A stretch of 64,000 nt of DNA. Source: Ohessyouella blattaphilus (GTDB lineage: Bacteria; Bacillota; Clostridia; Lachnospirales; Lachnospiraceae). The notes below the pieces were generated by a model that was not told where the DNA came from, made no database searches, and saw only the letters and a list, made by a program, of their open reading frames with translations. The stretch's first letter is position 1. Every line of letters starts with the position of its first letter. This document shows positions 1 to 64,000 of this stretch, piece after piece. Both the position numbers and the translations under genes were made by a program. The stretch covers positions 1 to 64,000 of the forward strand of contig NZ_JAMXOC010000004.1 in assembly GCF_024721265.1 (NCBI RefSeq). The letters run 5' to 3'.

Positions 1-2
1 TG

Positions 3-107
3 GTAGCGCTAGATACAAAGTATATTGCCAACTGGAATATCTGGTTAGACATAAGGATTATTTGGAAGACGATACAGGTGGTGTTTAACGGGAAGGGTGC
101 GGCTTAG
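3..107 (+). CDS. Undecaprenyl-phosphate sugar phosphotransferase, C-terminal end (partial)
   Basis: The window opens inside a gene; only its last 34 codons are present, ending at TAG 105-107. The tail contains a Tyr-Ile-x-Asn-Trp-x-x-Trp-Leu-Asp-Ile run followed by a Trp-Lys-Thr and a Gly-Lys-Gly-Ala end. This is the usual C-terminus of bacterial sugar transferases (WcaJ/PglC-type family) that load the first sugar phosphate onto undecaprenyl phosphate at the inner membrane. A priming enzyme fits its place at the head of a polysaccharide operon. The substrate sugar cannot be told from this fragment. Confidence 0.75.
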   Translation, partial: VALDTKYIANWNIWLDIRIIWKTIQVVFNGKGAA

Positions 108-123
108 TGATAGAGGAACGGAT

Positions 124-555
124 ATGAAATTAATTAGAAGATATCGCAATTTGTTAAGAAAATCATATTTTACCTTATTAAGAAACGGGTAAGCTAGAGC
201 AAATTATTTAAGAAAACATAATGCACTACGTTCCATTGGTGAAAATGTATACTTCCATTCTCGGATATATCCATCTGATCCCCAGCTGTTAAAGATAGGG
301 AATAATGTATTTATCGGAAGTGATGTGACAGTTCTACCAGGCGTGAAGATTGGTGATAATACCATAATTGGTGCAGGAGCAATTGTTTCTAAGGATTTGC
401 CCGGTGGATTTCTTTGGGGTGGCGTACCGGTTAAACGCATAGGTGATTTTAATGTATTTGTAGCTAAGCGTAAAGAAAAAATGCAAGAAAAACTAAACAC
501 TGATGAGTTATGGAGTCAATTTGACTTAAGGCATAACGAGATGGATTTGCACTGA
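124..555 (+). pseudogene. Decayed hexapeptide-repeat acyltransferase (LbH family)
   Basis: An ATG at 124 with a GAGG-type ribosome site opens a frame that reads into a basic N-terminus and stops at TAA 190-192. The same frame continues to TGA 553-555 with clear acyltransferase sequence: a motif like IGENVYFHSRIYPSDPQLLKIG, then left-handed beta-helix repeats and the C-terminal GGVPVKRIG typical of sugar O-acetyltransferases. Besides the nonsense codon, the coil region is too short: the text jumps from NVFIGSDV straight to TVLPGVKIG, where this family normally has about 40 more residues that carry the catalytic histidine. I infer an internal deletion between two similar repeat units. A GTG at 325 could restart a 76-residue fragment, but that would lack the active site. 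Confidence 0.7.
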
Positions 556-566
556 GGAGAGACGGA

Positions 567-1433
567 GTGGTAGAAAAGAAATGGAAATCACTATACAACA
601 ATAGTGATAATGATGAGTTGCGAAAACTACAATTAATAGAGCTAGAGATTATAAAACTCTTTGTAGAGATATGTGAAAAATACAATCTGAGGTACTACTT
701 AGTTGGTGGTTCCATGCTTGGAGCTGTGCGTCATAAAGGCTTCATTCCTTGGGATGATGACACAGATGTGGGAATGCCAAGACCAGACTATGAGAAATTC
801 CTCGATATTGTTGAGAATGAGCTACCAAATGATTACGGTTTTCTCAATTATAAGCGTCATAAGGAGTATAAAAGATATTTTAGTAGAATTGTGAATATGA
901 AAGTGAAAATTCATAATGGCTCGAACACAAAGGCCATTGTTGAGAACGTATGGTTAGACATTTTTCCCTTTGACGGAATGCCTGCGAATCCTGTAAGACG
1001 TCAGTTGCATTTTTGGCATCTAACAGTGAATCGTTTTTTTTATCACGCCTCCTGTTTTGAGGAATTAGTTAATCTAAATCGTCCAGGTCGAGCGTGGTAT
1101 TTACAAGTTGCTATTAAGGTTTTGTCGGTGATACGCATTGGTAGAAACTTAGATACAAAAAAAATCTTATTAAAAATCGAAAAAGGGTTGATGAAATATT
1201 CTTATGATGACAGTTCTTACATGGTTAGTTTTTTTGGAGCTTATTTAGCTAGAGAGATTATAGACAAAAGAATATTAGGACAGGGTGCAAAATATCAATT
1301 TGAAGATTTGGTGTTAAATGGTCCCGAAAGGTACGATGAATTTCTAACACATTTTTATGGTGATTATATGAAGCAGCCAAAGGATACTCTTAAGGATAAA
1401 CATAATATTATGAGGATAGAATATGAGCAGTAG
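567..1433 (+). CDS. LicD family phosphotransferase 1
   Basis: 288 residues from a GTG start preceded by GAGGAG. Residues 44-80 hold the LicD core: GGSMLGAVRHKGFIPWDDD, then D67 and MPRPDYEKF. The acidic Asp triad in PWDDD-x-D is the metal-binding nucleotidyltransferase-fold signature of the LicD/fukutin family. Characterised members move phosphocholine or another phospho-alcohol from a CDP-linked donor onto a glycan. It is the first of three consecutive LicD genes, all joined by short overlaps (11 bp to the next), so the three are translated as one operon. The transferred group is unknown. No choline kinase (LicA) or choline permease (LicB) is visible here, so phosphocholine should not be assumed. 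Confidence 0.85.
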   Translation: MVEKKWKSLYNNSDNDELRKLQLIELEIIKLFVEICEKYNLRYYLVGGSMLGAVRHKGFIPWDDDTDVGMPRPDYEKFLDIVENELPNDYGFLNYKRHKEYKRYFSRIVNMKVKIHNGSNTKAIVENVWLDIFPFDGMPANPVRRQLHFWHLTVNRFFYHASCFEELVNLNRPGRAWYLQVAIKVLSVIRIGRNLDTKKILLKIEKGLMKYSYDDSSYMVSFFGAYLAREIIDKRILGQGAKYQFEDLVLNGPERYDEFLTHFYGDYMKQPKDTLKDKHNIMRIEYEQ

Positions 1434-2292
1434 GAAGTTCAAAAAAGAGCTTATTTTTACCAAAGAGGATTGCGGTGAACCGATAAGCTTAGAAGAGCAT
1501 CGGCAGATTATTATGCAAATGCTAGAGTCGTTGGTTGCTTTTTGTGTTAAGCATCATATTCGTTATACACTATCAGGTGGAACTTTGCTTGGAGCGATTC
1601 GCCATAAAGGTTTTATTCCTTGGGATGATGACATTGATATTAATATGCCTAGGCCAGATATTGAAAAATTGTATAAGATTTCTAAGGGAAAGATTGATAA
1701 ATATCTCCTTGTAGCCCCTGGAGAAGATAGATTTACGGGTTCCTTTTATCGACTGTATAACTTAGATACGATTATGGAAAATGAATTAGGAATGAAGAAC
1801 AGCAAGCCGACGTATAATCCGGTTTTTGTTGATATTTTTCCAGTTGAAGGTCTTCCTAAGTCAAATATCCTAACGAACATCTATTATTTTACTGCCACTA
1901 TTCTTAGAAAGACAATGCGAGTCGCTCAGCGCAGCAATGTTGCGGCAAAAAACAGAAAGGAATTGCTTCTAAATTATTTAGGATACTTACCTTCGAGAAT
2001 AATCGGATATAAGAGATTAGTTAGGTGGTTTCAAAAGTATATTCAGAGTATTCCCTTTAATAATGCGGAATATGTAGGGGTTATGTCGGCGGCAAAGCAC
2101 ACGACGGAAGAAAAGATAGATAAGAAAGGTTATCTCACCCCCATTGAAGTTGAGTTTGAAGGGAAGAAATATCGAGGTCCCGCAAATTATGACGCATATC
2201 TTTCTCAGCTTTATGGTGAATATATGAAAATGCCGCCAATTGATAAACAGAAAACTCACCATACGTTCAAAGTGTTTCGGAGAAAAAAATGA
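1423..2292 (+). CDS. LicD family phosphotransferase 2
   Basis: 289 residues, starting 11 bp inside the preceding LicD gene. The conserved LicD block lies at residues 51-79: SGGTLLGAIRHKGFIPWDDD followed by Asp-Ile-Asp and Asn-Met-Pro-Arg-Pro-Asp. A second family hallmark near the middle, a DIFPVEG-like motif, is also present. The C-terminal LYGEYMKMPP segment is the usual LicD ending. It is clearly diverged from its neighbours (different N-terminus and middle), so the three copies probably act on different acceptors or positions rather than being recent duplicates. Cytoplasmic, with no signal peptide or membrane segment seen. Confidence 0.85.
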   Translation: MSSRKFKKELIFTKEDCGEPISLEEHRQIIMQMLESLVAFCVKHHIRYTLSGGTLLGAIRHKGFIPWDDDIDINMPRPDIEKLYKISKGKIDKYLLVAPGEDRFTGSFYRLYNLDTIMENELGMKNSKPTYNPVFVDIFPVEGLPKSNILTNIYYFTATILRKTMRVAQRSNVAAKNRKELLLNYLGYLPSRIIGYKRLVRWFQKYIQSIPFNNAEYVGVMSAAKHTTEEKIDKKGYLTPIEVEFEGKKYRGPANYDAYLSQLYGEYMKMPPIDKQKTHHTFKVFRRKK

Positions 2293-3101
2293 GTGAAAAA
2301 ATAGCGAAGATACAAAAAATCGTGTTTGAGATTTTAATAGATATTGATGAATATTGTCGAGCGAATAATATTCAGTACTTCTTGTCGGGGGGGTCTTGTC
2401 TTGGCGCTGTTAGACATTCCGATTTCATCCCTTGGGATGATGATGCCGATATAATGATGCCACGCATAGAATATCTGCGTTTTTTTAAAGGATTTTCAAA
2501 GACGTACGGTGATAAATATGGAATGTCAACTTTGGAATTGGATGAAGAGTGGAAAATACCATCCGGAAGGATCTGGAATCTGAAATCTGTATCGAGGAAT
2601 ATCAATTTGGATATGAAAAGCATAGGGATCTTTGTTGATGTCTTTCCAATCGACGGACTTCCAAAAGAGAAAAAGCGGCAAATCAAATTCTTTAAAAAAA
2701 TTAAGAGGATGAATATAATGCGGCATGCCGCGCTGCGAGTTCAATTCAAAAAAAATGAACACTGGAAAATTCCAAAGCGCTTCATGGCTATTTATTGCAA
2801 GGCTAAAGGAGCAAGGTATTTTGCGGAAAAAATCCAAAATGAGGCACTTAAATATAATTACGAAGATGCGGATGAGGTTGCCGTTAGTATGGCATGCCAT
2901 TATTGGGAAAAGGAAATTATTGAAAAAAGACACATGGAATCGGCAACATTGCTAGAGTTTAACGGAAAGGAGTTTCCGGTTCCGGTAGGCTATGACACTT
3001 ATTTACGCAATTTATACGGAGACTATATGCGTATACCTCGGGATGTATCCGAACAGGGGTATACCCATCTTGGACACTGGGAAGTAAGTATCGAAGAATA
3101 G
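2289..3101 (+). CDS. LicD family phosphotransferase 3
   Basis: 270 residues with an ATGA-type 4-bp overlap with the previous LicD gene, indicating translational coupling. Residues 33-60 carry GGSCLGAVRHSDFIPWDDDA followed by Asp-Ile-Met-Met-Pro-Arg, the family's metal-binding core. A DVFPIDGLP motif and the LYGDYMRIP end are also typical. As for the other two, the known role of the family is transfer of a phosphorylated alcohol from a CDP carrier to a surface glycan; the group transferred here is not determined. The IspD-like cytidylyltransferase that begins 22 bp downstream is a plausible maker of the CDP donor. Confidence 0.85.
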   Translation: MSEKIAKIQKIVFEILIDIDEYCRANNIQYFLSGGSCLGAVRHSDFIPWDDDADIMMPRIEYLRFFKGFSKTYGDKYGMSTLELDEEWKIPSGRIWNLKSVSRNINLDMKSIGIFVDVFPIDGLPKEKKRQIKFFKKIKRMNIMRHAALRVQFKKNEHWKIPKRFMAIYCKAKGARYFAEKIQNEALKYNYEDADEVAVSMACHYWEKEIIEKRHMESATLLEFNGKEFPVPVGYDTYLRNLYGDYMRIPRDVSEQGYTHLGHWEVSIEE

Positions 3102-3123
3102 TTTTGAAAAGGAGATTGAGGAA

Positions 3124-3840
3124 ATGGCTAATGTTGGTTTATTAATTGCTGGAGGGTCTGGTAATCGTATGGGACAAAGTATTCCGAAGCAATTTTTGAC
3201 AGTAAATGAGCGTCCTGTAATTGTATATACATTAGAGGCGTTTCAGAAGCATCCAGAGATAGATGCGATAGCGGTTGTATGCATATCCGGTTGGGAATCA
3301 ATCCTTCAGGCATACGCGAATCAATTTAATATCACGAAACTTAAGCATATTGTGCCTGGTGGTGAGAATGGACAAGACTCAATTAGAGCTGGTGTGTATG
3401 AGTTGGAAAAACATTATGATTCAGAAGACATTGTCCTAATACATGACGCGATTCGTCCGCTAGTGTCTGCAGATATAATTTCCAATTGTGTGAGAACTAC
3501 AAAGGAAAAAGGAAATGCCATCACGGTTATTCCTTGTGCAGAAGCAATGATGAAAACAGAAGACGGCGATTCAGCGATTGGGAGCTATCCGCGAGATATG
3601 TTAAAGAGAACACAGACACCGCAGGCCTTTCATATTGGAGATATTTGTGATGTGCATCGTCGGGCGGTTGCTGCGGGGGTTACAAATTCGGTGGCATCGT
3701 GTACCTTGATGATTGAGATGGGAGAACAAGTATATTTTTCCAAGGGTTCAGAAAAAAACATAAAGCTTACGACCGTTGAAGATATCGATATATTTAAAGC
3801 TCTACTCATGGCGAAAAGATCGGATTGGCTGAAAGGGTGA
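3124..3840 (+). CDS. IspD/TarI-like cytidylyltransferase
   Basis: 238 residues. Nucleotide-binding motif AGGSGNRMG at residues 9-17, PKQF at 21-24, HDAIRPLV at 107-114 and TQTPQAF at 163-169 are all IspD/TarI family signatures. Such enzymes couple CTP to methylerythritol 4-phosphate (IspD) or ribitol 5-phosphate (TarI). Location directly after three LicD genes and before an epimerase argues for a CDP-activated polyol or similar alcohol used in glycan decoration rather than isoprenoid synthesis; this is inference. The ribosome site AAGGAG lies 12 bp before the ATG. TarI is normally paired with a TarJ alcohol dehydrogenase; here the partner is an extended short-chain dehydrogenase instead. Confidence 0.8.
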   Translation: MANVGLLIAGGSGNRMGQSIPKQFLTVNERPVIVYTLEAFQKHPEIDAIAVVCISGWESILQAYANQFNITKLKHIVPGGENGQDSIRAGVYELEKHYDSEDIVLIHDAIRPLVSADIISNCVRTTKEKGNAITVIPCAEAMMKTEDGDSAIGSYPRDMLKRTQTPQAFHIGDICDVHRRAVAAGVTNSVASCTLMIEMGEQVYFSKGSEKNIKLTTVEDIDIFKALLMAKRSDWLKG

Positions 3841-3849
3841 TAGCATACG

Positions 3850-4899
3850 ATGAACTTATATAAGAGTAAAACTTATTTGGATGATCTTAGGGTAGCTTTA
3901 GCAGCGTCGGTTGGAATTGCGGAGATGAAAAACAAAACCATTCTGGTGACAGGTGCAACAGGGACGATAGGCTCATTTATTGTCGATATGTTGCTCGAGT
4001 ATAACAAAAGCGGTGCCAATATCACCATTTTCGCAACCAGTAGAAATAAAGAGCGGTTAGAGGAGCGATTTAAGGTGGGTAAAACGGACCTGCTTACATA
4101 TGTAACGTATGACTCATTAATCCCGGTTGAGTTTGTGTTTTCCGTAGATTACATCATTCATGCTGGGGGAAATGCTCATCCAGCAGCGTTTAATGCAGAT
4201 CCGGTCGGTACGATAAGGGGGAGTGTTGTTGGTACCTATAATTTACTAGAGTATGGGCGCAAGCATGGAGTAAAAAGATTCTGCTATATCTCCTCAGGAG
4301 AAGTATATGGTCAGGGAGATATGACGGTGGACTCTTTTGACGAAGACTATAGTGGATATATAGATTTGCTTTCTCCTAGATCTGCGTATCCGATGGGCAA
4401 AAGAGCGGCGGAAACTTTATGTGCTTCTTATACAAAGCAGTATGGATTAGAAACCGTAATTGTACGCCCTTGTCATACATACGGACCAGGAATTACTGAC
4501 AGTGATAGTAGAGCCCATGCTCAGTTCATTCGTAATGTACTGAATGGGGATGACATTATTATGAAAAGTCAAGGAACCCAGAGGAGATCTTATTGCTATA
4601 TTGCAGATTGTGCTTCTGCCATACTAACGTGTCTAATCAAGGGTGAATCAGGCAAAGCGTATAACAGTGCTAATTCAGGAGCAAGCATATCAATAGCAAG
4701 GTTAGCTCAAATTATTGCTAGCTGTGCTGGCAGAAAGGTTGTATTCGCAGAGCCAGATATTAGCGATTTAGCAAACAGAACACCCATTGCAAAACAAGTG
4801 CTTAGTAGTGCCAAGTTAGAGGCTTTAGGATGGGAAGGTAAATACTCTGTTGAAGAGGGTGTTGCCCATACACTAACAATACTTAGGGGTGAGTTATAA
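3850..4899 (+). CDS. NAD-dependent epimerase/dehydratase (extended SDR)
   Basis: 349 residues. Rossmann motif TGATGTIG at residues 34-41 binds NAD(P); the SSGEVYG strand at 148-154 and the catalytic pair Tyr180-x3-Lys184 (YPMGK) mark an extended short-chain dehydrogenase. These enzymes epimerise or dehydrate nucleotide sugars. Sitting between the cytidylyltransferase and a glycosyltransferase, it may reshape a CDP-linked precursor for the LicD proteins, or a nucleotide sugar for the polysaccharide repeat; the sequence does not decide between them. The N-terminus has about 25 extra residues ahead of the Rossmann strand. Stop and next start share one base (TAATG). Confidence 0.8.
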   Translation: MNLYKSKTYLDDLRVALAASVGIAEMKNKTILVTGATGTIGSFIVDMLLEYNKSGANITIFATSRNKERLEERFKVGKTDLLTYVTYDSLIPVEFVFSVDYIIHAGGNAHPAAFNADPVGTIRGSVVGTYNLLEYGRKHGVKRFCYISSGEVYGQGDMTVDSFDEDYSGYIDLLSPRSAYPMGKRAAETLCASYTKQYGLETVIVRPCHTYGPGITDSDSRAHAQFIRNVLNGDDIIMKSQGTQRRSYCYIADCASAILTCLIKGESGKAYNSANSGASISIARLAQIIASCAGRKVVFAEPDISDLANRTPIAKQVLSSAKLEALGWEGKYSVEEGVAHTLTILRGEL

Positions 4900-5951
4900 T
4901 GTTCAAACAGAATGTAACCATAGAACCGCTGTTAAGCGCAATTATTCCTTACTATAACGTGGGGCGTAACCTTATAGAAAACTGTCTTGAAAGCATTCTT
5001 GCGCAGTCCTATCAGAATTATGAAGTGATAATTATCGATGATGGAAGCGAAGACGAGTTTTCCTTAATAGTAGATGAGTTATCAAATAAAGACCAAAGGA
5101 TAAGCGTTTGGCATCAAGATAATCAAGGGGTTTCTGTTGCAAGAAACCTAGGAGTAGAACTGGCAAAGGGGGATTATGTTACATTTGTAGACGCAGATGA
5201 TGAAATTGCTCCATTTTTTTTTGCAGAGGCAATGAGAATAATAATTGATACAGATGTTGATGAAGTTATCGGAGCAAACATAACAACAGATAATATAGCT
5301 ATGGAAATAGAGAAGGATGAATCAACTAAATACCGGATATTAAGTGGCCAAGAGCGATATTGGTTTCGACAACACCTTTTGGGCAAGGTATACAGGGTTG
5401 CAGATGGTGGTGCTGGAATTGGCAGAGGCTCAGTGGCGAGGATTATTAGGATGAGCATCGCGCGAAAAGTGAAGTTTAACTCCGAGTTAGTAATTTGCGA
5501 AGATGGAATTTGGAATTTAGAAACACTAAATAAATGTAATAAAATATGTGTTGTTGAACAGATTTGGTATAAATATTATCGCAATCCCCAATCGGCAACA
5601 CGGAAATTCAATCCAGAAATCATACGACAATGCGAACAGTATTTTGCAGAAATACCAAAGCATATAGATATGGGAAAAGATGAAGATTACTGTGGGTACG
5701 TAGAAAGAATTATGGAGCTATTGTGGTTATTTGTGTATAAAAGCTTCTTAGGTCATCCTCAGGGAATTACTACGTTAGAAAAGGAAGCGGCAGTGCGACA
5801 TTTGTATACAAGCAGTCCTTGGACCAAGATTAGCGAAGCAAGGTACTTTAGACTGACATCAAAAAAAAATAAGATAAAAAGTTTGCTATACAAGCATAAA
5901 CTTCTATTGTTGTATTGGGACATAAAAGCGGCATGGAAGAAGTTGCACTAG
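4899..5951 (+). CDS. Family 2 glycosyltransferase
   Basis: 350 residues, GT-A fold. The N-terminal domain shows AIIPYYNVG near residue 14, IDDGSED at 46-52 and the metal-binding DADDE at 98-102, all typical of GT2 inverting transferases. The C-terminal third is basic and lacks clear transmembrane helices, so it probably associates peripherally with the membrane. It would add one sugar to the lipid-linked repeat unit of the surface polysaccharide. Donor and acceptor cannot be predicted from sequence. Its start overlaps the epimerase stop by one base, so the two are translationally coupled. Confidence 0.85.
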   Translation: MFKQNVTIEPLLSAIIPYYNVGRNLIENCLESILAQSYQNYEVIIIDDGSEDEFSLIVDELSNKDQRISVWHQDNQGVSVARNLGVELAKGDYVTFVDADDEIAPFFFAEAMRIIIDTDVDEVIGANITTDNIAMEIEKDESTKYRILSGQERYWFRQHLLGKVYRVADGGAGIGRGSVARIIRMSIARKVKFNSELVICEDGIWNLETLNKCNKICVVEQIWYKYYRNPQSATRKFNPEIIRQCEQYFAEIPKHIDMGKDEDYCGYVERIMELLWLFVYKSFLGHPQGITTLEKEAAVRHLYTSSPWTKISEARYFRLTSKKNKIKSLLYKHKLLLLYWDIKAAWKKLH

Positions 5952-5970
5952 TGGCGAGGAGGCAGATTGA

Positions 5971-7041
5971 GTGAAAAGAGTGGGAATAATCACGCTAACT
6001 GGTGAGAGGAATTACGGAAACAAACTTCAAAACTACGCGATGGAGCAAGTACTTATAAGTTTAGGATATAAAGTTGAGACAATTCGTGTGCTGAGTAAAG
6101 CGGAGAATAGTAAGCTATATAAGGAGATACTTATTAGAAATAACGTTCAGTATATGTTTCGGTTATTACTAAAGGGAAAGCGAAGGAATCGGGTAATTAG
6201 AAAAGCGAGATTCTTGACTTTTAATAAGAACTTACATCAAGCAAGTTTTTCCATTGGTATAGAGATGGGAGAGGCAGAGATTAGAAAGAAGCTTAATAGG
6301 TATGATTTTTTGGTTTATGGAAGTGATCAAATATGGAACCCTAATTTCTCGACTTTTTCGCAAATATATCTTGGGGAATATGCAAAAATGGAAAAGAATA
6401 TTGCGATATGTGCAAGTTTTGGAATAGAACAACTGAGTGATGAGAGTGTAGTCAAGTTTAAAAAAGGGTTAAAGAACTTTCGAGCTATTTCTGTAAGGGA
6501 AGACGCAGGTAAACGTATTATTGAGGAGTTAGGTATTCAAACACCTATCTCTGTTTTGGTTGACCCAACCTTGATGTTATCACCAGATAGCTGGGGAGAG
6601 GTTGAATCTGAAATAGAAACACCAGAGAACTATTTCGTTAAGTATTTTCTAGGAAATCCCTGCACAAAGGAGCTGACGGTGATTAGCCAGATAGCTTCAG
6701 AACGTAGAGCTAGTATTGTCGATATTGGAAGAGAAGCCTGTCTCGGACCATCGGACTTTTTAAGTTATATACACCACGCAAGTTGCGTGTGTACAGACTC
6801 TTATCATGCGGTAGTGTTTGCGTTGCTTTTTGGTAAAGAAGTCTACGTATTTCAAAGAGTTGACAAGTATGATTCAATGAATTCGCGTATGCAGACATTG
6901 TTTAAAAAGCTTCCGTGCAAATTAGAGAGAGCCGAATCATATATTCATGTTTCGGCTGCAGAAGCAAAATCAGAGTCCTTGAAAGGATATATTAAAGTAG
7001 AGAGAGAAAAATTTAAGAAATTTATATTAATAAACCTGTAA
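5971..7041 (+). CDS. Polysaccharide pyruvyl transferase family protein
   Basis: 356 residues from a GTG start with GGAGG eight bases upstream. The N-terminal ITLTGERNYGNKLQNYAM segment, GSDQIWNP at 117-124 and TDSYHA at 275-280 (with SxHA-type histidine) are signatures of the CsaB/WcaK-like pyruvyl transferase family. Members use phosphoenolpyruvate to put ketal-linked pyruvate on glycans, giving negative charge, although many family members are uncharacterised. Its place between a GT2 enzyme and the polymerase/flippase pair supports a role in decorating the repeat unit. Confidence 0.85.
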   Translation: MKRVGIITLTGERNYGNKLQNYAMEQVLISLGYKVETIRVLSKAENSKLYKEILIRNNVQYMFRLLLKGKRRNRVIRKARFLTFNKNLHQASFSIGIEMGEAEIRKKLNRYDFLVYGSDQIWNPNFSTFSQIYLGEYAKMEKNIAICASFGIEQLSDESVVKFKKGLKNFRAISVREDAGKRIIEELGIQTPISVLVDPTLMLSPDSWGEVESEIETPENYFVKYFLGNPCTKELTVISQIASERRASIVDIGREACLGPSDFLSYIHHASCVCTDSYHAVVFALLFGKEVYVFQRVDKYDSMNSRMQTLFKKLPCKLERAESYIHVSAAEAKSESLKGYIKVEREKFKKFILINL

Positions 7042-7086
7042 TTCTTCGCCTATATAGTCGTGGGAATTGGTGGAATGAGGTGTGGA

Positions 7087-8298
7087 ATGAAAATTAAAGC
7101 AGACAAAGCTTTAATCATAACGATTTATATCCTTTCTTTTTTAATTGCGATTTCTCAATTGCGGTATCAACTATATTTACAAAGCATATGGTTTAGGATA
7201 TATCGGTATTCAATATATTTATCCCTAATCTTTTGTGTTGTGGTGCTGATATACAGCTGGAGAAAGGGAAAAGTAACAAAATTATCAATATTGCTAGTCG
7301 GATATCTAGCATATGAATTAATTGTCTCGTATATTACAGGGATGTCTTCATACCGTACGGAGATAATTTATGATGTTTTACCTTGGCCACTGCTGTGGTG
7401 TACCTTTTATGAATACTTTAGGAAAAATGATATTCCGAAATGCTTCAAAGCAATTACGATTGTTGGCCTTACAATTTGCTGTGTACTTTCGGTGCCTAAC
7501 ATAGCCAGTCATTTAACGGATTATGGACGAAGAGGGGCGGTTATATTTCCGATATATTTTACGTTTGCTTATCTGACAGTAATCCTTTTGGATAGCACGA
7601 AACGAATGAAGTTAGTGTTTAGCGCTCTGATAATGGCGCTTCTTATCATGTCGACAAAAAGAGCAGGCTTTTTAGCAACATTTTCAGGTGTTGCGGTATA
7701 TTTTTTTATTGATGCCTATGTCTCATCAACATTGAAGGAAAGGTGGAAGAAGTATGGTCGTTTTATAATTGGTGGAATCATAGTGGTCGCTATCGGGATT
7801 TACTCGATTAATAATTACGAGATAGCGATGTTTGAGCGGATAATGAGCATATTTGATGATGCCGGGTCTAATCGCATCTATATTTGGGAAGATGTTATGA
7901 ACCATTTTCAAGAGTCATCAATACTTGAGAAGCTTTTTGGACATGGTTTTCATGCAGTTTTTTATAAGGTTCAACCATACGGTTATCCTAGGATGGCACA
8001 TAATAGTTTTATGGAAACACTATATGACTACGGGATAGTGGGGCTTGGGTACTTGCTAATAATAATAGGTCAGCTTTTTCGATACTTTTATATGATGTTA
8101 AGAGAAAAAAGTAGATATGCAGCTATTATGGGATATACTTTAATGCCGATATTGTACTTAGGACTCTTTAGTTATTTTTTTGAGGAAACGAAGATAATAG
8201 TTCCTTTTGTAATTGCTTGGGGAATCATGATGGGACAAATGTCTTCGCTATATAAAAATAGGAAATGTGAGAATGAAGATAAAAATGAATCAACGTAA
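7087..8298 (+). CDS. Wzy-like O-antigen/capsule polymerase
   Basis: About 403 residues with roughly ten to twelve hydrophobic segments, and an extracytoplasmic loop containing a RMAHNSFME-type motif (residues about 300-310). This pattern is characteristic of the O-antigen ligase/polymerase (Wzy/WaaL) family, in which an HN-S-F/Y motif precedes the last helices. It would join lipid-linked repeats on the outer face of the membrane. The frame is open from a GTG at 7060, but the ATG at 7087, preceded by GAGGTG, gives a normal short cytoplasmic N-terminus. Sequence identity in this family is low, so the call rests on topology, the motif and the neighbouring flippase. Confidence 0.75.
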   Translation: MKIKADKALIITIYILSFLIAISQLRYQLYLQSIWFRIYRYSIYLSLIFCVVVLIYSWRKGKVTKLSILLVGYLAYELIVSYITGMSSYRTEIIYDVLPWPLLWCTFYEYFRKNDIPKCFKAITIVGLTICCVLSVPNIASHLTDYGRRGAVIFPIYFTFAYLTVILLDSTKRMKLVFSALIMALLIMSTKRAGFLATFSGVAVYFFIDAYVSSTLKERWKKYGRFIIGGIIVVAIGIYSINNYEIAMFERIMSIFDDAGSNRIYIWEDVMNHFQESSILEKLFGHGFHAVFYKVQPYGYPRMAHNSFMETLYDYGIVGLGYLLIIIGQLFRYFYMMLREKSRYAAIMGYTLMPILYLGLFSYFFEETKIIVPFVIAWGIMMGQMSSLYKNRKCENEDKNEST

Positions 8299-9808
8299 AT
8301 CAGGAGTGATATTATCATACATATCACAAATGATTCATATACTATCTGGACTAATCTATACTCCAATTATGCTTAGGTTATTAGGTCAGAGTGAGTATGG
8401 CCTTTATCAACTTGTATACTCGACTGTTTCGTATTTAAGCCTTCTAAGCTTTGGATTTACGGCCTCCTATATGCGTTTTTATTCTAGAGCAAAAGCATCT
8501 AAGGATGAGGGAGAGGTTGGACGCCTAAACGGCATGTTCATTACTATCTTCATGATTATGGCGATAGTTTGCCTTTTCTGTGGAATGGTTATGGTGGCGA
8601 ATATCGAAAGCATTTTTGCAGAGGGCCTTACGGCGAATGAGTATTCCATAGCAAAGATACTTATGACCTTGATGGTCGTAAATCTGGCATTAACCTTTCC
8701 TAATAGCGTTTTTGACGCATTTAGTTCGGCACACGAGCGTTTCTTTTTTCAAAAACTACTTGTGGTGTTACAAAATCTAATGAACCCATTTCTTGCACTT
8801 CCCTTGCTTTTACTAGGATACGGCTCAGTGGCAATGGTATCAGTAACCACTTTCTTGACGGTAGCAAAACTAACTACAAACATTTGGTTTAGTATTAAAA
8901 AGTTGCAGGTGAAAGTCGTATTTAACGGTTTCCACTTCCATTTACTCAAGGAGATGTGGGTATTTACATTTTTCATCTTCCTTAATCAGATTATTGATCA
9001 GATAAATTGGAATGTGGGAAAATTTCTTCTCGGTCGTTTATCTGGTACTGCGGCGGTTGCAATCTTCGGACTAGGTACACAGATTAACTCGATGTATCTC
9101 CAACTATCTACTTCAATATCAAATGTGTTTGTACCAAGAGTAAATCAAATCGTCGCCACTACGAATGACAATAGAGAACTAACCAAGCTATTTGCTAAAG
9201 TTGGACGTATCCAGTTTATTGTATTGAGTCTCGTGTTGTCAGGATTTATTTTCTTTGGTAAAGAATTCATGATTTTTTGGGGTGGAGAAGGATACGGCAA
9301 TTCGTACTATGTTGTTTTACTTCTGATTATACCCGTAACCGTGCCACTGATACAGAACCTAGGGGTGGAGATTCAAAGAGCAAAGAATATGCATAAAGCG
9401 AGATCTATGGCGTATCTATTTATGGCCGCTATAAATATTTTTATAAGCATTCCGTTAATTAATACGCTTGGATCGGTTGGCGCGGCTGTGGGAACTTGCT
9501 TTTCGTTAGTAGCAGGTAATATTGTATTTATGAACTGGTATTACCAAGCTAAGATAGGAATTGATATTGTCTATTTTTGGAAAGAGATTGCCAAGTTTGT
9601 TCCCGGTTTTATATTACCAATTGTGACAGGGATAGCTTTTAATTACTTATTTGAAATGAATTCACTTCTTGAAATCGCAGGTCTTGTATTAATATATGCG
9701 ATGGTATTTGGAGCTTCGATGTATCTTTTTAGCATGAATGAAGAGGAAAGGCAGATAGTGAAGGGGCCGCTGAGAAGAATAATTAAAAAAAGAGATGGTA
9801 GGAGATAA
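8273..9808 (+). CDS. Wzx-like polysaccharide flippase (MOP superfamily)
   Basis: About 511 residues, with some 12-14 transmembrane segments and a basic N-terminal lead into a helix reading VILSYISQMIHILSGLIYTP. This start and the YGLYQLVYS segment shortly after it are typical of the RfbX/MVF/oligosaccharide flippase families. It would move undecaprenyl-linked repeat units across the membrane for Wzy polymerisation. Possible starts are GTG 8267, ATG 8273 and ATG 8285; AGGAAA spacing favours 8273. It overlaps the end of the polymerase gene by 26 bp. The following gene begins five bases after its stop, so all belong to one operon. Confidence 0.85.
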   Translation: MKIKMNQRKSGVILSYISQMIHILSGLIYTPIMLRLLGQSEYGLYQLVYSTVSYLSLLSFGFTASYMRFYSRAKASKDEGEVGRLNGMFITIFMIMAIVCLFCGMVMVANIESIFAEGLTANEYSIAKILMTLMVVNLALTFPNSVFDAFSSAHERFFFQKLLVVLQNLMNPFLALPLLLLGYGSVAMVSVTTFLTVAKLTTNIWFSIKKLQVKVVFNGFHFHLLKEMWVFTFFIFLNQIIDQINWNVGKFLLGRLSGTAAVAIFGLGTQINSMYLQLSTSISNVFVPRVNQIVATTNDNRELTKLFAKVGRIQFIVLSLVLSGFIFFGKEFMIFWGGEGYGNSYYVVLLLIIPVTVPLIQNLGVEIQRAKNMHKARSMAYLFMAAINIFISIPLINTLGSVGAAVGTCFSLVAGNIVFMNWYYQAKIGIDIVYFWKEIAKFVPGFILPIVTGIAFNYLFEMNSLLEIAGLVLIYAMVFGASMYLFSMNEEERQIVKGPLRRIIKKRDGRR

Positions 9809-9813
9809 AAGGG

Positions 9814-10800
9814 ATGCAATCAATACCAATCAAAACATATGCAGCATATAGTCTAGATGACGCGGTGAGGAGTTGTAGTTCCTCAGGTGCGATTTTTTCC
9901 CTACTTGCGGAGCTTATTCTCGATAGGCAGGGGGTCGTATATGGAGTGAAGATGTCCGCAGACTGCTATGGAGCTGAGTTTACATCGGTAACGGATAGAG
10001 CGGAGCTGGGAAAACTACGCGGATCAAAATACTTACAAGCGAAAGTCGGCGATACGTACAGAAAAGTAAGGAGGGATTTACAGGTAGGAAAAACTGTTTT
10101 GTTTACTGGAACAGGATGCCAGGTAAATGGCCTAAAGGGATTATTAGGACAGGATTATGATAATCTTATTTGCGTAGATGTGATTTGTCATGGTGTCCCC
10201 TCACCTGCATTATGGCGCAAATATGTTGCGAGTAAAGAACAGCAACAAGGCGAGAAACTTAAGCGAGTAAATTTCCGATGCAAAGACTTGGGATGGAGTA
10301 ACTTTGGCGTAAAAGAAGTCTTTCAAGGAATCGTTATAAAAGAAGAATATATTCCGCTGAAAGAGAGTTCTTATATGCAAATGTTTCTTCATAATTACAG
10401 TTTAAGACCATCGTGCTATCAATGTAGGGCAAAAAAGGAGAAGCAGTCAGATGTGACGATAGCGGATTTCTGGGGAATTAATGACGTGGCAGTTGAGATG
10501 AATGATGAGCTAGGGGTCTCGCTTGTATTAATACGATCGAAGAAAGGCGAGAAGGTTATTGGCGATATATCTAAAGGTCTATGTTTGAAGGAAGTATCGT
10601 ATGAGGCGGGAGTGAAAAAGAACCCATCAGAGTATTACTCGGTTGCCAAACCACCGCAAAGAGAAGCTTTTTTTGAAGACATGACGAAAATTAGTTACTT
10701 AGAGTTGTCGCGAAAATATCTAACGACAAAGAAAAGACCCTTTAAAGCTGTGGCTAAAAAGAAGATTAAGGCAGGGCTAGAGCTGTTATTTAGGGAGTAG
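9814..10800 (+). CDS. Coenzyme F420 hydrogenase/dehydrogenase beta-subunit (FrhB) family protein
   Basis: 328 residues. The start reads KTYAAYSLDDAVRSCSSSGAIFS, followed by LRGSKYLQA, GTGCQVNGLKG and CHGVPSPALWRKYV, then a SCYQCRAKKEKQSDVTIADFWG block. These are the conserved parts of FrhB N- and C-domains found in many exopolysaccharide clusters. Family members bind flavin and an iron-sulfur cluster; the exact reaction in glycan clusters is not established. Homologues in such clusters usually carry an N-terminal two-cluster ferredoxin domain. It is missing here and is encoded by the next gene instead, in reversed order. Confidence 0.8.
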   Translation: MQSIPIKTYAAYSLDDAVRSCSSSGAIFSLLAELILDRQGVVYGVKMSADCYGAEFTSVTDRAELGKLRGSKYLQAKVGDTYRKVRRDLQVGKTVLFTGTGCQVNGLKGLLGQDYDNLICVDVICHGVPSPALWRKYVASKEQQQGEKLKRVNFRCKDLGWSNFGVKEVFQGIVIKEEYIPLKESSYMQMFLHNYSLRPSCYQCRAKKEKQSDVTIADFWGINDVAVEMNDELGVSLVLIRSKKGEKVIGDISKGLCLKEVSYEAGVKKNPSEYYSVAKPPQREAFFEDMTKISYLELSRKYLTTKKRPFKAVAKKKIKAGLELLFRE

Positions 10801-10818
10801 AAGGTAGGAAGAGAGAAT

Positions 10819-11007
10819 ATGGCAGAGATTCCTATATTATTTGAAAGAAAAGAAGAATGCTGTGGTTGCACAGCTTGTTATGCTATTTGTTCTAAAGGCG
10901 CTATAAGTATGCGTGAAGATAAAGAGGGTTTTGAGTACCCCGTTATTGATAAAGAGAAGTGTGTAAGCTGCTACTCATGCCTACATGTCTGCCCTTTTAA
11001 GAGTTAA
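10819..11007 (+). CDS. Two-[4Fe-4S] ferredoxin (detached domain of the FrhB partner)
   Basis: 62 residues with two complete cluster-binding motifs: C14-x2-C17-x2-C20-x3-C24 and C48-x2-C51-x2-C54-x3-C58-Pro. It would carry electrons in the cytoplasm. In polysaccharide loci this domain is commonly fused to the N-terminus of FrhB-family proteins; here it ends just after the last cysteine motif (CPFKS) and lies downstream of its presumed partner. It is either a free-standing electron donor for the FrhB protein or the head of a broken second copy, since degraded coding-like sequence follows. The ribosome site GGAAGAGAG precedes the ATG. Confidence 0.8.
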   Translation: MAEIPILFERKEECCGCTACYAICSKGAISMREDKEGFEYPVIDKEKCVSCYSCLHVCPFKS

Positions 11008-11011
11008 ATAA

Positions 11012-11377
11012 AGGAGATTACACCCCAAAACGGCTTTTTATGACATTCAAACAACTGTTGGTTACAATTTTGTTGAAAAAAGACTACCCTTTTGGCATTC
11101 GAAAAGCAACTTTGATTCGACACTGGGCAAGGAGACGGGTCCTTCCATTGGAGAAACGCAAAAAAGACGGGTATTCTCTTTTGCAAGCCCCTCTTTTGCT
11201 AAAGATGCTGGGGACATAGAAGAAATACTAAAGGATAAACGGTATGCGGTGTAGGATGCTACCATTGACGAGCTCATTCGTTCAAGCGAAAAAGCCGTTT
11301 TAACATTATTAAGGAAAAAGCAATCTGTAGTGATAGTGACGCCGGTAGGTGTCATAAAATGTCGCTTAACGTTTTGA
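11012..11377 (+). pseudogene. Coding-like remnant of unknown gene
   Basis: This stretch of about 370 bases separates the ferredoxin from the next gene. No intact gene is visible, but one frame reads as protein-like sequence with good residue composition, including SIGETQKRRVFSF and DIEEILKDKRYAV. It is interrupted by TAG at 11252-11254, resumes as DATIDELIRSSEKAVLTLL and ends at TGA 11375-11377. There is no start codon after the upstream stop at 11009, although AAGGAG lies just before. I read it as the degraded 3' part of a gene I cannot identify. Minus-strand frames here have poor composition and look like shadows. Confidence 0.35.
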
Positions 11378-11387
11378 GGAAATGAAG

Positions 11388-12044
11388 ATGACAAACAAAA
11401 AATGTAAAAACAAATTTATTGGGATAACAGTGATACTTGTATTAGTATTTATTGTATTGTCGTTGTCACCTATAGAAGTACTAATCAAGAGTATACTGAC
11501 GCCTAGCATACAGGAGGAGGTATATGTTGAATATAAAATTACTGAGGAAGAGTCAGGAGAAGAGGTACCTTCTCAAACTATACAACCAGGATCCAAAATC
11601 ATAACATTTGCAAAAGCACTTAAATATGCCATTTTGGCGTTACTAATGATTTTAGTTGGGAAAGGTTTGTACAAAAAGATATTAAAGAGGTTTGAATATA
11701 CCTATGATGCTAAGAAATGGATTAGAGTAATAGAAGTAATTGCTGTTTTGTTAGCGGTTCTCACGCTATTTTCTTATGATCGTAGTGAACCTCAGTACTA
11801 TGTCAAAAGAAGTGAAATTATAGAGGGAGAAGCAAATATTCAGGTACATAAATTCGCAGAGGTTTCATCATTTCTAAAAAATCCTGATAATTCATTAGAT
11901 GGCATGAGAGAGGCGGCGGTTGATTGTTTAGAGCAGTTTTATAAAGTGTGCGAGATTCTAACAATTGCTTTTGGTGTTGCGATAATTCCCATTAATTATT
12001 ATCAGGAACTACATGATGAACACATAAATAAATCTAAGAAATAA
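11388..12044 (+). CDS. Membrane protein of unknown function
   Basis: About 218 residues. A hydrophobic helix lies near residues 10-30, an extracytoplasmic loop rich in Glu/Thr follows, then helices around 70-88 and 110-128, a soluble segment, and a last helix around 190-205. I do not recognise the family. GAGGA lies directly ahead of two ATG codons (11382 and 11388); spacing favours the second. It stands alone, followed by an inverted repeat and then the XRE regulator of the xis/int region, so it may be cargo of the mobile-element remnant. Confidence 0.6.
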   Translation: MTNKKCKNKFIGITVILVLVFIVLSLSPIEVLIKSILTPSIQEEVYVEYKITEEESGEEVPSQTIQPGSKIITFAKALKYAILALLMILVGKGLYKKILKRFEYTYDAKKWIRVIEVIAVLLAVLTLFSYDRSEPQYYVKRSEIIEGEANIQVHKFAEVSSFLKNPDNSLDGMREAAVDCLEQFYKVCEILTIAFGVAIIPINYYQELHDEHINKSKK

Positions 12045-12070
12045 AGCAGAATCTAAATATGTTTACAGAA

Positions 12071-12161
12071 GGCTCTATGCCGTTTGTTGGGTTGGGATGC
12101 TAGCGCATTTTGCTCTAACTTTGGCATAGGGCCGTTTTATATGGAAAGTCTATGACTTTCC
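12071..12161 (+). terminator. Two inverted repeats after the membrane protein gene
   Basis: The arm GGCTCTATGCC (12071-12081) pairs with GGCATAGGGCC (12123-12133, one G-U pair), followed by GTTTTAT. The loop is about 40 bases, which is long for an intrinsic terminator. A second compact hairpin follows, GGAAAGT-CTATG-ACTTTCC (12143-12161). Together they probably end transcription of the gene before, or form a leader structure for the XRE gene after. Confidence 0.45.
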
Positions 12162-12247
12162 GATTGTATAAAACTAGGACAAAAATAACGAGTTATCATG
12201 ACTCCCAGTCTCTTCAAATACTGCTATGAACCTAATAAAATCAAAGT

Positions 12248-12562
12248 ATGGATAATCAAATTGGAAAAACAATCAAGAAATATCGAACTCAAAAAGGGTT
12301 AACTCAAGAAGAGCTTGGAGAGCTAACGGTAATTACGGCAAATTATATCTCGCAAATTGAGAGGGGTAAGAAGAGTCCAGGCCTAGCGACAATTACAAGA
12401 CTGTCAGAAGTGCTCGAAATACCGATTACAAAACTAATTGGCTCTACACATAAGGAGTATAAGTATCAGGATATATTATCCGACCTTTCAGTTTGTGATC
12501 GAGAAGAGATAGCGATTATCTCAATTGTACTAGAACTGCTGTTGTCCCTAAAGAGGAGGTGA
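12248..12562 (+). CDS. XRE-family transcriptional regulator
   Basis: 104 residues. A Cro/CI-type helix-turn-helix occupies residues about 8-62: IKKYRTQKGLTQEELGEL, then ITANYISQIERGKKSPGLAT and the IPITKLIG end of the fold. The C-terminal 40 residues are short and helical with no known domain. It likely represses genes of the integrative element whose xis and int lie 490 bp downstream, as XRE proteins often do. The ribosome site before the ATG is weak. Confidence 0.8.
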   Translation: MDNQIGKTIKKYRTQKGLTQEELGELTVITANYISQIERGKKSPGLATITRLSEVLEIPITKLIGSTHKEYKYQDILSDLSVCDREEIAIISIVLELLLSLKRR

Positions 12563-12565
12563 TGG

Positions 12566-12614
12566 CTTATCAGTTGCCGATAGTCTTTTACGAAGACTGC
12601 CGAGAGCTGATAAG
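12566..12614 (+). terminator. Hairpin after the XRE gene
   Basis: CTTATCAG (12566-12573) pairs perfectly with CTGATAAG (12607-12614), and an inner stem AGTCTT/AAGACT closes a short loop. This makes a long interrupted hairpin immediately after the stop codon. There is no T-tract, so it may be a processing or stability element rather than a classical terminator. Confidence 0.4.
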
Positions 12615-12639
12615 CTTGCTTAAAATTGAATAGCTAATA

Positions 12640-13020
12640 TGTTTGGAACAAACCCCAAAACACGCGAGTGATATAAGTAGAGTAGCTTCGCCATGAAATA
12701 TCTGCCCATAAAGGGTACAGGCTAGGGATCGTAGTAGAAGATGCCAAGGTATGTTAGCGGCAGCTTATATAGGTAACTCATAGTGGTTGCTTTAAATGAG
12801 GGGGATAATGATACTTCTGGTCGTGAGGAGCGGTCAGCTCGGGGTAGCTTCGGGGATCTGCTTATGACAAGTAAAGGGCTGTTATAGGAAGATATGATGA
12901 TTTAGAATCAGCTAGGCATATTCCTGATGGCAAGGGGCGGGGATAAAATTGCTATCGAAGTTCGATGGTTAGCCACAAGTTTTAATTATGCTAGAATTAT
13001 GAGATATGATGAAACCTCAT
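12640..13020 (+). ncRNA. Candidate structured non-coding RNA upstream of xis-int
   Basis: No protein frame is open here, yet the base composition differs sharply from the AT-rich surroundings. The part from 12795 to 12875 is G-rich, with GAGGGGGATAATGATAC, GTGAGGAGCGGTCAGCTCGG and GGTAGCTTCGGGGATCTGC. Several local stems can be drawn, for example TATCGAA/TTCGATG near 12951-12966 and TTATGAG/CTCATGA near 12998-13023. Similar long non-coding stretches before xis/int genes exist in clostridial integrative elements to my recollection; the raiA-type RNAs are one class to test. Function and strand are inferences. Confidence 0.4.
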
Positions 13021-13055
13021 GATTTTAGCGTTTTAATACAAAGAGGAGGAGCTGT

Positions 13056-13253
13056 ATGAAAAAGACATCAATTAGAGAGATAACAGATGAAACAGTAACC
13101 GTAACTATGGAAGAGTTCATTAATCTTATTGGAGCCGGCCGTTATACAGCACATAAAATTGTAGATCAAGCAGAGGCGAAAATTTACATTGGCCGAAGAG
13201 TATTAGTAAACATGGAAAGAGTAAAGCGCTATCTAAATGAGATCAGTGAATAG
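13056..13253 (+). CDS. xis: Excisionase-type DNA-binding protein
   Basis: 65 residues, the size of Tn916-like Xis proteins. The middle segment MEEFINLIGAGRYTAHKIVD reads as a winged-helix recognition unit, and RRVLVNMERVKRYLNE matches the usual excisionase ending. It would bend DNA at the element ends and steer the adjacent integrase toward excision. AGAGGAGGAG lies eight bases before the ATG, giving a strong ribosome site. It lies 70 bp before int, which has its own promoter. Confidence 0.8.
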   Translation: MKKTSIREITDETVTVTMEEFINLIGAGRYTAHKIVDQAEAKIYIGRRVLVNMERVKRYLNEISE

Positions 13254-13255
13254 TA

Positions 13256-13283
13256 TTGACACGTATCCAATATAAACTATAAT
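13256..13283 (+). promoter_or_regulatory. Promoter of the integrase gene
   Basis: TTGACA at 13256-13261 and TATAAT at 13278-13283 are separated by 16 bases. It begins right after the xis stop codon, which would let int be made without xis. Confidence 0.7.
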
Positions 13284-13323
13284 TAAGGTGGGATTTGGGT
13301 ATGTTTGGTGGAGGAGAAATAGC

Positions 13324-14541
13324 ATGGCTACTAAACGTGTTGATAGCAAAGGCAGAGTTTTGCCACCAGGTATTTATCAAAGAGTTGATGGAACATATGA
13401 AGCGCGGGTTACGTATAAGGGAAGAAGATATTCTTTATATGAACCAGACCTTGTCTTGATTAAGAAGAGAAAAGTTCTTTTTATGGCAGACTTGGAAAAT
13501 GGAGTTCAGGGTGTTACATCAGATGTAACCTTAAATCATTGGTTTGACATGTGGCTTGAGAACTATAAGAAAAGAAAGATAAAGCCAATTACATACCGAA
13601 ACTACCAAAAGTATTGGGAGTGGTATGTATCAAAGGAGATTGGCATGATTCCGCTAAGGGAGATTAAGCGCATTCAATTAGTTCGATTTTACAACGGGCT
13701 AATGGAAAAGAAAAACCCATTATCTTATGGTACGGTTACCTATATCAATAATATTGTGAATGGATGCTTAGAACAAGCGGAATTTAACGATCTTATTCGA
13801 AAGAATCCAGCGAATAAAATTCTCAAGGAGTTGGTAAGGAAAGAAGGAAAAAAGAAAGATGCAATTACTCATGAGCAAGAAGAACTATTTTTTAGCTATA
13901 TTGAGGGGCATGTTTTCTTTGAACGGTATCGTCCAATGTTTATGGTCGCTTTCGGTACAGGGATGCGAGCCGGAGAATTAACGGCACTGACATGGGAAGA
14001 TATAGACTTTAAGAAAAGAGAAATCAGTGTTAACAAAACATTAGGGTTTGCAAAGTTTATTTCTGAGGAGGGGCATCGATATATTATTACAACTCCCAAA
14101 ACGACCAATGCTGTTCGGGTGATTCCTATGACGACTAAGGTGTACGATGCACTGAAGCTACAGAAGAAATATCAGGAACGCTTATCTCTTAGACAAAATA
14201 TTGTTGTTTGCGGATATCGAAATTTTGTGTTTCATACTCAAAATGGGAAACCTTATTATCCGGATTTGGTAAATATAGAGCTTAAGAGAATAGTCAAAGT
14301 GTATAATAAGGAAGAAACGATATTAGCCGAGGAAGAAGGCCGTAAACCAATATTAATGGAGAGATTTACACCGCATGTAATAAGACATACGTTTGCAAGT
14401 CGTCAATATGAATTGGGTATGGATTTGAAGATATTGCAAAAAATCATGGGACATGCTAAATATGACACTACCTTAGACATATATACTCATTGCAGTAAGA
14501 GCCAAGTTCGTGAGGAGATGTTTAGATGCAATGAAGACTAG
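13324..14541 (+). CDS. int: Tyrosine recombinase/integrase (Tn916 Int-like)
   Basis: 405 residues. The N-terminal 65 residues resemble an arm-binding domain (GIYQRVDGTYEARVTYKGRR), followed by a SAM-like core-binding domain (70-165) and the catalytic domain. All catalytic residues are visible: R215 (GTGMRAGE), K259, H351 and R354 (HVIRHTF), H377 (MGHAKYDTT) and Y387 (DIYTHC). It should cut and join attachment sites of an integrative element. The frame is open from 13288, but the ATG at 13324 has GGAGGAG at good spacing. No transfer genes are present, so the element is a remnant, or its ends lie beyond what I could find. Confidence 0.9.
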   Translation: MATKRVDSKGRVLPPGIYQRVDGTYEARVTYKGRRYSLYEPDLVLIKKRKVLFMADLENGVQGVTSDVTLNHWFDMWLENYKKRKIKPITYRNYQKYWEWYVSKEIGMIPLREIKRIQLVRFYNGLMEKKNPLSYGTVTYINNIVNGCLEQAEFNDLIRKNPANKILKELVRKEGKKKDAITHEQEELFFSYIEGHVFFERYRPMFMVAFGTGMRAGELTALTWEDIDFKKREISVNKTLGFAKFISEEGHRYIITTPKTTNAVRVIPMTTKVYDALKLQKKYQERLSLRQNIVVCGYRNFVFHTQNGKPYYPDLVNIELKRIVKVYNKEETILAEEEGRKPILMERFTPHVIRHTFASRQYELGMDLKILQKIMGHAKYDTTLDIYTHCSKSQVREEMFRCNED

Positions 14542-14556
14542 AAAAAAATGTGCAAT

Positions 14557-14696
14557 TGTGGTAAACTGAAAATAGCTTAGGAAAGGCTTAAATACGCGAT
14601 TCTTTCGACTTTGGTATTTTTTAATGTACCGAAAAGAGAATGTGTATTTTTCTACTACCACATTTTTTACCACACTTTCTACCAAATTTGCGGTAG
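14557..14696 (+). repeat. Arm-type direct repeats downstream of int
   Basis: TACCACA occurs at 14656-14662 and 14668-14674, with a near copy TACCAAA at 14680-14686, spaced exactly 12 bp. An inverted copy TGTGGTA lies at 14557-14563, and a partial inverted copy GCGGTAG at 14690-14696. Such arrays next to int genes are typical integrase arm-binding sites. The rest of the 450 bases between int and the next gene holds a GATAGA triplet (14700-14728), a terminator and a promoter region, and no gene. Confidence 0.5.
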
Positions 14697-14851
14697 AAGC
14701 AGATAGATTTAGATAGACAAGGATAGACAGTAAATTATTGATAAACGCTGTAAAATCAACGAAAGATGGCATTAGATGGATGAGGTTAGCTACGAGCATT
14801 ATTACATTGCCCTGATGCCATACGTACAAGAATAGAATATGTATGCGAGAG

Positions 14852-14883
14852 CCGTCATTACTTCCGAGTAATGGCGGTTTTTT
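14852..14883 (+). terminator. Intrinsic terminator
   Basis: CCGTCATTACT pairs with AGTAATGGCGG around a TCCG loop (one G-U pair) and is followed by six T. It most likely ends the integrase transcript. Confidence 0.75.
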
Positions 14884-14912
14884 AATGGCGGAAAAAGAGA
14901 GTTGAGAGCATA

Positions 14913-14970
14913 TTGACAAAGAAAAGAGAATGTTATATATTTATAACAATAAATGATACATATTTATAAC
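14913..14970 (+). promoter_or_regulatory. Promoter with two overlapping operator-like repeats
   Basis: TTGACA (14913-14918) and TATATT (14936-14941) are 17 bases apart. The -10 lies inside the near-palindrome GTTATATATTTATAAC (14932-14947). The half ATATTTATAAC recurs at 14960-14970, 23 bp downstream. Since the operon encodes an XRE repressor, autoregulation at these sites is likely. Confidence 0.55.
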
Positions 14971-14991
14971 TTTTTGAAAGGAGGGATTACG

Positions 14992-15393
14992 GTGGAAAGA
15001 AAGAATCCGTTATCTTATTTGGGTTGGTTTGGTATAGTAGGTATCGTCGGTATTAATACGGGAGATTTTTTGCTTCAACTTTTCTTGGTATACTTTATTT
15101 TCTTTATATATCGGTGGGTTCCCGCTGATGAGTTATTTTGGTTAAACGTACGGAGAGCAGGTTTAAGAGCTTTTATTTTCTTGATGGTTACAAATAGTTT
15201 AGCCATCATCTTTATTTCAATTATAGAAAATATCGGCAAATCACTACAGACTTATTTTGCTCCCAACTTCTTTTTGAAACTATTATGTATTCTATTTGCT
15301 ATTTCTCTTTTGTATTTCATAGGCTTGCTTTTGTATTATAGTAGAGAAGAAAAAAAGTATTTGGAGAAGTCATATGATAAAAACCAAGATTAA
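14992..15393 (+). CDS. Small membrane protein, partner of XRE regulator
   Basis: 133 residues from a GTG start with AAAGGAGGG six bases upstream; the longer frame from ATG 14953 lacks a ribosome site. Four hydrophobic helices are visible (about 10-40, 60-80, 95-112). Such short membrane proteins are often encoded just before a 66-residue XRE regulator in Firmicutes. The function is unknown; a sensor or anti-repressor is possible. It overlaps the regulator gene by 20 bp. A similar pair lies on the other strand at 18117-18628. Confidence 0.65.
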   Translation: MERKNPLSYLGWFGIVGIVGINTGDFLLQLFLVYFIFFIYRWVPADELFWLNVRRAGLRAFIFLMVTNSLAIIFISIIENIGKSLQTYFAPNFFLKLLCILFAISLLYFIGLLLYYSREEKKYLEKSYDKNQD

Positions 15394-15574
15394 GGAATAC
15401 AGACGAGAGAGAAAAATGAGTCAGGAAGAGTTAGCTAAGCTTGTTAAAGTTAGACGAGAAACAATCGGACATCTCGAAAATGGTAAATATAATCCCTCGC
15501 TAAAACTTGCCTTAGATATCGCGAAGGTATTTGGAACGACAGTCGAGGATATGTTTGAATATGTTGATGAATAG
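15374..15574 (+). CDS. Short XRE-family transcriptional regulator
   Basis: 66 residues that are nearly all helix-turn-helix: IKEYRRERKMSQEELAKLV, then RRETIGHLENGKYNPSLKLA and a VFGTTVEDMF end. It is a DNA-binding repressor of the type that pairs with small membrane proteins; the 20-bp overlap with the preceding gene indicates coupled expression. Likely targets are the two ATATTTATAAC sites in its own promoter. Confidence 0.8.
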   Translation: MIKTKIKEYRRERKMSQEELAKLVKVRRETIGHLENGKYNPSLKLALDIAKVFGTTVEDMFEYVDE

Positions 15575-15684
15575 ATAGACTAACAATTGTACTATCTCTT
15601 GTGGTGGCGCATTCTGGCTATGTACTCTTTAAGAAAGAGGCTACAGATGAAAATCATATAAGTCAGTAAAGAGGTATGTAAAAA

Positions 15685-16665
15685 GAGGAGGTAATGTTGA
15701 TGAGATTTCGATTATTGAAAGTGATACTTTGCATAGCATTATTTTTCTTAATGATAGGATGCACAAGTAGAAAGGATATTGAGGAACAGAACATAGAGGC
15801 AAATGAAGATAGCCAAGATAAGGTGGTTGACGGCATAATGTTTGAAGTATCAAAAGAACCAAATCCACCATATACAGAAGGCAAAGTTTACACAGAAGTA
15901 GTTTATCAAGAGGAACTCGAGGATATTGTTAGAAGCATGTCGGATATGATATCTACAGATGAAAAAGTGACAATAGAAGATATATGTCATGCAGAGCTTG
16001 TATACACGTATGCTAGACGACCAGAAATGATTTTGGTGGATTTTAAACAGGAATGTGGCATGCTTTGGGAACGAGATGCAGGTCTAAATTATGTGTCAAT
16101 GGAATCGTATGCATCAGGGTCTTTTTCTTGTGTTTCAGAAGGCCAAAGAAAATATTGGGACGTAGGGCATGGCTATATAACTGAAGATGGCGTTGTTTAT
16201 GTACACAATATGGCAGAGGATGAAATGGGTGAAATGACAAAGGAGCAAGAGGCGAAAGTTTTGCAACGTGAAAAGAAAACACATGAAAGAAGAATGAAAG
16301 CAAAGGAAAAAAGGTAACTGGAATTATATAAAATACGAAGATAAAGAAAACGGAATGAACGATACGCGGCAAGTAAAGCTTTTCAGCAGCTATAGTGACA
16401 GCAATGAAATCATCATAGATCAGGTGAATGAGGAGGTAATGTTGATGAGATTTCGATTATTGAAAGTGATACTTTGCATAGCATTTTTTTTCTTAATGAT
16501 AGGATGCACAAGTAGAAAGGATATTGAGGGGCAGAACATAGATGCAAATGAAGATAGCCACGATAAGGTGGTTGACGGCATAATGTTTGAAGTATCACAA
16601 GAACCAAATCCACCATATACAGAAGGCAAAGTTTATACAGAAGTAGTTTATCAAGAGGAACTCGA
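15685..16665 (+). repeat. Tandem repeat of lipoprotein 5' ends
   Basis: About 235 bp starting at the ribosome site (15685 onward and 16430 onward) recur with only around nine base differences by eye, covering the signal peptide, lipobox and linker codons. Identity falls off abruptly after the codons for EELED. The unit spacing is 745 bp. Confidence 0.8.
15694..16317 (+). CDS. Lipoprotein A of a duplicated pair
   Basis: 207 residues with a basic start, hydrophobic core and lipobox FLMIGC (Cys near residue 23), so it is exported and lipid-anchored. The mature part is acidic at first (about 24-70, linker-like) and then has a roughly 100-residue domain with IEDICHAELVYTYARRPEMILVDF and a charged, lysine-rich tail. 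No family recognised. Its first about 78 codons and ribosome site are about 96% identical in DNA to those of the next gene, while the rest is only distantly related. GAGGAGG precedes the ATG by five bases. Confidence 0.75.
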   Translation: MLMRFRLLKVILCIALFFLMIGCTSRKDIEEQNIEANEDSQDKVVDGIMFEVSKEPNPPYTEGKVYTEVVYQEELEDIVRSMSDMISTDEKVTIEDICHAELVYTYARRPEMILVDFKQECGMLWERDAGLNYVSMESYASGSFSCVSEGQRKYWDVGHGYITEDGVVYVHNMAEDEMGEMTKEQEAKVLQREKKTHERRMKAKEKR

Positions 16666-17098
16666 AGATGTTGCGATAAGTGTTTCGGGAAAGGATCGGA
16701 GATTTACGATTGAAGATATTGAATATGCTGAAATTGTCTATAGCTACTCTATGTCGCCAGAAATGTTGATTGTTGATTTTACGAATGATTTAGACCAAAA
16801 AAGTGGGATTCTCTGGGTACGAGATGCAGGAAAGGTAATTCGATTTTCAGATACGCATATATCCTCTATATTTTCATGGGTACCTCAGGGAATGAAGTAT
16901 TGCTTTGACGGTGCTGTGGGATGGAGTGATACAGGCTATTTTAAAGCGGACGGAGGAATTGTTTTTAAACATAATAGTTCAGATACAACATATGAAATAC
17001 CTGAAGAAATAGAAGAGAGGCTTGCTTATACCGAGAAGAATTTCCAAGAACGGAGAGTTAAATTTAGGGATATTAAGAGGCGTCGAGAAAATAATTAA
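16439..17098 (+). CDS. Lipoprotein B of a duplicated pair
   Basis: 219 residues from the ATG at 16439, which has the same GAGGAGG ribosome site as its twin. The lipobox FLMIGC is again at about residue 23. The N-terminal 78 codons match lipoprotein A almost exactly; the C-terminal domain keeps a similar plan (IEDIEYAEIVYSYSMSPEMLIVDF, then W-RDAG) but is strongly diverged. The frame also runs in from ATG 16355 with 28 extra codons (KLFSSYSDSNEIIIDQVNEE); these may be debris of a small separate gene, resembling Cse60-type proteins, rather than part of this one. Function unknown; the cell-surface location is clear. Confidence 0.7.
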   Translation: MLMRFRLLKVILCIAFFFLMIGCTSRKDIEGQNIDANEDSHDKVVDGIMFEVSQEPNPPYTEGKVYTEVVYQEELEDVAISVSGKDRRFTIEDIEYAEIVYSYSMSPEMLIVDFTNDLDQKSGILWVRDAGKVIRFSDTHISSIFSWVPQGMKYCFDGAVGWSDTGYFKADGGIVFKHNSSDTTYEIPEEIEERLAYTEKNFQERRVKFRDIKRRRENN

Positions 17099-17154
17099 AA
17101 AGATTACGATGTATGATAACGTAATCCGTAGATATATGGAGGTATTATTATAAG

Positions 17155-18066
17155 ATGGAGATACCAGAAAGTGCACGGCAAGGAATATACAAATGTTTAG
17201 GGGCTAAGAGCAAGGAATATTTATCTCAAGTGGACAAGCGTCTTGAAAAATATGTAGACTTATGGAAACTTTACGATTTGGCTTTTATGCCCACGGATAC
17301 AGTTAATTTTTTATTCTCATGCCGGTCAGCTTTATACAAGGAATGTGTCTTAAAAATGTGTATTCCCGGCCCAGAGGTTGCAGCAGAGGTAGGCTGTCTA
17401 CGCGCTTATGATGGCAAAGGTTATTGTAATCTCTGGGCATATGATTTATCTGATGATGTTTTATTGCTGGAACGGATAATTCCCGGCGAGCAAATGTGGT
17501 CAGTTAAAGATTACCGAGAGCGTGCAAGGCTAATGGCGACGACGATTAAAGGTCTGCCCATTCCATACGATGGATCGGGGCAGTATCCAACTTATCTTTC
17601 TTGGATGGAAGAGATACATCGCAAACTAACAGATATGGGTGGATTAGAGGATGTACTGTTTTTTCTAAATGAAGCTATGAAGATTTACGCCGAATTGAAA
17701 CATCGCCACCATCAAGAGTGCTTGCTCCATGGTGACTTGCACCAAGAAAATTTGCTGCTCAATTCAAGCGGCGGCTATACGATCATTGATCCTAAAGGTG
17801 TGGTTGATGACCCTATAATGGAGACATCTCGATTTTTGATAAACGAAATGCCATGCGAAAAAGATAAAATCATCGAAATGGCCGAAATAATGAGTCCTAT
17901 CATTTCAGTATCAGTTGAGGATATTTTGAAAAGCATGTACGTAGATACAGCGCTTAGCCATAGCTGGCGCATGGAAGAACACTTCCATACGAGAGAGGCT
18001 TTCGATGAAGCAAAACAGGCTGTTATAGACACCTGTAAATTTGTCCATGGTCTTATGAAGGAATAA
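17155..18066 (+). CDS. APH(6)/hydroxyurea-type phosphotransferase
   Basis: 303 residues. The kinase-like fold is shown by Brenner's motif HGDLHQEN at 192-199, the metal-binding IDPKG at 211-215 and a likely ATP lysine at about 67. The order and the LLHGDLH...LIDPKG spacing match the APH(6) streptomycin phosphotransferase family (aminoglycoside/hydroxyurea kinase). Known members phosphorylate streptomycin at the 6-hydroxyl; many chromosomal relatives have no tested substrate, so resistance is not certain. The ribosome site GGAGG lies rather far upstream (about 12 bases). It sits in accessory DNA after the lipoprotein pair and is followed by a terminator. Confidence 0.75.
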   Translation: MEIPESARQGIYKCLGAKSKEYLSQVDKRLEKYVDLWKLYDLAFMPTDTVNFLFSCRSALYKECVLKMCIPGPEVAAEVGCLRAYDGKGYCNLWAYDLSDDVLLLERIIPGEQMWSVKDYRERARLMATTIKGLPIPYDGSGQYPTYLSWMEEIHRKLTDMGGLEDVLFFLNEAMKIYAELKHRHHQECLLHGDLHQENLLLNSSGGYTIIDPKGVVDDPIMETSRFLINEMPCEKDKIIEMAEIMSPIISVSVEDILKSMYVDTALSHSWRMEEHFHTREAFDEAKQAVIDTCKFVHGLMKE

Positions 18067-18082
18067 TTATCGCCATATGTAG

Positions 18083-18118
18083 AAACGGATACCACCTTTG
18101 CAGGGAGTATCCGTTTTT
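18083..18118 (+). terminator. Intrinsic terminator after the kinase gene
   Basis: AACGGATAC (18084-18092) and GTATCCGTT (18107-18115) form a nine-pair stem followed by TTT(T). It lies between convergent genes and may stop transcription from the left; the right-hand gene ends on its edge. Confidence 0.7.
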
Positions 18119-18322
18119 ATGAGATTGAATCAATAGAACTTTGAAATAACGAATCAACGGTTGAAGATAGTTGCTTAGCCAATTCAAAGGCTAAGGTTAA
18201 GGAAGGATCGTATTTATTATTTTCAATTGCATTTATTGTTTGTCTTGTCACCCCACAAAGCAGCGCTAAATCTTCTTGCGAAAGCTGCTTTTTTTGCGAA
18301 ATTCCTTAATTCTATTTATCAT
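18117..18322 (-). pseudogene. XRE-family regulator with homopolymer frameshift
   Basis: On the minus strand an ATG at 18322 with GGAGGG reads MINRIKEFRK and then hits a run of seven A (18286-18292). With the run as given, the frame ends a few codons later. With one extra A it continues perfectly as KKQLSQEDLALLCGVTRQTI, then NAIENNKYDPSLTLAFELAKQ and stops at 18117-18119, giving a 68-residue XRE regulator very like the one at 15374-15574. So the gene is either inactivated by a one-base slip, switched by slippage, or affected by a sequencing error. Confidence 0.75.
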
Positions 18323-18325
18323 TTA

Positions 18326-18628
18326 TTACCCTCCGTAATGATATTTATAATATAAAGAAATGAAGTAAACAATGGCGATGGTGTTTAATAAACTAATAGG
18401 ATGCATTAAGTCATCAATGCCTATTAATACAAAAGAGATTCCAATAAGACGTAGTAATAATATTGCAATTATAATTAATAATGTCTTTGATGCAGCCTTC
18501 GTTATAATTAAGTCTCGACGTTCATCGTCATTCTTCTTTAAAGAATAAAGCAACAAAAAAATGAGAAGTGTACTAGCAACAAGAATGGTAAAAGATAAGA
18601 TTGTAGCAATTGAGTTAAAATTTTTCAT
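18326..18628 (-). CDS. Small membrane protein, partner of the frameshifted XRE regulator
   Basis: 100 residues with three to four hydrophobic segments (about 6-27, 45-68, 78-95) and a KKNDDERRDLIITKAASKT cytoplasmic loop, a pattern known from short membrane proteins encoded with XRE regulators. AGGAGG lies ahead of the ATG. Its stop is three bases before the regulator start, so the two form one operon. The same gene order occurs at 14992-15574. Function is unknown; control of the regulator by the membrane protein is a guess. Confidence 0.65.
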   Translation of the reverse strand: MKNFNSIATILSFTILVASTLLIFLLLYSLKKNDDERRDLIITKAASKTLLIIIAILLLRLIGISFVLIGIDDLMHPISLLNTIAIVYFISLYYKYHYGG

Positions 18629-18779
18629 TTTACGATCCTCCTTGTTTAAGTGATAGTGTTTGCTAGATAGAGATTTGTGAGAGTTAGGTTTTAGTAAATT
18701 TGGAATGAAATATGTTAAATCCTGATTTTATTGCGTAAACGCGGACAGATAGCGACAGTACAATTATAAGGAGAACACC

Positions 18780-19346
18780 ATGAGGAAAATCATTGTTTCG
18801 GTATGCATGATTTTAATGCTTATTTTAACAAGTTGCAAAGAAGACAAAAGCACAGACACAGAAGTTTTAAAGCCACAAAATGATGCTGCTGAAGTAGAGG
18901 GAGCGATAACCACCTTTCCCATTAACGATTCTTTAGAGTTCCAATACCGCCTTCAAGATGATTGGATAGAACTAGATTCCTTTAGAGATGAAGACTCTGG
19001 TTACTATAATATCTCGTATGGCAAGGAGGGAGATCTTGGTTCTGATACCATAACCTTATCTTATACAAGACTACCTGGTATGGTTACAATTGCTCAAGCA
19101 CAGGACTGGATTGATGGAAAAGTATTATATTATCAGCAAAGTGCTGATGAGGTGACTTCTGAAAAAAATGGTGACTTGGACGGAAAGCCTATTTATTTAA
19201 TTACCATGATAGACGCGGTATCAGTAAAGAGAGAATATTGGGTGATTAATGACGATGAGGTTTTTATTGTCGATGAGCAGAGTGTTGCCGGAGGCGAGGA
19301 TGAGGCTTCTGGGGATACACAGGAACAAACAAAACTTATTCTGTAG
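18780..19346 (+). CDS. Lipoprotein of unknown function
   Basis: 188 residues. The signal peptide ends in LILTSC (Cys near residue 19), so the mature protein is lipid-anchored outside the membrane. An acidic linker precedes a globular domain (about 40-180) with FQYRLQDDWIELDSF and a KREYWVINDDEVFIVDEQ strand pair, which resembles PsbP-like or DUF-type beta-rich lipoproteins, but I do not recognise it firmly. AAGGAG lies nine bases before the ATG. Single gene followed by a strong terminator. Confidence 0.7.
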   Translation: MRKIIVSVCMILMLILTSCKEDKSTDTEVLKPQNDAAEVEGAITTFPINDSLEFQYRLQDDWIELDSFRDEDSGYYNISYGKEGDLGSDTITLSYTRLPGMVTIAQAQDWIDGKVLYYQQSADEVTSEKNGDLDGKPIYLITMIDAVSVKREYWVINDDEVFIVDEQSVAGGEDEASGDTQEQTKLIL

Positions 19347-19383
19347 ACCCTTCAATGGGTTGTTGAGTAAGAGATTTTAGCCA

Positions 19384-19421
19384 ATAACAAAGGACATGAC
19401 CACGGTCATGTCCTTTGTTAT
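19384..19421 (+). terminator. Strong palindromic terminator
   Basis: ATAACAAAGGACATGACC (19384-19401) is perfectly complementary to GGTCATGTCCTTTGTTAT (19404-19421), an 18-bp stem with AC at the tip. A/T runs on both sides make it potentially bidirectional. Confidence 0.8.
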
Positions 19422-19584
19422 TTCGTCCTTTTTCTGTCACCAGAAATTTTAAGTACGACTATCATATAACATATCATATCCGAAAGAATAAGTCTATTCA
19501 TTTCTTCTCCATCTGCTACCATTTAGTTGTAGCTTTGATAAGCTGTAACATACCCGAGAGATCAGAAAAAGGAGAGTATAACCA

Positions 19585-21642
19585 ATGCAAAATCATGAAA
19601 ATAAGGAAGAGAGTAGTCCGATATTTCCTGATGAAATTGTTCATTTGGATGCAATTAACAAAATGATAGATGAGGCACTTCTAGAAGCTCAAGATAGTGT
19701 GGAGCGCAGCGATAAAGAGTATATGGATATGAAGCGCTATATGGCAGAATATCGAGGGGAGTTAGACCCTCATGAGATGTTTCAGAATCAATTAGGCCTG
19801 CGGCAAATCGATAATACAGGCGCGTTCGCAGTTACGATAAGAGATAAGCTAGCAAAGCTTAAGGAGTCACCATATTTTGCCCGAATCGATTTTCGCCAAG
19901 ATTTGGCAGATGAGGCCGAACCTTTTTATATCGGACGCTTTGCCTTTAACCATAAGAACAAGCTACGGATATCCGATTGGCGCTCGCCACTGGCGAGTAT
20001 GTTCTATGATTACGAGGTAGGGCCAGCTAGTTATACGGCGCCAATGGGGAAAACCGACGGAGACTTAACCCGTAAGCGTCAGTTTAAAATTAAAGATGGT
20101 GTGATGGAATACGCTTTGGAAAGCAGTGCCAATATATACGATGACGTCTTGCAGCAGGAATTATCGCAAACTGCAGATGAGAAAATGAAGTCGATTATCG
20201 GCACGATTCAGAAGGAGCAGAATCAAATTATTCGGGACGAGAAGTCGAAAACCTTGATTATTCAGGGAGTAGCAGGTTCGGGAAAAACTTCGATTGCGCT
20301 CCATCGAATCGCTTTTCTGCTTTATCGCTTCAAGGAACAGATAACGGCTAATAATGTAACGATTCTTTCGCCTAATAAAGTCTTTGGGGATTATATATCC
20401 AGTGTCTTACCGGAGTTAGGCGAAGAGCCGATTTTTGAAATCAGTTTTGAAGACATTGCTCACATTCAACTAGAGAAGGTCATGGACTTTGAGGTGGATA
20501 AGGATCCTTTTTTGGAAGCCGACAAAGCGTGGATTTTGCGAAAGCAATTCAAATCTTCTCTTGAGTTTGTCAAGCGAATGGATGATTTTATCGCGGGGAT
20601 GCCAGAGATCATTTTCGGGCCAGTGGATTATACTTACGGGCGCTTTACCTTCACTGCGGATAACCTAAGAATGCGTTTTGCCGCTTATAACAAGCATCCG
20701 GTGAAGCAGCGTTTGCAGATGCTGGCAGATGAGGTGTATGAGCGCTTTGCCACGGACAATTTTATGGAAGAGGATATTCCGAGAAGCAGAACCATCTTAA
20801 AAGCCCTTAAGGCGATGCTAAAGGTGAAAAATACTCTGGAGCTTTATCGGAAGTTTTACGAAGACATGGGGCAATCGGCGATGTTTGTTTTGGCGGGGAA
20901 AAAGAAGCTTGAATGGGGGGATGTATTTCCCTTTCTCTACCTTCACGCCGCTTATGAGGGGGTAAAGGAAAGTGGGGTGATTCGCCACTTGGTGGTCGAT
21001 GAGATGCAAGATTATAGTCCGATTCAGTACGCCGTCCTTAATCGACTTTTCCCCTGTCCAAAGACCATCTTAGGGGATTTTGGTCAGAGTATCAATCCTC
21101 TCAGTCGCCATACTCTAGCCGATTTATTGAATATTTACGAAGAGGCACAGCTGGTGAAGCTTAATACAAGCTATCGCTCTTCGTATGAGATTATCAACTT
21201 TGCTAAGCAGATACAAGCAAATGACGAACTAAAGGCGATTAAGCGACACGGTCCGATTCCCGAGGTTATCGGTTGCGATTCGCCCCAGATTGAGATGCAG
21301 AAGTTACGGCAGTTAATCCAGTCGTATCGCAAGAGCAAGTATCACACCCTTGGTATTATCGTGAAAACGGAGGAGGCAGCGCGTATTCTGTTCGATTCGT
21401 TGCCTTCTGCTGAAGACCTTCACTTGATTAGTGACGAAAGTCGAAGCTTTGAAGGTGGTATATCCGTGACTTCTGTTCAGATGGCAAAGGGGCTAGAGTT
21501 CGACGAAGTCATTATTATGGATGTGGACCAAGAATCCTATCGGTCAGAATACGACCGGAGCCTCTTATACGTAGCCTGTACCCGAGCAATGCATCGCTTG
21601 AGCGTGCTATACGCTGGTAGTAGAAGTTTGCTTTTGCCATAA
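19585..21642 (+). CDS. helD: HelD-like RNA polymerase-associated helicase
   Basis: 685 residues. The N-terminal 80 residues are helical and charged, followed by a linker domain with ADEAEPFYIGRFA and ISDWRSPLASMFYDYE, a trademark of HelD proteins. Walker A GVAGSGKTS is at 228-236, a DEMQDYSPIQY Walker B-type motif lies near residue 470 and a superfamily I motif VTSVQMAKGLEFDEVI near 630. HelD is an SF1 ATPase that frees RNA polymerase from stalled complexes; some variants protect against rifamycins. AAGGAG lies ten bases before the ATG. It is monocistronic, convergent with yesN. Confidence 0.9.
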   Translation: MQNHENKEESSPIFPDEIVHLDAINKMIDEALLEAQDSVERSDKEYMDMKRYMAEYRGELDPHEMFQNQLGLRQIDNTGAFAVTIRDKLAKLKESPYFARIDFRQDLADEAEPFYIGRFAFNHKNKLRISDWRSPLASMFYDYEVGPASYTAPMGKTDGDLTRKRQFKIKDGVMEYALESSANIYDDVLQQELSQTADEKMKSIIGTIQKEQNQIIRDEKSKTLIIQGVAGSGKTSIALHRIAFLLYRFKEQITANNVTILSPNKVFGDYISSVLPELGEEPIFEISFEDIAHIQLEKVMDFEVDKDPFLEADKAWILRKQFKSSLEFVKRMDDFIAGMPEIIFGPVDYTYGRFTFTADNLRMRFAAYNKHPVKQRLQMLADEVYERFATDNFMEEDIPRSRTILKALKAMLKVKNTLELYRKFYEDMGQSAMFVLAGKKKLEWGDVFPFLYLHAAYEGVKESGVIRHLVVDEMQDYSPIQYAVLNRLFPCPKTILGDFGQSINPLSRHTLADLLNIYEEAQLVKLNTSYRSSYEIINFAKQIQANDELKAIKRHGPIPEVIGCDSPQIEMQKLRQLIQSYRKSKYHTLGIIVKTEEAARILFDSLPSAEDLHLISDESRSFEGGISVTSVQMAKGLEFDEVIIMDVDQESYRSEYDRSLLYVACTRAMHRLSVLYAGSRSLLLP

Positions 21643-21678
21643 CAAGGCGATCCTCTTGCTAGGTAGGGCTGGTTGCCA

Positions 21679-23265
21679 CTAATTCTGACGATAGTCCTTG
21701 GGTTTGGTACCAGTTATTTTTTTGAAAATGCGAGAAAAGTATACTGGGTCAGGAATTCCCACTCGTTCAGCCACCTCATAGGTCTTTAGGGTGGTGGTGC
21801 GTAGGAGTATCTTAGCCTCTTCAACACGGAGATTTTGTACATAAGAGCTCAGATTCTCGCCCGTTTCTCTTTTGAAGAGACGGCTCAAATAGCTAGGGCT
21901 AAGATAGACGCTTCCGGCGAGTGTATCGAGGGAGAGGTCGCCGGAATAATTATGAGCAATATATGATTTTATTGCGTGGACGACCTGACCGGCTTCGGCA
22001 TCGGTCTGAACGGTTTGGTTTAGAATTTGCTCTATGAAAGAAAAGGTATTCTCTTCAAGACTATCTAAAGATGTATTTTCAATTATATCTTTCAGAGCAG
22101 AAACACGATCTTTTGCCATAATTCCGTCAGCACCTGGCGTGAAAAGTAGGCCAATGGAAAACTGATGGATATACAGACAGATTGTATGCACGGTATCCAT
22201 CGGCAGCTTATTCTCGCGGATATAGGAGAATAGAGAGACGAGAATTTCTTGTGAACGCTCTTGGTTTGGATTCTCAATGGCTGATTTTAAATGTCGCAAA
22301 TCAGAATAAACACGCTCCATGACGTGTTGCGGTATAGCTGGTAATTGTTCAATGCTGATGACAGGAGTTTCCGGAGAATAGCGGGCAAATTGTGCAGCCT
22401 GCTTGGCTTGCTCGGCAACTTTATTCATCAGAAGCGGACTGTCGCAGTAGCTGCTGATTCCGATGGAGAGAATAAATTGGGGCATACTGTTCAGAATGCT
22501 GACAGCTTCTAAGCATTGCTTAGTCAGAGGGTAGCTAGAGTGAGCCTCTGCTACTACGTAGCAGGTCTGGTTGCCGTAAGGCAGAAAGTAGGTGGTACAT
22601 TCTGTAAGACATTCTTTAAGGATTGTTTGAGCTTGCTGTAAGTGCATTGACATGCTCTCTTCATCCCATTCTGATATAGTATCCTCATCTTCAAAAAGTG
22701 GGGCAATATCTAAGCGAAGTAAATAATAGCCAGTTAGATTAAGTCCCAGTCTAGCCATGCGATTTATAACATGTAAATGTGAGCGCTCGATGCCTTGGAG
22801 TAGATCACGAAGGAAGAGATCACGTTGTAGGACCTGATTCTCTTCTTCTTTATCAGCCAGTTCCATTTTAAGTGCACGTCCAAGTCGCTCTTCATTAATA
22901 TGTGATTTGGCTTTTTCGATAGCCCGGGTTAGGTTTTCTACCGTAGTTGGCTTTAGAACGAAGTCGACGACCCGATAGGAAATGGCTCGTTTGGCATATT
23001 CAAAATCGGGAAATCCAGTTAAAATAATCATTTTTATCCAAGGGTAATTCGTATGGATCGTTTCGGCTAGTTCGAGGCCATCCATTCCCGGCATGCGAAT
23101 ATCGCTAATAATAATATCGGGTTTTATTGTTTTGATTTGCTCAAGGGCGTCTAAGCCATCTTCTGCTTGTGCGACGATTTCACAATCTAAGCTGGTCCAG
23201 CGTATGCAGTGAATGAGACCTTTTCTGATAGAAGCTTCATTATCGACAATCATTACATTAAGCAA
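21679..23265 (-). CDS. YesN-type AraC response regulator
   Basis: 528 residues. The N-terminal receiver domain has D8 and phospho-acceptor D55 (IISDIRMPG), the LTG threonine region and a conserved lysine near 103. A middle region of about 280 residues (sensor-like, typical of long YesN proteins) leads to a C-terminal AraC helix-turn-helix pair (about 425-528: LSPSYLSRLFKRETGENLSSY and GIPDPVYFSRIFKKITG). It would activate the divergent sugar operon when phosphorylated by the kinase encoded just upstream. It overlaps that gene by 8 bp, so the two are coupled. Confidence 0.9.
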   Translation of the reverse strand: MLNVMIVDNEASIRKGLIHCIRWTSLDCEIVAQAEDGLDALEQIKTIKPDIIISDIRMPGMDGLELAETIHTNYPWIKMIILTGFPDFEYAKRAISYRVVDFVLKPTTVENLTRAIEKAKSHINEERLGRALKMELADKEEENQVLQRDLFLRDLLQGIERSHLHVINRMARLGLNLTGYYLLRLDIAPLFEDEDTISEWDEESMSMHLQQAQTILKECLTECTTYFLPYGNQTCYVVAEAHSSYPLTKQCLEAVSILNSMPQFILSIGISSYCDSPLLMNKVAEQAKQAAQFARYSPETPVISIEQLPAIPQHVMERVYSDLRHLKSAIENPNQERSQEILVSLFSYIRENKLPMDTVHTICLYIHQFSIGLLFTPGADGIMAKDRVSALKDIIENTSLDSLEENTFSFIEQILNQTVQTDAEAGQVVHAIKSYIAHNYSGDLSLDTLAGSVYLSPSYLSRLFKRETGENLSSYVQNLRVEEAKILLRTTTLKTYEVAERVGIPDPVYFSRIFKKITGTKPKDYRQN

Positions 23266-25006
23266 TTGAAGGGCCCTCCTTTCCGGAATCTTGTGTGTGG
23301 TTTACGGGTAAAGTAAGTAGAATATCGGTTCCCTCACCTTGAATAGAGGTGATGGTCATTTTATACGGTTCGCCGTAAAGTAGCTGGATTCGTCGATTGA
23401 TATTTTGCAAGGCCACATGATTGTGAGGGGCATTCTCATCTGTGGGACTATTTACATCCCAATTAATAGAATCTGTGTCAAAACCAATTCCGTTATCTGA
23501 GATACGAACACAGATAGAATCGACTTCTTCCCATATCGATATATTGACAAATCCACCTTCGCGCTTGTTCTCAAGGCCATGGACAATACTATTTTCCACA
23601 AGTGGTTGAATGGTTAGCTTTGGTAAGTAGTAATTGAGGATAACGGGATCTTCCAAATCAATTGTATAGGTTAGTTTCTCTTCAAAACGTTCTTTCTGGA
23701 GCTCCAGATAATAGCGGACATAACCGAGTTCGTCCTCGAAGGTAATAACCTGTTGATGTTTGTGGATGATATTGGCGCGTAGAAGTTGAGCAAGGTTAGA
23801 GACGATACGGCAGATGTCATCTTGGCCAGAGGCCAGACAACGCATATTAACAAGCTCTAGAACATTGAAGATAAAGTGTGGGCGAATCTGGGATTCTAGG
23901 AGGTTGAATTCGGCATCGCGTAGTAGCAAGCCTTTTGTATAGACCTCTTCAAATAGTTCCTTTAGCTGTCCGGTCATATCGTTAAAGGCGACAGCAATCT
24001 GGTCCGTCTCCTGATAAGGTGTAAGTTCCATCCTGACAGTAAGGTCGCCAGTAGCCAGTCGGTCTAGTTTCTGTGCCATTTGCTTGACGGGCTTAAAGAC
24101 AAAATGAAAAAGAAGAATACCGGCGACTAAAGTGATAAAAAGAACAAGCATGGTAAAAAGAACCGATATTTTAGTTGTGGAATGAATGGTCTCAAAAATT
24201 TCTTGCTCAGGTATGTATAGATCGATTTGCAAATTATTAGGTGATAATTGCCGACCGGTATGATAATAAGTACTTCCGTCAATCGTTACATAATCTTCAG
24301 AGGTAGGGGTGGGAAGGGTTGTAAATCCAGTGCCACCATCCCCGGCGATAAAGGCGCTATTCGTATTGCGGAGCTGTACGACGGCGTTTTTATAAATTGT
24401 ATCAATACTAGAGGCATTAATAAATTGATGGCTGTTGAGTTCGATAATAACTTTTCCAAGGGGTTTCATAGTCTCCATATTCAGATAGTCGACAATGTAA
24501 TAGCAATAATCAGGGTATGAGGGGGTAATGTATAGGTCTCTGGCAGAATTTGCAGTGCCACATTCTTGATAGACTTGTTTCATTCGGGCAGCAGTTCCTT
24601 GGAATATTCCGCTGCGTAGAATGGATAGATATTGCTCGTCATCTTTAAGCAGGTAGATGCCGGTTACTACGTTAGAGTCGGGGAGGTTCCCTAGAAGAAA
24701 CACTTTTCCGAGACCTTCTTCAATGGTCAGTCGTTCCATCTGTGAGGGAGGTTCGGTTTTGCGCATATATTCTTGTGTTAATGTATCGGTGGTTAGATAG
24801 TGGATAGTGCTACGTAATGTATCAAGAATAGAGGCGGTTTCATCAGCGTATTGATCAAGATAGAAAGAGGCGGTTTCCTTTGCGGTATTCTTTAATCGCG
24901 AGGAGACCGTGTGGTTGAAATAAGCTAGCGTGCATAGTACAGGAGTCAGAACCAAAGCACAGCAGAGCAGTATTGCAATCCATATAATTGACAATTTCTT
25001 TTTCAT
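23258..25006 (-). CDS. YesM-type sensor histidine kinase
   Basis: 582 residues. Transmembrane helices at about 7-29 and 281-303 enclose a 250-residue extracytoplasmic sensor; a HAMP domain follows (302-355), then the His_kinase motif SQIRPHFIFN with phospho-acceptor H377 and a HATPase domain (QPLVENSIVHG near 465, DNGIGFD near 515). It senses a carbohydrate-related signal outside the cell and phosphorylates the YesN protein. GGGAGG precedes the ATG. Divergent from the ABC importer, an arrangement usual for YesMN-controlled sugar uptake. Confidence 0.9.
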   Translation of the reverse strand: MKKKLSIIWIAILLCCALVLTPVLCTLAYFNHTVSSRLKNTAKETASFYLDQYADETASILDTLRSTIHYLTTDTLTQEYMRKTEPPSQMERLTIEEGLGKVFLLGNLPDSNVVTGIYLLKDDEQYLSILRSGIFQGTAARMKQVYQECGTANSARDLYITPSYPDYCYYIVDYLNMETMKPLGKVIIELNSHQFINASSIDTIYKNAVVQLRNTNSAFIAGDGGTGFTTLPTPTSEDYVTIDGSTYYHTGRQLSPNNLQIDLYIPEQEIFETIHSTTKISVLFTMLVLFITLVAGILLFHFVFKPVKQMAQKLDRLATGDLTVRMELTPYQETDQIAVAFNDMTGQLKELFEEVYTKGLLLRDAEFNLLESQIRPHFIFNVLELVNMRCLASGQDDICRIVSNLAQLLRANIIHKHQQVITFEDELGYVRYYLELQKERFEEKLTYTIDLEDPVILNYYLPKLTIQPLVENSIVHGLENKREGGFVNISIWEEVDSICVRISDNGIGFDTDSINWDVNSPTDENAPHNHVALQNINRRIQLLYGEPYKMTITSIQGEGTDILLTLPVNHTQDSGKEGPSIA

Positions 25007-25185
25007 AAAATATCGACCTCCCTAGTTAATTCAATTTAACATATTTATTTTTGGAAAGAAACAAAGGATAAAATATTAACATTTTTTAGACAAAATAATT
25101 CTATTTCTTGCCAAGGGATAAGTAAGACACCAGTTCTTAAAAGAAAGAGAACACAAATATCCTACAGAGTGTGCAATGAACTCAA

Positions 25186-25214
25186 TTGTTGGGAAGAAGT
25201 GGATAAGCTATAAT
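25186..25214 (+). promoter_or_regulatory. Promoter of the sugar ABC operon
   Basis: TTGTTG (25186-25191) and TATAAT (25209-25214) are 17 bases apart, about 62 bp before the first gene. The weak -35 fits activation by the YesN protein. An interrupted dyad GTTCT/AGAAC (25133-25152) just upstream could be its site. Confidence 0.6.
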
Positions 25215-25276
25215 GAAACCAATCAATTTCTGCGCGGAAATGAAACCCAATTTATCAGGTTAAAAGGAGAATTTAT

Positions 25277-26596
25277 ATGAAAAAGAAATGGATATCGTTA
25301 CTTCTAACAGGTCTTATGGCAGTTTCACTATTAGCAGGGTGTGGTAAGTCGGGCGATAAAAGTAGCACCGATGGCGATACGAGCTCTGACGATGTAGTTG
25401 TTATCAATTATCCAACCTTTCAGTGCGGCGTAAATACGGCGGCGCCGGTGGTTGCTCAACTGGTAGAAGAGTTTAATGAAGAATACAAAGGACAATACAA
25501 GATCGTTCTAGAAGAGGTTCCAGGCGATGCAAATTATGTGGATAAAATTAAAGTGCAGTTAGGTACGGGGGATTTACCGCCAGTGGTTTACGGCGGCGGA
25601 TATAATCTTTTAGATTTGGCTTTGGCGAATGATTTGGTAGTAGATCTTACAGAGGTTGTAAATGCAGATTCAGAATGGAAAGGATTGTATTCAGATGCGG
25701 CTCTAGAGGCAAATAGCCGCGATGGAAAAATCTATGCATCATCGGTAGAAGGATCAGTAATAGGGTATTTCTATAATAAGGATTTATTTGCAGAAGCAGG
25801 GATTGAGGAGCCGGCTAAGAGCTGGGATGAATTCTTTGAACAATGCGATAAATTAAAGGCAGCAGGAATTACGCCATTGGCAATGGATACTGCAGATTCA
25901 GCTTGGGTAACTCAGTTATGGTGGGGAGCGATGGTAGCGACTGCGAATGAGGATGGCTTGAAATTTATGGAAACAATGAACCCAGATGATTATAATACCC
26001 CAGAGATGATTGCCTCAGTGGAAAAGATTCAGAAAATGCTTCAGGAATACACTACGACGGATGCAGTCGGTGGAAAATATGAAAATGCAGCAAATAATTT
26101 CCTCTCAGGACAAGTGGCGATGATTGCCAACGGACCTTGGATGATCGGAGATTTTTCTGATACAGATAAGACGAGTGAGGGATTTGCCGATAAGGTTGGT
26201 TCAGCAATCTATCCAGATAGTTTTGTATACGATGCGCCGATTCAGGGGTATTTTGTAACTAAGCAAAGTGATCCTAAAGTGGAAGAAGCAGCGATTGCAA
26301 TGGTGAAATTCTTTACCTCCGAGCATGCTCAAGAGCTTGGATTAGAAAGCCAGGGAATGGTTCCAGCGGCATCTTCAGTTGAAGTCTCTAAAGCGGCAAC
26401 GGAAAAATATCCGCTGTTGGCAGAGTTCCTTGATCAGACTGCAGAAGCAACGGTTCGTAGCGACAATATGCAAGCAACGATGTATTCGAATCTTCTAGAC
26501 GTGGTCAGTCAGGAATTGCCACGCTTACATTCAGGGGAACTGGATGCGGAAGCTTTTTGCCAAGTATTAACCGATGCAGCGGCAAAGAACGAATAA
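25277..26596 (+). CDS. Carbohydrate ABC transporter substrate-binding lipoprotein
   Basis: 439 residues. Lipobox LLAGC places the lipid-modified cysteine at residue 22; a short Ser/Asp-rich linker follows. The mature protein has the family 1 extracellular solute-binding layout with GTGDLPPVVYGG, GSVIGYFYNKDLFAEAGIEEP and ANGPWMIGDF. It would capture a sugar or oligosaccharide at the membrane surface and pass it to the two permeases downstream. No ATPase gene is in the operon, so a shared MsmX-type ATPase encoded elsewhere is probably used. AAAAGGAG precedes the ATG. Confidence 0.9.
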   Translation: MKKKWISLLLTGLMAVSLLAGCGKSGDKSSTDGDTSSDDVVVINYPTFQCGVNTAAPVVAQLVEEFNEEYKGQYKIVLEEVPGDANYVDKIKVQLGTGDLPPVVYGGGYNLLDLALANDLVVDLTEVVNADSEWKGLYSDAALEANSRDGKIYASSVEGSVIGYFYNKDLFAEAGIEEPAKSWDEFFEQCDKLKAAGITPLAMDTADSAWVTQLWWGAMVATANEDGLKFMETMNPDDYNTPEMIASVEKIQKMLQEYTTTDAVGGKYENAANNFLSGQVAMIANGPWMIGDFSDTDKTSEGFADKVGSAIYPDSFVYDAPIQGYFVTKQSDPKVEEAAIAMVKFFTSEHAQELGLESQGMVPAASSVEVSKAATEKYPLLAEFLDQTAEATVRSDNMQATMYSNLLDVVSQELPRLHSGELDAEAFCQVLTDAAAKNE

Positions 26597-26628
26597 TAGA
26601 AATGTGGCACAGAAAGGAATGAAAATCT

Positions 26629-27501
26629 GTGAAAAAGAAAAAGGGCTGGATTCCTGTATTTTTACTACCCACAGTCGTGTTATTCTTATTGATTTATGCG
26701 ATACCGCTGGGAATGGTGTTTGTAACATCTTTATTTAATTACCGATTGAGCTCACCAGAAATGACGTTTATCGGTCTGGATAACTATATTCGTTTGTTTA
26801 ATGATTCGGATTTTTACATGGCGCTTAAGAATACAGTTATTTGGATTCTCATTCAATGTACGGTTCATGTTGCACTAGGTACGCTTCTGGCTTTGCTTCT
26901 GTATAAGAAGCCGCGGGGATGGAAGTTTATTAGGACCGCGTATATGGTACCGAATATTATCTCCAACGCCGCGATCGGGATGATCTTTCTAAACATCTTC
27001 AATCCGCAGTTTGGCGTTATCAATTCGCTACTCAAGGCGGTTGGGCTAGAGCATATGACTAGGAACTGGCTGATGGATGTAAATACAGCATTTCCCTCTG
27101 TGACCCTTGTCTGGGTGCTATTTGCGGGCTACACCACAACATTGGTGCTAGCCCAAGCACTTTCACTTGATGAGGCAGTTCTAGAGGCGGCAAAAGTGGA
27201 TGGGGCGTCTGGATTTCAAACGGATGTGTTCGTGGTGTTACCGTTATTAAAAAAGATTATCGGCACAACCATGGTAATGGCCGCAACCTATATGTTACAG
27301 ATGTTTGATTTGATTTACATAACATCAGGTGGTGGGCCGGGTAAGGCGACAACGAACCTGCCACTTTTACTGTATGGGGTATATAAGGGAGAAAATAACT
27401 ATGGTTATGCGAATACGATTGGCGTGATTATTGTTTTGTTGGGTATACTATGCATGACCATCATCAATAAAGCGATGAAGGTAAATAGCGATGACTACTA
27501 G
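26629..27501 (+). CDS. Carbohydrate ABC transporter permease 1
   Basis: 290 residues from a GTG start, six transmembrane helices. The conserved cytoplasmic coupling helix reads LDEAVLEAAKVDGASGFQTDVFVVLPLL (EAA loop, about residues 183-206), typical of MalF/UgpA-like permeases. The N-terminus FLLPTVVLFLLIYAIP is the usual first helix. It forms a heterodimer with the next gene product. The following gene starts 11 bp inside its end. Confidence 0.9.
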   Translation: MKKKKGWIPVFLLPTVVLFLLIYAIPLGMVFVTSLFNYRLSSPEMTFIGLDNYIRLFNDSDFYMALKNTVIWILIQCTVHVALGTLLALLLYKKPRGWKFIRTAYMVPNIISNAAIGMIFLNIFNPQFGVINSLLKAVGLEHMTRNWLMDVNTAFPSVTLVWVLFAGYTTTLVLAQALSLDEAVLEAAKVDGASGFQTDVFVVLPLLKKIIGTTMVMAATYMLQMFDLIYITSGGGPGKATTNLPLLLYGVYKGENNYGYANTIGVIIVLLGILCMTIINKAMKVNSDDY

Positions 27502-28336
27502 GGAGGTGGTGAGGTTGAAGACTGGCAGAAAACTGCTTATGTATATATTCTTTGGCTGCTGTGTATTTGTTGCCTTATTTCCGATTGTTTGGGTGATTCT
27601 TTCATCATTTAAAAGCAATGCGGAAATCCTATCAAATGGAATTTCATTGCCTAGTAGTTTTGATTTCAAAGGGTATCGGGATGCTTTGACAATATCGCCG
27701 ATTCTGAAGTATTTCTTTAACAGTGTGCTGATTGCAGGCGCTTCGACAGCATTAAATGTGTTTTTTCTGGCAATGGCAGCTTATGTATTTGCCCGTTGTG
27801 AATTTCGGGGAAAAAATTTAATCTATTTTATTTTATCGCTGGCGATGGTAATACCGATGACGGCTTTGCTGCATCCGGTTTACAATGTGATACAGACGCT
27901 GGGATTATATGATACAAAGATGGGACTGATTATTGTCTATATGGCTTTGAACCTGCCGATGTCTCTCTTGATTATGCGAGGGACGTTTCTATCAGTTCCG
28001 CAGGCGTTAGAAGAAGCCGCTTATGTGGACGGAGCCAGCTTTGTCAGAACCTTTTTTCAGATTATGTTACCCTGCGCTAAGGGTGGGCTAACTTCTTCGG
28101 CGGTGCTAGCGTTCTTAGGGTCGTGGAATGAATTCACCTTTGCCTTAATGCTGACGAGTGGACAAGCTGCACGGACATTGCCTTTGTCTTTAAGCTATTT
28201 TACCGCGCAGTTCAGTTTCAACTATACGGCAATGTTTGCCGCAGTAACGATTGCGGTAATTCCGTCAATTCTAGTATTTGCAATTTTTCAGGAACAAGTC
28301 GTATCTAGCCTGACAGCAGGCTCAGTAAAAGGGTAG
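27491..28336 (+). CDS. Carbohydrate ABC transporter permease 2
   Basis: About 281 residues (possible starts ATG 27491 or nearby GTG/TTG codons after GGGAGG), six helices. The EAA loop is ALEEAAYVDGASFVRTFFQI with the following MLPCAKGG, as in MalG/UgpE-like permeases. It pairs with the upstream permease to form the membrane channel of the sugar importer. The gene overlaps its partner by 11 bp. Confidence 0.9.
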   Translation: MTTREVVRLKTGRKLLMYIFFGCCVFVALFPIVWVILSSFKSNAEILSNGISLPSSFDFKGYRDALTISPILKYFFNSVLIAGASTALNVFFLAMAAYVFARCEFRGKNLIYFILSLAMVIPMTALLHPVYNVIQTLGLYDTKMGLIIVYMALNLPMSLLIMRGTFLSVPQALEEAAYVDGASFVRTFFQIMLPCAKGGLTSSAVLAFLGSWNEFTFALMLTSGQAARTLPLSLSYFTAQFSFNYTAMFAAVTIAVIPSILVFAIFQEQVVSSLTAGSVKG

Positions 28337-28358
28337 GAGTAAGAAGGAGAGTGAAATT

Positions 28359-29438
28359 ATGATTAAACTTGGAGTAATCGGCCTAGGAGAAGTCTCACAA
28401 CTGATGCATTTGCCGATTTTACAGGATTTAACAGAATCTTATAAAGTAACAGCCGTTTCGGATGTAGCTCCGTCACTGGTAAATTATATTCAAAAGAAAT
28501 ATCACATTGCCGAAGGATATTTAAATGCGGTTGAATTGATTGAAAAAGCCGATATTGATGCAGTGCTCATTCTTTCACCGGATCAATATCACGGCGAGTA
28601 CGCAGCTCGTGCTCTAAAAGCTGGCAAACATGTTTTTGTGGAGAAGCCGGTAACCTTGTGCAGCGGCGAATTAGCGGAACTGATTGAATTAAAAAAGGAG
28701 TACCCCGATCAGATTGTTATGGTAGGCTATATGCGCAGATATGCGGGGCCTTTTTTAAAGGCAAAAGAAATTTTAGAAGCGGAACCGAAGCCAACAGAAT
28801 ATCTACGCTTTCGCGATATTATCTTAGAGGGGCCGTTTTTTATCGGGCAGACTCGGCCAATCTTTTATCCGACCGATGTTCCGGAAGAGGCTATTAAAGA
28901 AGGTAATGAAAGGCGCCGGGCTCATCTAGACCGGGCAATCGGTGCGGATGCCAGTGATGATCAGCGAACGACGTATCAAATGATGTCAGGATTGGGCTGC
29001 CATTCTTTTTCAGCGGTCAGAGAATTATTCGGAACACCGAAGAAGATCCATTCCGTTACGACTGCTGTAAATGGACAGCATGTTGTGATTGTAATGGAAT
29101 TCGCAGGTTTTCTGGCTACTTATGAGCTAGTGAATAACCAAGAAGTGGTGCAGTTTGACGCGGCGATAGAAGTGTTCCAGAAGAACCGAAAGCTCCATAT
29201 CAAATACGAAACACCGTATATTCGGTATCAACCAGCGTCACTCGAAGTAATCGAATCGACAGATACGGAAACGAAGACCACCAACTACGGGCCAGATTTT
29301 AGAGATGCCTTTCAGACAGAATTGAATTTGTTTGCGGAGTGCATCAAGACTGGGAAACAACCAAAGACAATTTTGGAAGATGCCGTCGATGATCTGAAAT
29401 TATTTGAAGAGATTATTCGGGTTATGGGAAGGAGTTAA
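28359..29438 (+). CDS. Gfo/Idh/MocA family oxidoreductase
   Basis: 359 residues. The Rossmann motif GVIGLGEVSQL lies at 5-15 and the family signature VEKPVTL at 94-100, followed by the C-terminal alpha/beta substrate domain (LGCHSFSAVRELFG near 214). Members oxidise or reduce sugars, inositols and amino-sugars with NAD(P). Being between the importer and an IolE-like isomerase, it probably carries out the first oxidation of the imported compound. AAGGAGAG precedes the ATG. Confidence 0.85.
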   Translation: MIKLGVIGLGEVSQLMHLPILQDLTESYKVTAVSDVAPSLVNYIQKKYHIAEGYLNAVELIEKADIDAVLILSPDQYHGEYAARALKAGKHVFVEKPVTLCSGELAELIELKKEYPDQIVMVGYMRRYAGPFLKAKEILEAEPKPTEYLRFRDIILEGPFFIGQTRPIFYPTDVPEEAIKEGNERRRAHLDRAIGADASDDQRTTYQMMSGLGCHSFSAVRELFGTPKKIHSVTTAVNGQHVVIVMEFAGFLATYELVNNQEVVQFDAAIEVFQKNRKLHIKYETPYIRYQPASLEVIESTDTETKTTNYGPDFRDAFQTELNLFAECIKTGKQPKTILEDAVDDLKLFEEIIRVMGRS

Positions 29439-29441
29439 GCT

Positions 29442-30341
29442 ATGAGTCGTATTATAAGTGCAACAGCGCCGTGTTCATGGGGCGTTTGGTGGGCTGACGG
29501 AACTCCTTCGGGAACGCCGTATGAGACTTTTCTCGACCAGGCGGCGGCCGCTGGTTATCAGTCGCTTGAGCTGGGACCAGACGGGTACCTTCCGACTGAC
29601 GCCGGGAAACTGCGTGAGGAGTTAGAAGCAAGGGCGCTATCGATTTGTGCTGGAACTGCGTGTTACCAGTTCGACCAGGAAGCTAGTTTTGCTACCTTCC
29701 GTCCCCGATTAGAGGCATTGTGTAAGCGGATTAAGGCATTTGATGCAAAATATCTGGTGGCAATGGATGAGTCGGACGTGGGACTTTACAGTGAAAAGAA
29801 AGAGCATTTTACAGCCGAACAATGGCATGACTTCTTGGAAAAGATAGCGCAGATGGGGCGCTTTACTAGGGAGGAATATGGTATTGAAGTGGTTTATCAT
29901 CCACATATCAAGAGTATGATTGAAACGGAAGAAGAGATTATTCGTTTGCTGGAGTATACAGGGTTAAATCTTTGCTTTGATACTGGACACCACGCCTATG
30001 TGAACGGTGACGGAAGTAGAGGCGAAAAAAGCGCAGTCACATTCATTAGAAAGCACCCAAAACGGATTAAGTACTTACACTTTAAAAACGTTGACTACAA
30101 TATACTAGATAAGGTGCGCCGTGAACATATTGATTCAGATACGGCTTTTGATATTGATGTGATGTGTGATTTGGCAGAGGGGATTATCGACTATCGAGAG
30201 CTAAAGTCAGTTCTTGACGAAATCGGCTATGAGGGGGTCGGTGTAATCGAACAGGATATGCCTCGTGCAACCACGGAGCAGGCGTTTGCAGCAGCAAAAC
30301 GCAACCAAGAGTATCTGCGAATAATTGGGATGGTTGACTAG
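29442..30341 (+). CDS. Sugar phosphate isomerase/epimerase (IolE-like TIM barrel)
   Basis: 299 residues. The APCSWGVWW start is close to that of inosose dehydratase-like proteins, and the barrel metal ligands are recognisable: VVYHPHI, CFDTGHHAYV, YLHFKNVD and VGVIEQDM. The family (AP endonuclease 2-like) covers inosose dehydratases, xylose isomerase-like epimerases and 3-ketosugar hydrolases or dehydratases. It begins three bases after the oxidoreductase stop, so the pair likely act in sequence: oxidation to a keto compound, then dehydration or isomerisation. Confidence 0.85.
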   Translation: MSRIISATAPCSWGVWWADGTPSGTPYETFLDQAAAAGYQSLELGPDGYLPTDAGKLREELEARALSICAGTACYQFDQEASFATFRPRLEALCKRIKAFDAKYLVAMDESDVGLYSEKKEHFTAEQWHDFLEKIAQMGRFTREEYGIEVVYHPHIKSMIETEEEIIRLLEYTGLNLCFDTGHHAYVNGDGSRGEKSAVTFIRKHPKRIKYLHFKNVDYNILDKVRREHIDSDTAFDIDVMCDLAEGIIDYRELKSVLDEIGYEGVGVIEQDMPRATTEQAFAAAKRNQEYLRIIGMVD

Positions 30342-30350
30342 GAGGGTGTT

Positions 30351-31073
30351 ATGAAAGTAGTGGTATGTAAAGATTACGAAGAGATGAGTCAGAAAGCGGC
30401 TGAGTCAGTAGCCCAGAGCATCAAAGAAAATCCCGGAGGGTTGATTAGTTTCCCCGGCGGGGATACGCCACTTTTGATGGTGCATAGATTTGCGGAAATG
30501 GTAAATGGCGGTGCGGTTGATATCAGCAAGACCCATTATACTTCGTTGGACGAATGGGTAGGTCTTGCAGATACAGATGAAGGTTCCTGCGGATTGTTTA
30601 ATCGGCAGCAGCTTTTTGAGCGATTGGAGAAACCGTTTGCCGGTACCCATCTTATTAATGGGGCAGCAACTGACATCGAAAAGGAACGACAGGAGCTAGA
30701 TGATTACATTGCTGAATACGGTCCATTAGATGTTTCCGTACTTGGCATTGGTTTGAATGGACATTTGGGTTTTAATGAATCTGGGGTAGACTTCGATTGG
30801 AATGCTCATATTATAACGCTAGATGAAACAACGAGAAGGGTTATGAAAAAATATTTCGGCGAAAAATTTCATCCAACTCAGGGGATTACTCAAGGGATCG
30901 CTCAGATTATGGCGGCAAAAAAAGTGATTTTAATTGCAAATGGTGCCCATAAAGCGGATATTATTCATCGGGCAGTTTACGGACAAATTACTCCTGAAGT
31001 GCCGGCGAGTGTGCTTCAAAAACATCCGAATTGCTATGTTATAGTGGATCAAGAGGCAGGGGCAAAGCTATGA
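30351..31073 (+). CDS. Glucosamine-6-phosphate deaminase/6-phosphogluconolactonase-like (NagB family)
   Basis: 240 residues, slightly shorter than NagB. Family motifs are present: FPGGDTP near 34-40, TSLDEWVGL near 64-72, GIGLNGHLGFNESG near 137-150 (catalytic-type His and Glu) and a GITQGIAQIMAAKKVIL segment. NagB isomerises and deaminates glucosamine 6-phosphate, and relatives act on other sugar phosphates. Its presence suggests the imported substrate, or an intermediate, is an amino sugar or ketose phosphate. It overlaps the kinase gene by ATGA. Confidence 0.8.
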   Translation: MKVVVCKDYEEMSQKAAESVAQSIKENPGGLISFPGGDTPLLMVHRFAEMVNGGAVDISKTHYTSLDEWVGLADTDEGSCGLFNRQQLFERLEKPFAGTHLINGAATDIEKERQELDDYIAEYGPLDVSVLGIGLNGHLGFNESGVDFDWNAHIITLDETTRRVMKKYFGEKFHPTQGITQGIAQIMAAKKVILIANGAHKADIIHRAVYGQITPEVPASVLQKHPNCYVIVDQEAGAKL

Positions 31074-32155
31074 AAAATTGGAGAGAACTCTTAAGTCTAG
31101 GCGAGGAAATTAATCAAAAAAAGATAGTTGCAGGCTATGATGGATTTGTTGATACGACAGCGCGACCGGTTGCTCAGAGCGCATCCGCGTCTTCGCCTGT
31201 GGAAATGTTTGAAACCATCCGTCAGTTTGGCGAGTTTCTAATCAGTAAGGCAGAAAAGAGCTGCTCCATAGAACTTAAGGTAGAGTCCCGGCATTTAGGC
31301 GGGAATCTGCCTTTTTTGTCGCGGGGTGCAGCGGCCTTGGGGTTATGTGTGACTGGCATAGGAATGATGGGTGAAGGCGGTGTCATGGAAGAACCGTTTA
31401 AAGAGTTAGCAGGAAAGTATTACCCTTTCGCGGCATCGGGACAATCTACTTGCCTTGAGTTTTATGATGGCAAGGTCATGCTTGCACCGACGGTAACCTT
31501 GCCGCGTGATTCATGGGAAATGGTGTTTGAAGCAACGGCTGGTATGGCTCCGGAATTGTTTGCAGCAGCTGATCTTATTGCCTTAGTGAACTGGAGTGAG
31601 CTGACTTTTGCCCAATACTTATGGGAAAGAACTTACGAGGAATCGTTAGCAGAAACAGCCTGCGATAAAGAACGCTTCGCTTTTTTTGATTTGTGTGACA
31701 TTTCGCGCAAAACAGCGACAGAGATTCGAGCAGTGTTAACGCTAATTGGAAAATACGCAAAGCAGCGAACGGCAATCTTAAGCCTAAATGACAATGAGGC
31801 TCAAGTGCTAGGAGAGAAGGTCTTTGGTGAAGAATGTAGGTTAGCAGAAATTGCGCACCAGATTAGAGTGCAGTATCAGATTGATGAGGTATTGATTCAC
31901 ACTACCAAAAAGGCGATGCTTTTTTGTAAGGAGGGCTTCTTTGCAGAGACGACTCGGTTTGTGGAACAACCAGTGAAATCCACAGGAGCAGGGGATCATT
32001 TTAATGCAGCATCCTGTTTTGCAGCAGTCATGAAGTTGACACCTGAAGCGAGACTGCGCTTTGCAAATTGTGCCGCTAGCTTGTACGTACAGACAGGTAA
32101 AACACCAGAGCTTTGGCAGATTGTCGAAGTCATAGAAAAGCAAGGTGACCTATAA
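31070..32155 (+). CDS. PfkB-family carbohydrate kinase
   Basis: 361 residues from the ATG at 31070, which overlaps the NagB-like stop. The C-terminal ribokinase signature STGAGDHFNAASCFAAV carries the anion hole and catalytic Asp. The N-terminal substrate half reads GYDGFVDTTARPV and RHLGGNLPFLSRGAAALG, not the usual sugar-kinase GG motif context, so the substrate is unusual. It should phosphorylate an imported sugar or pathway intermediate. Last gene of the importer operon; a terminator follows 19 bases later. Confidence 0.8.
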   Translation: MKNWRELLSLGEEINQKKIVAGYDGFVDTTARPVAQSASASSPVEMFETIRQFGEFLISKAEKSCSIELKVESRHLGGNLPFLSRGAAALGLCVTGIGMMGEGGVMEEPFKELAGKYYPFAASGQSTCLEFYDGKVMLAPTVTLPRDSWEMVFEATAGMAPELFAAADLIALVNWSELTFAQYLWERTYEESLAETACDKERFAFFDLCDISRKTATEIRAVLTLIGKYAKQRTAILSLNDNEAQVLGEKVFGEECRLAEIAHQIRVQYQIDEVLIHTTKKAMLFCKEGFFAETTRFVEQPVKSTGAGDHFNAASCFAAVMKLTPEARLRFANCAASLYVQTGKTPELWQIVEVIEKQGDL

Positions 32156-32174
32156 AAATACAAAATCACAAAAA

Positions 32175-32219
32175 AGTGCCATCAACATGACAAGTATCGG
32201 GTCGATGGCACTCTTTTTT
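32175..32219 (+). terminator. Intrinsic terminator of the sugar operon
   Basis: AGTGCCATC (32175-32183) pairs with GATGGCACT (32204-32212), followed by CTTTTTTT. The loop is 20 bases, and an A-run on the left makes it longer. Confidence 0.8.
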
Positions 32220-32261
32220 TAGCATATAATGAGGGCATTATAAAATATGAGGAGGTTCTAC

Positions 32262-32879
32262 ATGAAAATTCAAAATGTAAATGACCCAGCGTTTTCTAAA
32301 TACGGAAAGGTACTCACCGGCTATAACTGTACTCAGCTTCTAAAGGAGATGGAGCACACTCCCCTTCCAGATGATGTCATCTATGTACCAGGTGATGAGC
32401 GCCTAGAAGCCCTAGACGTTGCCTTGGATTTGCAAAACAGAGGCTATGGCGGTCTGCCTATTCAAATCGGTTACTGCAACGGCAATAACCTAGCCCTAAA
32501 TGCGTTAGAATACCACCGCTCATCGGAAATCAACGTAGCCGTAACAGATTTGATTCTCCTAATCGGTGCGCAGCAGGATATAACTCCAGATTATCAGTAT
32601 GACACCGCTAAAGTAGAAGCCTTTTTGGTACCAGCCGGAACGGTTGTTGAGGTATACGCAACGACTCTCCACTACGCTCCTTGTAATGCAGCTCCAGATC
32701 AAGGCTTTCGCTGCGTCGTGGTCTTGCCAAAAGGAACGAATACAGATCTTGACTTCTCTTTAAAAGGAGAAGATGATGACAAGCTGGCAACGGCTAAGAA
32801 TAAGTGGCTAATCGCTCATGAAGAGGCTCAGATTTCTGGTGCCTTTGTGGGACTTGTTGGTGAAAATATTACATTGTAA
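32262..32879 (+). CDS. DUF4867 family protein
   Basis: 205 residues from the ATG at 32262 with GAGGAGG at ideal spacing; a longer frame from 32247 includes that ribosome site. The sequence (DVIYVPGDERLEALDVA, QIGYCNGNNLALNALEYH, FLVPAGTVVEVYATTLHYAPC) matches the DUF4867 family, cupin-like proteins common next to sugar genes in Lachnospiraceae. The H-x10-type histidines and the VPAGTVVEVY strand suggest a small-molecule or metal-binding beta barrel. The role is unknown; position after the sugar operon suggests sugar-isomerase-like function. Own -10-like TATAAT at 32226. Confidence 0.75.
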   Translation: MKIQNVNDPAFSKYGKVLTGYNCTQLLKEMEHTPLPDDVIYVPGDERLEALDVALDLQNRGYGGLPIQIGYCNGNNLALNALEYHRSSEINVAVTDLILLIGAQQDITPDYQYDTAKVEAFLVPAGTVVEVYATTLHYAPCNAAPDQGFRCVVVLPKGTNTDLDFSLKGEDDDKLATAKNKWLIAHEEAQISGAFVGLVGENITL

Positions 32880-32952
32880 TACTCGAGATAAAAGACGGAA
32901 CTTGACATATACTCAGGATATAACGAGAGTGTGAAAGCGGATATATTAGAAT

Positions 32953-33002
32953 AAAAAAGAGTTTCGAAGGACCAGGAAAATAGGTCTTTCGAAACTCTTT
33001 TT
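32953..33002 (+). terminator. Bidirectional terminator between convergent genes
   Basis: AAAAAGAGTTTCGAAGGACC pairs with AGGTCTTTCGAAACTCTTTTT (one mismatch region) around AGGAAAAT. A and T runs flank both sides, fitting termination of both DUF4867 and yjdF transcripts. Confidence 0.85.
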
Positions 33003-33011
33003 ACTTACGGC

Positions 33012-33431
33012 TTAATGGCCTTTATGCTTTTGCTTTTTCTTTTCCTGCTTAGCAAGGAATTGCCGTTCTTTTTCCTGTTCTCGCAGCCAACGTGATTTCT
33101 TTTTCCGAGCTTCCTTTCCCTCGGCCTGCTGAAGCTTTAGCGCTTGCTGGGCTTTCGTACCGGTACCTTTGTTTTCTAGCTGCTTTTTGATGGCCCGCTG
33201 TCTTCGCTTGGGGTTTATAAGGGCAGTCGACTTGTTGTCGGCCTTTACCGGTGGACTAAGCCTAAGCTTATTTAGATTTTTCAGAAGATAGTCGTAGACT
33301 TCATAGTCTTTTGGCTCGGGGCCAAAGGTTATCTTACTGGCTTCTAATTGTCCATCGATAATGCGCTCATACACACCAATCCAAAAGGGATCATCGAAAA
33401 ATACCGTCAATTTGCACTCTATTTTTTGCAT
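33012..33431 (-). CDS. yjdF: YjdF family protein
   Basis: 139 residues. The N-terminal 70 residues (KLTVFFDDPFWIGVYERI, KITFGPEPKDYEVYDYLL) are the conserved YjdF/DUF2992 core; the tail is very rich in Lys, Arg and Gln (KRRQRAIKKQL, REQEKERQFLAKQEKKK). The molecular function of YjdF is unknown. Its genes are typically controlled by the yjdF riboswitch, which binds many azaaromatic compounds, and such a leader is present here. The ribosome site AGGAGG lies within a sequestering hairpin. Confidence 0.85.
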   Translation of the reverse strand: MQKIECKLTVFFDDPFWIGVYERIIDGQLEASKITFGPEPKDYEVYDYLLKNLNKLRLSPPVKADNKSTALINPKRRQRAIKKQLENKGTGTKAQQALKLQQAEGKEARKKKSRWLREQEKERQFLAKQEKKKQKHKGH

Positions 33432-33438
33432 AGCAAAA

Positions 33439-33572
33439 CCTCCTTGGTTTTTCTAGCAAAGAATGGACAGCCAAGGAGGCACGGTTACTGACAGGTATAT
33501 CTGCACCCGGACTACCAGCCGGGTCGTGTTTTGATCTTCGCCTTTATGTAGTTACGCCACTATCCTACACCT
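33439..33572 (-). promoter_or_regulatory. yjdF-type riboswitch with ribosome-site hairpin
   Basis: The minus-strand leader of yjdF is about 130 bases, with GGCGAAGATCAAAACACGAC, a CCCGGCTGGTAGTCCGGG stem and a downstream GCCTCCTTGG (33480-33471) that is the exact complement of CCAAGGAGG (33447-33439), the yjdF ribosome site. So folding can hide the ribosome site, indicating translational control. The yjdF motif RNA is known to respond to azaaromatic molecules; I assign it from gene context and layout, not a covariance search. Confidence 0.75.
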
Positions 33573-33606
33573 TGTTTGATTTTTTTGCAATGCATAATAA
33601 TGAATA

Positions 33607-33656
33607 TTGACAAGAAGAAATGGATTCGTGTATGATTAAACTAATCGGATTAGTTT
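33607..33656 (+). promoter_or_regulatory. Promoter and palindromic operator of the TetR gene
   Basis: TTGACA (33607-33612) and TATGAT (33631-33636) are 18 bases apart. Directly after the -10 lies the perfect palindrome AAACTAATC-G-GATTAGTTT (33638-33656), a position and size typical for a TetR autorepression site. Confidence 0.75.
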
Positions 33657-33685
33657 GAAAATGAGATAAGATTAGGAGAAGTGAA

Positions 33686-34279
33686 ATGTCACGAAAGGGT
33701 TTGGATACCGAGACAGTGGTCAAGGTGGCGGCAGAGATTACGGATGAGCTAGGATTTGACAAGGTCACACTAAAGGAAATAAGTGAACGCTTAGGGGTAC
33801 GTTCGCCTTCTCTTTATAATCACATCGATAATTTATCAGACCTTAAAGAGATGGTGTCTACTTATGCCATGGAGCTAGCCCGTGATAATCTGGTGAAGGC
33901 GACCAGGGGGCGAACGGGAATTGATGCTTTAAAGGAGATGGGACGCTGCTATATTCGCTTTGCAAGGGAGCATGCAGGACTGTATGAAACCATCCAGTGG
34001 ATGAATATCAACTCTGGCGTGGAAAGGGATTCGCTTTTTTCTGAAGTGGTACAGCTAGTCTGCGATATCGCTGAGGGCGTTGGTACTACCGAGTTAGAGG
34101 CTTCCCATATTATTCGTACAGTTAGAAGCCTTGCTCACGGCTTTGCCAGTGTGGAGAGCCACCATGGTTTTTCCCACCCTTCGAGTGTGGAGAGTAGCTA
34201 TGAATATGCCTTAGATATGTTTTTTTATGGAATAAAGGTCAGTCAGGAAAAGGAAAGTAGGGAAGCGAGCAGTGTTTAA
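33686..34279 (+). CDS. TetR/AcrR family regulator
   Basis: 197 residues. The N-terminal helix-turn-helix (about 8-56: VVKVAAEITDELGFDKVTLKEISERLGV, RSPSLYNHI) is typical, and the C-terminal part (YETIQWMN, TVRSLAHGFASVESHHGF) matches the WHG-type TetR ligand domain. It probably represses its own operon through the palindrome at 33638-33656. Its stop overlaps the start of a MerR-type gene, so two regulators are co-transcribed. AGGAG lies ten bases before the ATG. Confidence 0.85.
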   Translation: MSRKGLDTETVVKVAAEITDELGFDKVTLKEISERLGVRSPSLYNHIDNLSDLKEMVSTYAMELARDNLVKATRGRTGIDALKEMGRCYIRFAREHAGLYETIQWMNINSGVERDSLFSEVVQLVCDIAEGVGTTELEASHIIRTVRSLAHGFASVESHHGFSHPSSVESSYEYALDMFFYGIKVSQEKESREASSV

Positions 34280-35099
34280 AATAGGAGAATTTTCCAAATT
34301 GACACAGGTATCGATAAGGATGCTACGGTATTACGACGAGGTCGGACTGTTAAAACCGGAGCAAGTCGATCCGTTTACAGGGTATCGGCTATACTCGGTA
34401 GAACAGATACCGGTGCTTAACAAGATTGTTTTTCTGCGAGATGTAGGCTTTAATATCTCGGAAATTGCGGTGGTAATGAGTAAGTGGAACGATGCTTTTG
34501 TAACCGAGCAGCTTGAGCAAAAGAGTCGGGAAATAGAGCAGAACATTCAAGAGGAGCAGCAGAGGCTTGCGAAAATAAAGCTAGCGAAAGCGGATATTAA
34601 TCGAGACAAAATTCAGATTCATTACAATGTCTCGATTAAAGATATTCCCAGCTACCAAGTGGTTTCTATAAGGAGGGTGATTCCTGATTATTACGGAGAG
34701 GGACAGTTGTGGAAAGAGCTATCAGCCTTTGCCGAGGAGAGGCAACTTGTCATATCGAATAATACCTTTTCCATCTATCACGATACGGAGTATAAAGAAA
34801 CGGAGGTAGATGTGGAGGTGTGTGCACAAACTACTTCTGTAGGCGAAAGTGAAGGGGACTTTGCTTTTCGCATGACAGAGCCGGTGCCTTATATGGCTTC
34901 TACCATGGTGTATGGTGAGTTCACCAATATTGCAAAAGCGTATTTAGCCTTTGCGAATTGGTTGTCCGAGCATAATCAGTACGAAATGGCAGGTGGCAGC
35001 AGACAGATTGTGCACCGGGGACCATGGAACGAGGAAAATCCAGAGAAGTATTTAACCGAGATTCAAGTAGCGTTAAAAAAGCGAGATATGTCATCTTGA
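34272..35099 (+). CDS. MerR family regulator with GyrI-like effector domain
   Basis: 275 residues from a GTG start eight bases inside the TetR gene. MerR winged helix at residues 1-70 (FKIGEFSKLTQVSIRMLRYY, DPFTGYRLYSVEQI), a coiled-coil dimer helix (about 85-118, Gln/Glu-rich) and a C-terminal GyrI-like/BmrR drug-binding domain (about 125-275, with VVSIRRVIPDYYGEG and HRGPWNEENPEKYLTEIQV). It senses a small hydrophobic compound and would activate a nearby or distant transporter or detoxification gene. Confidence 0.85.
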   Translation: MFKIGEFSKLTQVSIRMLRYYDEVGLLKPEQVDPFTGYRLYSVEQIPVLNKIVFLRDVGFNISEIAVVMSKWNDAFVTEQLEQKSREIEQNIQEEQQRLAKIKLAKADINRDKIQIHYNVSIKDIPSYQVVSIRRVIPDYYGEGQLWKELSAFAEERQLVISNNTFSIYHDTEYKETEVDVEVCAQTTSVGESEGDFAFRMTEPVPYMASTMVYGEFTNIAKAYLAFANWLSEHNQYEMAGGSRQIVHRGPWNEENPEKYLTEIQVALKKRDMSS

Positions 35100-35165
35100 C
35101 TCTCACACGGTGTTAGGGATTAATCTGAAAGGGAAACATAAAAATCATTTTACGGAGGTAGAATC

Positions 35166-35654
35166 ATGCAGAAATTTCAGGTAAGTCCCATTGGAACGGT
35201 TCATGTGAACGAGAAAGGAATGTCAATTGAAGTGAAGAGGGAGTATCTCCCGGCGCTTCAGGCATTAGAAGGCTTTAGTCATTTAAATGTAGTTTGGTGG
35301 TTTAGTGACTTTGATAGTGAAGAGGCAAGAGCGGTGCTAGAGGTACCACAGCCGTATGCGCAGGCGCCAAAGGTGATGGGGATCTTTGCGACACGCTCAC
35401 CGGTTCGTCCCAATCCGCTTGCACTTACAACTGTTGAGGTTATTCATATCGATTATGAGAATGGTATGATTCACATTGGTTATATTGATGCCAATGACGG
35501 TTCGCCGGTACTGGATATTAAGCCGTATACACCAAGTCTTGACCGGGTGGAAACACCAGGTGTGCCAGCGTGGTGTAGTCATTGGCCGAAGAGTATTGAG
35601 GAATCGGCTAAGTTTGATTGGGAGAGCGAATTTCTATTTAGTGAAGACCAGTAG
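35166..35654 (+). CDS. trmO: tRNA (N6-threonylcarbamoyladenosine37-N6)-methyltransferase TrmO family
   Basis: 162 residues, the one-domain form. Conserved TsaA/YaeB motifs are seen: GTVHVNEKG near the start, FATRSPVRPNPLAL near 78-91 and the GSPVLDIKPYTPS motif near 115-127. TrmO uses SAM to methylate t6A37 in tRNA-Thr; short Gram-positive members may have related roles. The gene stands with lepB on the same strand. AGGTAG-type ribosome site before the ATG. Confidence 0.85.
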   Translation: MQKFQVSPIGTVHVNEKGMSIEVKREYLPALQALEGFSHLNVVWWFSDFDSEEARAVLEVPQPYAQAPKVMGIFATRSPVRPNPLALTTVEVIHIDYENGMIHIGYIDANDGSPVLDIKPYTPSLDRVETPGVPAWCSHWPKSIEESAKFDWESEFLFSEDQ

Positions 35655-35689
35655 TGGCATAGCTCACTGCTAGAAAGAGGGTAAAAGTT

Positions 35690-36265
35690 ATGAAGAAAAT
35701 GAAGACATCAGATGACTGGGGTTTGTTCGAGTGGGCCCTTTATATTGCTATATTAGCATTTGCTTCGTGGTTTATCGTTACGTTTATCGGGATGCGCACG
35801 CCAGTTATTGGGCAGTCGATGGAAAGTACGATTTCTGACGGGGACCAGCTAATTGTTACTAAGTTCAGTTATCGTTTGGGAGAGCCAAAACGATACGATG
35901 TTGTGATTTTTCCTCCGCCCTCCGAGACCGATAAAAAGGCAAATTATATCAAGCGGGTGATTGGTATGCCCGGTGAGACGATTCAGATTATGGGCGGTTA
36001 CGTGTATATCAACGGCGAACAGCTCACCACAGATGTATATGGATTGGAACCGATTAATCCGTTATCAGAAGGGGACTTGGCTTATCAGCCGCTTACCCTA
36101 GGAGAGGACGAGTACTTCGTTCTTGGGGATAACCGGAACAATAGTATGGATAGCCGTAACCCCCGAGTGGGGGTTAAGACCAAGGCAGATTTAGTAGGAA
36201 AAGCCCAAGTACGAATCTTTCCCTTTGATAAAATAAGCAAGATTTCTAAAGAAAGCGAGCAATAA
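35690..36265 (+). CDS. lepB: Signal peptidase I
   Basis: 191 residues, type I Gram-positive form. One N-terminal transmembrane helix (about 13-35), catalytic Ser43 in GQSMEST, catalytic Lys88 in YIKRVIGMPGE and the LGDNRNNSMDSR box E. It cleaves signal peptides of exported proteins on the outer membrane face. Its last 20 bp overlap the end of the convergent M56 peptidase gene, so the two transcripts are antisense at their 3' ends. Confidence 0.95.
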   Translation: MKKMKTSDDWGLFEWALYIAILAFASWFIVTFIGMRTPVIGQSMESTISDGDQLIVTKFSYRLGEPKRYDVVIFPPPSETDKKANYIKRVIGMPGETIQIMGGYVYINGEQLTTDVYGLEPINPLSEGDLAYQPLTLGEDEYFVLGDNRNNSMDSRNPRVGVKTKADLVGKAQVRIFPFDKISKISKESEQ

Positions 36266-37664
36266 ATAAATACAAGTTCTCTTCGAAGCCCCGGTTTTCA
36301 AGGGGGATACGGTAGAGACCATCCTTTTCTTTCATATCGGTAAGAGTCTTAATCTCGACTACGTAATCTTTGGCACTTGACGTTTGTCCTTTGAATCGTT
36401 CAATGGGCGCTCGGCAAGTGTCAATCATTATATTGGGGGAACGGAAGATAACGTGGGTAATAGGATACTCTAGCTCAAGTAGAGGCTGAAGCACTTCCTT
36501 TAGCGCACGGGTATCAATCACAAGTTCGTTATCCACTACTTCAAATGCTTCCTGCAACTGTTCATATTCAGCGGATTGCTCCAAGGCGGAGGAACTTTTT
36601 TCCACAAATTCACCATCGACGATGGTCTGGGGCGTTAGGAGTAAATCCGTAGCGTCTGTCCAGATAACTTCATCATAAAGTGGATCATAGTGCTCGACCC
36701 GTACTTCAAATTTGGTGTTATATTCGGAATCGAGAGTGAGCCAAGAGGCTGGTTGGAAGTAGGAGTAGACGAGCGCCAACAGCGGAATGAGAATTATTAC
36801 CGCAGCCCAGCAGGTGATTTTATTTCTTTCCGGTTGGTATTTAAACAAGCCATCGATTCGGTACTTTAAGGTTAGGTAGGAGTCAGAAAAGGCGAGACCT
36901 TTAAGAGAGCCCTCACCGGAGCATTCTTTCACAAGCAGTTCCCCATAGGATACTTGATTCGCCACACCAAGTCCGAGAACTTGGTTATCGCAGAAGAGTT
37001 CTGTATCCCGGCGAAAGTATTTGGCTAGAGGGCGAAGGGTCCAGAAAAAGCACTCGCCATAGCTGATTAAAAAGAGCTTAATAGTATCGTGGTTTTTAAT
37101 GTGGGTTAGCTCATGGAGCAGCAAGGTGTAAAGCTCCTTTTCGGTATAACGATCTTCGTAGTCGGCAGGTAGCAAAATCGTCTTTGTAATCACCCCGAAG
37201 GAGATTGGCGAGGGGATGAAATCAGCGATCTGTACGCGAATACGTCTCGTTTTAAGACCCAGTACGTCTTCTGCTTTTGCTAGTAAATTACTGGAATCTT
37301 TAAAGGCCGGAAGGCATTTGCCAGCGCGCTTTAGGGAGCGAGAGCTGGTAAAAGTTGGCAACAGCTGAATCGCCACAGCGATGACCCACAGTAAAATAAT
37401 GGTTTTACAGATAAGCTGTACTCTAAAACCAGACGATAGGCTGCCATAGAGTGCTAACTTAAGGGGATCATTCCAGCTGCCACCGGCCAGCGGAAAGCTA
37501 AGCAGTAAAGCGTACCAGCTAAAATAGCTTGCCCGGACGGATAGGTGGTTTGCCAAGATTTTTTTAACTACGAAAATTACGCCGTATAGTAGGGCGCTGT
37601 AAACACAGACAAGCAATGAATACACCATTAAAGAAGACAACAAAAAGAAGAATAAGTCCAGCAT
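36246..37664 (-). CDS. BlaR1-like M56 family membrane metallopeptidase
   Basis: 472 residues from the ATG at 37664 (GGAGGA nine bases upstream); the open frame extends to 37697. Several transmembrane helices precede the zinc motif HELTHIKNHD (about 200-209), and another helix follows the peptidase domain (near 288-305). The C-terminal 165 residues are extracytoplasmic. In BlaR1/MecR1 this region is a beta-lactam sensor of about 250 residues with SxxK; no such motif is visible here, so the signal may not be a beta-lactam. It presumably cleaves the BlaI-like repressor encoded just upstream on signal. Confidence 0.85.
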   Translation of the reverse strand: MLDLFFFLLSSLMVYSLLVCVYSALLYGVIFVVKKILANHLSVRASYFSWYALLLSFPLAGGSWNDPLKLALYGSLSSGFRVQLICKTIILLWVIAVAIQLLPTFTSSRSLKRAGKCLPAFKDSSNLLAKAEDVLGLKTRRIRVQIADFIPSPISFGVITKTILLPADYEDRYTEKELYTLLLHELTHIKNHDTIKLFLISYGECFFWTLRPLAKYFRRDTELFCDNQVLGLGVANQVSYGELLVKECSGEGSLKGLAFSDSYLTLKYRIDGLFKYQPERNKITCWAAVIILIPLLALVYSYFQPASWLTLDSEYNTKFEVRVEHYDPLYDEVIWTDATDLLLTPQTIVDGEFVEKSSSALEQSAEYEQLQEAFEVVDNELVIDTRALKEVLQPLLELEYPITHVIFRSPNIMIDTCRAPIERFKGQTSSAKDYVVEIKTLTDMKEKDGLYRIPLENRGFEENLYLFIARFL

Positions 37665-37665
37665 A

Positions 37666-38064
37666 CTATTCTTCCTCCAGGGTTTTCTTTTTGGCATCTA
37701 GTAAATCTTTTAGTTGGTCGATTTCTTCACCGGAGAGCTGAGAATCATCCACAAAGGTAGCCAACATTTTGTTGACATTCCCACCGTAATAGAGAGATAG
37801 GAAATGCTTGCTTTGCTTTTCGATACATTCTTCTTCCGTTACGTTAGGGAAATAATAATAGAGCTTAGCGTTATTCTCATCGATAGTAAAACGAACAGCG
37901 CTTTTGCTTATTAAGCGTCGTAGTAGTGTCTTGATGGTAGTGGCAACGAGCCCTTTTTGCGCCTGTACTCGTTCGACGAGTTGGGCAGCCGTTAAGGGAG
38001 ACTCCTTCCATAGTTCATGCATAATAAGCCATTCGCTTTCGGTGATATGCGGTATAATAGCCAT
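37666..38064 (-). CDS. BlaI/MecI/CopY family repressor
   Basis: 132 residues. A winged helix occupies residues 1-75 (TESEWLIMHELWKESPLTAAQLVERV, TTIKTLLRRLISKSAV), and a C-terminal dimerisation segment (residues 78-130, with SLYYGGNVNKMLATF, a likely cleavage region). It should bind TACAnnTGTA-like sites; two are found in the divergent intergenic region before 38207. Forms an operon with the M56 peptidase. GGAGGT precedes the ATG. Confidence 0.9.
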   Translation of the reverse strand: MAIIPHITESEWLIMHELWKESPLTAAQLVERVQAQKGLVATTIKTLLRRLISKSAVRFTIDENNAKLYYYFPNVTEEECIEKQSKHFLSLYYGGNVNKMLATFVDDSQLSGEEIDQLKDLLDAKKKTLEEE

Positions 38065-38124
38065 CCTGGCACCTCCAATTGTTACTTTTGATAATTATAA
38101 TTTTAGCATAAGGCGATAAAGAAA

Positions 38125-38189
38125 ACAAATGTAGTTGATATTATAAGCCAGTGTGGTATATAATATTTTTGAATGAAAACAAGTGTAGT
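38125..38189 (+). promoter_or_regulatory. Promoter flanked by two BlaI-type operators
   Basis: ACAAATGTAGT (38125-38135) and ACAAGTGTAGT (38179-38189) share an ACAnnTGTAGT core like BlaI/MecI boxes. Between them a promoter reads TTGATA (38135-38140), 18 bases, TATAAT (38159-38164). Both boxes would block transcription of the gene at 38207, and the left one possibly that of blaI. Confidence 0.6.
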
Positions 38190-38206
38190 TATAAGGGAGA
38201 GACATA

Positions 38207-38713
38207 ATGGGAAGACAGAATTTAACAATTGAAAATATACCATCTGTTTTGTGGGGACCGAAAACGGACAACTTATTGATTGTGGTCCATGGGAATCAGT
38301 CCCATAAGACAGATGTGGCAATTACTATAGTAGCAGAGTTGGCGGTGGAAAGAGGCTATCAGGTTCTTAGCTTTGATTTGCCAGAACACGGAGAGCGAAA
38401 GGAAGAGGATCGCCTCTGTGACGCTAAGAACTGTGTAGAAGATTTACAGAAGATTATGCAGTACGCTCGTACTCTCTCTGAGCATATTAGTGTGCATATT
38501 GGTGACGGCGCCATTATCGGAGCGCGAGCGGTGGTTACGAAAGATGTGCCACCATATACGATTGTTGGCGGGGTGCCAGCAAAGGAAATTCGCAAGCGCT
38601 TTGACGAAAGTACGATTGCTACGCTTGTAGAAAGTAAATGGTGGGACTGGCCTTTTGAGAAGATTCAGCAAAAGCTGCCGGCGATACAAGCAGGAAAAAT
38701 CCAGGAGCTTTAA
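38207..38713 (+). CDS. Chimeric alpha/beta-hydrolase head fused to hexapeptide acetyltransferase tail
   Basis: 168 residues made of two unrelated halves. Residues 1-95 read as the start of an alpha/beta hydrolase ([31 protein letters not shown]), and stop before the nucleophile elbow. Residues 96-168 are the end of a CatB/Vat-like xenobiotic acetyltransferase ([39 protein letters not shown]). Neither half keeps its active site: hydrolase Ser/His and acetyltransferase coil histidine are absent. I infer a deletion that fused two adjacent genes in frame; the product may be non-functional or have a new role. It has an intact promoter with BlaI boxes and a GGGAGAG ribosome site. Confidence 0.7.
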
Positions 38714-38716
38714 GAG

Positions 38717-39091
38717 ATGATATCTGAGAATAAGAATTTGTTTTGTTATCTTAAAACCACGTGTCTAATCGTTCTACTTGGCGTTGCCGTGGGCCTCCTA
38801 GGAGGTAGCCTATCTGGACAAACAAAAGATGGTCTTAGCATCAAGAGTGAAAGTTTTAGACTTAATGAAGAAGAGTTGTTGTCGCTATCACCAGCGTTAT
38901 TTGTCGAGGGTGATGAGGAGTTGATTGAACAGGCAAAGCTAGATATTCTTGCTGATGATAGTCAGGTACAAGAGAAGCAATATAATTCTCAAGGGAGTTT
39001 AACGTCCATTAAGGGATTGAAGGCCGGTGAGTATGAAGGAGTAGTAACGGTAGAAAAGAGAGAAGTCACTTTTCGTATCATTTGTCGGTAA
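38717..39091 (+). CDS. Membrane-anchored protein of unknown function
   Basis: 124 residues. A single helix (about 10-31: YLKTTCLIVLLGVAVGLLGG) is followed by a roughly 90-residue extracytoplasmic part with acidic stretches (RLNEEELLSLSPALFVEGD) and a final strand-rich segment (EYEGVVTVEKREVTFRIICR). No family recognised. It begins four bases after the chimeric gene and precedes two more membrane proteins, so it probably belongs to the BlaI-controlled transcript. Confidence 0.6.
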   Translation: MISENKNLFCYLKTTCLIVLLGVAVGLLGGSLSGQTKDGLSIKSESFRLNEEELLSLSPALFVEGDEELIEQAKLDILADDSQVQEKQYNSQGSLTSIKGLKAGEYEGVVTVEKREVTFRIICR

Positions 39092-39102
39092 GGGGGATGA
39101 GG

Positions 39103-39228
39103 ATGAATACGTCTACGATAAGTATGTTAATATACCTTTTAATCAGTTATATATGGCTACTATTGGATGTGAGGTTTCGCTTTGTAGCCGTTATATGTAT
39201 TTTGTTGTTAATTGGTGCCAATATATAA
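39103..39228 (+). CDS. Small two-helix membrane protein
   Basis: 41 codons from an ATG preceded by GGGGGATGAGG. The product is almost wholly hydrophobic, with helices at about 6-22 and 26-41 separated by LDVRFRF. It lies 11 bases after the preceding gene and 18 before the next, in the same direction. Too short for family assignment; gene status rests on its ribosome site, spacing and clean helix pattern. Confidence 0.5.
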   Translation: MNTSTISMLIYLLISYIWLLLDVRFRFVAVICILLLIGANI

Positions 39229-39246
39229 ACAAGGAAAAATGAGATT

Positions 39247-39693
39247 ATGATGAAAAATTATAGGTTAGGTTTATCAAGGGTTGGAGTGATTGCGGTTGTG
39301 CTCGTTATGCTTCCCAATTTAATGTACCTGTTTGGTGCACCACCAAACGATGTTTTGGGGAACAATTCTGCTGGTGTTACGTTTTTGAATTTTCTGGAGA
39401 ACATTGGACGTTTTGGGCTTATGATAGCTCTGTGTGGTGTCATCAACAAGAATACACCAATACGAAATCGTGTCGTAACAATAGCGGCAATCTGTTCGTT
39501 GCTGGCATACTATGTACTCTGGATAGCGTATTTTACAGGGAACTTTAATGGCATATCACTTGTCGGCATGGCGGTCTTTCCGTCGGCATTTTTTCTTCTA
39601 ACGTCGTGGCGGCAAAGGAATATCTTTGCATTTGCTTTCGCCGCGTTATTTGCTGTTGTTCATATATCAATAACCAGCTGCAATTTTTTGTAA
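39247..39693 (+). CDS. Multi-pass membrane protein of unknown function
   Basis: 148 residues with about five hydrophobic helices and a conserved-looking loop MYLFGAPPNDVLGNNSAG between the first two. The pattern is seen in Firmicute proteins of unknown function, some adjacent to resistance genes; I cannot name the family. Part of the same-direction run starting at 38207, so it may be under BlaI-like control. Confidence 0.6.
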   Translation: MMKNYRLGLSRVGVIAVVLVMLPNLMYLFGAPPNDVLGNNSAGVTFLNFLENIGRFGLMIALCGVINKNTPIRNRVVTIAAICSLLAYYVLWIAYFTGNFNGISLVGMAVFPSAFFLLTSWRQRNIFAFAFAALFAVVHISITSCNFL

Positions 39694-39707
39694 GGAGAAA
39701 GGTGTGA

Positions 39708-40106
39708 ATGAAAATGTGTAAAGAGTGTTATGTTGAAAAAAGTAGAATTACATCGCTATTAAATCCTGAGGACTGCTTGAAAAATCATACCCAGTATATT
39801 TGTGGTAGTTGTGGCAGATGTATATGCATTGAACATGACCCCAAGCGAAACTTACAGCGGTGGAACTTTCCTTTTAAAACACAGGAAATAGCTAAACTAT
39901 ATTTGCGTACGGCCGATTATACAACGAAGCGAGCATGTGGAATATATGAAATCAGAAACGAAAAGGGACGAGTATCCTATAAAATTTTTACTGATAACGA
40001 GGAGTTCGAACTATATTTAAAAAAGAACAAGGGAAAAACGTGTAAGAACATGACGCCAGTCTTTACTAGGGGAGAATACCAAGAGTATGACAACACCCAG
40101 GTGTGA
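39708..40106 (+). CDS. Cysteine-rich zinc-ribbon-like protein, possibly truncated
   Basis: 132 residues. Cysteine pairs C-x2-C at the start (MCKEC) and ICGSCGRCIC near residues 31-40 suggest a metal-binding ribbon; the remainder (NFPFKTQEIAKLYLRTADY, CGIYEIRNEKGRVSYKIF) is a small alpha/beta domain. Family not identified. After the TGA at 40104-40106 the same frame stays protein-like for 21 more codons (KLTSGEIRRYMDEQKEEANG) until TAG 40170-40172, so the TGA may be a recent nonsense change from an arginine codon (CGA). Confidence 0.6.
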   Translation: MKMCKECYVEKSRITSLLNPEDCLKNHTQYICGSCGRCICIEHDPKRNLQRWNFPFKTQEIAKLYLRTADYTTKRACGIYEIRNEKGRVSYKIFTDNEEFELYLKKNKGKTCKNMTPVFTRGEYQEYDNTQV

Positions 40107-40165
40107 AAACTGACGTCTGGTGAAATCAGAAGATATATGGACGAACAAAAAGAGGAGGCAAACGG

Positions 40166-40657
40166 ATGCTAGAATTCAGAATGCTAGAGGATACCGATCA
40201 GCCGCTTGTGGAAAAGTGGCTCAACAAAGAACATGTTAAAAGGTGGTATGAAATTCCCCATATGGGAATTACTATAAATGACTGGTTATATGAAATGAAA
40301 GAGCGCAGAGGAGAATTCCAGTGGTTAACTCACCTTATTGCGACTTGGCAAGGTCAGCCGATTGGCCTTTGTCAGTACTACAAATGCGAAGACAGTGGCG
40401 ATGAGGACTTTGGCACGCTACCGCTAGAAGGCTCCTATGGAATTGATTACCTGATAGGAGAAGAGGCATATATTGGGAAGGGGCTGGGAAAAGCGATGAT
40501 TACCCTATTGGTGGATACCATTTTTTCTTTCCCAGATGCGCGCCGTGTGACAGCAGATATAGATCCTAAAAACAAGGCTTCTGAAAAAGCGCTGTTAGCC
40601 TCTGACTTTGTTTTGTTCGACCAAGAAAAAGGCCGCTACGTTAGACGGAAGGGATAA
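40166..40657 (+). CDS. GNAT acetyltransferase, AAC(6')-like
   Basis: 163 residues. The order WLNKEHVKRWYE, WLTHLIATWQGQPIGLCQYY, GIDYLIGEEAYIGKGLGKAMI (acetyl-CoA loop G-x-GxGxG/A) and RRVTADIDPKNKASEKALL matches aminoglycoside 6'-acetyltransferase-like GNAT proteins. The substrate could be an aminoglycoside or another amine; this cannot be decided by eye. AGAGGAGG precedes the ATG. Its start lies inside the possible lost C-terminus of the preceding gene. Confidence 0.8.
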   Translation: MLEFRMLEDTDQPLVEKWLNKEHVKRWYEIPHMGITINDWLYEMKERRGEFQWLTHLIATWQGQPIGLCQYYKCEDSGDEDFGTLPLEGSYGIDYLIGEEAYIGKGLGKAMITLLVDTIFSFPDARRVTADIDPKNKASEKALLASDFVLFDQEKGRYVRRKG

Positions 40658-40678
40658 GGAATTAGGAGGTGGACAGAT

Positions 40679-40841
40679 TGTCAACGCAACTACAGTTTGC
40701 TTCGCGAGAAGAATTTAGAGAGTGGTTAAATACAAATGCAACTACAAGTGATGGTATCTTGATGCGAAGACGGAGGCGGGTCGCACCAGTCGTCTTTCTG
40801 GGATGGTTGATCAGTTAAACAAGAATCTAAAGCCGATGTAG
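40679..40841 (+). pseudogene. YdeI/OmpD-associated family protein, internal-deletion remnant
   Basis: A TTG with GGAGGTGG upstream opens MSTQLQFASREEFREWLNTN followed by ATTSDGI, the usual N-terminus of YdeI-type proteins. At about 40759 the text jumps, in another frame, to DAKTEAGRTSRLSGMVDQL and NKNLKPM-stop (40839-40841), which is the usual YdeI C-terminus. So roughly 130 residues of the middle are gone, with a frameshift at the junction. The leftover TTG frame ends at TAA 40817-40819. Clear deletion relic, no function expected. Confidence 0.75.
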
Positions 40842-40852
40842 AAAGGGATAAA

Positions 40853-42130
40853 GTGGATAATACGAATAAAGCATTTAGTAAATTTCTTTTGTTATGGTCG
40901 GGGCAATTTGTAGCGGCCATCGGTAGCGGCCTAACCTCTTTTGGTTTGGGCGTATATATTTATCAGCAAACGGGCATGGCCTCACAGATGGCTTTTGTTA
41001 CCCTATTGGCTTTTCTGCCAGGGCTGTTGCTGTCACCTGTGGCCGGTGTGCTGGCTGACCGTTACGACCGACGCCTATTGATGGTGGCAGGCGACGGGCT
41101 TTCGGCAATCGGTCTGGTATTCATTCTTATTTGTATGGCAAATGGTGGGGCGCAGCTTTGGCAAATCTGCGTGGGCGTTACCATCAGTTCAATCTTTTCC
41201 TCATTACTAGAGCCGGCATATAAGGCTACAGTGACGGATCTTTTGACCGAGGAGCAATATAGTAAGGCAAGTGGCCTTGTCCAAATAGCAGGATCTGCCA
41301 AGTATTTGCTCTCACCATTCATCGCCGGGTACTTACTCGCCATCACAAATATAAAGCTGTTATTGGTTATTGATATCTGTACGCTTTTGTTGACAGTTGT
41401 GACTACGTTGGCTGTGCGCAGACAAATTAGCACAAAGAAGCAGGAGAGAAGCGGTACCTTCTTCGGTGAGCTTAAGAAGGGATGGGAGGCGGTATCACAA
41501 AATAACGGTGTTCGGTCGTTGGTGTTACTAAGCATGGTAATCACCTTTGCGATTGGTTTTATACAGACGCTTTTTACGCCGCTTATCCTTTCCTTTGCCG
41601 ATAGTGCTACCTTAGGAAGACTAGAGTCCATTGCAGCGTCAGGAATGCTTGTTACCAGTCTACTTATCGGTGTCGCTACCTTTAAAAAAGGCTATGTAAA
41701 AATGCTTGCCCTTTCCCTGTTCTTTGCCGGAATATTTATGGCTGGTTTTGGTTTACAGGAAAATATCTTTTTGATTACCGTATCCGGTTTTCTGTTCTTT
41801 GCGATGCTGCCCTTTGCCAATACGGCGCTAGATTATCTACTGCGTACCAATATTGATAATTCACTGCAAGGACGTGCTTGGGGTATCATTGGCATCGTCT
41901 CACAGCTTGGCTACGTGGTAGCCTATCTACTTTGCGGCGTGCTTGCTGACTATTTGTTTACCCCAATGCTAGTAGAGGGTGGTGTTTTGACTGATAGCAT
42001 CGGCAAAATCATCGGTGTTGGCAGTGGTCGGGGTACGGGTTTGCTGATTATTTTGGCTGGGTTTTTGCTGTGTATTACAGCATTGGTCCTCTACCAAAGC
42101 AGAGCTGTAAAGGGACTTGAAGAAAATTAG
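40853..42130 (+). CDS. MFS transporter, macrolide-efflux (MefA)-like
   Basis: 425 residues from a GTG start, twelve predicted helices. The start FLLLWSGQFVAAIGSGLTSF and the loop VLADRYDRRLLM are typical of the MefA/EntS-like DHA3 branch of the major facilitator superfamily. It is a proton-driven exporter; macrolides are the classic cargo, but many chromosomal relatives export other compounds. Followed at 12 bp by a FtsX-type permease, which suggests a small efflux cluster. Confidence 0.85.
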   Translation: MDNTNKAFSKFLLLWSGQFVAAIGSGLTSFGLGVYIYQQTGMASQMAFVTLLAFLPGLLLSPVAGVLADRYDRRLLMVAGDGLSAIGLVFILICMANGGAQLWQICVGVTISSIFSSLLEPAYKATVTDLLTEEQYSKASGLVQIAGSAKYLLSPFIAGYLLAITNIKLLLVIDICTLLLTVVTTLAVRRQISTKKQERSGTFFGELKKGWEAVSQNNGVRSLVLLSMVITFAIGFIQTLFTPLILSFADSATLGRLESIAASGMLVTSLLIGVATFKKGYVKMLALSLFFAGIFMAGFGLQENIFLITVSGFLFFAMLPFANTALDYLLRTNIDNSLQGRAWGIIGIVSQLGYVVAYLLCGVLADYLFTPMLVEGGVLTDSIGKIIGVGSGRGTGLLIILAGFLLCITALVLYQSRAVKGLEEN

Positions 42131-42142
42131 AAGGAGCATGAA

Positions 42143-44479
42143 ATGACTGGAAGAATTATACGTAAAGACCTTGCCCGCAATAAAATAGTGACGTTGACCC
42201 TGTTCTGTTTTATTCTCATCGCGTCCTTATTGGTGTCAGGTGCGGTACGGATTGTAACAGAAATGACGGGTGCCGTAGATGCTTTGTTTTCCCAGGCAGC
42301 AGCACCGGATTTCATACAAATGCATACCGGTGATTTTGACCAAGGCGCCATTGATAGGTTTGCAGAGCAAACATCGATGGTAACATCTCAACAGACAGTA
42401 GAGATGCTAAATATCGACAATGCAAATCTTGCTTTTGCCGGTCGCCAACCAGCTACGAATAGCGTAATGGAAAACGGGTTTGTGCGTCAGAATGAAGAGT
42501 TTGACTTTTTATTAGATTTAGATAATCAGGTGGTAAGACCAAAGGATGGCGAAATCGCGGTGCCTATCTACTATCTTCAGCGTGATGATCTTGCCATTGG
42601 CGATACTCTGGAAGTAGTAGATGGCCAGTATCGAAAAGAGTTTCGCATTATCGCCTTTGTACGAGATGCCCAAATGAATCCTTCTTTGATTAGTTCCAAG
42701 CGGTTCGTAGTCAGTGAAGCGGATTTTACCGAGTTACGTGCACACACAGGCTCAGAGGAATACTTGATTGAGTTTCAGCTAGCCGAGGGTGTGGACGTGG
42801 GCGAGTTTGAGCGGGTATATCAGTCAGCGGGACTTCCGCAGAAGGACACGGCCATCACGGCAGGATTGCTGAAACTAATGAATGCCCTAACCGACGGCCT
42901 TGTAGCCGCGTTAGTTATCTTGGTTAGCCTACTAATTATCACAGTTGCTCTACTTTGTCTGCGACTGACATTGCTAGCGAACATGGAAGAGGACACGCGT
43001 GAGATTGGCGTTATGAAGGCGATTGGCATTAAAAGCAAAGACATTCGCGGCTTGTATCTACTCAAGTATCGTGTGATGGCAGGGCTAGCCTGCCTATTGG
43101 GCTTTGTACTCTCTCTGCCTTTAGGGAAAGTGTTTACAGCGAATATTACTCTTTATATGGGCAAAGTGGAGGTGAGCCCCTTAACAATCATCTTGCCTGT
43201 ATTAGGGACAGTGGCTGTTTATGGGATTGTGATGATGTTTTGCCGCCTTGTTTTGCGGCGTTTCCGCCGGATCTCCGCAGTGGAAGCTTTGCGGGCCGGT
43301 GGTAGTGCTAGCGGGAAGTTACGAGCGGGATTCTGGCCTCTGTACAAACGACCTATGCGTTGGCTCAACCTACGGTTAGGTGCGCGTGAAGTTTTGCGAA
43401 GCTTCGGGAGCTATGGACTTTTGTGCTTTGTATTTATTCTGTGTGTCTTCTTGTTTATTGTACCTATTAATTTACTGACCACGGTGCAAGCACCTAACTT
43501 TATCAACTATATGGGTATGGGACAAAGCGACGTGCAAATCGACTTGCGGCGCACAGAGGGTGTCGAACAGCGATATACGGAAATGCTGAAGGCGCTTTCT
43601 AGTGATGAGGATGTGGAGCATTTTGCTCCCTACGTGACGGCAGCTTATCCGCTCGTAACAGATGGAGAGACAAGTACCTTAAGAAATGTGCAGATTGGTG
43701 ATTTTAGCCAGTATGCCATTGATTATTTAGACGGCAAAGCACCTCAGACAGAGAATGAGATTGCTCTTTCGCAGCTGAATGCCCAGGATTTGGAGGTTGC
43801 GGTCGGGGATAGTCTGACGCTACTGGTGGAAGATCGTCCGCGAACGCTTACGGTGAGTGGTATTTATCAGGATTTAACCAATGGCGGGCGTACGGCAAAG
43901 GCGTCTCTTCCCTGGAGGGCAGAAGATGTGCAGTGGTATCTCGTCTACCTTGATTTGAATGAGGGGATTGACCGTACAGAAAAGGTGGCAGAGTACGCCG
44001 AGGTGTTTGCACCGGCTAAGGTTACTCATATCGATAGTTATATCGCCCAAACCTTTGGCTCAACCATTTCTCAGCTAAGGATGGTGGTTGTACTGGCAGC
44101 ATTGCTTTCCGCTGCGGTGGCGGTACTTATTACGGCCCTGTTTTTGCGGATGTTGACAGCCAAAGAAGCTCATGAATTATCGATCTTGACCTTCCTTGGT
44201 TTCCAGAGAAAAGATCTTGCCAGACAGTATGTCTTCCGTACCCTGCTGGTATTGGTGGTAGGAGTAGTAATAGGGACTTTGGCAGCGGCCACCTTAGGAC
44301 AGAATCTAGCAGGCTTTATGTTTGCCAGCATGGGGGCTTCCCGTATTAGATTTGTTGTGCAACCAGTGGTAGTGTATCTACTTTGTCCGCTGATACTGGC
44401 AGGTGTGGTAGCGTTAACCACCCTTGCCAGTACCAGAACGACGGGGCGTATCAAAATCCAAAATTTAGTGATAGAATAA
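42143..44479 (+). CDS. FtsX-like ABC transporter permease
   Basis: 778 residues. The architecture is that of large Gram-positive FtsX/MacB-type permeases: an N-terminal helix (about 16-36), a long extracytoplasmic domain (40-250), three helices near 255-390 containing the EIGVMKAIGIKSKDIRGLYL coupling motif, a second helix and external domain, and a final three-helix bundle with LSILTFLGFQRKDLARQYV. Partner of the ATPase encoded 18 bp downstream. Such pairs export or sense antimicrobial peptides or other envelope-active compounds. Confidence 0.9.
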   Translation: MTGRIIRKDLARNKIVTLTLFCFILIASLLVSGAVRIVTEMTGAVDALFSQAAAPDFIQMHTGDFDQGAIDRFAEQTSMVTSQQTVEMLNIDNANLAFAGRQPATNSVMENGFVRQNEEFDFLLDLDNQVVRPKDGEIAVPIYYLQRDDLAIGDTLEVVDGQYRKEFRIIAFVRDAQMNPSLISSKRFVVSEADFTELRAHTGSEEYLIEFQLAEGVDVGEFERVYQSAGLPQKDTAITAGLLKLMNALTDGLVAALVILVSLLIITVALLCLRLTLLANMEEDTREIGVMKAIGIKSKDIRGLYLLKYRVMAGLACLLGFVLSLPLGKVFTANITLYMGKVEVSPLTIILPVLGTVAVYGIVMMFCRLVLRRFRRISAVEALRAGGSASGKLRAGFWPLYKRPMRWLNLRLGAREVLRSFGSYGLLCFVFILCVFLFIVPINLLTTVQAPNFINYMGMGQSDVQIDLRRTEGVEQRYTEMLKALSSDEDVEHFAPYVTAAYPLVTDGETSTLRNVQIGDFSQYAIDYLDGKAPQTENEIALSQLNAQDLEVAVGDSLTLLVEDRPRTLTVSGIYQDLTNGGRTAKASLPWRAEDVQWYLVYLDLNEGIDRTEKVAEYAEVFAPAKVTHIDSYIAQTFGSTISQLRMVVVLAALLSAAVAVLITALFLRMLTAKEAHELSILTFLGFQRKDLARQYVFRTLLVLVVGVVIGTLAAATLGQNLAGFMFASMGASRIRFVVQPVVVYLLCPLILAGVVALTTLASTRTTGRIKIQNLVIE

Positions 44480-44506
44480 AAGTTCGCCCACAAGGGCGTG
44501 GAGGAA

Positions 44507-45277
44507 ATGATGAAGACAATTTTAAAAGCAAGAAACATCAATAAAACCTATGCTCAGGACAAGAATAACGATATCCAGGTGCTACAGGACGTATCGCTAC
44601 AAGTCGATCGTGGTGAATTCGTTGCCATTATGGGACCGTCAGGTTCGGGAAAAACTACATTGCTCTACGCTATCAGTGGCATGGATCGCCCGACTTCAGG
44701 ATTGGTGCAACTAGATGAAAAGGAACTTACAACGCTATCCGAGGATGAGTTAGCAGCGCTTCGCCTAAGCCGAATGGGCTTTATCTTTCAGCAAAGCAAT
44801 CTACTTAAAAATTTGTGCATCCTTGACAATATTGTACTTCCTGGTTACAAGGCGAATAAGGAGAGCCAGGACGTGATCTGTAGTCGGGGGGAAGAGCTGC
44901 TGATGCAAACAGGTATAAGTAACATTGCCAAAAACAGCATTACACAGGCTTCAGGCGGCCAGCTTCAACGCGCGGCTATCTGCCGAGCTCTTATTAATAA
45001 GCCGGATATCCTTTTTGGCGACGAGCCTACGGGTGCCCTCAATTCTTCCGCTACGGCAGAGGTACTAGATATCTTGGCGAGTATTAATGCTACAGGGACA
45101 ACCGTCGTGTTAGTTACTCACGACGCCAAAGTAGCCGCTAGGGCGGACCGGGTGTTATTTATGATGGATGGTCATATAGCCGGTGAGTATCCGCAGGAGA
45201 AGTACGATCCAGAAAAACAAGACTGGAAAGCCCGAGAGGAAGTCCTTTCTGTTTGGCTTTCAAAGATGGGCTTTTAG
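44507..45277 (+). CDS. ABC transporter ATP-binding protein (MacB/LolD-like)
   Basis: About 256 residues; ATG 44507 or 44510 fits GGAGG better than the GTG at 44498. Walker A GPSGSGKTT near residue 43, the MGFIFQQSNLL Q-loop, signature SGGQLQRAA, Walker B DILFGDEPT and the H-loop VTHD are all intact. It powers the FtsX-like permease. Two-component systems of the BceRS type, usual partners of such transporters, are not present nearby; an AraC-type regulator follows instead. Confidence 0.9.
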   Translation: MMKTILKARNINKTYAQDKNNDIQVLQDVSLQVDRGEFVAIMGPSGSGKTTLLYAISGMDRPTSGLVQLDEKELTTLSEDELAALRLSRMGFIFQQSNLLKNLCILDNIVLPGYKANKESQDVICSRGEELLMQTGISNIAKNSITQASGGQLQRAAICRALINKPDILFGDEPTGALNSSATAEVLDILASINATGTTVVLVTHDAKVAARADRVLFMMDGHIAGEYPQEKYDPEKQDWKAREEVLSVWLSKMGF

Positions 45278-45314
45278 AAACGAAATTCACAATAATCTGT
45301 AAGTAGGTGACCAG

Positions 45315-46091
45315 ATGTATTATCCAATCCAAATACCATATCTATTAAACATGGAGTTTTCGCAAAATATGAGGTATACCGAGGAATCTGCCGATGAATA
45401 CGGAGGGTTTGTAATCTGCTACTGGGAAATGCAACCGCTAACAAAGACGAAACTATCCGCATCAAACATTATCGCTACGGATGCTTGTATCGATTTGGTG
45501 GCGAGCTTTGATGAAAAGAGCATCGGCTTTGCCGGTATGAGCAGAACGGTGTTTGACTTTGAACTTGAATTGCCAAGCCGTTCCTTTGGGGTTCGCATGA
45601 TGCCCGGAGCGTTTCATCAGCTGACCGGACTTCCGGCTACTGCTGCCATGGACAATTTCTTGCCAATAGAAACCGTGTTTACGGATTTTGATAGCGGGTA
45701 TTTTTTCTCATTGCCGTTTGCCCAGGCGAAAGCGTATTTTAGGAAAGCTCTCATGAGCTGCACTAAGGGCAATACCCCAGATCAGTTTACCTTATTATTT
45801 CATCAACTCTCAGAGAAAACGCCGGCAACGGTGGCAGAACTTTGTAAAGAGCTTCACCTTAGCCCCCGTCAATGCCAACGATTATTCAAATTGCATTATG
45901 GGATTACGCCCAAGATGGCATTAAGCATTGTCCGCTTTCATAAATGTATGGAAATTCTCACCTCTCCCAAAGCGAAGCCATCCGATATTTTGAATGTGGC
46001 CGGCTACTACGACCAGCCTCATTTTATTAGGGACTTTAAGAGCAATATCGGGATAACACCCTTAGAGCTTATTCGTACGTACCAATCTTGA
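45315..46091 (+). CDS. AraC family regulator
   Basis: 258 residues. The C-terminal AraC domain has two helix-turn-helix units (about 172-256: VAELCKELHLSPRQCQRLFKL, DILNVAGYYDQPHFIRDFKS). The N-terminal 150 residues (DACIDLVASF, FGVRMMPGAFHQLTG) resemble the DUF6597 effector domain. It may regulate the transporter genes before it or the VOC gene after it. Confidence 0.85.
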   Translation: MYYPIQIPYLLNMEFSQNMRYTEESADEYGGFVICYWEMQPLTKTKLSASNIIATDACIDLVASFDEKSIGFAGMSRTVFDFELELPSRSFGVRMMPGAFHQLTGLPATAAMDNFLPIETVFTDFDSGYFFSLPFAQAKAYFRKALMSCTKGNTPDQFTLLFHQLSEKTPATVAELCKELHLSPRQCQRLFKLHYGITPKMALSIVRFHKCMEILTSPKAKPSDILNVAGYYDQPHFIRDFKSNIGITPLELIRTYQS

Positions 46092-46159
46092 CGCGTTTTT
46101 ACAATACGTCTTCTTAGTGACCTTGTAGAATGAAGAAAAAACTAAGGAGGAAATAACGT

Positions 46160-46546
46160 ATGTATAAAGCGATGACAACAAATCTAATGGTGAAAAGTGT
46201 GGATAAGGCGATGGCCTTTTATAAAGAGGTGCTGGGATTTTCGGAGGTCGCATCTGTACCTGGCAAAAATAATGAGTTGCAATTTGCAATTCTTTCTAAA
46301 GATCAGCTAATGATAATGATGCAGGAAAAAAACAACTTTATTGAGGAGTACCCGGTTCTAAAGACACCGGCGGTGCAGCCATCGGTTAGCCTGTATATTG
46401 TTGTGGATAACCTAGAGGCACTTTATAATGAATTAAAGACAAAGCACTCCATTTACACAGAACTCCATACTTCTTTTTATGGGGCGAAAGAGTTTGCCAT
46501 TACCGACGTAGATGGCTACGTACTTACTTTTACAGAACGTAACTAA
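46160..46546 (+). CDS. VOC family protein (glyoxalase/bleomycin-resistance fold)
   Basis: 128 residues with the paired beta-alpha-beta-beta-beta layout: TTNLMVKSVDKAMAFYKEVLG at the start and FAITDVDGYVLTFTE at the end. VOC proteins bind metals or sequester compounds such as bleomycin or fosfomycin. The specific role is unknown. AAGGAGG lies ten bases before the ATG. Confidence 0.85.
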   Translation: MYKAMTTNLMVKSVDKAMAFYKEVLGFSEVASVPGKNNELQFAILSKDQLMIMMQEKNNFIEEYPVLKTPAVQPSVSLYIVVDNLEALYNELKTKHSIYTELHTSFYGAKEFAITDVDGYVLTFTERN

Positions 46547-46574
46547 GGAAATACAAGGTTTAGGAAGGATTCAG

Positions 46575-47177
46575 ATGAGAGATATGAACAATCAAGGGGA
46601 TACGAAACACTTTCATGAGCTGGAGGAATTAAGAATTGATTGTGCTATTAAACAGAAAAAGGGCTTACATTTCATTTTAGCCTCGATAGTGATATGGAGT
46701 GCAGTTCTTGGTGTACAAATTATGAATATTCCTGTGCTTACAAAAAACTTGTATACGTTTTGTTGCACAGCACCACTTCTACCAATAGCCTTCTTTATAT
46801 CTAAACTCATCAGGGTTGATTTTCAAAACAAGGAAAACCCGCTTACCAATTTGGGTATCCTATTCTCTGTCAATCAAATGCTATACCTTTTAATCGCTAT
46901 GTGGATTTATCCGACTATACCGGACAAAATGTTGATGGTCATTGCGATGATATTTGGAGCGCACCTTATGCCATACAGCTGGCTATATAAATCAACAGCG
47001 TATTTGATGTTATCGGTAATCATTCCGATCTGTGCATTAATAATCGGCTTGAATTTTCCATCATACATTTTGGCGTTAATGATGATAGTGTTTGAAGTTA
47101 TTTTTAGCATTTGCTTGCTACAAGAGAACCGAATTCTTTACAAACATATGTATAGAGAGAAAGGAGAAACAAAATGA
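46575..47177 (+). CDS. DUF7010-like membrane protein
   Basis: 200 residues from the ATG at 46575 with AGGAAGGA upstream; the longer frame from 46512 runs through the preceding gene and lacks a ribosome site. After a charged start (HFHELEELRIDCAIKQKKGLHF) there are six hydrophobic helices, with an acidic/aromatic GAHLMPYSWLYKS segment. The pattern matches a family of unknown function common in Bacillota. The next gene overlaps by four bases. Confidence 0.65.
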   Translation: MRDMNNQGDTKHFHELEELRIDCAIKQKKGLHFILASIVIWSAVLGVQIMNIPVLTKNLYTFCCTAPLLPIAFFISKLIRVDFQNKENPLTNLGILFSVNQMLYLLIAMWIYPTIPDKMLMVIAMIFGAHLMPYSWLYKSTAYLMLSVIIPICALIIGLNFPSYILALMMIVFEVIFSICLLQENRILYKHMYREKGETK

Positions 47178-47590
47178 GATTAGGAGCAATCGTATTAGAC
47201 AGTGACAACATTGATGCGTTGTCGGATTTTTATGCCAAGTTATTAGGGTGGAAGATGAATGTTCAAATGCATGACGGTGAAAAATGGATTACCGTGATCA
47301 AAGACGATTTTTCGGAAACACCGTTAGTTTTCCAGGAGAATCCTGATTACAGAAAACCAGTGTGGCCACCCACTAAGACAGAACAACAGCAAATGGTTCA
47401 TCTGGATTTTTATGTGAAAGCGGATGAATTTGAGGCGAAGATTGCCTACGCCATAGAGTGCGGAGCGACAATGGCCGAAAACCAATTATCCAGTGACTGG
47501 AAGGTCATGCTTGATGTGTCGGGACATCCTTTCTGTATCATTCCCATACCCAAAGAAGTGTATGAGCAAAGATATGGAGCAAATAATTAA
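47174..47590 (+). CDS. VOC family protein
   Basis: 138 residues. Starts GAIVLDSDNIDALSDFYAKLLGW, with a central PTKTEQQQMVHLDFYVK and the C-terminal LDVSGHPFCIIP, as in glyoxalase-like VOC proteins of the PhnB/CatE-like type. The H-x-D and GHPFCI parts give plausible metal ligands. Start ATGA-overlaps the membrane protein, suggesting coupled translation. Substrate unknown. Confidence 0.85.
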   Translation: MRLGAIVLDSDNIDALSDFYAKLLGWKMNVQMHDGEKWITVIKDDFSETPLVFQENPDYRKPVWPPTKTEQQQMVHLDFYVKADEFEAKIAYAIECGATMAENQLSSDWKVMLDVSGHPFCIIPIPKEVYEQRYGANN

Positions 47591-47591
47591 T

Positions 47592-48344
47592 ATGGCGATT
47601 TACCAAGTAACGGATAAAAAAACGATAGCCCCACTTTATGCCGGGTGGGAGGAAACGATGATTTGGTCCTGCTTAGACGACTGCATGGGAGTTGCCTATG
47701 CAGACGACTTAGAGAAACCGGCATCGGCACAAATCATCATCGGACCCTATAGCTTTTTGGCGGGAGAAGTGAATTACGATTTGATCAAAAATAATTTCGA
47801 CTATTCTTTTGACATGATTCCCCAGAATCCCCAATGGGAGAAGGCCATCGTTGAGACCTATGGAGAGAAGGTCGAGAAGCGGATGCGCTACGCTACGAAG
47901 AAGGAGAAAGAGGCCTTCGATACGGCGAAACTACAGGAAATCGTATCCTCATTGGTCGAACCCTATACATTAAAGGCTATCGATCAGTCTTTATTTAGTG
48001 AAATTATGACGATCGATTGGGCCAGAGATTTATGTGCAAATTATGGGGATAGCGAGCGCTTCCTAAAAGATGGCTTGGGATTTGTGGCTCTAAAGGAGGG
48101 CGAAATTGTTGCCGGCGCTTCGTCTTTTACGTATTACTCCGAAGGAATTGAGATTGAAATTGATACCCGCGTTGATGAGCGGCGCAGAGGGCTAGCGTTA
48201 GCGTGTGGCGCCAAACTAATCTTGGAGTGCCTTAGTCGGGGGCTTTATCCTAGCTGGGATGCGTATAATAAAGAGTCATTATCCTTATCGGCAAAATTAG
48301 GATACCGTTTTGATAAAGAGTATCCTACCTACGAGTTTCAATAA
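47592..48344 (+). CDS. GNAT acetyltransferase (GNAT_acetyltran type)
   Basis: 250 residues from ATG 47592, one base after the VOC stop; the open frame reaches back to 47493 inside that gene. The C-terminal half has the acyl-CoA fold: GFVALKEGEIVAGASSFTYY, EIEIDTRVDERRRGLALACGAKLI, and WDAYNKESLSLSAKLGYRF. The N-terminal half (AGWEETMIWSCLDDCMG) matches the larger zinc-less GNAT_acetyltran family. Substrate unknown. Confidence 0.8.
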   Translation: MAIYQVTDKKTIAPLYAGWEETMIWSCLDDCMGVAYADDLEKPASAQIIIGPYSFLAGEVNYDLIKNNFDYSFDMIPQNPQWEKAIVETYGEKVEKRMRYATKKEKEAFDTAKLQEIVSSLVEPYTLKAIDQSLFSEIMTIDWARDLCANYGDSERFLKDGLGFVALKEGEIVAGASSFTYYSEGIEIEIDTRVDERRRGLALACGAKLILECLSRGLYPSWDAYNKESLSLSAKLGYRFDKEYPTYEFQ

Positions 48345-48360
48345 TAGGAAGGCTGAGTAC

Positions 48361-49188
48361 ATGATTAAAAACGAAGTGATTAGTCGAGCTATCGATTATA
48401 TATTGACTCACATCGGTGAGCCGATTCATGTGGATGAGATTGCTGCTTATTGCCATTTTTCAAAGCATCATTTATCAAGGCTCTTTAAAGCCGAGACGGG
48501 AGAGGGCATTTACGAGTTTGTGAAGCGTCTCAAAATCGAGCAAAGCGCCTTTCGCTTAAAGGTTGAGCCAGACCGAAGTATTACCAAAATTAGTGGTAGC
48601 TATGGCTATAGTTCTTCAAATTATAGCACGGCTTTTAAGCAACACTACGACGTTTCGCCAGTGCATTTCCGGCGAACGATTTTGGAGAGGTCACGAACGA
48701 ATCCAATTTTTAACAATACTTTACCGGACTGGGAGTCGTTTGCCGATTGTCAGCGCAAAATTACCATCGAGCAGCTACCAGACTACTACGTAGTCTACGA
48801 TCGACATAAAGGTAGTTATAAGAGTTTATCGGAGCACTGGTGCGAATTTCTGGAAAAGCATAAGACTTACCGAACGGAGGAAACTTTGTTAATGGAATGT
48901 ACTTATGACGATCCCGTAATTACCGACACCGATTCCTGCTTGTATGATTTATATATGACGGTACCAGAAGAGGCACCATTATCACCAACTTGTTATCTAA
49001 AGGGTGGCAAGTTCGCCATTTATCACTTTAAGGGGATGGTGGACCAGATTTATCACGGCATCCAAAGCTTATATAACGTTTGGCTTCCCCAGAGCGGGCA
49101 TTTTCTTGATGAACGGTATGGGTTTGAGATTTATCGCAAGGTGGACGGGGACTATATGGAAATCGATATTTGCACACCTATAAAATAG
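48361..49188 (+). CDS. AraC family regulator with GyrI-like effector domain
   Basis: 275 residues from ATG 48361 (AGGAAGG upstream). The N-terminal AraC domain (residues 5-105: VDEIAAYCHFSKHHLSRLFKA, ISGSYGYSSSNYSTAFKQHY, VSPVHFRR) is followed by a GyrI-like small-molecule-binding domain (about 135-275). This order (AraC first, GyrI second) is that of Rob/SoxS-like multidrug regulators. It likely controls the MATE pump encoded 77 bp downstream. Confidence 0.85.
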   Translation: MIKNEVISRAIDYILTHIGEPIHVDEIAAYCHFSKHHLSRLFKAETGEGIYEFVKRLKIEQSAFRLKVEPDRSITKISGSYGYSSSNYSTAFKQHYDVSPVHFRRTILERSRTNPIFNNTLPDWESFADCQRKITIEQLPDYYVVYDRHKGSYKSLSEHWCEFLEKHKTYRTEETLLMECTYDDPVITDTDSCLYDLYMTVPEEAPLSPTCYLKGGKFAIYHFKGMVDQIYHGIQSLYNVWLPQSGHFLDERYGFEIYRKVDGDYMEIDICTPIK

Positions 49189-49265
49189 AGCACAATTTCA
49201 GAAGTTTATTATTGCTTTTTCCTTTATACTTTTGCCTAGCATAAAAGGAAAAGGAGAAAGTGAAA

Positions 49266-50606
49266 ATGAACTTAAATACTATTCGCAAGCATCAACGAAA
49301 ATCTATTTTAGAGTTCGCTCTGCCAGCGATTATCGCAATGATACTGACTTCACTGATTACGGTGGTAGACGGTTTTTTTATCGGAAACTATGTGGGAAAA
49401 GAAGGGTTGGCGGCTGTCAATCTGGGATTACCGATTATCTACCTCTTTCTGGCAGTCGGCTTGATGGTCTCAGTGGGCGGCATCGCTATTGCGGGCATGG
49501 CCCTTGGCGCTGGCGAAATTAAGAAGTGTAAGGACGTCTTCAACCAGACGATTTGCACAGTGACAGTGATTACGATTTTACTTAGCGTGATTATGTACTT
49601 TTGCATTCAGCCTCTGCTTGGGCTCTTAAATGCCGATGCTCAGGTGAGTGGCTATTTCAAAGATTACTACTATGTGCTGCTGTTACAGCTACCGCTGATG
49701 GTCATTAATTCGTCTTGTGGCATGTTTATTAGAGGCGAAGGCAATCCTCAGTATTACATGAAGGTAAGTATTCTCACGTTAATAATTAATGGGCTCCTAG
49801 ATTACCTTTTCGTTCGCTTTCTAGGCTGGGGTGTCCGCGGGGTGGCGGCCGCTTCCTTAATCGCAACCGCTATCGGCTTAATGTGGGTGCTTTCCTATTT
49901 TCGGAAAAAAGCAACGGTGTATACCTTCCAGAGGTTCCGTTTTTCCAGGGAAACCCTCGTAAAGACCTTTCTTAATGGGAGTTCGGAGTTTGTAGGGGAG
50001 ATGTCTCTTAGTATCTCTATGTTTGCTTATAATTATGTAATTCTAAAGTATATCGGTGTGGACGGTGTCTCCGCATTTACTATCGTCGGGTATCTGTCGT
50101 ATATCTTTAGCATGGTTTTAATCGGCTTTGGGCAAGGAGCAAGCCCGCTGATTAGCTTTACTTACGGCGCCAGAGAAAGAGCGCTCGCTATAAAGCTACG
50201 GAAGTTGACGAATCAAATGGTGCTAGGTGCCGGCATCTTGACTTTTTTACTAGTCTTAATCGGGCGCCAGTGGTACGGTGGTCTGTTTGTAAAAAGTGAG
50301 GCGGTAGAACAGATGGTGCAATCCGGCATGCTCTTATTTGCCATATCTTTTCTGTTTTCCGGTATCAATACCATTACCTCTTTTTACTTTACTTCTATCG
50401 GGAAGGCGATGGAGTCAGCGATTATATCCTCTGCTCGGGGACTTGTCTTGCTGCTAATCTGTATTTTTCTGTTACCACCATTACTGGGAATGACTGGGAT
50501 CTGGCTGGCGGCACCAATCACCGAAGGAGCCACGCTATTAATCAGTCTGTTCTTTATCTCAGTGGACGGACGCGTCACTAAAAAATTGACAATAGGAGAA
50601 AATTAA
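49266..50606 (+). CDS. MATE family efflux transporter
   Basis: About 446 residues (ATG 49266, GGAG nine bases upstream; GTG 49260 also possible). Twelve helices in two bundles are evident, with FALPAIIAMILTSLITVVDGFFIGNYVG at the start and GMFIRGEGNPQYYMK in the first half, typical of MepA-like MATE proteins. It exports cationic drugs or metabolites using sodium or proton gradients. Its stop is immediately followed by the next start. Confidence 0.9.
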   Translation: MNLNTIRKHQRKSILEFALPAIIAMILTSLITVVDGFFIGNYVGKEGLAAVNLGLPIIYLFLAVGLMVSVGGIAIAGMALGAGEIKKCKDVFNQTICTVTVITILLSVIMYFCIQPLLGLLNADAQVSGYFKDYYYVLLLQLPLMVINSSCGMFIRGEGNPQYYMKVSILTLIINGLLDYLFVRFLGWGVRGVAAASLIATAIGLMWVLSYFRKKATVYTFQRFRFSRETLVKTFLNGSSEFVGEMSLSISMFAYNYVILKYIGVDGVSAFTIVGYLSYIFSMVLIGFGQGASPLISFTYGARERALAIKLRKLTNQMVLGAGILTFLLVLIGRQWYGGLFVKSEAVEQMVQSGMLLFAISFLFSGINTITSFYFTSIGKAMESAIISSARGLVLLLICIFLLPPLLGMTGIWLAAPITEGATLLISLFFISVDGRVTKKLTIGEN

Positions 50607-51074
50607 ATGAAATATGAAGGTGTATGTATTGCCGTAAGCGATGTGAAGCAGGCAAGAAAGTTTTACGAGGAGCTATTTGGTCTTACCGTGTTTCAGGACT
50701 ACGGTATTAACATTTCTTTTCACGGGGGATTATCCTTACAGCAAGAATTTGATTGGCTGCTCGACCTTCCCAAGGAGCAGATTAAAAGCGCTCCGCACAA
50801 TATGGAGTTATATTTCGAAGAGGATAATTTCGATGATTTTATCGAGGTGTTACATGCAAGAAGTGATATAAAGTATCTTGGAGATGGGGTGAAAGAAGCC
50901 GGTTGGGGACAACGCTCGATTCGCTTTTACGATTTGGATGGCCACATTATCGAGGTGGGTGAGAACATGAAGATGGTGGTCCGCCGCTTTCTTGATGGGG
51001 GCATGACCATGAGCGAAGTCTCCGTGCGCATGGATGTTTCGCTCGCGGATTTGGAGATGCTATTAGGCGATTAA
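50607..51074 (+). CDS. VOC family protein with C-terminal helical extension
   Basis: 155 residues. Residues 1-118 are a VOC fold (GVCIAVSDVKQARKFYEELFG, RFYDLDGHIIEVGE). The last 35 residues (VVRRFLDGGMTMSEVSVRMDVSLADLEMLLGD) resemble a small helix-turn-helix-like extension seen in some Firmicute VOC proteins. No spacing from the MATE gene stop. The stop codon overlaps, by four bases, the stop of the convergent rsmH gene. Confidence 0.8.
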   Translation: MKYEGVCIAVSDVKQARKFYEELFGLTVFQDYGINISFHGGLSLQQEFDWLLDLPKEQIKSAPHNMELYFEEDNFDDFIEVLHARSDIKYLGDGVKEAGWGQRSIRFYDLDGHIIEVGENMKMVVRRFLDGGMTMSEVSVRMDVSLADLEMLLGD

Positions 51075-52123
51075 TCTCTAATCGCCCAACGCATCTTAGT
51101 GGATCTTGCTCGTCCATTTTGTAAGCATTCTTCTTTAGAAGGTCTAATTACCTCGTCAGCAACGTCGCGGTATAGGCCTTCTTTTTTGTACTTTTTAAAT
51201 GATTTTTTAACCAGGCGGTCCTCGCCAGAGTGAAAGGTCAGAATCGCTACGCGACCACCAGGAGCCAGAACATGAGGGAGCTTTTCTAGAAAATTATGAA
51301 GAACCTCATATTCACTATTCACGTCTATTCGCAGGGCCTGGAAGGTGCGCTGACAGGACTTTTTGATGGCCTCCTCCTTATCGGGAACCTTGATACGCGC
51401 CAGAGCAGCAGCGATGATCTCGGCAAGCTTCGTAGTGGTATCAATCTTTGTGCCCTTTCTGATTTCAAGCATGACTTTTTTGGCAATCAATTCAGCATAA
51501 GGCTCGTCGGCGTTTTCTAAGAGCATACCCGTTAGCTCGTCTTCATCCAATTCCTGTAAGCGTTGGGCCGCAGATGTTCCTTTTAAGGGGTTAAGGCGCA
51601 GATCAAGAGGACCTTCTTTCTTATATGAGAAGCCTCGCTCAGGATTATCGATTTGCATTGACGAGACACCTAGATCAGCAAGAATAAAATCAAACTTCCC
51701 AGCATCCTTTGCTACCTCATCGATGGTTTCAAAATTGGTGTTAATCGTCGTTAAGATGTCTTCATCATAGCCCAGATTCTGAAGTCGCTTTTTCGTTTTA
51801 GCAAGCTCTAGAGGGTCAGCGTCAAGGGCGTATAGGTGCCCCTTCTTCTCTAGGCATCCTAGCATGGCTTCGGTATGTCCGCCGTAGCCTAGGGTGGCAT
51901 CAAGGCCTATCTGTCCAGGCTTGATTTCAAGAAACGAGATAATTTCATTTACCATAATAGACAGGTGCATACCTACAGGTGTGCTCCCTTTTTTAATGAC
52001 CTTAGCCACCGTCTCAGGATACTGCTCAGGGGCTAGTTCTTTATATTTTTCTTCATAGCGCCGGGGATGGGTTCCTTTATATCGCTTACGGCGCTGGTGG
52101 GGTTTGTTTTGTTCGGATTCCAT
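51071..52123 (-). CDS. 16S rRNA (cytosine-1402-N4)-methyltransferase RsmH/MraW-like
   Basis: 350 residues from ATG 52123 (GAGGAG eight bases upstream; ATG 52129 is too close). The SAM-binding motif DATLGYGGHTEAML near 80, DFILADLGVSSMQIDNPERGFS near 155-176, LDLRLNP and the RTFQALRIDVNSEY plus TFHSGEDRLVK motifs are all RsmH hallmarks. It has about 55 extra N-terminal residues, basic and absent from standard RsmH, and is not in a cell-division (dcw) cluster, so it is likely a second, paralogous copy. Its rRNA or other substrate is therefore not assured. Confidence 0.85.
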   Translation of the reverse strand: MESEQNKPHQRRKRYKGTHPRRYEEKYKELAPEQYPETVAKVIKKGSTPVGMHLSIMVNEIISFLEIKPGQIGLDATLGYGGHTEAMLGCLEKKGHLYALDADPLELAKTKKRLQNLGYDEDILTTINTNFETIDEVAKDAGKFDFILADLGVSSMQIDNPERGFSYKKEGPLDLRLNPLKGTSAAQRLQELDEDELTGMLLENADEPYAELIAKKVMLEIRKGTKIDTTTKLAEIIAAALARIKVPDKEEAIKKSCQRTFQALRIDVNSEYEVLHNFLEKLPHVLAPGGRVAILTFHSGEDRLVKKSFKKYKKEGLYRDVADEVIRPSKEECLQNGRARSTKMRWAIRD

Positions 52124-52258
52124 AATCATTTCTCCTCAGTTATTTGCTTCACTGTCATGATACGGGAAAGCTAGGGTAAAAGCAAGGGACTTTGGTTGTA
52201 CCACAGTGTTGGTTATGTTAGAATAATTGAGATTATGAAACGAAAAAAGAGGATGCAT

Positions 52259-53041
52259 ATGAATCAGCCAAAAGCAGTCCTAGTCGTTAGCTTCGGTTCG
52301 ACTTACCCAGATAATAACCAAGAGACGTTAGGAGCAATTGAAGAATACATTAGAAGACAATATCCCCAAGCTATTATCCGTAGGGCGTATATCAGCTTAC
52401 GGGTGATCGAAGCCTTAAAGGAGCGCCATCAGCTAACTGTAGAGACGGTAGCTCAAGCTTTAGAGCAGCTCCAAAGGGAAGGTGTAAAAGAAGTAATCGT
52501 TCAGCCTACTTTTCTTTTGTACGGAGAAGAGTATAATCAGATGTGCAAGCACCTGTCTTCCTATAAAGAAAGTTTTCAGATCTTAAAAGTGGGACCACCG
52601 CTTTTAGCAGAGAGTACAGATGTCTTGAGGGTGGCGGAAATTCTTGCAGGAGAGGGTCAAAAGTGCTTGCAAGAGGATGCCGTCGCAGTGTTAGTCGGAC
52701 ACGGTAGTAGGGACGAGGCCGGAAATAGAGTCTATCAGGAACTACAGAAGGCCTTTGTAGATAAGCCCTTTGTAGTGGGTACCTTAATAGCTAAGCCTGG
52801 AGTCGCCGAAGTGAAACAGATATTAGCCAATAGGAAAATAAAGAAAGTGGTTCTGTGGCCGCTAATGGTGGTGGCTGGCAGTCACACAAAAAGGGATATC
52901 TTCGGGGAAGGGTCAGATTCCTTTGCTAGTCGCTTGGCAGCAGCCGGCTATGAGCTAGTAAAGATAGAAGCAGGGCTAGGGTCCCTATTGGAAATACAGA
53001 AGCTTTACGCAGAGCACGTTGAGCGGGCAAAAGACATATAG
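52259..53041 (+). CDS. cbiK: Sirohydrochlorin cobaltochelatase CbiK-like
   Basis: 260 residues from ATG 52259 with AGAGGA upstream. SFGSTYPDNNQETLGAIE at the start, QPTFLLYGEEYNQM, the VGHGSRDEAGNRVYQEL block (metal-binding His near 145) and WPLMVVAGSHTKRDIFG (His near 210) match anaerobic CbiK. It would insert cobalt into sirohydrochlorin for cobalamin synthesis. Alone with an uptake system here rather than in a cob operon; metal may differ in vivo. Confidence 0.85.
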   Translation: MNQPKAVLVVSFGSTYPDNNQETLGAIEEYIRRQYPQAIIRRAYISLRVIEALKERHQLTVETVAQALEQLQREGVKEVIVQPTFLLYGEEYNQMCKHLSSYKESFQILKVGPPLLAESTDVLRVAEILAGEGQKCLQEDAVAVLVGHGSRDEAGNRVYQELQKAFVDKPFVVGTLIAKPGVAEVKQILANRKIKKVVLWPLMVVAGSHTKRDIFGEGSDSFASRLAAAGYELVKIEAGLGSLLEIQKLYAEHVERAKDI

Positions 53042-53056
53042 AATTGAGGATGTATA

Positions 53057-53974
53057 ATGAAGAGGTTAGTAGTGGCACTGGTAATCATGGTATTAGGAGT
53101 CGGTCTCCTTACCGGTTGTAAAAAGGAACAAGAAGAAGCTAGTAGTACCCAGGTAGAGTCAGCAGGACCGAAGCGAGTGGTGGCGTTATCTTTTTCCTGG
53201 GCCAACCTGTGGAGTCTAGCAGGTGGGGAATTAATGGGTGTGACAACGGATGTCACCACTGATGAAGAGATGAAAGCGCGGGTGAGTTTAAGTCAGGATT
53301 ATCAGCAAATCGGCACGGTGCAAAAGCCGAATCTGGAGATGATTCTCGGATTAGAGCCAGATCTGGTCCTAGTCTCAGAGGATTTAGGCGCCCATCAGCC
53401 AGTGGTGGCTGCTTTAGAGGAAGCGGAAATTGCTTATTACGAGCTTAAAATAGAATCCTTTGATGATTATCTAGAGGCCCTTTTAGATTTTACTGAGCTT
53501 ACCGGTGAAAAGGAACGCTATAAGGAATACGGAACGGATTTACGAGATGAGATTGATCAGCTAATTGCTAAAGTTCCGGAAGAGGAGAAAGGGCAAAGCG
53601 CGTTACTCATGCGGGTGTTTTCTTCAGGGTTAAACGCTATCTCAGGCGAGCATGTAGTGTGCGATATTTTTGAACACATCGGTATAACCAATGTGACAGA
53701 GACGACGGGACTTATGCTAGAGGAGCTTTCTCTAGAAGCGATCTTGGAAGCGAATCCGGATTATATCTTTATTCTCACCATGGGAGATGAAGAGAAGGCC
53801 AAGGAGAATATTCGAGTTAATCTAGAGGCAGACCCGGCGTGGCAGACCCTTACGGCGGTACAGAACGACCGTGTCGTCTTCTTAGAGAAGGAACTATATC
53901 ACTATAAACCAAATGAAAAGTGGGTACAGGCGTATGCGGGCATCCTCCAAACAGTCTATCCGGACACCTATTAA
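53057..53974 (+). CDS. BtuF/FhuD-type ABC substrate-binding lipoprotein
   Basis: 305 residues. Lipobox LLTGC (Cys near residue 22) and a Ser/Glu linker, then a class III periplasmic-binding fold: KRVVALSFSWANLWSLAGGELMG, LGLEPDLVLVSEDLGAHQPVV and NPDYIFILTMGDEEKAKEN. It should bind a corrinoid, heme or ferric siderophore. Position after CbiK hints at a corrinoid or metal-tetrapyrrole substrate, which is inference. The permease gene begins inside its end. Confidence 0.85.
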   Translation: MKRLVVALVIMVLGVGLLTGCKKEQEEASSTQVESAGPKRVVALSFSWANLWSLAGGELMGVTTDVTTDEEMKARVSLSQDYQQIGTVQKPNLEMILGLEPDLVLVSEDLGAHQPVVAALEEAEIAYYELKIESFDDYLEALLDFTELTGEKERYKEYGTDLRDEIDQLIAKVPEEEKGQSALLMRVFSSGLNAISGEHVVCDIFEHIGITNVTETTGLMLEELSLEAILEANPDYIFILTMGDEEKAKENIRVNLEADPAWQTLTAVQNDRVVFLEKELYHYKPNEKWVQAYAGILQTVYPDTY

Positions 53975-54959
53975 GAATATCTGGGGCATCACCATCGGGC
54001 TATTAGTGATACTGGTAGCCCTCTTTTTCTTGAGCCTTTCTCTAGGCGCTTCTAGCTTTCAGCTAAAGGAAACGTGGGGCTATCTTCTCTACGGAGAAGG
54101 GGAGGCGGTAATCGGCAATATCGTTCGCTTAATTCGCCTGCCTAGAAGTGTAGGGGCCGTTCTTTGCGGTAGTGGTCTGGCAGTTGCCGGGATGCTACTA
54201 CAAAGTGCTCTTAATAATTCACTGGCAGCGCCAGGGACCATCGGGGTGAATTCAGGCGCCGGTTTTCTGGTGGTGGCAGCCGCGATTTTCTTTCCCGGAA
54301 GCTTTATGGCAAAGACCGTCTTCGCTTTTATTGGCGCTCTCTTGGCCGCTCTTTTAGTCTTCATGATTGCCAGAAAGACCGAAGGGTCCCGGAGCAAGAT
54401 TATTCTTACGGGGGTAGCTGTCTCGAGTCTTTTAAGTGCTGGTAGCGATACCTTGGTGACCCTTTATCCTGACAGTGTGATGGACCGCACCAGTTTCTTT
54501 ATCGGTGGCTTTGCCCATACTCAGGGACGGGTACTTATCTACGTGTGGCCCCTTATAATTGTAAGTCTGCTTGCAGCCTGGCTTTTTGGTAAGCAGATGA
54601 ATGTGCTATCTCTAGGGGATGAGATGGCGGAGTCCTTAGGGTTACATACGAAACGATTTCGTTTCTTATTGCTATTTTTGGCGGCGCTACTGGCAGGAGC
54701 CAGTGCTTGTATCGGCGGCCTCTTAGGCTTTGTGGGGTTAGTTGTGCCCCACATTGTGCGAATGGTAATCGGCACGGATCATCGCCGGTTGATTCCGCTG
54801 ACGGCACTCGCCGGCAGCGTCTTAGTCTTAGGCTGTGATCTGCTAGCCCGGGTACTCTTTCGCCCCTTTGAGCTACCGGTGGGGATTCTTCTGTCGTTCT
54901 TAGGAGCGCCCTTCTTCCTCTTCCTAATCCTGAAGCACAAAAGGAGGGTAGAGCAATGA
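53934..54959 (+). CDS. FecCD/BtuC family ABC permease
   Basis: About 341 residues; ATG 53934 and ATG 53913 are both possible, overlapping the binding-protein gene by 41 or 62 bp. Family features: LIRLPRSVGAVLCGSGLAVAGMLLQ, NNSLAAPGTIGVNSGAGF and GLLGFVGLVVPHIVRM, plus about nine helices. It forms the membrane channel of an iron-chelate or cobalamin importer. The ATPase gene overlaps its stop by ATGA. Confidence 0.85.
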   Translation: MRASSKQSIRTPIKNIWGITIGLLVILVALFFLSLSLGASSFQLKETWGYLLYGEGEAVIGNIVRLIRLPRSVGAVLCGSGLAVAGMLLQSALNNSLAAPGTIGVNSGAGFLVVAAAIFFPGSFMAKTVFAFIGALLAALLVFMIARKTEGSRSKIILTGVAVSSLLSAGSDTLVTLYPDSVMDRTSFFIGGFAHTQGRVLIYVWPLIIVSLLAAWLFGKQMNVLSLGDEMAESLGLHTKRFRFLLLFLAALLAGASACIGGLLGFVGLVVPHIVRMVIGTDHRRLIPLTALAGSVLVLGCDLLARVLFRPFELPVGILLSFLGAPFFLFLILKHKRRVEQ

Positions 54960-55714
54960 TCACTTTAGAAAATGTCTCCGTCAGTCTGGAACAAAAGACG
55001 ATTTTAAAAGGGTTAAGCCTGACTACTTCACGTCTTGGATTTACCGTGATTATCGGTCGCAACGGCAGTGGGAAATCCACCTTGTTAAAGGCGATAGCTG
55101 GATTATTAGAGTACCAGGGCAGTATTAAAATCGACAATAAAGAAATAAAAAAGTTACCAAGGAAGGAACGGGCCCAGCAGTTATCTCTGCTTCCTCAGCA
55201 GCGTCCTCTACCGGATATTGACGTGGAGACGTTAGTCTCTCACGGCCGTTTCCCTTATCTAGGCTTTGGAAAGCAGATGAGTGCTGAGGATCGCCAGATC
55301 GTCGAAGAAGCTCTTATCCGAGCCGATGTAAGCGACTTGCGCTATCGGCGGATGCGCAGTCTTTCCGGGGGTGAGCGGCAACGGGTCTATATTGCCATGA
55401 TGATTGCTCAAGATACCAAGTATCTGTTATTGGATGAGCCGACCACATTTCTGGACGTAGAATATCAGCTGGAAGTTATGAATCTGCTAAAAAGCTTACA
55501 AGAAGAAGGGAAGCACATTATTATGGTGGCTCACGACTTGCCTCAGGCCTTTTCCTTCGCTGAGGAAGTGGTGGTCTTAGCTGACGGTGAGCTTATCTGT
55601 CAGGGAAGGTCAGAGGAAATCTACAATAACAGCGCCTTAAAAGAAGTGTTTTCCGTACGGTTATGTCCCCAAGTAGGCGAAAAAGGGCTGTATAAATACC
55701 AATTGGAAAAATGA
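54956..55714 (+). CDS. FecE/BtuD-type ABC ATP-binding protein
   Basis: 252 residues. Walker A GRNGSGKST near residue 35, SLLPQQRPLPDIDVETLVSHGR Q-loop with the family-typical H-GR, signature SGGERQRV, Walker B YLLLDEPTTFLD and switch VAHD. Completes the importer with the two preceding genes. Overlap of ATGA with the permease. No terminator is evident before the next promoter at 55735. Confidence 0.9.
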   Translation: MITLENVSVSLEQKTILKGLSLTTSRLGFTVIIGRNGSGKSTLLKAIAGLLEYQGSIKIDNKEIKKLPRKERAQQLSLLPQQRPLPDIDVETLVSHGRFPYLGFGKQMSAEDRQIVEEALIRADVSDLRYRRMRSLSGGERQRVYIAMMIAQDTKYLLLDEPTTFLDVEYQLEVMNLLKSLQEEGKHIIMVAHDLPQAFSFAEEVVVLADGELICQGRSEEIYNNSALKEVFSVRLCPQVGEKGLYKYQLEK

Positions 55715-55734
55715 TCCACGCCCGGTGGGAAAAC

Positions 55735-55763
55735 TTGAAATATCTCTTCTACTAGGCTATAAT
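55735..55763 (+). promoter_or_regulatory. Promoter of the D-Asp ligase/racemase/MurE/AsnB operon
   Basis: TTGAAA (55735-55740) and perfect TATAAT (55758-55763) are 17 bases apart, about 47 bases before the first ATG. No other convincing promoter is seen until the end of the four-gene run. Confidence 0.75.
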
Positions 55764-55809
55764 GAGACATTGAGTTTTTAGCAAAAAGAGACGTTTTCAG
55801 GAGGAGAAC

Positions 55810-57015
55810 ATGGAATTTATTGAGAGAGAATTTGTCCCCATGATTTTTGGGGGAGATATTAATACATACAGTGTTTCTAGAGCGTTTTATGAAGAGTATC
55901 AGGTAAAGGCCCACGTGTTCGGGAAGTTTGCTTCCGGCCCTAGCTATAAAAGCAAAATCTTAGAATACCACATTACCCCAGATATCGATACCGATGCCGG
56001 CTTTATGCGCGAAGTGGAAGCGTTTTGCAAGGAACATCACGACCAGAAGGTTTTCCTTATTGGTTGTGGTGATAATTATATTGCCATGATTGGCAAGCAC
56101 AAATACCAGGTGCCAGAAAATGCCGTGGTTCCTCATGTGGATTACGAAATGATGGAGAACCTTCAGAAGAAAGATTATTTCTATGAGCTGTGTGAAAAGC
56201 ACGGTCTCGATTATCCTGCTACTTATGTGTATAAGAAAGGGATGAGCCTAGACTTTGCACTAGATTTTGAGTATCCGGTGATCTTAAAGCCTTCTGAAAG
56301 TGTAACCTACTGGGATAGCCACTATGAAGGTCAGGAGAAGGTATATTTTATCAATAATAAAGCGGAGCTGGATAAAAGTATTCAACTGATTTACGATCAC
56401 GGGTATGAAAGTCCATTGATTATTCAGGATACCGTTCCGGGAAATGACGAAAATATGTACGTGTTGACGGCGTATTCCAATCAACAAGGAAAGGTGGAGA
56501 TGATGTGCTTAGGCCACGTGCTTCTAGAAGATCACCACCCTACCGGTAGAGGCAATCACACGGTGATTATCACCGAATTTAATGAAGAGCTGATGCTAAA
56601 GACGAAAGCCATGCTAGAAGATATCGGCTACGTTGGCTTCTCTAACTTTGATATTAAATACGATACTAGGGATCAGAAATACAAATTCTTTGAAATCAAT
56701 ACGAGACAAGGACGAAGTAATTACTACGTGACGGGCTCTGGTTTTAACATTGCCAAATACTTAGTGGAAGACTATGTCTATGGACACGAACACCCACTAG
56801 AGCTAGCGAAAGACGCGCACTTGTGGATGGTGGTGCCAAAGTCAGTGGCCTTTAGTCAGATTAAGCAGCCTGCCAATATTCAGGCGATGAAAAAGCTGAT
56901 TCAGGAAGGAAAAATGGTGAATCCTACCTTTAATAAAGGGGATTATCGGTTAGGACGCCTGTATCGCCTAGCGCGAGTACATGTAGGACACTATATTAAT
57001 TACCGCAAATATTAA
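55810..57015 (+). CDS. ATP-grasp carboxylate-amine ligase, D-aspartate ligase-like
   Basis: 401 residues, the length of Enterococcus D-aspartate ligase. An N-terminal Rossmann-like part (VPMIFGGDINTYSVSRAFYEEY) precedes the ATP-grasp core with YPVILKPSESV (ATP-binding Lys near 160), a glycine-containing PTGRGNHTV loop and the metal-binding FFEINTRQGRSNYY near 296-309. This class joins a carboxylate to an amine; Aslfm adds D-Asp by its beta-carboxyl to Lys of the peptidoglycan precursor. The neighbouring racemase, MurE-like ligase and asparagine synthase support that reading. Ribosome site AGGAGGAG. Confidence 0.8.
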   Translation: MEFIEREFVPMIFGGDINTYSVSRAFYEEYQVKAHVFGKFASGPSYKSKILEYHITPDIDTDAGFMREVEAFCKEHHDQKVFLIGCGDNYIAMIGKHKYQVPENAVVPHVDYEMMENLQKKDYFYELCEKHGLDYPATYVYKKGMSLDFALDFEYPVILKPSESVTYWDSHYEGQEKVYFINNKAELDKSIQLIYDHGYESPLIIQDTVPGNDENMYVLTAYSNQQGKVEMMCLGHVLLEDHHPTGRGNHTVIITEFNEELMLKTKAMLEDIGYVGFSNFDIKYDTRDQKYKFFEINTRQGRSNYYVTGSGFNIAKYLVEDYVYGHEHPLELAKDAHLWMVVPKSVAFSQIKQPANIQAMKKLIQEGKMVNPTFNKGDYRLGRLYRLARVHVGHYINYRKY

Positions 57016-57024
57016 GGAGTCAGG

Positions 57025-57732
57025 ATGGAAAAGAAGCTACTAGGAGTCATTGGGGGTATGGGACCAGAAGCCACGGATTATTATTATAATCAGGTGATTG
57101 CCCATACGGATGCGCCAAAGGATCAAGATCATATCGATATGGTGATTTTAAGCCACGCCTCGATGCCAGATAGAACCCAGGCTATTCTTAGCGGGGACGA
57201 CCAGGATATTATTAAGAAGCTGGTAAAAGACGCCCAGACATTAGAAGCCATGGGGGTGTCTAACATTGCCATTCCCTGTAATACCTCACACTATTTTTAC
57301 GAAAAAATCCAGGCAGAGACCAAGGCCACCATCATCAATATGGTAGAAGAAAGCGTCAAGTTTGCCGTTAATAATTTTGAAGACGTTCACAAAATCGGCA
57401 TTATGGCAACCGATGGTACTGTGAAAGCTAGAGTGTACCACCAGGCCTGCGAAGCGCTAGGGGTAGAAGCGATGATTCCCAGTGAGAAGCGGCAAGTGGA
57501 AGTGATGAGTCTGATTTATGAAGAGATTAAGGCCGGTCTTCCGGGAGATAAGAAGAAATTCAACCGGATTTATGAAGAGCTGGTAAAAAATGGTTGCGAC
57601 GTGGTGATTCTCGCCTGTACGGAGCTTTCAGTCTATAAGAAATCCCATGAGGTTTCCGAACGCTGTTTGGATGCCATGGACGTCCTAGTGCGGGAGTCGA
57701 TTATCCGCTCAGGCGCAGAATATAAGGAGTAA
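57025..57732 (+). CDS. Aspartate/glutamate racemase family protein
   Basis: 235 residues. Two-cysteine racemase: C85 in IAIPCNTSHYF and C198 in VVILACTELSVY, with GVIGGMGPEATDYYY at the start, as in aspartate racemases of the YgeA/RacX type. It would supply D-aspartate from L-aspartate for the ligase encoded nine bases upstream. Substrate is inferred from context; glutamate or other amino acids cannot be excluded. The stop overlaps the next open frame. Confidence 0.85.
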   Translation: MEKKLLGVIGGMGPEATDYYYNQVIAHTDAPKDQDHIDMVILSHASMPDRTQAILSGDDQDIIKKLVKDAQTLEAMGVSNIAIPCNTSHYFYEKIQAETKATIINMVEESVKFAVNNFEDVHKIGIMATDGTVKARVYHQACEALGVEAMIPSEKRQVEVMSLIYEEIKAGLPGDKKKFNRIYEELVKNGCDVVILACTELSVYKKSHEVSERCLDAMDVLVRESIIRSGAEYKE

Positions 57733-57740
57733 TGCAAAGT

Positions 57741-59231
57741 ATGAACTTTTATCCTCTTAAGAAATACCTTGAAGTGGCAGGAGAATACGGGACGGTTACC
57801 AAAAGTGCTCTTCTGGGTAAAGAAGAGCAAGAAGTAACCGGTCTTACCTATAACTCGAAAGAAGTAGCTCCAGGAACTCTTTTTATCTGTAAAGGCGCGA
57901 ATTTTAAAGAAGCGTACCTACAAGAAGCAAAAGAGAGAGGAGCTTTTTGCTATATTAGTGAAAAGGAGTATCAGGCGGGTGCAGGCATGAGCTGTATCAT
58001 CGTCAGCGACATTCGCCAGGTGATGGCAAGACAGGCCATTCTTTTTTACAACGAACCGGCCAAAGACTTAAAGGTTATCGGTATTGGCGGAACTAAGGGA
58101 AAGACGACTACCGCCTTTTACCTAAAGAATATTATTGAGCAAAAAGCCCCTTGCGGGATTCTATCCTCTATCTGTACTTATGATGGTAAGACAGAAGCGG
58201 TGGCCCATAATACCACACCAGAGTCGGTAGAGCTCCAGAAGTATCTATATCAAACGGTACAAAACGGGGTGAAATACATGGTGATGGAGGTGTCCTCTCA
58301 GGCCCTTAAGTACCACCGGGTGGAAGGACTAGACTTTGATATCGGGGTCTTCCTTAATATTTCCGAGGATCACATTAGCCCTATCGAGCATCCAGATTTT
58401 GAAGATTACTTTCAGTCAAAGATGCTGATGTTTAAGCAGACCCAGACGGCGATCGTCAACCTAGACGGCGGTGAGCGCGTCAGGGCTCTCGAGGCCGCGA
58501 AGAATGCCAGTCAGACAATTACCTTTAGTTTAGAAGATAAAACTGCCGATTATTATGGCAAAGATATCGAGAAGGTGGGAGAGCATAGCCGCTTTAAAGC
58601 CGTCGCAAAAGGCGCAGAAAAGACCTATGAGCTAGCGATGCCAGGACTTTTTAATATCGAGAATGCACTAGCCGCTATGGCCGCAGCTAACGCCTTAGGA
58701 TTCTCTGAGGAAGAGATTTATACTGGCTTAAAGACGGCCAGGGTAAAGGGGCGGATGGAGATTTTCCATGGGAAAGACGGGAATAAAATCGGCATCGTCG
58801 ATTACGCTCACAATAAATTAAGCTTTGAAAAGCTATTTTCTTCACTGAAAAAAGAGTATCCAGGATACCGCATCATCGCAGTCTTCGGAACCCCTGGGGG
58901 AAAAGCCTTCGGCAGACGCAAAGACTTAGGTGAGGCCGCCGATCGGTACGCCGATGAGATTATCTTAACGGCCGATGAGCCAGGTATCGAACAGGTGCGA
59001 GATATCTGCGAGGAAATCGGCAAGTATATTAAGCATAAGCCGTTTCAGATTGTGGAGGAGCGAAGCCAGGCTGTTGAGATCGCCTTCTCTTCGTCTCCTG
59101 AGAAGGCCGTTATCGCGGTAGTTGGCAAAGGCCACGAAGCCTCGATGAAAATCGGCCATGAATATGTAGATTATCCTTCGGATTTAGAACTGGTAGCAAA
59201 GGTCTTAAAGGCTTACGATGAAAGGAATTAG
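57741..59231 (+). CDS. MurE-like UDP-MurNAc-tripeptide synthetase paralogue
   Basis: 496 residues from ATG 57741; ATG 57732 is too close to AAGGAG. The three Mur-ligase domains are present: the N-terminal uracil-binding part (VTGLTYNSKEVAPGTLFICKG), the central ATPase GIGGTKGKTTTAFYL (near 114-128, with Lys where MurE usually has Asn), the carbamoyl-Lys region and a C-terminal DYAHNKLSFEKL. At the position of the substrate-specifying DNPR/DNPA loop this protein has ADEPGIEQV. So it probably adds something other than meso-diaminopimelate, or acts on a different acceptor. Part of the D-Asp operon. Confidence 0.85.
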   Translation: MNFYPLKKYLEVAGEYGTVTKSALLGKEEQEVTGLTYNSKEVAPGTLFICKGANFKEAYLQEAKERGAFCYISEKEYQAGAGMSCIIVSDIRQVMARQAILFYNEPAKDLKVIGIGGTKGKTTTAFYLKNIIEQKAPCGILSSICTYDGKTEAVAHNTTPESVELQKYLYQTVQNGVKYMVMEVSSQALKYHRVEGLDFDIGVFLNISEDHISPIEHPDFEDYFQSKMLMFKQTQTAIVNLDGGERVRALEAAKNASQTITFSLEDKTADYYGKDIEKVGEHSRFKAVAKGAEKTYELAMPGLFNIENALAAMAAANALGFSEEEIYTGLKTARVKGRMEIFHGKDGNKIGIVDYAHNKLSFEKLFSSLKKEYPGYRIIAVFGTPGGKAFGRRKDLGEAADRYADEIILTADEPGIEQVRDICEEIGKYIKHKPFQIVEERSQAVEIAFSSSPEKAVIAVVGKGHEASMKIGHEYVDYPSDLELVAKVLKAYDERN

Positions 59232-59233
59232 TT

Positions 59234-61072
59234 ATGTGTGGATTTACCGGATTTTATAGCGCCATGAGCGCTTCGGAAAAGGAAAAATTAATTGATGAGA
59301 TGGGCGAAAAAATTGTCCATAGAGGCCCGGATAGTAAAGGAAGCTTTACCGATGATTACGTGGCCTTTGGCTTTCGCCGCCTAAGTATTATCGACTTAGC
59401 GGGTGGTACTCAGCCAATTACCAGTAGCGACGGCAACTACGTCATTATCTTTAATGGCGAGATCTATAATTATAGAGAGCTTCGCCAAGACTTAATTGAC
59501 AACCACGGAGCGAAGTTTCAGACCAACTCTGATACGGAAGTAATCATCGAGACCTACAAGGTCTATAAAGAAGAAACGGCCGCGAGATTGCGGGGGATGT
59601 TTGCTTTTGTAATCTACGAAAAGGATACCCATAAGCTTTACGGCGCTAGGGATTACTTTGGTATTAAACCCTTCCACTACGCAAAGATGGGGGATACCTT
59701 TATCTTTGGCTCGGAGATCAAATCCTTCTTGCCTCACCCTGATTTCAAGAAAGAGGTTAATAAAGAGGCGCTAAAGATGTACTTAGTTTTTCAATATACG
59801 CCTACGGAAGAGTCTATTTTCAAAAACGTATACAAGTTAACACCGGGTACGTTTTTTACCTATGACGGCAAAGAGTTCCAGACGAAGCGATACTTCACCA
59901 TGGACTACGAGATTGCCGAGAAGACCTTTGACGAGACGGTGAAGCTCATTGAGGAAACGGTACAAAGCTCAGTAGATTATCATCAGATTGCCGATGTAGA
60001 AGTGGGTTCTTTCCTTTCTGGTGGTGTGGATTCAAGCTATATCGCCTCATCGGTAAAACCCATGAAGACCTACTCGGTAGGCTTCGACGTAGAAGGCTTT
60101 GACGAGACCGGCTACTCAGAAGAGCTATGCCGACTGTTAAAGATGAAAAATGTAAAGAAAGAAATTACGCCGGATGAATTCTTTGATAGTTTACCTATGG
60201 TTCAGTATCACTCCGATGAACCTCATGCCAACCTCTCAGCGGTGCCTCTCTACTACCTAGCAGAGCTGGCCGCGAAAGACGTAAAGGTGGTGCTAAGCGG
60301 GGAAGGTGCTGATGAGATGTTCGGTGGTTACGAGTCCTATCAGTCCAGTGCTATCGGCGAATTCTACAAAGGAATCACCACGAAGAAGTTCCGTCATCGC
60401 CTAGCTAAGTGGGCGGCTGATCGTCCGTATTTTAAAGGCCAAGCCTTCCTTCAAAGAAATGCCGATACGGTGGAAGATGGCTACATAGGTCAAGCCTTTA
60501 TTATGAACAACGAAGAAGCTGAGGAGATTTTGGCCCCGGCATATCAGAGCGATATTAAGTATCAGGATATTACGAAGCCTTATTTTGATAAAATGAAGGG
60601 CATGGATGATTTGCATAAAAAGATGTATCTAGATATGCACGTCTGGCTCCCCAACGACATTTTGCTAAAAGCGGACCGGATGACCATGGCCCATTCTCTA
60701 GAGCTACGGGTGCCTTATCTAGATAGAGAGGTGTGGAACTTATCGAGAACCATGAAAAGCCGCTTCCTAATCGATAAAGGCGTTCCTAAATTTGCCTTTA
60801 GAACGGCCGCCCTCGCCAAAATTCCCACAGAGTGGGCTAAGCGAAAGAAGCTCGGCTTTATGGTACCGATTAAAGTATGGCTTAGAGAGGATAAATATTA
60901 CAATCAAGTGAAGGCGATTTTTGAAAAAGACTACGTTAGCGAGTTCTTTGATCAAAAGCTTATCTTGCAGATGCTAGAAGAGCATAAAGCCAAGAAGAAA
61001 GCTCATCACCGTAAGCTTTACACCATCTATTCATTCCTTTTATGGTATGAGCAGTATTTCGTTTTGCGCTAA
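59234..61072 (+). CDS. Glutamine-hydrolysing asparagine synthase (AsnB/AsnH-like)
   Basis: 612 residues. The N-terminal nucleophile is Cys2 (MCGFTGFY) with the class II glutaminase motifs RGPDS and NGEIYNY; the synthetase half has the ATP-binding SGGVDSSY near 256-263, SGEGADEMFGGY and YLDREVWN motifs. It converts aspartate to asparagine with glutamine as nitrogen donor. In Lactococcus an AsnB homologue (AsnH) amidates D-Asp of the peptidoglycan bridge; this place beside a D-Asp ligase and racemase suggests that role. It starts two bases after the MurE-like stop. Confidence 0.9.
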   Translation: MCGFTGFYSAMSASEKEKLIDEMGEKIVHRGPDSKGSFTDDYVAFGFRRLSIIDLAGGTQPITSSDGNYVIIFNGEIYNYRELRQDLIDNHGAKFQTNSDTEVIIETYKVYKEETAARLRGMFAFVIYEKDTHKLYGARDYFGIKPFHYAKMGDTFIFGSEIKSFLPHPDFKKEVNKEALKMYLVFQYTPTEESIFKNVYKLTPGTFFTYDGKEFQTKRYFTMDYEIAEKTFDETVKLIEETVQSSVDYHQIADVEVGSFLSGGVDSSYIASSVKPMKTYSVGFDVEGFDETGYSEELCRLLKMKNVKKEITPDEFFDSLPMVQYHSDEPHANLSAVPLYYLAELAAKDVKVVLSGEGADEMFGGYESYQSSAIGEFYKGITTKKFRHRLAKWAADRPYFKGQAFLQRNADTVEDGYIGQAFIMNNEEAEEILAPAYQSDIKYQDITKPYFDKMKGMDDLHKKMYLDMHVWLPNDILLKADRMTMAHSLELRVPYLDREVWNLSRTMKSRFLIDKGVPKFAFRTAALAKIPTEWAKRKKLGFMVPIKVWLREDKYYNQVKAIFEKDYVSEFFDQKLILQMLEEHKAKKKAHHRKLYTIYSFLLWYEQYFVLR

Positions 61073-61253
61073 AAGACACAGAAAAGACATGGATGTCAAG
61101 GCTTTTTGTGTAAAATCATGTAAAAAAATGGGAAAGCAATCGGATAATTTGTTGATTTAGATATATCATTATGACCACAAGATATGGTATTATCACAGTA
61201 TAAAAGACTTGTACTACAAGTTAAACTCCCCAGATAAAGGTTAGGTGATAAAC

Positions 61254-61499
61254 ATGTCAAAAAGATTAATCAAGTTCCATGACCCCCACGAGGTGCAGGA
61301 CTTTGCCAATAAAGTTTCTCGTTACCCATATGATATGGACTTGAAAAGAGGGCGCTATATTGTGGACGCCAAGTCAATCCTAAGTATTTTGAGCATGGGA
61401 TTTGATAATAAAATTGAGCTAAAAGTATATGAGGACGAATCCGACGAGCTAAATGGCTTGTGGAATGACATCAGTCCTTATCTTGCACCAGTTAGATAA
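61254..61499 (+). CDS. HPr-like protein lacking the phospho-histidine motif
   Basis: 81 residues from ATG 61254 (AGGTGAT upstream; GTG 61245 also in frame). The body FANKVSRYPYDMDLKRGRYIVDAKSILSILSM follows the HPr fold, but the N-terminal GIHARP motif with His15 is replaced by HDPHEVQ. It therefore probably cannot carry PTS phosphate and is regulatory or structural. A dyad ACTTGT-ACT-ACAAGT (61207-61221) lies 33 bases upstream and could be an operator. Monocistronic, with a terminator following. Confidence 0.75.
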   Translation: MSKRLIKFHDPHEVQDFANKVSRYPYDMDLKRGRYIVDAKSILSILSMGFDNKIELKVYEDESDELNGLWNDISPYLAPVR

Positions 61500-61513
61500 G
61501 ACATAAGTGTAAA

Positions 61514-61547
61514 GCCTCCTGGCGAAAGCCAGGGGGCATGTTTTTTT
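61514..61547 (+). terminator. Intrinsic terminator after the HPr-like gene
   Basis: GCCTCCTGGC and GCCAGGGGGC pair around GAAA (one G-U), followed three bases on by seven T. Confidence 0.85.
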
Positions 61548-61620
61548 CATCGGAAAGTCCTTCGGGTTGTAACTTCTCCTTTGCAGGCGTATAATTTTCT
61601 TCAGAGAGGGTGGAAAAGAA

Positions 61621-62970
61621 ATGAAAATAGAAAAAGAAAAATTATTGTTTACTAATAAAGCCTTGTTCTTGTTGATTGTGCCCTTGATCATCGAGCAGTT
61701 CCTTGCGGTAATCGTAGGCATGGTGGATTCTATGGTGGTCGCCAGAGCCGGAGAAGCCGCCGTATCGGGAGTCTCCTTAGTGGATCAGGTAATGATTCTG
61801 ATGATCAATGCCTTTGCAGCCCTAGCAACTGGCGGTGCCGTGGTAGCGGGACAATATCTGGGAAGAAAAGAAAAAGAAAAAGGTAGCAAGGCCTCTAGCC
61901 AGCTAATTTATTTTATCCTGATCTCTTCTTTAGTTATCACGCTGATAGTCTACTTACTAAAACCCTTTATTATTCATACCCTATTTGGCAAAATTGATGC
62001 AGAAGTGGCAAGCCACGCCGGGATCTACTTTGACATCGTCGCCGCGTCCATTCCCTTTATCGCTATGTATAATGGCGGGGCCGCCATCTTCCGCACCATG
62101 GGTAACTCAGGAGTGACCATGAAGATCGCGGTGCTGATGAATATCATCAATGTGGTTGGTGATATTGGTCTGGTCTACGGCTTAGGCATGGGTACGGCTG
62201 GTGTTGCGATTCCCACGTTAGTATCCCGAGCAGTAGCTGCTGTTATAATCATTATCCTGCTGTTAGATCAGAAGCGCTTACTGCATATCGCTAAAACCAT
62301 TAAGATTAAGCTAGACTTTGGTATGGTGCGCCGAATCCTGCGAATCGGTATTCCTAATGGTCTGGAAAGCAGTATGTTTCAAGTGGGAAAAATCGTTGTC
62401 CTAGGTCTTGTGTCATCCTTTGGTACCTACGCTATTGCTGCTAATGCAGTCTCTAATGTCTTGGCACTCCTACAAATCCTACCAGGAATTGCTCTCGGTC
62501 TAGCCGCTACCGCCGTAATCTCCCGCTGCATTGGCGCCGGCGATTACGAACAGGTAAAATACTATAACCGTAAGATTATCATCATTGCTCACATCGCCAT
62601 TGGCTTTATGTCGCTGGTGACCTACTTGCTTTTACCAGTATTTATGAAAATCTACGGCCTCTCCCCAGAAGCCGAAGTGGAGGTTATCAAGATTATTACC
62701 TTGCACAGTATTGGTTGTACTCTAATCTGGCCAGAATCCTTCGTTCTTCCAAGCTCGCTTAGAGCTACGGGAGATGCGAATATCACCATGTATATCTCCA
62801 CATTTTCCATGTGGGCCTTCCGGATTGGCTCAGCTTTCCTACTAGCCAAGTTCTTTGGCATCGGGGTTAGCGCCGTGTGGATCGCCATGATGATCGACTG
62901 GACCTTCCGGGCGACTATGTTTATTATTCGCTATTACAGTGGAAAATGGAAGAACAAGGCCGTCGTCTAA
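61621..62970 (+). CDS. MATE family efflux transporter
   Basis: 449 residues, twelve helices. The start LIVPLIIEQFLAVIVGMVDSMVVARAG and the segment LQILPGIALGLAATAVISRCIGAGDYEQVKYY between the bundles are typical of the NorM/DinF-like MATE families. It belongs to a different subgroup from the MATE at 49266, which opens with a MepA-like sequence. Exports drugs or metabolites; substrate unknown. GAGAGGG precedes the ATG. Confidence 0.9.
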   Translation: MKIEKEKLLFTNKALFLLIVPLIIEQFLAVIVGMVDSMVVARAGEAAVSGVSLVDQVMILMINAFAALATGGAVVAGQYLGRKEKEKGSKASSQLIYFILISSLVITLIVYLLKPFIIHTLFGKIDAEVASHAGIYFDIVAASIPFIAMYNGGAAIFRTMGNSGVTMKIAVLMNIINVVGDIGLVYGLGMGTAGVAIPTLVSRAVAAVIIIILLLDQKRLLHIAKTIKIKLDFGMVRRILRIGIPNGLESSMFQVGKIVVLGLVSSFGTYAIAANAVSNVLALLQILPGIALGLAATAVISRCIGAGDYEQVKYYNRKIIIIAHIAIGFMSLVTYLLLPVFMKIYGLSPEAEVEVIKIITLHSIGCTLIWPESFVLPSSLRATGDANITMYISTFSMWAFRIGSAFLLAKFFGIGVSAVWIAMMIDWTFRATMFIIRYYSGKWKNKAVV

Positions 62971-62973
62971 TGC

Positions 62974-63002
62974 TTGCAGTTGACGGGTGAAAAAGATATA
63001 AT
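62974..63002 (+). promoter_or_regulatory. Promoter of guaA
   Basis: TTGCAG (62974-62979) and TATAAT (62997-63002) are 17 bases apart. The leader before the TTG start is only about 25 bases, so no purine riboswitch fits. Confidence 0.65.
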
Positions 63003-63033
63003 GAAAAAACAACTATTTTAGGAGGAAATCCCT

Positions 63034-64000
63034 TTGAGCAAAGAATTAATTATCGTCATTGATTTTGGTGGACAATACAATCAATTGGTGGCACGAAGAG
63101 TTCGCGAGGCCAATGTGTACTGTGAAATTCACTCTTACAAAACGGATCTAGAAAAGATTAAAGAAATGGCACCGAAAGGCATCATCTTAACCGGTGGACC
63201 GGCCAGTGTCTATAAAGAAGATTCAGCTACGTACCAGAAAGAGCTATTTGAACTAGGTATCCCTGTTCTTGGCCTTTGCTACGGCGCTCAGCTGATGGCT
63301 CACGTTCTCGGCGGTACCGTGGAACCAGCACCAGCAAGCGAATACGGCAAGACGTTAATGACCGTTGATCAAGCAGACTCGAAAATATTTAAAGACGTAC
63401 CTACAGAATCTACCTGCTGGATGAGTCATTTTGACTACATTAGTAAAGCCGCACCAGGCTTTGAAGTGACCGCTCATACGGCTAACTGCCCAGTGGCAGC
63501 CATGGAAAAAGCCGAAGATAAGCTTTATGCGCTTCAGTGGCACCCAGAAGTGCTCCATACAGAGTACGGCAGCCAGATGATCAATAACTTCTTATATGAC
63601 ATCTGCGGCTGTGCCGGGGACTGGCGCATGGACTCCTTTGTAGTAGAATCTATCGAAAAGATTCGCGAAAAAGTCGGCGATGGCAAAGTACTCTGCGCCC
63701 TATCAGGAGGCGTTGACTCCTCAGTGGCAGCAGTTATGCTCTCAAAAGCCGTAGGCTCACAACTCACCTGCGTCTTCGTTGATCACGGACTACTCCGCAA
63801 GAACGAAGGCAATGAAGTGGAAGAAGTCTTCGGACCAAACGGCCCTTACGATCTGAATTTCATCCGCGTAAACGCTCAAGAACGTTTCTACGGAAAATTA
63901 GCAGGCGTAACCGAGCCAGAACAAAAAAGAAAAATCATCGGCGAAGAATTTATCCGCGTCTTCGAAGAAGAAGCGAAGAAAATAGGCAAAGTAGACTTCC
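63034..64000 (+). CDS. guaA: GMP synthase (glutamine-hydrolysing), 5' part
   Basis: 322 codons before the window ends. A TTG start is chosen because GGAGG lies eight bases ahead and [20 protein letters not shown] is the standard GuaA beginning. The class I amidotransferase domain has Cys82 in GLCYGAQ and the QWHPEV His; the ATP-pyrophosphatase P-loop reads [12 protein letters not shown] near 222-233 and [10 protein letters not shown] follows. It aminates XMP to GMP in purine synthesis. The dimerisation domain lies beyond the edge. Confidence 0.95.

Follow-up and report, generated by a model that had tools for sequence, protein, structure and literature searches.

A single compact operon of Ohessyouella blattaphilus appears to make a cell wall of an unusual type, with an ornithine- or lysine-type stem peptide and D-aspartate bridges. 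The usual diaminopimelate (DAP) version of the wall has apparently been lost in this species; its spore-forming relatives seem to keep both. The operon was found in a window of 64,000 nucleotides of the O. blattaphilus genome (G000; assembly 98.9% complete). It probably sets both residue 3 and the bridge of a wall that lacks diaminopimelate, and the MurE with the DNPR loop motif would serve the cortex where spores remain. Enzymatic activities, the identity of residue 3 and the division between vegetative wall and cortex are predicted here from gene content, motifs, a tree, synteny and phyletic pattern.

Operon structure

Four forward-strand open reading frames, spaced by 9, −1 and 2 bases, encode an ATP-grasp ligase (ORF1), a two-cysteine racemase (ORF2), a MurE (ORF3) and an asparagine synthase (ORF4). 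The first-pass annotation, made from the sequence alone, had placed four tightly spaced genes of these enzyme families behind a consensus promoter. The genes were confirmed by the ORF coordinates and by profile scores or, for ORF1, by its fold. The promoter-like TTGAAA-17-TATAAT 5' of the operon (55735..55763, + strand) has 11/12 matches and is the top site of the region, but such sites were not enriched over shuffled sequences (12 found versus 12.3 expected). No GC anomaly was seen across the operon (0.42–0.48 per kb).

Bridge enzymes

We propose that ORF1 (55810..57015, + strand) is a D-aspartate ligase of the AslA type. Its sequence matched profiles weakly (Pfam CPSase_L_D2, 21.2 bits), and phmmer found no match among PDB sequences at E up to 1. 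The predicted model (19 aligned sequences, pLDDT 91.9) has an ATP-grasp fold, with PurK, an L-amino acid ligase and PylC among its top PDB structure matches. ORF1 is 34–40% identical to the ligases of L. curvatus, L. crispatus and L. fermentum, with an alignment coverage of 79% for the first and 99% for the other two (L. fermentum, 33.6% identity across 99% of ORF1). L. curvatus and L. crispatus are D-Asp-bridge species; the ligase adjoins a racemase in the former and asnB in the latter, and ORF1 has its own racemase as the next gene. According to PMC4155827, most lactobacilli have D-Asp in their walls and Limosilactobacillus fermentum has L-ornithine at position 3. The latter species shares an ORF1 homologue with O. 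blattaphilus but has no racemase among the annotated neighbours of its ligase; the likeness is drawn from the ligase.

ORF2 (57025..57732, + strand) belongs to the Asp/Glu-type racemase family (TIGR00035, 196.9 bits, cut-off 93.1; also PF01177) and carries the two catalytic cysteines expected of RacD, at positions 85 and 198. The aspartate racemase structure PDB 1jfl matches it with E 1.1e-38. Among the named loci, which are the best 80 out of 585 stretches that were confirmed, the two cysteine motifs searched were kept in 51/56 and 55/56 racemases. We propose that ORF2 is an aspartate racemase of the RacD type. It also passes the NCBIfam equivalog model of cysteate racemase, CuyB (211.4 bits, cut-off 190); this label was set aside because the operon context is wall synthesis, and the model was judged too wide.

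ORF4 (59234..61072, + strand) is a glutamine-dependent asparagine synthase (TIGR01536, 484.9 bits, cut-off 267.1), and is the third gene after the ligase. It is 49% identical to the asnB beside Collinsella murE and 42% identical to the asnB beside the L. crispatus ligase. We propose an AsnH-like amidase of the D-Asp bridge. An asnB near the operon was seen in only 8 of the 126 neighbour-set loci, the window included.

In lactococci and Enterococcus faecium, an aspartate racemase, a D-Asp ligase and AsnH make the D-Asp/D-Asn cross-bridge. In L. lactis the racemase gene lies in the D-Asp ligase operon and an asparagine synthase amidates the bridge (PMC4155827). The O. blattaphilus operon would have the same three components as this AslA/RacD/AsnH module of L. 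lactis and lactobacilli (Aslfm in E. faecium), namely an ATP-grasp D-Asp ligase, an aspartate racemase and an amidating asparagine synthase, but it also includes a MurE, the only one found in the genome. The likeness of ORF1 to AslA and Aslfm is drawn from the lactobacillar ligases, and that of ORF4 to AsnH from its synthase family and its linkage to the ligase. The predicted operon for D-Asp/D-Asn-type bridges joined to a MurE is supported by ligase homology and by the clade of ORF3 described below. Taken together, ORF3 would add a basic amino acid lacking an omega-carboxyl group at stem position 3, ORF2 would make D-Asp for ORF1 to attach to the omega-amino group, and the D-Asp would be amidated to D-Asn by ORF4.

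The operon could instead make a peptide for secretion or storage and no wall precursor, as might be read from the remote sequence families of ORF1 and from the cysteate racemase match of ORF2. We consider this very improbable: in G000 and its relatives G001 and G006 no further MurE turned up, so that stem peptides would not be made in the absence of ORF3.

MurE and its substrate loop

ORF3 (57732..59231, + strand) is a MurE by profile (TIGR01085, 339.8 bits, cut-off 257.3; PF08245, 152.2 bits; PF02875, 77.8 bits). Its top NCBIfam model is an L-lysine ligase, at 383.8 bits under a cut-off of 536. Among the seven Mur_ligase_M matches in the genome, ORF3 alone is a MurE; the other six score as MurF, MurD, MurC, two FolC (above cut-off) and MurT (below cut-off). 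For the MurF gene, a bifunctional MurE/MurF model ranked first but matched in its MurF half only, and the MurF model came second. ORF3 had initially been called a paralogue, which no longer applies, as a second, canonical murE with a DNPR loop was not found in the 98.9% complete assembly. G001 and G006 likewise gave one full MurE match each.

The substrate loop of ORF3 reads DEPG (residues 415–418; 58974..58985, + strand), where the meso-DAP enzymes have DNPR. The aligned loops are DDPA in E. faecalis, DDPG in L. curvatus, EDPA in Collinsella and DNPR in Listeria. According to PMC3829189, the DAP carboxyl group is held in DAP-type MurE by the loop Arg and Asn, and S. aureus MurE uses a loop Asp to bind the amino group of lysine. 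ORF3 keeps Asp at place 1, has gained an acid at place 2 and has Gly for Arg; the Asp and the Gly could fit ornithine too. Lysine-type MurEs of S. aureus and E. faecalis share the absence of the DAP-binding Arg; unlike them, ORF3 has the extra acid, and some members of its clade are fused to acetylglutamate kinase (ArgB). The KGxE loop of ORF3 reads KGHE, which also occurs in DNPR enzymes.

The first-pass annotation had argued against diaminopimelate from both the DEPG loop and the P-loop TKGKTT. Both motifs were read correctly, but only the first argument holds. TKGKTT was rejected as a sign of specificity because six DNPR enzymes (L042–L047) carry it.

A quick tree search, with SH-aLRT as its only support measure and 79 of the 110 MurE rows (S. 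aureus not among them), placed ORF3 in a non-DAP clade of 53 rows (SH-aLRT 98), separate from the DNPR enzymes and including L. curvatus MurE and the lysine-type enzyme of E. faecalis. Rows omitted included the loop-less types L050 and L126, and fused rows were trimmed to their first 520 residues. Within the clade, the DEPG rows fall in an EDxx group of 49 rows (SH-aLRT 96) that includes the ArgB fusions. The operon MurE of family f68, with a DNPD loop, falls on the DNPR side; hence, the operon and the non-DAP clade are not coextensive. Loop and tree support the conclusion that ORF3 does not look DAP-specific. Recent duplication of the family's canonical MurE was rejected as its origin, with ORF3 in a separate clade and only 33–38% identical to the DNxR/DNSR MurEs of relatives.

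Collinsella aerofaciens, which has an A4-beta wall, offers a further comparison. Its murE has an adjoining asnB, and its MurE is 40% identical to ORF3. However, it belongs to the Actinomycetota, its MurE is a long branch in the tree, and no ligase or aspartate racemase was found among the annotated genes of the stretch around murE.

Residue at position 3

L-ornithine is the favoured residue 3, with the case for and against it about evenly balanced. In 13 genomes the non-DNPR MurE is fused to ArgB, an enzyme of the ornithine pathway. Two of the ArgB extensions scored 237.6 and 228.6 bits (cut-off 151.3), the key residues were retained in 14/14 fused rows, and a separate argB was also present in all three fusion genomes tested. 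Together with the operon, they point to L-ornithine, and less to L-lysine, as the residue 3 of a wall with D-Asp/D-Asn bridges. The G000 genome itself holds argC, argJ, argB and argD in one cluster, each above cut-off. The loop of ORF3, DEPG, differs from the EDxG of the fusions.

L-lysine is a less probable candidate that still carries real weight; the operon would then be the counterpart in Clostridia of the L-Lys-D-Asp(Asn) wall of lactococci (A4-alpha). This reading draws on the DEPG loop, which is not the EDxG of the fusions, and on its first Asp, which corresponds to the lysine-binding residue of S. aureus MurE. The presence of L. curvatus and E. faecalis in the 53-row clade and the L-lysine ligase as top model are also in its favour, as is G006 (loop DEPD), where no argB was found above cut-off. 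Conversely, the DEPG rows group within the clade that includes the ArgB fusions. Searches of G000 found neither DapF nor Ddh, so lysine for the wall would probably need to come from outside the cell, whereas the four arg genes are present.

The usual dap genes proved to be partly retained in G000: two copies of dapB, dapL (592.4 bits) and a lysA-like gene were found, but not dapF or ddh. By synteny, dapF is missing between glnA and dapL. Among family members, DapF was present in 7/7 genomes with DNxR MurE only, versus 0/4 with non-DAP MurE; G002 was left out of this contrast, and one genome, G007 (loop DNHR), is 67% complete. The retention of dapL, dapB and the lysA-like gene without dapF or ddh brings in LL-DAP. 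ORF3 would then use LL-DAP from DapL, and the epimerase would have been lost because LL-DAP is the end product. We consider this quite improbable. The ORF3 loop has gained an acid and lacks the Arg that holds the DAP carboxyl, ORF3 clusters with lysine-type enzymes (in a tree without any LL-DAP MurE), and an unrecognised epimerase feeding LysA would equally account for the retained genes. Any residue other than ornithine or lysine, LL-DAP included, is unlikely.

Distribution in relatives and sporulation

The first-pass annotation knew of no joining of bridge genes with a MurE copy. Such joining is not confined to this operon: ligase, racemase and a non-DNPR MurE, mostly EDxG, occur together in 45 of the 80 named loci. 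Carriers with named strains include Claveliimonas bilis (L144), Evtepia gabavorous (L188) and Clostridium aminobutyricum (L163). G008 has a non-DAP MurE (DDPG) without an adjoining ligase.

Of the 26 genomes counted that have a non-DNPR MurE, 17 also hold a DNPR-type MurE. With spoIVA as the single marker of sporulation, and with genomes within families not independent, spoIVA was present in 17/17 two-MurE genomes versus 1/9 with non-DNPR MurE only (that one 86% complete). DNPR murE, dapF, ddh and spoIVA were not found in G000, G001 and G006, and in G006 the DNPR murE is missing by synteny between the operon murE and priA. G008 has spoIVA and a DNSR MurE, with dapF and ddh not found. G396 has spoIVA and a MurE of the operon type only.

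In the lineage of O. blattaphilus, the module was probably placed next to the DAP-type murE. Vegetative wall would be built with the operon MurE and spore cortex with the DNPR enzyme, both being kept where spores are still made; asporogenous lineages such as O. blattaphilus would have shed the DNPR enzyme. Lysinibacillus sphaericus has a vegetative wall with L-Lys-D-Asp and a cortex with meso-DAP, and its two MurE activities are divided between vegetative cells and spores, the arrangement put forward here for the Clostridia with two MurEs. However, L. sphaericus belongs to the Bacilli, and in the Clostridia the residue is possibly ornithine and the split is read from gene patterns. The earlier idea of a self-contained switch of stem-peptide chemistry fits relatives with both MurE types, but in G000, with its single MurE, one state is left.

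The two MurE types could also serve other ends, such as growth phase or stress, with the spoIVA pattern a product of shared ancestry. Six of the 26 genomes come from one genus (g95), within-family contrasts are available from families f1 and f68 only, and the operon MurE in f68 is of the DNPD type. Yet both contrasts came out as predicted from a vegetative/cortex division (f1, G008 versus G000, G001 and G006; f68, G392 versus G141, G209 and G303), and the penicillin-binding protein beside the L254 DNPR gene has SpoVD as its best model (631.9 bits, below the cut-off of 688). We regard this alternative as rather unlikely.

Implications

In the literature searched, which left most subscription journals outside its coverage and was seen in part, we recognised no description of the operon, of MurE fused to ArgB or of the connection to sporulation; nor did these searches yield anything on L-Orn-D-Asp in Eubacterium. 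The table of a 2024 review (PMC11382707) leaves the wall type blank for Roseburia, Coprococcus, Lachnoclostridium and Ruminococcus, gives meso-DAP for Blautia and Faecalibacterium, and lists Eubacterium as 4-beta with references 26–29, the first of them being the Collinsella aerofaciens transfer paper.

Tentatively, many spore-forming Clostridia may make an Orn (or Lys)-D-Asp vegetative wall with this operon, in some lineages fed by an ArgB fused to MurE, and a meso-DAP cortex with the DNPR MurE, while loss of sporulation would lead to shedding of the DNPR MurE and the meso-DAP branch, as in the genus of the window. The operon would predict which Clostridia have non-DAP walls. NOD1 recognises DAP peptides, and such walls would matter for how innate immunity senses gut bacteria and for which wall-cutting enzymes can attack them. 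PMC4015370 raises the question of why lysine is used in some species and DAP in others; it would become open to experiment within any one species that appears to have both types of enzyme.

Operon layout and MurE content

The four tightly spaced genes proposed in the first-pass annotation were confirmed. An ATP-grasp ligase, a two-cysteine Asp/Glu-type racemase, a MurE and an asparagine synthase run co-directionally at 55810-61072 (intergenic gaps of 9, -1 and 2 bases), downstream of a promoter-like TTGAAA-17-TATAAT at 55735. By inspection, the operon has an ABC transporter as one neighbour and, as the other, a gene whose small product looks like HPr. The latter (61245-61499; 84 aa) precedes a strong terminator-like hairpin at 61514-61537 and may belong to the operon transcript. 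The racemase (57025-57732) exceeds the cut-off of the NCBIfam cysteate racemase model, and automatic annotation may give it this wrong label. Elsewhere, the window contains a yjdF (azaaromatic) riboswitch (33447-33545, minus strand; 73.1 bits).

The operon MurE had been called a paralogue, which implied a second, canonical murE. However, the Mur_ligase_M profile matched seven proteins in the window genome (3.25 Mb, 88 contigs, 98.9% complete), and the operon enzyme was the sole MurE among them. The other six were named from their scores: MurF, MurD, MurC and two FolC scored over cut-off, MurT below it. In two relatives, G001 and G006, the operon-type MurE is again the single full-length MurE match.

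Substrate loop and phylogeny of MurE

The substrate loop of the window MurE indeed reads DEPG, whereas six family relatives (L042-L047) have DNPR and one (L048) has DNHR. In contrast, the P-loop TKGKTT, also proposed as a sign of specificity, is present in the DNPR enzymes of L042-L047 and was discarded as such. According to PMC3829189, diaminopimelate (DAP) enzymes bind the carboxyl group through the Asn and Arg of their DNPR loop, and Asp-406 and Glu-460 contact the lysine amino group in the lysine-adding MurE of S. aureus (loop DNPA). Loops elsewhere read DDPA (E. faecalis), DDPG (L. curvatus), EDPA (Collinsella), DNPR (Listeria) and ADHR (Deinococcus).

In a maximum-likelihood tree built from 79 rows by a quick search, the window MurE fell into a clade of 53 rows (SH-aLRT 98) that also holds those of E. 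faecalis, L. curvatus and Collinsella; within it, the window trio grouped with the EDxx enzymes in a clade of 49 rows (SH-aLRT 96). The DNPD enzymes of another family, f68, are likewise operon-borne and fell on the DNPR side; therefore, MurE seems to have joined the operon more than once. A further MurE-like type without a D-x-P-x loop occurs at L050:1711-3255, L126:3564-5114, L261:1186-2691 and L264:1633-3213, adjoining an ATP-grasp gene and a racemase in L050 and L126.

Diaminopimelate branch

DapF was not found in any of the four window-family genomes with a non-DAP MurE (G001, G006, G008 and the window genome itself, G000), whereas it was found in all seven with a DNxR MurE only; G002, with DapF but no MurE in hand, was kept outside this contrast. 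Ddh over cut-off was not found in the same four genomes, and was found in 6 of the 7 DNxR-only genomes. The window genome has the order glnA, small gene, dapL, while G003 (and G005, by inspection) has dapF between the small gene and dapL. Hence, the usual dap genes to be checked for were partly present: the genome retains dapL, dapB in two copies and a lysA-like gene scoring 277.9 bits (cut-off 297.9), while dapF and ddh were not found. The retained dapL lies in stretch L266 (G000:C1:292000-303000); an unrecognised epimerase could perhaps account for this combination.

Recurrence of the operon and possible links to ornithine

Homologues of the ligase (E at most 0.001) were found in 52 of 391 genomes of class Clostridia. 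Among 40 class loci around them, some of which end early, 16 combined ligase, racemase and MurE, and 15 had the ligase alone. Among the best 80 of 585 confirmed stretches (named loci), 45 had all three genes within 3.5 kb, the MurE being non-DNPR, 16 paired the ligase with MurE, 11 paired it with the racemase, and 8 had the ligase alone; 60 of the 70 MurE rows scored there were non-DNPR and 10 were DNPR. The operon does not regularly include the fourth gene, because asnB lies near the ligase in just 8 of 126 loci, including the window. A gene family whose L174 member is FemX-like (NF047883, 182.5 bits, below the cut-off of 500) occurs near the ligase in L091, L098, L106, L111 and L174.

In 13 distinct genomes (8 of the 40 class loci and 7 of the best 80 of 585 named loci, two common to both), the operon MurE carries about 285 extra C-terminal residues. 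Both extensions tested matched the acetylglutamate kinase model TIGR00761, with 237.6 and 228.6 bits against a cut-off of 151.3. The catalytic sites of the ArgB family (first Lys, GGGK, Arg, Asn/Asp, second Lys) were kept in all 14 fused rows in an alignment that included the ArgB of the window genome, and all three fusion genomes tested (G029, G094, G054) also have a separate argB. An ornithine-racemase-like gene recurs in 5 of 126 loci; at L173:949-2046 it lies directly upstream of the ligase (NF040742, 383.7 bits, below the cut-off of 480). Together, the fusion and this recurrent gene point to ornithine. However, the window MurE differs from EDxG in its loop (DEPG), which argues against carrying this reading straight to the window. 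Also against it, the unfused rows include one with DDPA and three with DDPG, and argB over cut-off was not found in G006.

Synteny and sporulation

In the six relatives L042-L047, priA and def come after the DNPR murE, with murF between murE and priA in L047; no fmt match was found in L043. Named loci of matching gene order suggest that the window family may be Lachnospiraceae. Eight loci (Drancourtella, Mordavella, Claveliimonas, Sellimonas and four more) have the order ligase-racemase-MurE(EDPG)-MurE(DNPR)-priA, with the two MurEs at most about 1.2 kb apart; the first MurE reads DDPA in L147. G006 has ClpB-DinB-ligase-racemase-MurE(DEPD)-priA-def-fmt (priA by profile score, others by inspection), and the DNPR murE is missing exactly before priA. 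The operon of the window has a different location, between the two neighbours named above. Twelve second-MurE loci were drawn; in 11 of them the DNPR gene clusters with mraY and a penicillin-binding protein, and the one such protein tested had SpoVD as best match (631.9 bits, below the cut-off of 688).

We compared MurE types with the sporulation marker spoIVA (TIGR02836) in 35 genomes; among 14 control genomes, this model matched in Bacillus subtilis only. All 17 genomes with both MurE kinds had spoIVA, versus 1 of 9 with only a non-DNPR MurE. That one, G396, is 86% complete, and all five of the congeners examined hold both kinds. The remaining nine genomes (DNxR or DNSR MurE only, or G002) had spoIVA in five cases. 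The association of both MurE kinds with spoIVA gave Fisher p = 5.8e-6 among the 26 genomes with a non-DNPR MurE and p = 4.7e-5 in a strict set of 22 (without the odd-loop G016, G040, G338 and G050), the genomes not being independent in either set. The window family f1 and family f68 each offered one within-family contrast, both in the predicted direction. Some of the 26 genomes have a non-DNPR MurE without an adjoining ligase (G008, G264). The second MurE of G008 (L041:5187-6779) is DNSR; this genome has spoIVA, and dapF and ddh were not found in it.

We conclude that the operon would set a non-DAP residue at stem position 3 and add a D-Asp/D-Asn bridge, with enzymatic activities and residue 3 predicted from sequence and the bridge chemistry taken from what PMC4155827 describes for lactic acid bacteria. 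The sporulation pattern is consistent with a division of labour between the two MurE types. Lysinibacillus sphaericus offers a precedent for such a split between wall and cortex. By this conclusion, the operon-type MurE would serve the vegetative wall, and a DAP-type MurE would be kept wherever a spore cortex is still needed.
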